A stretch of 9,695 nt of DNA from Patescibacteria group bacterium (GTDB lineage Bacteria; Patescibacteriota; Microgenomatia; UBA1400; MFAQ01). The position numbers were made by a program, and so were the translations under genes. The notes under the pieces were generated by a model. The model saw only the letters and a program-made list of their open reading frames with translations. It did no database searches and was not told where the DNA came from. This document shows, in pieces, positions 1-9,695 of this stretch (the first letter of the stretch is position 1; every line of letters starts with the position of its first letter). The stretch lies in contig JAHITH010000102.1 in assembly GCA_018817845.1 (NCBI GenBank), forward strand, positions 1-9,695, read 5' to 3'.

Positions 1-51
1 GAACAAATTCTCTGGATGCTAGGCATCAACCCCGAAACCCCCAAATCCTAA
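1..51 (+). CDS. 3' end of an unidentified gene (partial)
   Basis: An open frame runs in from the left edge and ends at TAA (49-51), giving the residues EQILWMLGINPETPKS. The C- and A-rich codon choice (CCC, ACC, ATC, AAC) resembles the other + strand genes here. It converges with the glycosyltransferase gene, and the two stop codons overlap by two bases. Sixteen codons are too few to identify a family, and an open frame of this length could arise by chance. The exact fit between its stop and that of the convergent gene is the main support. Function unknown. Confidence 0.4.
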   Translation, partial: EQILWMLGINPETPKS

Positions 52-851
52 CACCTACAAGGTCTCACCTTGAAGGTTTCCTTGTACACCTTCCACGGAA
101 ACATCACCATTGCCCTAAAAATCCTTGGTAACCTTTTGGGCTGCACCAGCAACCGCCACACAGCCTTTAGTCCCCGCTTCTCCATCCACTTAGGCGCTCT
201 AGCAAACTCGCCCAACACTTCATTAAACGTCCCACCCACCCCAATAGCAACTTTAACACCCAGTTTCCTTCTATTATTCTCAATCCACTTAATTTGATTC
301 ACCGGACCATAAACCACAAATAATACGTCCGGAGCAAACTCATTAATCTTTTTTAACACTTCTTCATTCCTCTTTCCAGTATTTTCTTTCCAGTCTTGAC
401 CACCAGGATCAGACTCTACTCGCAAATTTTTATATCTTTTCTTAAGCACCATCTTTAATCTATGAGACGCATCACCTTTTTCTCCCAGCAAAAACACCTT
501 CCAACCTTTTTCGGCCGCCAACCTTACCAGCTCCTCAAACAACCACACCCCCGTCACCGGCTGTCCCAGTTCACCCCTTAACCCCTTTAGCCCCACTCCA
601 AGACCATCAAACAACCCTTTCTTCCCCCTCTTATACTCCATCGCCGCCAACACCCCTACTCCATCAGGCACAACCAAGTCCGCCTTCTCCACAGCTTTCC
701 TAAATACCTTGTCCTTCTCCGCCGCCAACAAAAACTCACTATATATAGTAACCACATGCTTCAAACTCCCTTTTCCGCCTACCCAGCCAGAGATCTTCTC
801 TATCGCCTCCTGCCTATTTACCTCGTCTACTTCTATTCCCAGTATCTTCAT
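48..851 (-). CDS. WecG/TagA/CpsF-family (GT26) glycosyltransferase, divergent active-site motifs
   Basis: This family transfers N-acetyl-mannosamine(uronic acid)-type sugars from UDP-sugars to lipid-linked acceptors in teichoic acid, enterobacterial common antigen or capsule synthesis, on the cytoplasmic face of the membrane. Visible family signatures are the VVPDGVGV segment (residues 60-67), the KVFLLG strand (118-123), PDVLFVV (174-180), GVGGTF (204-209), ARAPKW (217-222) and the basic RLLVQPKR stretch (233-240). The length of 267 residues is normal to slightly long. Several usually invariant positions differ: Tyr37 where T-x-N usually has Asn, Asn210 where GGTFD has Asp, and GPVNQI (182-187) where GAPKQE is typical. 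Asp63 of PDG, the proposed general base in TagA, is kept. The last nine residues (TFKVRPCRC) are encoded by a REP palindrome. The start is ATG at 851, with a possible AAAGG ribosome site and a -10 box just upstream. Family assignment is firm; the substrate is unknown and activity uncertain. Confidence 0.85.
   Translation of the reverse strand: MKILGIEVDEVNRQEAIEKISGWVGGKGSLKHVVTIYSEFLLAAEKDKVFRKAVEKADLVVPDGVGVLAAMEYKRGKKGLFDGLGVGLKGLRGELGQPVTGVWLFEELVRLAAEKGWKVFLLGEKGDASHRLKMVLKKRYKNLRVESDPGGQDWKENTGKRNEEVLKKINEFAPDVLFVVYGPVNQIKWIENNRRKLGVKVAIGVGGTFNEVLGEFARAPKWMEKRGLKAVWRLLVQPKRLPRIFRAMVMFPWKVYKETFKVRPCRC
53..77 (+). repeat. REP palindrome copy 1 (RAYT-associated family A)
   Basis: A 25-base imperfect palindrome with left arm ACCTACAAGGT, loop CTC and right arm ACCTTGAAGGT. 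The arms pair except for one A-A mismatch. It is identical to the copy at 4480-4504. It lies within the 3' end of the glycosyltransferase gene, where it is translated, and begins two bases after the stop of the convergent gene. It could form a hairpin in either transcript, but no T-tract follows to suggest an intrinsic terminator. Confidence 0.9.
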
Positions 852-860
852 GTAACCTTT

Positions 861-889
861 ATTCTATCTTCGTCATTCTGGCTTGTCCA
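861..889 (-). promoter_or_regulatory. Putative promoter of the glycosyltransferase gene
   Basis: On the - strand, -35 TGGACA (884-889) and -10 TAGAAT (861-866) are separated by 17 bases. The -10 box ends 9 bases before the ATG, so the leader would be about 3 bases. The -35 box lies inside palindrome B1. An AAAGG at 856-860 would be a ribosome site only if transcription starts further upstream. Predicted from sequence alone. Confidence 0.5.
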
Positions 890-897
890 GAATCTAA
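872..897. repeat. Palindromic repeat family B, copy 1
   Basis: A 26-base element with arms ATTCTGG and CCAGAAT around a CTTGT loop, preceded by GTC and followed by CTAA. It is identical over all 26 bases to the copy at 3167-3192. Both copies lie just upstream of - strand gene starts. No transposase for this family is visible in the window. Confidence 0.85.
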
Positions 898-1390
898 TTC
901 CCCCAGCCTCAACCCTAGCACTCACCCCTTCTGTCTGCCACACTAGTGAAAACACTTTAATTTACCGCCTCATCAGTCCTTTACATCACAAAAACAGTAA
1001 AACCAGTTTTTTTTAGACCCCTAACTATCAACAATCACCCAATGAAAATTTCTCAAACTCACAAAAAATACCAATTATTCTATATTTATAGGGTATATTA
1101 CCCAAACCTATATCTAAATCTCAACACACTACCCCCTATAGTTAACTATATTATCATAAGCATCAATAAAGCAAATAGCAATTTCCCTAATTTGTGAACA
1201 AATTAATACCCCAATTTTTAAAGCTATTCTCACTTTTTTACCCAAAAATCATCACCCAACCCAAATAACCTTTATACTATACTATATATCCTCTTATAAA
1301 TATCCATTATCTCGTTTTATATATTAAACCACACTATTATTTAATATCCCATATTACAAAATCAGCTTATGTAGTTGTATCAGTAGTTGA
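898..1390. other. Gene-free AT-rich spacer
   Basis: About 490 bases with no convincing reading frame on either strand; the short open frames lack family features. It is clearly more AT-rich than the flanking genes, especially from about 1040 to 1370, with runs such as TATACTATACTATATAT near 1272. It holds three small palindromes, listed separately. I see no tRNA or recognisable structured RNA. Confidence 0.6.
1091..1205. promoter_or_regulatory. Cluster of three short palindromes, possible operators
   Basis: Three perfect inverted repeats occur within about 115 bases: GGGTA-TAT-TACCC (1091-1103), the 14-base TATAGTTAACTATA (1137-1150), and 8-base arms TAATTTGT and ACAAATTA around GA (1188-1205). 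They are unlike the GC-rich dispersed palindromes downstream and have the size and symmetry of protein-binding sites. AT-rich DNA yields some palindromes by chance, and no regulator gene is nearby, so a regulatory role is only a suggestion. Confidence 0.25.
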
Positions 1391-1437
1391 CCGTCCCAGT
1401 GCCGACGTTGATACAGGTCTTTTGACATCGGTCCCCC
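1391..1437. repeat. Dispersed repeat family D, copy 1
   Basis: A 47-base segment starting CCGTCCC that matches 1757-1803 with three mismatches. Its 3' half carries ACATCGG, which can pair partly with the CCGA near its start. A shorter relative covering the first 20 bases lies at 6618-6637. No open frame is conserved between copies, so it is a non-coding repeat. Confidence 0.8.
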
Positions 1438-1461
1438 TGTCCTCTTTTCCGTCATCCTTAC

Positions 1462-1490
1462 TTTTAACAAAGGTCTCACCTTTGTTAAAA
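1462..1490. repeat. Perfect hairpin with 13-base arms, related to REP family A
   Basis: The arms TTTTAACAAAGGT and ACCTTTGTTAAAA are exact reverse complements around a CTC loop. The core AAGGT-CTC-ACCTT is the same as in the RAYT-associated palindromes and has the same orientation, while the outer arms differ completely. This suggests a related element whose outer arms co-evolved to stay paired. In RNA it would form a very stable stem. Confidence 0.8.
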
Positions 1491-1524
1491 CAAAAACCCT
1501 ACCAAAAGCTACTGTTACCCCTTT

Positions 1525-1554
1525 GTCATCCTGCACCGACTGGTGCGGGACTCC
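1525..1554. repeat. GTCAT-type palindromic repeat (family C)
   Basis: Begins GTCAT and forms an 8-pair stem, CCTGCACC with GGTGCGGG including one T-G wobble, around GACT. It belongs to the loose GTCATCC-hairpin-GGAT family that recurs at 1908-1989 and 6673-6737. A further degraded fragment follows at about 1556-1600, and a GTCATTCC start lies at about 1606. Confidence 0.65.
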
Positions 1555-1756
1555 CCTATCATCCCGCCTGCCCGCCCTTGAAGGAATCAAGTCCCTTTTT
1601 TTCCTTGTCATTCCGATTGGAGTCCGAGATTCTTATTGAGGATGGAATAGAGGAATCCCTTTCAGCAGATTGCTGATAATGAAAGAGATAGGTATATTGT
1701 TAGATTTTACTGTTGACGAGATGACAACTTACCCCATACCCCTACCCCGTACCGTC

Positions 1757-1803
1757 CCGTCCCCGTGCCGATATTGATACAGGTCTTTTGACATCGGTCC
1801 CCC
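1757..1803. repeat. Dispersed repeat family D, copy 2
   Basis: A 47-base near-identical copy of 1391-1437 in the same orientation, 366 bases further on. It is preceded by a C-rich stretch (about 1731-1766) with repeated CCCGT units that look like slippage. Non-coding. Confidence 0.8.
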
Positions 1804-1907
1804 CATCCCAGATTCTAGAGTCCTCATTAACACTCATCCCCAGAATGACAACAATTATTACCCCTTCCTTTCTCTCTCCTGTCATATATCATCCACATTA
1901 GTTTTTC

Positions 1908-1930
1908 GTCATCCTGAGCGAAGTATCCTC
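1908..1930. repeat. GTCATCCTGAGCGAAG-type repeat (family C)
   Basis: A single GTCATCCTGAGCGAAG unit followed by TATCCTC. I recognise this as a common dispersed palindrome type in many bacterial genomes, here with weak symmetry. It lies directly beside the composite element at 1934-1989. Confidence 0.55.
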
Positions 1931-1933
1931 TCT

Positions 1934-1989
1934 GTCATCCCGCACTTGATGCGGGATCCATATAGATTCCTGCCTTCGCAGGAATGACG
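1934..1989. repeat. Composite (two-hairpin) GTCAT...ATGAC element
   Basis: Two hairpins face each other. The first (1934-1959) starts GTCATCCCGC and ends GCGGGATCC. Six bases later the second (from 1966) has arms ATTCCTGC and GCAGGAAT around CTTC and ends in ATGAC. The first hairpin is identical over 26 bases to the reverse complement of 6712-6737. The two-hairpin layout resembles bacterial BIME structures. Another partial unit ending GGAATGAC follows at about 1992-2009. The remaining bases up to 2125 show nothing I can name. Confidence 0.75.
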
Positions 1990-2125
1990 AACGTGAAACG
2001 CGGAATGACAATACTACTACCCCATATATTTCCTCACTTTTTCACACAATCAAACCCAAACTAAATTTCAGCACTATTTAAACAGAACCGCCAAATACAC
2101 ACACATTACTTCGTACATCAACAAA

Positions 2126-3142
2126 TTATCTACTATCTATAAAACTCTTCTTATACAACTCCAAATTCTCCATTGCTATCCCAATACCTTTTATTACACA
2201 CCTCAACGGATCCTCTGCCACAAAGGCCGGAACACCAGTTTCTTGGGTCACAAATTTATCAAAGTTCTTTAGCAACGCCGTCCCTCCGCTCATCACCACC
2301 CCTTTATCAATAATATCACTTGAAAGTTCTGGTGGCACTTCCTCCATCACCGCCTTCACCATGGCTACTATTTTATCTAAAGGCTCTCTAATCGCCTCAC
2401 AAACCTCTCCCGAGGTTATTTCTATCTGTTTTGGTAAACCCGTCACACTATCTCTACCAGTAACATCCATCTTTTCTTGCTTACTGGGCATAATCGCCGA
2501 CCCCAAGGCTATTTTCACCTTCTCCGCCGTCTGCTCCCCAATTACCAAATTATGTTTTCGTCTTACGTACCTAGCAATCGCATTGTCAATCTTGTTTCCT
2601 GCCACCCTAACACTTTTAAAGGCCACCACCCCACCCAACGATATCACCGCCGCCTCACTCGCCCCACCACCCATATCCATAATCAGGTTACCGGAAGGCT
2701 CCGCAATCGGCACTCCTGCCCCAACCGCCGCCGCCAAAGGTTCTTCTATTAAATAGGCCTTTCTGGCCCCAGCCGCCATAGTGGCCGCCAACACCGCCCG
2801 TCTTTCTACCTGCGTCACTCCAGCCGGCACACATATCATCACTTCCGGTTTAATAAACCCCTTTAACGCCCCCGACTCCCGCAAAAAATACGTCAACATC
2901 GCCCTTGTAACCGCGTAATCTGCCACCACTCCATCTCTCATCGGCCTACTAGCCTTAATGTTTCCAGGCGTCCTACCCAACATTTCTTGAGCCCTTTTAC
3001 CCACCGCCAGCACCCGACCGTCAGACAAAGACACCGCCACCACCGTTGGCTCCTCCATTACTATTCCCTCTCCCATCAGGTACACCAAACAGTTAGCCGT
3101 CCCCAAATCAATCGCCACTCTCCTATTTATACTCCACTTCAT
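2126..3142 (-). CDS. mreB: Rod-shape-determining protein MreB (actin-like ATPase)
   Basis: MreB forms membrane-bound filaments that organise side-wall peptidoglycan synthesis. The 338-residue length fits the family. The actin-fold nucleotide motifs are in order: phosphate 1 IDLGTANCLVY (residues 11-21), the connecting EEPLAAAVGAG segment (133-143), phosphate 2 MDMGGGASEAAV (155-166) and, near the C-terminus, the adenosine motif MSGGTALL. Phosphate 2 reads GGGAS where GGGTT is usual, a mild change. I chose ATG at 3142: family homology begins at that point, and an extended -10 box lies 8 bases upstream. An in-frame ATG at 3160 would add six residues (MIKWQP) and cannot be excluded. No mreC, mreD or rodA lies beside it, so mreB appears to be transcribed alone, divergently from the PEGA gene. 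Confidence 0.95.
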   Translation of the reverse strand: MKWSINRRVAIDLGTANCLVYLMGEGIVMEEPTVVAVSLSDGRVLAVGKRAQEMLGRTPGNIKASRPMRDGVVADYAVTRAMLTYFLRESGALKGFIKPEVMICVPAGVTQVERRAVLAATMAAGARKAYLIEEPLAAAVGAGVPIAEPSGNLIMDMGGGASEAAVISLGGVVAFKSVRVAGNKIDNAIARYVRRKHNLVIGEQTAEKVKIALGSAIMPSKQEKMDVTGRDSVTGLPKQIEITSGEVCEAIREPLDKIVAMVKAVMEEVPPELSSDIIDKGVVMSGGTALLKNFDKFVTQETGVPAFVAEDPLRCVIKGIGIAMENLELYKKSFIDSR

Positions 3143-3150
3143 AGGTTGCC

Positions 3151-3159
3151 ATTTTATCA
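3151..3159 (-). promoter_or_regulatory. Putative extended -10 promoter of mreB
   Basis: On the - strand the sequence reads TGATAAAAT, a TGn-extended -10 box ending 8 bases before ATG 3142. Transcription would then begin 2-3 bases before the start codon. No good -35 box is seen at 17 bases, which extended -10 promoters can tolerate. This site overlaps the alternative start codon at 3160 and argues for the downstream start. Confidence 0.45.
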
Positions 3160-3166
3160 TCTCAAT

Positions 3167-3192
3167 GTCATTCTGGCTTGTCCAGAATCTAA
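3167..3192. repeat. Palindromic repeat family B, copy 2
   Basis: Identical over 26 bases to 872-897. It occupies most of the short divergent intergenic region between mreB and the PEGA gene, directly beside the -10 boxes for both directions. Confidence 0.85.
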
Positions 3193-3193
3193 C

Positions 3194-3202
3194 TGATATA
3201 AT
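3194..3202 (+). promoter_or_regulatory. Putative extended -10 promoter of the PEGA gene
   Basis: TGATATAAT is a perfect TATAAT (3197-3202) with the TGn extension, overlapping nothing coding. It ends 11 bases before the ATG at 3214, predicting a leader of about 5 bases, too short for a Shine-Dalgarno site. The region where a -35 box would lie is inside palindrome B2 and is a poor match. Confidence 0.6.
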
Positions 3203-3213
3203 TACTCCTACAT

Positions 3214-4476
3214 ATGTCCACCAAGATAAAACGCAAAAGATTGCTAGTGAACATCGCCATCATCATTGTTATTGCTCTAGGCTCAACCATTGCTATAAAA
3301 ATTGCCAAAGGTTATCGCCCCAACCTAAACGATCTTTCCTTAAAAGGCACCGGCCTACTGGCCGTTTCCTCCTACCCCAAACAGGCCAAGGTACTAATCA
3401 ACAACCGCCTCTCCACCACCACCGACGACACTCTCTACCTAAAGCCAGACACCTATCAAATAGAAATCATCAAAGAAGGCTTCCACCCTTGGTCAAAACA
3501 AATAGATATAAAAGAAGAGTTGGTCTCCATCGCCGCCGCCAGGCTCTTTCCCACCATTCCTGCCACCACCCCCCTTACCTTTTACCACGTTCAAAACGTC
3601 CACCCCAGCCCGGGTGGTGACAAAATCGCCTTCGTCCTCACCGGTTCCCCCTTTAATGAAGACAATGGTCTTTACACCCTATCTCTAGACAACACCTTGT
3701 TAGGTAGCAAACAATCCGTTCAAATAACCAATCAAAATGTATACGACTATACCAAAGCCACGCTTTTATGGTCACCGGACAGTAGCCAAATATTGGTCAC
3801 TTTCGGCAACCAAGACTTAATCACCTCATCCCATCTTTTAAACGCCAAAAACCTCAACCCCGAAAAAAGTATTAATGATGTTACTATTCAACTTCCTTTA
3901 ATTCTTTCTCAATGGCAAGACCAGCTAGCTCTTATAGACAAAAGCTCCCTTAGCCAAACCCCAGAATTTATGCAAAAAATATTATTAGAAAAAAGCCAAA
4001 ACACCTACTTCTCCCCCGATCAAAAAAAAGTCTTCTACATTCCAGCAGAAGATATAGATCTACCAGAAAACACCCTAGGTCAAAGTCTGCCCAGCATCAA
4101 CCCCACTCCAGAACAAAGACAGCTCAAGGCTAACCAAATCTACGTTTACGACATTACCGAAGGCACCAATTATCTTCTACCCTACCCCATCATCCCTTCT
4201 ACCAACACTGATCTTATCACTAAACTAAAGGGTCAAACCGACTCAAACTACACCACCAATCTCCGTTGGTACCCCAACTCCAACCAACTCATCTACACCC
4301 AAGAAAATAAGGTAGAAACCATCGACTACGATGGACTAAATCAAACCACCATCATAGAAACCCAAATTCTAGAAACTTTCTCCACCCCCAGTCCCAGCGG
4401 CAATCATCTAATCATCCTCACCAACCTAAACCAAAAACCCGACCAACAAAACCTCATCTCCCTCGACCTCAAGTAA
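3214..4476 (+). CDS. Membrane-anchored PEGA-domain protein with a beta-propeller-like C-terminal part
   Basis: This 420-residue protein starts with a short basic tail and one membrane segment (about residues 9-31), with no cleavage site apparent, so the rest is probably displayed outside the membrane. Residues 47-105 match the PEGA domain pattern (small all-beta repeat, often surface-associated): LLAVSSYPKQAKVLINN, then LYLKPDTYQIEIIKEGF. The remainder has recurring propeller-like blade motifs of WD40/TolB type: PSPGGDKIAF (131-140), LWSPDSSQILV, YFSPDQKKVFYI, LRWYPNSNQLIY and PSPSGNHLIIL. This domain order is familiar in CPR genomes, but the function is unknown; binding to envelope polymers or proteins is a guess. 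The protein is rich in Thr, Asn, Gln, Pro and Ser, as expected from C- and A-rich coding. It is divergent from mreB, and a REP palindrome begins three bases after its stop. Confidence 0.85.
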   Translation: MSTKIKRKRLLVNIAIIIVIALGSTIAIKIAKGYRPNLNDLSLKGTGLLAVSSYPKQAKVLINNRLSTTTDDTLYLKPDTYQIEIIKEGFHPWSKQIDIKEELVSIAAARLFPTIPATTPLTFYHVQNVHPSPGGDKIAFVLTGSPFNEDNGLYTLSLDNTLLGSKQSVQITNQNVYDYTKATLLWSPDSSQILVTFGNQDLITSSHLLNAKNLNPEKSINDVTIQLPLILSQWQDQLALIDKSSLSQTPEFMQKILLEKSQNTYFSPDQKKVFYIPAEDIDLPENTLGQSLPSINPTPEQRQLKANQIYVYDITEGTNYLLPYPIIPSTNTDLITKLKGQTDSNYTTNLRWYPNSNQLIYTQENKVETIDYDGLNQTTIIETQILETFSTPSPSGNHLIILTNLNQKPDQQNLISLDLK

Positions 4477-4479
4477 CCC

Positions 4480-4504
4480 ACCTACAAGGTCTCACCTTGA
4501 AGGT
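4480..4504 (+). repeat. REP palindrome copy 2
   Basis: The full 25-base element, identical to copy 1. It begins three bases after the PEGA stop and ends 26 bases before the RAYT start. Its right arm supplies TTGAAG (4497-4502), a possible though short-spaced -35 box for the RAYT promoter. Confidence 0.9.
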
Positions 4505-4523
4505 TGACTAAATCCTCTATAAT
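4497..4523 (+). promoter_or_regulatory. Putative RAYT promoter
   Basis: A perfect TATAAT at 4518-4523 ends 7 bases before ATG 4531, predicting an essentially leaderless transcript. The best -35 candidate is TTGAAG at 4497-4502 with a 15-base spacer, inside REP copy 2. If real, the REP would drive its own transposase. Confidence 0.45.
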
Positions 4524-4530
4524 ATTAATT

Positions 4531-5157
4531 ATGCCTGCCAAAAACATAGTTAAGGAATACCAATCCGGTGGCTACTACCACATATACAACCGCGGAGTTG
4601 AAAAAAGAGATATTTTTCTAGACGAACAAGACTACAAAACTTTCCTCTCCTACCTCAAATTTTATCTCTCTCCACCCCTACAAGGTCTCACCTTGAAGGT
4701 GAAGACACCGCCATCCAGACAATTAAGAAACCATGCAGAAACCATAGATCTTTTTAGTTACTGCTTAATGCCAAACCATCTCCACCTAGGAGTCCAACAA
4801 CACACTCAAAAAGCCATCGCTTCTTTCATGCAGTCCCTGGGCACAAAATACTCTACTTATTTTAATAAAAAATATGACCGGGTCGGTAGTTTATTTCAAG
4901 GATGTTATAAAGCAGTTAGAATAAAGTCAGAGGAACAACTCATTTATCTCACTAAATATATCCATCTTAATCCGCCAAACATCAACAACTACCCTTACTC
5001 AAGCTACGGCAATTACTTAGGAAAATTCAATCAAACCTGGATTAATACATCTACTATTCTTTCCCGCTATCCAAACAACCCACATAAAAGATACCAATCA
5101 TTCGTCGAAGAAAGCGATTTGAACGAAAAAACTACCCAGTCTTTCTCCCTCGACTAA
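4531..5157 (+). CDS. REP-associated tyrosine transposase (RAYT, Y1/HUH family)
   Basis: RAYTs are IS200/IS605-like HUH nucleases that cut and join single-stranded DNA at REP palindromes. This 208-residue protein has the family N-terminus YYHIYNRGVEKRDIF (15-29), the metal-binding HUH motif in CLMPNHLHL (His83 and His85), RVGSLFQGCYKA (117-128) and the likely catalytic Tyr143 in LTKYIHLNP. Arg is usual in place of Cys125. The key catalytic residues are present, so it may be active. Residues 49-57 (PLQGLTLKV) are encoded by a copy of its own REP, in the variable loop before the HUH strand, with the frame kept. I chose ATG 4531 rather than a TTG at 4504: homology begins with MPAKNIVKEY and a TATAAT lies 7 bases upstream. 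The gene converges on tRNA-Arg and tdk. Confidence 0.9.
   Translation: MPAKNIVKEYQSGGYYHIYNRGVEKRDIFLDEQDYKTFLSYLKFYLSPPLQGLTLKVKTPPSRQLRNHAETIDLFSYCLMPNHLHLGVQQHTQKAIASFMQSLGTKYSTYFNKKYDRVGSLFQGCYKAVRIKSEEQLIYLTKYIHLNPPNINNYPYSSYGNYLGKFNQTWINTSTILSRYPNNPHKRYQSFVEESDLNEKTTQSFSLD
4676..4700 (+). repeat. REP palindrome copy 3, inside the RAYT gene
   Basis: 24 of 25 bases match copies 1 and 2; the first base is C instead of A, as in copy 4. It lies in frame within the RAYT coding sequence, encoding residues 49-57, with no stop codon. It is in the same orientation as the other three copies. Confidence 0.9.
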
Positions 5158-5160
5158 CCC

Positions 5161-5185
5161 CCCTACAAGGTCTCACCTTGAAGGT
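5161..5185 (+). repeat. REP palindrome copy 4, abutting tRNA-Arg
   Basis: Shares the first-base C variant with copy 3. It starts 3 bases after the RAYT stop and ends one base (5186) before the CCA end of tRNA-Arg on the opposite strand. For the tRNA transcript it is the first downstream hairpin and could affect 3' processing or termination, though no T-tract follows. Confidence 0.9.
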
Positions 5186-5186
5186 A

Positions 5187-5262
5187 TGGTGCTCCAGACA
5201 GGATTCGAACCTGTGGCCTACGCGTTAGGAATGCGTTGCTCTATCCCCTGAGCTACTGGAGC
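5187..5262 (-). tRNA. tRNA-Arg (anticodon CCU)
   Basis: The - strand folds as a standard cloverleaf: acceptor stem GCTCCAG/CTGGAGC, D stem GCTC/GAGC, anticodon loop TTCCTAA with anticodon CCT (reads AGG), T arm ACAGG-TTCGAAT-CCTGT, discriminator A and encoded CCA (76 bases). The last anticodon-stem pair (31-39) is an A-C mismatch. The tRNA begins 20 bases downstream of the tdk stop, so the two are probably cotranscribed. Confidence 0.95.
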
Positions 5263-5282
5263 CAGCAACACCTATTTTACCC

Positions 5283-5954
5283 TTATTTTGAAAACCTGTC
5301 AGTAAATGGCACCGGCTTAGGATCATCCTGCCTAAACTCATGATGCCCCTTACTTCTAGCTTCGTACGCTTCTTCTGCACCCACAAAAAAAATCTCATCA
5401 TGATATCCAGCCGACACTCCATCTACAATTCTCTGAGTCCTAGTAGCTCCATTTCCACACTTCCCCACACACTGACAACCAGCCTTATGTTTTATCACTT
5501 TATCAGCAACTGCCAAAAGCCCCGGTATGGGGCCAGGAAATGGTTCACCCCTAAAATCCGTATCCAATCCAGCCACCATTACATCCACCCCCAACACTCG
5601 ATCAATATAATCAACTACTTGCACTAAATCATCATCAAAAAACTGAGCTTCATCAATAAACAAATCTCTAAGCCCCTTAAACCCCTCTTTCAAACACCAG
5701 CCATCATCTACCCAATCACAAATATGGTTCAACAGCTCAAAAGAATCATTAACAGCTACAGCCGGAGCCTGAATCTTTCCTTCATTTGCATGAGCCGCAA
5801 TTACATTAACACCATATCTAGTATCACTCCCGTGATTAAAAATAATATAATCAACTCCCCACTCAAGCCCTCCCTTTTCCTTACTAATCACCCTACACAA
5901 CATATCAAGAGTTTTACCTGAAAACATCGAGCCAACACTTGCTTCAATTGTCAT
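5283..5954 (-). CDS. tdk: Thymidine kinase (type II, TK1-like)
   Basis: Phosphorylates thymidine to dTMP with ATP, a cytoplasmic step of nucleotide salvage. The 223-residue protein has the P-loop GSMFSGKT (8-15), the Walker B/catalytic DEAQFF (101-106, Glu102 the likely base), the GLDTDFRGEPF segment (129-139) and ATRTQR (170-175), then YEAR (197-200) of the thymidine-binding lasso region. The zinc site looks altered: the first half has three cysteines (160, 162, 166) rather than a simple C-x2-C, and the second half reads SKGHH where two Cys or Cys/His are usual. The ATG at 5954 directly precedes the conserved N-terminus and has a -10 box 9 bases upstream. It lies upstream of tRNA-Arg and downstream of tRNA-Pro and ndk on the same strand; with ndk it covers two steps towards dTTP. 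Confidence 0.95.
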   Translation of the reverse strand: MTIEASVGSMFSGKTLDMLCRVISKEKGGLEWGVDYIIFNHGSDTRYGVNVIAAHANEGKIQAPAVAVNDSFELLNHICDWVDDGWCLKEGFKGLRDLFIDEAQFFDDDLVQVVDYIDRVLGVDVMVAGLDTDFRGEPFPGPIPGLLAVADKVIKHKAGCQCVGKCGNGATRTQRIVDGVSAGYHDEIFFVGAEEAYEARSKGHHEFRQDDPKPVPFTDRFSK

Positions 5955-5963
5955 AACCTCATC

Positions 5964-5993
5964 ATTCTAACCTTCACTACAGGACCATTTCAA
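5964..5993 (-). promoter_or_regulatory. Putative tdk promoter
   Basis: On the - strand, -35 TTGAAA (5988-5993) and -10 TAGAAT (5964-5969) are separated by 18 bases. The -10 box ends 9 bases before the ATG. The roughly 100-base gap between tdk and tRNA-Pro supports a separate promoter here. Confidence 0.45.
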
Positions 5994-6054
5994 CCACATC
6001 ATTCTACTAACTTCTATATCAAAACACTGCTAGTCATGCACCCTACGTGGTATA

Positions 6055-6131
6055 TGGTCGGAGTGGCGGGACTCGAACCCACGACCTCTGCGTTCCGAAC
6101 ACAGCGCGCTAGCCATCTGCGCCACACTCCG
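6055..6131 (-). tRNA. tRNA-Pro (anticodon CGG)
   Basis: The - strand gives acceptor stem CGGAGTG/CACTCCG, D stem GCGC/GCGC, anticodon stem CTGTG/CGCAG (one T-G pair) with loop TTCGGAA and anticodon CGG (reads CCG), T arm with GTTCGAG, discriminator A and encoded CCA, 77 bases in all. C1-G72 is typical of bacterial tRNA-Pro. It starts 3 bases after the ndk stop codon, so it is almost certainly processed from the ndk transcript. Confidence 0.95.
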
Positions 6132-6134
6132 CAA

Positions 6135-6605
6135 CTATTTCCTCGGCTTCTCCTCCTCATCATAAATTAACTCCTCTACCAAACTATCATACTCAAATAT
6201 CTCCTCTTTATTAAACATCAAACCTATTTCTCTTTTAGCATTCTCCTCAGAATCAGACGCATGCACAATATTCAACCCACCACTCAAACCAAAATCTCCC
6301 CTAATCGAACCCGCTTCTGCCTCATATCCTTTTCTCTCACCAACTATCCTCCTTACCACCTCTATTACCTTATATCCCTCCCAAACCATAGCCACAATTG
6401 GAGTCCATTTCATGAACACCTTAACCCTTGGAAAAAAGTCCTTATCTTTATGATGAACATACCAATCATCCAAAATCTCATCAGTTAAACTTACCATCTT
6501 TATTCCCGCTAACTTTAATCCCTTCCTTTCAAATCTAGAAATAATTTCTCCAATCAACCCCCTCTGCAACCCATCTGGCTTCACCAACACCACCGTCTTT
6601 TCCAT
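6135..6605 (-). CDS. ndk: Nucleoside diphosphate kinase
   Basis: Transfers the gamma phosphate from ATP to nucleoside diphosphates through a phosphohistidine, giving NTPs and dNTPs. Visible are the N-terminal KPDGLQRGLIGEI (9-21), AGSIRGDFGLS (98-108) and the active-site NIVHASDS (112-119) with His115. The usual Ser-Gly-Pro in the central strand reads KWTPIVAMVWEG. Length is 156 residues, normal for the family. I chose ATG 6605, because the 40 codons further upstream translate the palindromic repeats and resemble no Ndk; a -10 box also ends 6 bases before this ATG. tRNA-Pro follows immediately, and tdk lies downstream on the same strand. Confidence 0.95.
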   Translation of the reverse strand: MEKTVVLVKPDGLQRGLIGEIISRFERKGLKLAGIKMVSLTDEILDDWYVHHKDKDFFPRVKVFMKWTPIVAMVWEGYKVIEVVRRIVGERKGYEAEAGSIRGDFGLSGGLNIVHASDSEENAKREIGLMFNKEEIFEYDSLVEELIYDEEEKPRK

Positions 6606-6611
6606 TATTTT

Positions 6612-6640
6612 AATATACCGTCCCGCTGCCGATATTGCAA
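6612..6640 (-). promoter_or_regulatory. Putative ndk promoter, partly within a repeat
   Basis: On the - strand, -35 TTGCAA (6635-6640) and -10 TATATT (6612-6617) are separated by exactly 17 bases, and the -10 box ends 6 bases before the ATG. This predicts a leaderless transcript starting at or near the A of ATG. The spacer and part of the -35 box are repeat D3. Confidence 0.5.
6618..6637. repeat. Dispersed repeat family D, partial copy 3
   Basis: Twenty bases beginning CCGTCCC and ending TGCCGATATTG match the start of copy 2 with two mismatches; similarity then stops. It sits in the ndk promoter. The following bases contain GGCC-TTA-GGCC (6642-6652), a small separate palindrome. Confidence 0.6.
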
Positions 6641-6672
6641 CGGCCTTAGGCCCGCAGAGACCCGCCCCCTCT

Positions 6673-6737
6673 GTCATCCCGGGCCTGACCCGGGATCTAT
6701 ACAAATCACATGGATCCCGCATCAAGTGCGGGATGAC
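6673..6737. repeat. Composite GTCAT...ATGAC two-hairpin element
   Basis: The first hairpin has arms ATCCCGGG (6676-6683) and CCCGGGAT (6689-6696) around CCTGA, preceded by GTC. The second (6712-6737) is the exact reverse complement of 1934-1959. Together they form the same inward-facing pair as 1934-1989. It lies between the M16 peptidase stop and ndk, where a transcript would form two strong hairpins; no T-tract is seen. Confidence 0.75.
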
Positions 6738-6748
6738 GAGGAGAGAAT

Positions 6749-8026
6749 TTACCTCAACAACTTCTCAAACCTCTCTTTATCCTCAAACGGCCCCACAATA
6801 CTCAAGTTCAACCCATTCTTAAAGATTTTTTCCGCCACAGCCACCACATCATCCACCTCAACCGCCTCAATCCCAGCAAATATCTCACCGTAAGACTTAA
6901 CCCTATCCTCCAAAACCAAACCGCTCACCACCCTACCAACTTCGTCACTTGAGCTCTCCATCTTAAGCTTAATATTCCCAATTATATTAGTCTTAGCCCG
7001 CTCCACCTCTGACTTGGTAGGTTTCCTCTTATCAACAAAATTCTTCATCTCCTTCAAAATCGCCCCAATCGCTTTTTCAACATACTCTTTTTTCACCCCG
7101 GCTCCCACTCCCCAAGACCCAGTCTCGCTAAAAGCATCCGCACCGGACTTAATATAGTAAGCCAATCCCATCTCCTCCCTAATCTTTTGAAAACATCTAC
7201 TAGTAGCCATTCCCCCAAAAACCGCATTCATAATAGATAGCGCGTATTCATCTTTTGCCCCCCGTTTTAAGGCACCAACCCCCAAAACCAAATGTGCTTG
7301 CTCAGTTGGCTTGTTTACCAAGCAAACCCGACTCTTTTCGTGGCTAAAATTCCCCACCACCACCTGTGGTTTTTTCTTACTCATTTTGGCAAATTCGGCA
7401 AATTTTTTCTCTACCAATTCCACAAACTTCTGGTGCGATTTTATCCCCCCAGCAACCCCCACCACCGTTGTTTCTGGCACATACCAATCTTGCCAAAAAC
7501 TCTTCATTTTTGAAATACTCATTTCTTGTAAACTTTTTCGCGTTCCAATAACATCTCGTCCCAAACCAGTGTCACCAAAAAGCAACCCGTCAAAGTTCTG
7601 TGCCGCCACCACCTCTGGCTTATCCTCGTACATCTTTAGTTCCTCTAAAATTATTCCCCGCTCCTTCTCCAAATACTTTTTAGGAAACAACGGACGGCAA
7701 ACCAGCTCTCCACACATATCCGTTGCCAACTCCAGATGTTCTTTAGCCACCTTGGAGTAGTAACCAGTTACTTGTTTATCAGTAAAAGCGTTTCTTACCC
7801 CACCCACATTTTCTATAGCCAACCAAATATCTTTCTTATTCTTATATTTCTTGGTGCCATTACCCACAAAATGCTCAATAAAATGGCTTACCCCACCAAT
7901 TTTTGGATCCTCATACCTCGACCCCACCCCAACAATGGCTATTACCGTCACCGACTCCACCGCCATCGGCACACTCACCACCCTCAAACCCGATTTCAAC
8001 TTAGTTACCTTAGACTTTAACTCCAT
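6749..8026 (-). CDS. M16-family (pitrilysin/MPP-like) zinc peptidase
   Basis: A 425-residue M16B-type protein. The inverted zinc motif HxxEH is present as HFIEH (48-52), and the third ligand follows after exactly 76 residues as Glu129 in ILEEL, so the catalytic site is complete. Other family marks are ENVGGVRNAFTDKQVTGYY (72-90), ERGIILEE (122-129) and the second-domain signature REEMGLAYYIKSG. The length is typical for a single-chain two-domain member. No signal peptide is seen, so it is probably cytoplasmic; the substrate is unknown. The ATG at 8026 directly precedes the homology. A TAGAAT ends 6 bases upstream and overlaps the stop codon of the upstream gene; only 9 bases separate the two genes, so cotranscription is also likely. 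Confidence 0.9.
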   Translation of the reverse strand: MELKSKVTKLKSGLRVVSVPMAVESVTVIAIVGVGSRYEDPKIGGVSHFIEHFVGNGTKKYKNKKDIWLAIENVGGVRNAFTDKQVTGYYSKVAKEHLELATDMCGELVCRPLFPKKYLEKERGIILEELKMYEDKPEVVAAQNFDGLLFGDTGLGRDVIGTRKSLQEMSISKMKSFWQDWYVPETTVVGVAGGIKSHQKFVELVEKKFAEFAKMSKKKPQVVVGNFSHEKSRVCLVNKPTEQAHLVLGVGALKRGAKDEYALSIMNAVFGGMATSRCFQKIREEMGLAYYIKSGADAFSETGSWGVGAGVKKEYVEKAIGAILKEMKNFVDKRKPTKSEVERAKTNIIGNIKLKMESSSDEVGRVVSGLVLEDRVKSYGEIFAGIEAVEVDDVVAVAEKIFKNGLNLSIVGPFEDKERFEKLLR

Positions 8027-8032
8027 CCCCCT

Positions 8033-8038
8033 ATTCTA
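8033..8038 (-). promoter_or_regulatory. Weak -10-like box before the M16 gene
   Basis: TAGAAT on the - strand, 6 bases before the ATG, with its first three bases forming the upstream gene's TAG stop. I find no acceptable -35 box, so this may be chance or an internal promoter. Confidence 0.25.
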
Positions 8039-8536
8039 CCTCATCCTCACCACACCCGGTTTAGCATTTTGAATCTTCACACCATCACCCTCCAAAGTCT
8101 CCGTTTTAACCTCCATCACTTCTTTCCTCTCTCTAATCTGCTCAATTTTACCCTCAAGCTTACCACCCATCTTTTCTTCTCTTTCTTGCCACTTAACAAT
8201 TCTTTCATCTATTTTTTCCAATCTCTCATCATGTTTTATTTCAAGTTTTTCAGCCACCTCTCCAAGCTTCTCAGCCAACTCAGGATTCGTTTCCTCTAAC
8301 TCCACTATCTTTTCTGCCAATTTCACTTCCTTCTCCGCAAAAACCAGCTCCAACTCCACCTTTTTCTCATCAGTCCTAGCCAACAACACCTGAATATTAT
8401 GACTCACCCTCTCAAACGCCCAACGAACTCCAAACCATCTACTCTCCACATCCGGCACAGCAACATCGTTTGCCCTTACCCCACCAGGCAAACCTAGAAA
8501 CAAAACCGCCATCAAAACCAAAATATATTTCTTCAC
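8036..8536 (-). CDS. Exported coiled-coil protein, DUF5667-like
   Basis: A 166-residue protein with a clear signal peptide (residues 1 to about 22: basic MKKY, hydrophobic core, VRA before the likely cleavage). Residues 28-80 resemble the DUF5667 pattern (P-D-x2-x-RW-x3-RWAFERV, then EKKVELELVFAEKEVKLAEK), a family of unknown function common on secreted CPR proteins. The rest to about residue 148 is strongly charged, Glu- and Lys-rich and helical, probably a long coiled coil. The start is a GTG at 8536, supported by the signal peptide beginning there and a promoter 6 bases upstream. It sits between the ComEC hydrolase gene and the M16 peptidase gene on the same strand. The function is not known; the family assignment is from memory of the pattern. 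Confidence 0.75.
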   Translation of the reverse strand: MKKYILVLMAVLFLGLPGGVRANDVAVPDVESRWFGVRWAFERVSHNIQVLLARTDEKKVELELVFAEKEVKLAEKIVELEETNPELAEKLGEVAEKLEIKHDERLEKIDERIVKWQEREEKMGGKLEGKIEQIRERKEVMEVKTETLEGDGVKIQNAKPGVVRMR

Positions 8537-8542
8537 AACTTA

Positions 8543-8571
8543 ACTATGAACCAGGTATCAACCAATGTCAA
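8543..8571 (-). promoter_or_regulatory. Putative promoter of the DUF5667-like gene
   Basis: On the - strand, a perfect -35 TTGACA (8566-8571) and -10 CATAGT (8543-8548, 4 of 6 consensus) have a 17-base spacer. The -10 box ends 6 bases before the GTG start, predicting a leaderless transcript. The -35 box overlaps the stop codon of the upstream gene. Confidence 0.55.
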
Positions 8572-9452
8572 TAGTCAACCCAGTACCTCTCCCCATCACT
8601 CACAACCTCCACTTCTCCATCCAAATCCGTTCTGAAAATCTTGGCTCCAACCTGCTCCAGTTTATCCAACGTCTCCTTGGTAGGGTGCCCAAACGTATTC
8701 TTTCCCACCAAAATCACCGCCACCTCCGGATCTGTCTTTTCTATAAACTCATCGCCACTAGAGTATTTTGATCCATGATGTGCAACCTTCAAAACATCCA
8801 CACCCTCCAGTTTTATTTTTTTCTCCTCGTCAAACCCAATATCCCCAGTAAACATTGCCTTAAAATTCCCATATCTCAACACCCCCACCACACTCACCAC
8901 ATTCACATCTGTATTCTTCCCCAACACAGAAGCCACCGAAATCTGGGGTTCAACCCCAGCTGGGGTTGAACCCCACGCCAACTCCGACCCCACCCTCTCC
9001 TCCGGCCACAATATATCAAACTGCAAACTACCCATTCTTAATACATCACCCTTTTGCGGTATTACCAAATTAACTGAACGATCGTTCACATAATTTCGCA
9101 ACCTCTCTCCGTCCTTACCTCCTCCAAACACTCCGTTAATTACCAGTTTTTCTACCTCATACCTCTCCACCAACTCATCCAAACCCCCCAAGTGGTCCTT
9201 CTGTGGATGAGTATTTACCACCACCTCTATCTTTCTATCCCAAAACGGCAAGTTATTTCCCAAACAACTTAACAACTTCTCACCACTTGGACCACCATCA
9301 ATCACCATCTGAAAATCACCCTTAATAATCAAACTCGCATCCCCCTGCCCCACATCACAAAACACCACATGCAGATTTTTATCAGGCATCTGCACCCCCA
9401 CCCACACCAAACCAAAAAACACCCCAATCATTACCCAATGCCACCATTTCAT
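8568..9452 (-). CDS. ComEC-type metallo-beta-lactamase-fold hydrolase (stand-alone)
   Basis: Corresponds to the C-terminal hydrolase domain of ComEC, thought to degrade the non-transported DNA strand during natural transformation. The 294-residue protein has one N-terminal membrane helix (about 5-20), so the domain is probably outside the membrane. Motifs are FCDVGQGDA (31-39), IDGGP (51-55), the metal motif THPQKDHLGG (81-90: His82, Asp86, His87, with Gln84 where His or Asp is more usual), FTGDI (201-205), VAHHGS (223-228) and GHP (255-257). Residues 160-170 are encoded by a 30-base perfect palindrome. I chose ATG 9452, whose ATGA overlaps the stop of the upstream ComEC gene, suggesting translational coupling; ATG 9461 would add three residues. 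A small competence-independent hydrolase of the same fold is the alternative. Confidence 0.85.
   Translation of the reverse strand: MKWWHWVMIGVFFGLVWVGVQMPDKNLHVVFCDVGQGDASLIIKGDFQMVIDGGPSGEKLLSCLGNNLPFWDRKIEVVVNTHPQKDHLGGLDELVERYEVEKLVINGVFGGGKDGERLRNYVNDRSVNLVIPQKGDVLRMGSLQFDILWPEERVGSELAWGSTPAGVEPQISVASVLGKNTDVNVVSVVGVLRYGNFKAMFTGDIGFDEEKKIKLEGVDVLKVAHHGSKYSSGDEFIEKTDPEVAVILVGKNTFGHPTKETLDKLEQVGAKIFRTDLDGEVEVVSDGERYWVDY
8945..8974. repeat. 30-base perfect palindrome inside the hydrolase gene
   Basis: The sequence equals its own reverse complement over 30 bases. It consists of GGGGTTCAACCCC and GGGGTTGAACCCC joined by AGCT, and each half is also nearly self-complementary. It is in frame and encodes WGSTPAGVEPQ (160-170) in the linker between the ILWPE strand and the VSVVGVLRYG strand. 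It probably represents an inserted palindromic element. No second copy is in this window. Confidence 0.85.
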
Positions 9453-9695
9453 CCTAACCATTTAACCACAACCACCACCAAGTGAGCCAAAGAATACACC
9501 AACCAGCCCACCACCATACCTAACGGACTCCAAATTAAACTTAGCAAAAGCATCACCCCGCCCCAAGCCATAATTATAGGCACGAACGGCAAAATCATTA
9601 CATTCACCAAGGGCGAAATCCAACTTACCCTGCCAAAATGATACCAAATAACAGGCACTGTCATCACCTGCGCCGCCAAAGTTGGTAACAACTCA
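9449..9695 (-). CDS. comEC: ComEC competence (channel) domain, C-terminal part; gene continues beyond the window
   Basis: ComEC is the inner-membrane channel that passes single-stranded DNA into the cytoplasm during transformation. The visible 81 residues are hydrophobic, with about three membrane segments, and match the end of the Competence domain: LAAQVMTVPVIWYHFGRVSWISPLVN followed by MILPFVPIIMAWGG and a final VVVVVKWL helix. The reading frame stays open to the right edge, so the N-terminal part lies outside the window. It ends in TGA overlapping the ATG of the hydrolase gene (ATGA). The protein stops where the usual single-chain ComEC would continue into its hydrolase domain, so the two domains are separate proteins here, or a fused gene has split. 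Confidence 0.85.
   Translation of the reverse strand, partial: ELLPTLAAQVMTVPVIWYHFGRVSWISPLVNVMILPFVPIIMAWGGVMLLLSLIWSPLGMVVGWLVYSLAHLVVVVVKWLG

Follow-up and report, generated by a model that had tools for sequence, protein, structure and literature searches.

Among the Y1 subclasses, TnpA-Y1 subclass 2.1 (RAYT group 1) ranks second in size (PMC6006769). In the available text of Quentin et al. 2018 (PMC6006769), no REP-like sequences are reported for its genes after automatic or manual searches, and the tabulated motifs are NHVH or NH[YF]H, FQ, Y[IV]HLNP and an SS tail. For subclass 2.4 (RAYT group 4), the same text describes REPs that lie in frame in tnpA, generally between HuH and Y. Since such copies are described there, an in-frame REP inside a RAYT gene is not new as such. 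The RAYT/REP pairs of E. coli, S. maltophilia and Marinomonas co-evolve (Corneloup et al. 2021, PMC8266576, available text). According to that text, the known RAYTs bind and cut the REP as a single-strand hairpin, and irregularities of loop or stem, together with GTAG, are decisive.

We analyzed a 9,695-nt stretch of DNA (hereafter, the window), which is contig 98 of a 718-kb genome assembly (G000), and the RAYT encoded therein. The clade of this RAYT resembles subclass 2.1, as tabulated in the available text, because it possesses FQ in place of W, a Y[IV]HLNP-type Y-motif and SS. The HUH motif is mostly NHFH in the relatives, whereas the NHLH of the window RAYT is not among the tabulated motifs. 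The likeness to subclass 2.4 is in the arrangement: REPs flank the gene and sit in frame within it. However, the internal REPs of subclass 2.4 generally lie between HuH and Y, whereas those found in the window group lie before the HUH motif or after the Y-motif, and none lies between. Furthermore, the REPs of subclass 2.4 carry a GT[AG]G foot, in some cases at both ends, which the palindromes of the window group do not have, and the motifs WQ and YIxNNP are absent from the window group. Membership in subclass 2.4 was rejected on the Y-motif, WQ and the position of the internal REP.

In the available descriptions of the E. coli, S. maltophilia and Marinomonas pairs, loop bases can decide recognition, and the variable centre of the palindromes described below suggests the same here. 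Their REPs carry GTAG, in contrast to the palindromes of the window group. Rickettsia palindromic elements and intragenic CGTC/GTAG REPs likewise occur in frame in housekeeping genes, including truB and tRNA synthetase genes (PMC3733652 and PMC10969869, available text). The CGTC elements are said in these texts to be without a dedicated transposase, whereas the window palindrome has a cognate RAYT that itself carries the element.

Our literature search, in which few subscription journals or preprints were covered, found no report on REPs of Patescibacteria RAYTs, no REPs for subclass-2.1-like RAYTs and no internal sites outside the HUH-Y interval. It also found no concerted change of four copies, and no swapping of slots in host genes beyond a remark on recB in PMC3733652. 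The pair had been suspected to be undescribed. This holds for the present clade in the literature searched, and has to be narrowed by the in-frame REPs known in another subclass (PMC6006769, available text).

The RAYT unit in the window

The features of the window are as follows.

48..851, minus strand: WecG/TagA/CpsF glycosyltransferase gene (PF03808, 2.9e-36), host of the copy at 53-77
53..77, plus strand: dispersed copy that makes up the C-terminus of the tagA ORF, in frame; minus-strand reading TFKVRPCRC
1464..1488, plus strand: sister-family palindrome TTAACAAAGGTCTCACCTTTGTTAA, with the centre AGGTCTCACCT as in the window family and different arms
4480..5185, plus strand: palindrome-RAYT-palindrome unit; the sister genome G001 has a different RAYT and different palindromes at the same site
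4480..4504, plus strand: UP copy, 26 nt upstream of the RAYT start codon, matching the in-gene and downstream copies
4531..5157, plus strand: RAYT gene, 208 aa (PF01797, 5e-10)
4676..4700, plus strand: S1 copy, in frame within the RAYT gene (residues 49-57, LQGLTLKV), in a predicted coil
5161..5185, plus strand: DN copy, 3 nt past the RAYT stop codon and 1 nt ahead of the tRNA-Arg gene
5187..5262, minus strand: tRNA-Arg (CCT), right-hand neighbour of the RAYT unit in G000 and G001

The window RAYT possesses the HUH motif NHLH (residues 82-85), FQ (122-123), the Y-motif YIHLNP (143-148) and SS (157-158). Across 18 members of the window clade, N82, H83, H85, F122, Q123, Y143, N147, P148, S157 and S158 are invariant. 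The NCBIfam model NF047646 matches the protein at 36.6 bits, under its curated 80-bit cut-off. A search of the PDB with the single window protein gave no match, and a profile search gave weak matches alone (best 0.01; 4er8 at 0.11). Thus, the predicted fold (pLDDT 89.7, pTM 0.85) was needed, and the top PDB match of the model is 4er8, the E. coli RAYT-REP hairpin complex (E=4.6e-6, 13% identity). The predicted model and the motifs support the assignment of the gene product as a RAYT with a Y1 HUH nuclease fold carrying the HUH and Y---NP motifs. No C-terminal HTH or DnaA-like domain was detected in the protein by Pfam. In the model, S1 is in a coil between a helix (32-46) and a strand (72-79), and relatives carry their own palindromes at this place. 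The window RAYT has no copy at the second internal place found in other loci (S2), which in the model would fall in the coil following the Tyr-bearing helix.

The genome contains five RAYT matches, and the other four are 34-52% identical to the window RAYT. An IS200/IS605 insertion sequence, for which several near-identical transposase copies would be expected, was rejected on this identity.

Four copies of a 25-nt palindrome, with variation confined to base 1, had been noted in the window, and all four are present (53-77, 4480-4504, 4676-4700 and 5161-5185). In 200 dinucleotide shuffles of the window, matches with up to three mismatches were 0. The arms ACCTACAAGGT and ACCTTGAAGGT around a CTC loop are real, as originally predicted. 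However, 10 of the 11 arm positions are paired, and 9 in the two copies with C as first base. The window copies therefore fall slightly short of perfect palindromes. On contigs C2 and C34, copies pair perfectly across at least the inner 10 pairs.

The restriction of the element to the vicinity of the RAYT and to tagA is correct within the window, whereas pattern searches, from which all genome-wide palindrome counts were taken, gave 10 sites of this family in the genome. The core AGGTCTCACCT occurs 20 times in G000, and the pattern read backward occurs 0 times. Ten sites belong to the window family (ACCTNCAAGGT-CTC-ACCTTGNAGGT, first and last base variable) and ten to a second, sister family (TTAAC[AC]AAGGT-CTC-ACCTTTGTTAA). 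The RAYT on contig 90 (C90) is flanked by the second family and the window RAYT by the first. In the same-genus sister genome G001, a RAYT of the contig-90 type is present, and no window-clade RAYT was found (best match 49% identity; assembly 86% complete). The 15 core sites of G001 comprise 11 of the strict second family, one of the strict window family and three of neither strict form.

The element had also been thought to differ from the classic enterobacterial REP. In agreement with this, GT[AG]G stands directly at the hairpin foot in only 4 of 130 distinct contexts on either strand, and a canonical GTAG REP was rejected on the same count. The flanks of the palindromes show a preference for A at -1 and no other conserved bases.

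The size of the hairpin would fit a transcription terminator or another RNA hairpin unrelated to the RAYT, and the copies at 4480 and 5161 adjoin gene ends. At the gathering score, however, Rfam found nothing in the window besides two tRNAs, copies lie in frame in the middle of genes, and the sequence, beyond the structure alone, follows the RAYT lineage, as described below. We consider a terminator extremely improbable.

Palindromes at RAYT loci of related genomes

The sample of RAYT loci is non-random and consists of 30 loci from one search, 40 regions hand-picked from the list of the same search and the best 80 of 569 related RAYT records. These best 80 of 569 are mostly Patescibacteria as labelled, with many Microgenomates lineages, and a few are labelled Dehalococcoidia, Spirochaetia, Gastranaerophilales or just 'bacterium'. 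A protein of at least 140 aa was obtained for 149 of the 150 loci, and 140 loci were left after removal of those with identical first 40 residues; a few near-duplicates remain among them. We defined a matched flanking pair as upstream and downstream palindromes that agree in at least 18 positions. Matched palindromes on both sides were detected in 91 of the 140 loci, mostly Patescibacteria, in contrast to 63 of 2100 foreign pairings of upstream and downstream palindromes. The other 49 loci have no matched flanking pair at this threshold.

All four subclass-2.1 motifs were recognised in loose form in 93 of the 140 loci, and the strict form (NH[FY]H and Y[IV]HLNP) in 47. Although subclass 2.1 is reported as REP-less in the available text of PMC6006769, matched palindromes were found in 65 of the 93 loose-motif loci, as in 91 of 140 overall. 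The best reading of these sequences is a RAYT/REP system of subclass-2.1-like RAYTs, the likeness being one of motif. If the clade belongs to subclass 2.1, the palindrome is a likely substrate for a subclass that was reported to be REP-less and previously had no known substrate, and the 91 matched RAYT-palindrome pairs may be used for reading its specificity.

An internal copy at least 80% identical to the flanking palindromes was present in 57 of the 91 matched loci and absent from 34. With palindromes from other loci, it was found in 5 of 878 cases; this control skipped foreign partners having a similar palindrome. All 75 internal copies lie at only two places, S1 or S2, and 18 loci have both. 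S1 is at about residues 48-63, ahead of the HUH motif, and S2 is 5-12 residues past the Tyr of the Y-motif; in L252 and L284, where one motif was unrecognised, the place was assigned by residue number. The copies are distributed over the three reading frames as 4/29/3 at S1 and 10/5/24 at S2. Since all three frames occur at both places, the encoded peptide is not what is kept. This peptide is probably a by-product that surface loops tolerate. In the window clade, the S1 copies found share a single alignment place and frame but differ in palindrome sequence.

Concerted change of the copies was analyzed with 31 loci of the window clade. The near-duplicates L064 and L106 were excluded, and 18-25 loci were usable per site pair; the evidently misplaced upstream picks of L062 and L067 were retained in the permutation test. 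The central 5 nt were identical within a locus in 19/21 (UP-S1), 21/25 (UP-S2), 20/24 (UP-DN), 18/19 (S1-S2), 16/18 (S1-DN) and 20/22 (S2-DN) comparisons. Across the six site pairs, the agreement was 83-95% within a locus and 6-11% between loci, and the observed within-locus similarity was reached by none of 10000 permutations for any site pair. For example, L117 has ACTTCAGGTAGAGTACCTGAAGT and L104 has CCTTCAAGGACAGACCTTGAAGG at all four of its sites, on either strand. G043 has five and G031 four paralogous RAYTs that each keep a palindrome of their own; some of these palindromes share the centre and differ in the arms. In this group, the palindrome centre is the part that follows the RAYT lineage.

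The original prediction that this RAYT has its own REP family agrees with the PF01797 match (5e-10), with the model leading to 4er8 and with the palindrome tracking the RAYT lineage. The REP family that flanks the gene also has further copies in the genome, as in a RAYT/REP pair.

We favour, as the probable reading of these sequences, that the window RAYT, which possesses its own flanking, in-gene and dispersed palindrome, binds the folded hairpin and places copies of it at older palindrome sites. As a predicted HUH/Y1 nuclease of single-strand DNA, the RAYT would bind its own palindrome as a folded single-strand hairpin, and the RAYTs of this clade may read the hairpin itself. Cleavage and joining, which are strand-specific in measurements on E. 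coli-type RAYTs (PMC8266576, available text), would then act at existing palindromes, and a new palindrome of about equal length would take the place of the old one.

Two other explanations bear on the agreement of the copies. RecA-type gene conversion could homogenise the copies after mutation with the RAYT uninvolved, and would yield concerted change within one genome. However, the homology is just 23-25 nt, the flanks share only the A preference at -1, and the paralogous RAYTs of G043 and G031 keep their five and four different palindromes within one genome. Such conversion seems very improbable to us. Alternatively, the hairpins may be regulatory: the RAYT would bind its own gene or mRNA for self-control, selection would match the four copies, and spread would be incidental. 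In its favour, copies stand around and within the RAYT gene and vary together with the protein lineage, and hairpin control of IS200 transposases is mentioned in the available text of PMC3733652. This explanation, however, leaves the matching copies in unrelated host genes and the different units at one site unexplained, and we regard it as improbable.

Occurrence in relatives and in host genes

Of 89 relatives, 21 carry a generic form of the palindrome, CCTNCRRGGNNNNNCCYYGNAGG, at 1-37 sites per genome, and the backward control was found in 0 of 89. The generic form was present in all 15 genomes with a window-clade RAYT (best E <=1e-58) and in 6 of the remaining 74 relatives (G001, G004, G015, G019, G042 and G061). 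In a class-wide sample of 373 genomes, three or more sites were found in 11 of the 52 that have a close RAYT (E <=1e-50), compared with 1 of the 321 that have none (G019), and one or more sites in 12 of 52 compared with 10 of 321. The E cut-offs for a close RAYT (1e-58 among the 89 relatives and 1e-50 in the class set) and the three-copy threshold were set post hoc, and the group without a close RAYT may possess other RAYTs. The generic pattern is absent from 40 of the 52 genomes with a close RAYT, which is expected if their palindromes differ. The search of this genome and its relatives that had been proposed with the original prediction thus places the palindrome beyond the locus and, with the post hoc cut-offs, associates three or more copies with a close RAYT (11/52 against 1/321). 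Neither confinement to the locus nor a clear abundance in relatives without a RAYT was seen; the exception is G019, with 7 palindrome copies and 0 RAYT matches at E up to 1e-3.

The centre of 45 of the 75 listed dispersed copies, from 11 genomes, matches a sampled RAYT palindrome of the same genome. When the RAYT sets were shuffled among genomes (20000 permutations), the mean was 10.1 and the largest value 38. The remaining 30 copies do not match a RAYT palindrome sampled in their own genome. Genomes for which no RAYT palindrome was sampled (e.g. G001, G004, G019, G094 and G211) were omitted from this test, and one G009 copy counted as dispersed sits about 0.6 kb downstream of a RAYT.

The in-frame position of copies in the RAYT gene and in housekeeping genes had been missed in the first reading of the window. 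In four genomes, 28 of the 32 listed dispersed copies were examined, and 21 of them, including that in tagA, are in frame within ORFs of 80 aa or longer. A strict repetitive extragenic palindrome was rejected on this result. Random places in the same stretches fell within an ORF in 909 of 1000 cases, above the rate of the dispersed copies (20 of 27 comparable copies). Therefore, genes are not preferred, merely not avoided. Of 18 further dispersed copies in other genomes, 11 fall within ORFs of 80 aa or longer, three of which are short (81, 90 and 145 aa).

The in-frame hosts include cysteinyl-tRNA synthetase (cysS), TruB, peptide deformylase and MiaA (miaA). Other hosts are histidyl-tRNA synthetase, a DNA polymerase III delta-type subunit, an amidase and glycosyltransferases, and further ones, partly in the additional genomes, are leucyl- and arginyl-tRNA synthetases, YchF, a Mur ligase and a Y-family polymerase. 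No Pfam family was found for three host ORFs of G020, and thus the coding evidence for these three is weaker.

TruB: The slot consists of the 7 residues preceding a conserved VxVxCGSGT (LQGPTLK, LQGPTLQ, LQVEYLK, MKVTNLH, FKGLSLK, etc.). A perfect palindrome could encode this slot in 50 of the 70 closest homologs, compared with 48 of 16775 other windows of the same proteins; this is a protein-level result for homologs related by descent, except for two DNA sequences. These two, CCTTCAAGGTTTATCCTTGAAGG in G020 and CCTGCAAGGTCCAACCTTGCAGG in G043, are at the same position and in the same frame. The encodable slots comprise 26 different peptides, of which one, TKLKELR, is probably in a shifted register. 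Of the 50 homologs ranked next, 17 gave the anchor, and 4 of these a perfect slot. The slot length is kept in most aligned homologs.

The main rival is ordinary de novo RAYT/REP insertion, in which a few tolerant loops are hit repeatedly and no overwriting occurs. The exchange of elements at one site could reflect such repeated hits. S1 is in a predicted coil, and the palindrome sites of cysS and deformylase are in stretches of variable length. Intragenic REPs are known in truB, tRNA synthetase and recB genes, and two species have theirs at roughly the same position in recB (PMC3733652, available text). Across clades, S1 and S2 are each read in three frames; such a spread points to multiple independent hits on one RAYT site and suggests that some independent insertion may also have occurred. 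In contrast, S1 of the window clade keeps its place and frame while the palindrome changes, and the length of the TruB slot is mostly kept across the 26 palindrome-encodable peptides. Moreover, independent insertions should leave doubled elements or gaps. We judge de novo insertion to be rather unlikely as the full explanation.

Replacement in place would explain the concerted change, the fixed frame in TruB and in S1 of the window clade, and survival in housekeeping genes. With matching lengths, the reading frame survives, which would account for the persistence of palindromes in such genes. More broadly, each new RAYT lineage may rewrite the existing palindromes in its own gene, at its borders and in housekeeping slots with the frame never shifted, and whole units may swap at the palindrome borders; this wider proposal, drawn from sequence comparison, is a tentative one. 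We conclude that the RAYT/palindrome system is real and, as far as the literature was searched, undescribed, and that overwriting is a testable, as yet unproven mechanism.

The system offers a natural test of in-place replacement among mobile palindromes. If replacement is true, in-frame palindromes such as the Rickettsia elements and intragenic REPs would be equal-length swaps, not lucky insertions. The small genomes of Patescibacteria have little intergenic room, and spreading that is safe for the frame would benefit the element.

Comparison with the sister genome: Seven dispersed copies of G000 were compared with G001. Two are shared, three have a different palindromic repeat at the corresponding place of the G001 ortholog, and two have no ortholog match. 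The shared copies are that in the glycosyltransferase gene of contig C32 and that at the C9 site, where a paired difference is seen (T..T in G000, G..C in G001). No clean empty site was detected in G001 for cysS, the delta-type gene, tagA, peptide deformylase or hisS: three have other repeats, and two gave no ortholog match.

At the DNA level, positions 1803-4476 of the window, which run as far as the PEGA stop codon, are 96.5% identical to G001; identity resumes at tRNA-Arg (97.5%). Between the PEGA gene and tRNA-Arg, the RAYTs of G000 and G001 share 39-44% aa identity, and the palindromes differ at both ends. This pair of units is compatible with an exchange of units, by transposition or recombination, or with two separate arrivals, as judged from the two sequences. 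Such RAYT units do not appear to move as a unit by transposition (PMC6006769, available text). The tRNA genes as a general integration target were rejected, as only 8 RAYT-tRNA pairs lie within 120 nt, at 7 of the 140 loci.

In cysS, the delta-type gene and tagA, the repeat that G001 has at the same place is of the GATTC..GAATGACG kind. This repeat resembles the CGTC REPs of PMC3733652, as described in its available text, and is also found at several intergenic places in the window.

RAYTs and their palindromes in related genomes

Five sampled RAYT loci that are more distant from the window RAYT (L093, L098, L100, L101 and L127) were also flanked by palindromes, which were of a different make, for example TTCCACCTCGGAGGTGGAA. 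Thus, the pairing of RAYT and palindrome extends past the clade of the window RAYT. A RAYT at a further locus, L091, lies in the window's own genome and possesses its own palindrome:

Contig C13, 500-2700: L091 RAYT, palindrome TGACAAGGACCGTCCCTGTCAG

Two tRNA-Leu genes bracket this RAYT at distances of 70 and 27 nt.

Seven sites of the generic palindrome, the loose pattern of the window family, were detected in the related genome G019, and the RAYT search of this genome gave no match at E up to 1e-3. Among the matches listed, the G019 palindromes possess the centre TTACA, which is common to RAYTs of the same family in G030 and G038. Therefore, G019 may have lost its RAYT, with copies of the palindrome left behind.

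Peptide deformylase and cysS as host genes

The close homologs (P0121-P0134) of the peptide deformylase that hosts a copy of the palindrome differ at the same loop, where LQGLTLK, LQGASLK, PQGTSLK and others were found. LQGxxLK was present in 7 of the 39 aligned homologs, including the protein of the window's genome. This loop is perhaps a second slot akin to that in TruB, where a palindrome can encode the changing peptide in most of the closest homologs. The cysS matches in G019 (contig C17) and G006 (contig C16) contain internal stop codons (two TGA and one TAA), which may reflect sequencing error or decay.

Palindromes with a GTCAT foot

A class of palindromes distinct from the window family, with stems of 7-8 bp, was detected in the window:

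872, 1934, 3167, 6673, plus strand: short GTCAT-foot palindromes, intergenic
1988, 6737, minus strand: short GTCAT-foot palindromes, intergenic

These resemble the CGTC REPs. In genes of G001, from the same genus, this kind of palindrome was found in frame at places that hold the window family in the window's genome. A 52-nt direct repeat (1391-1442 and 1757-1808), whose copies are 90% identical, is also present in the long intergenic region that separates tagA from mreB.
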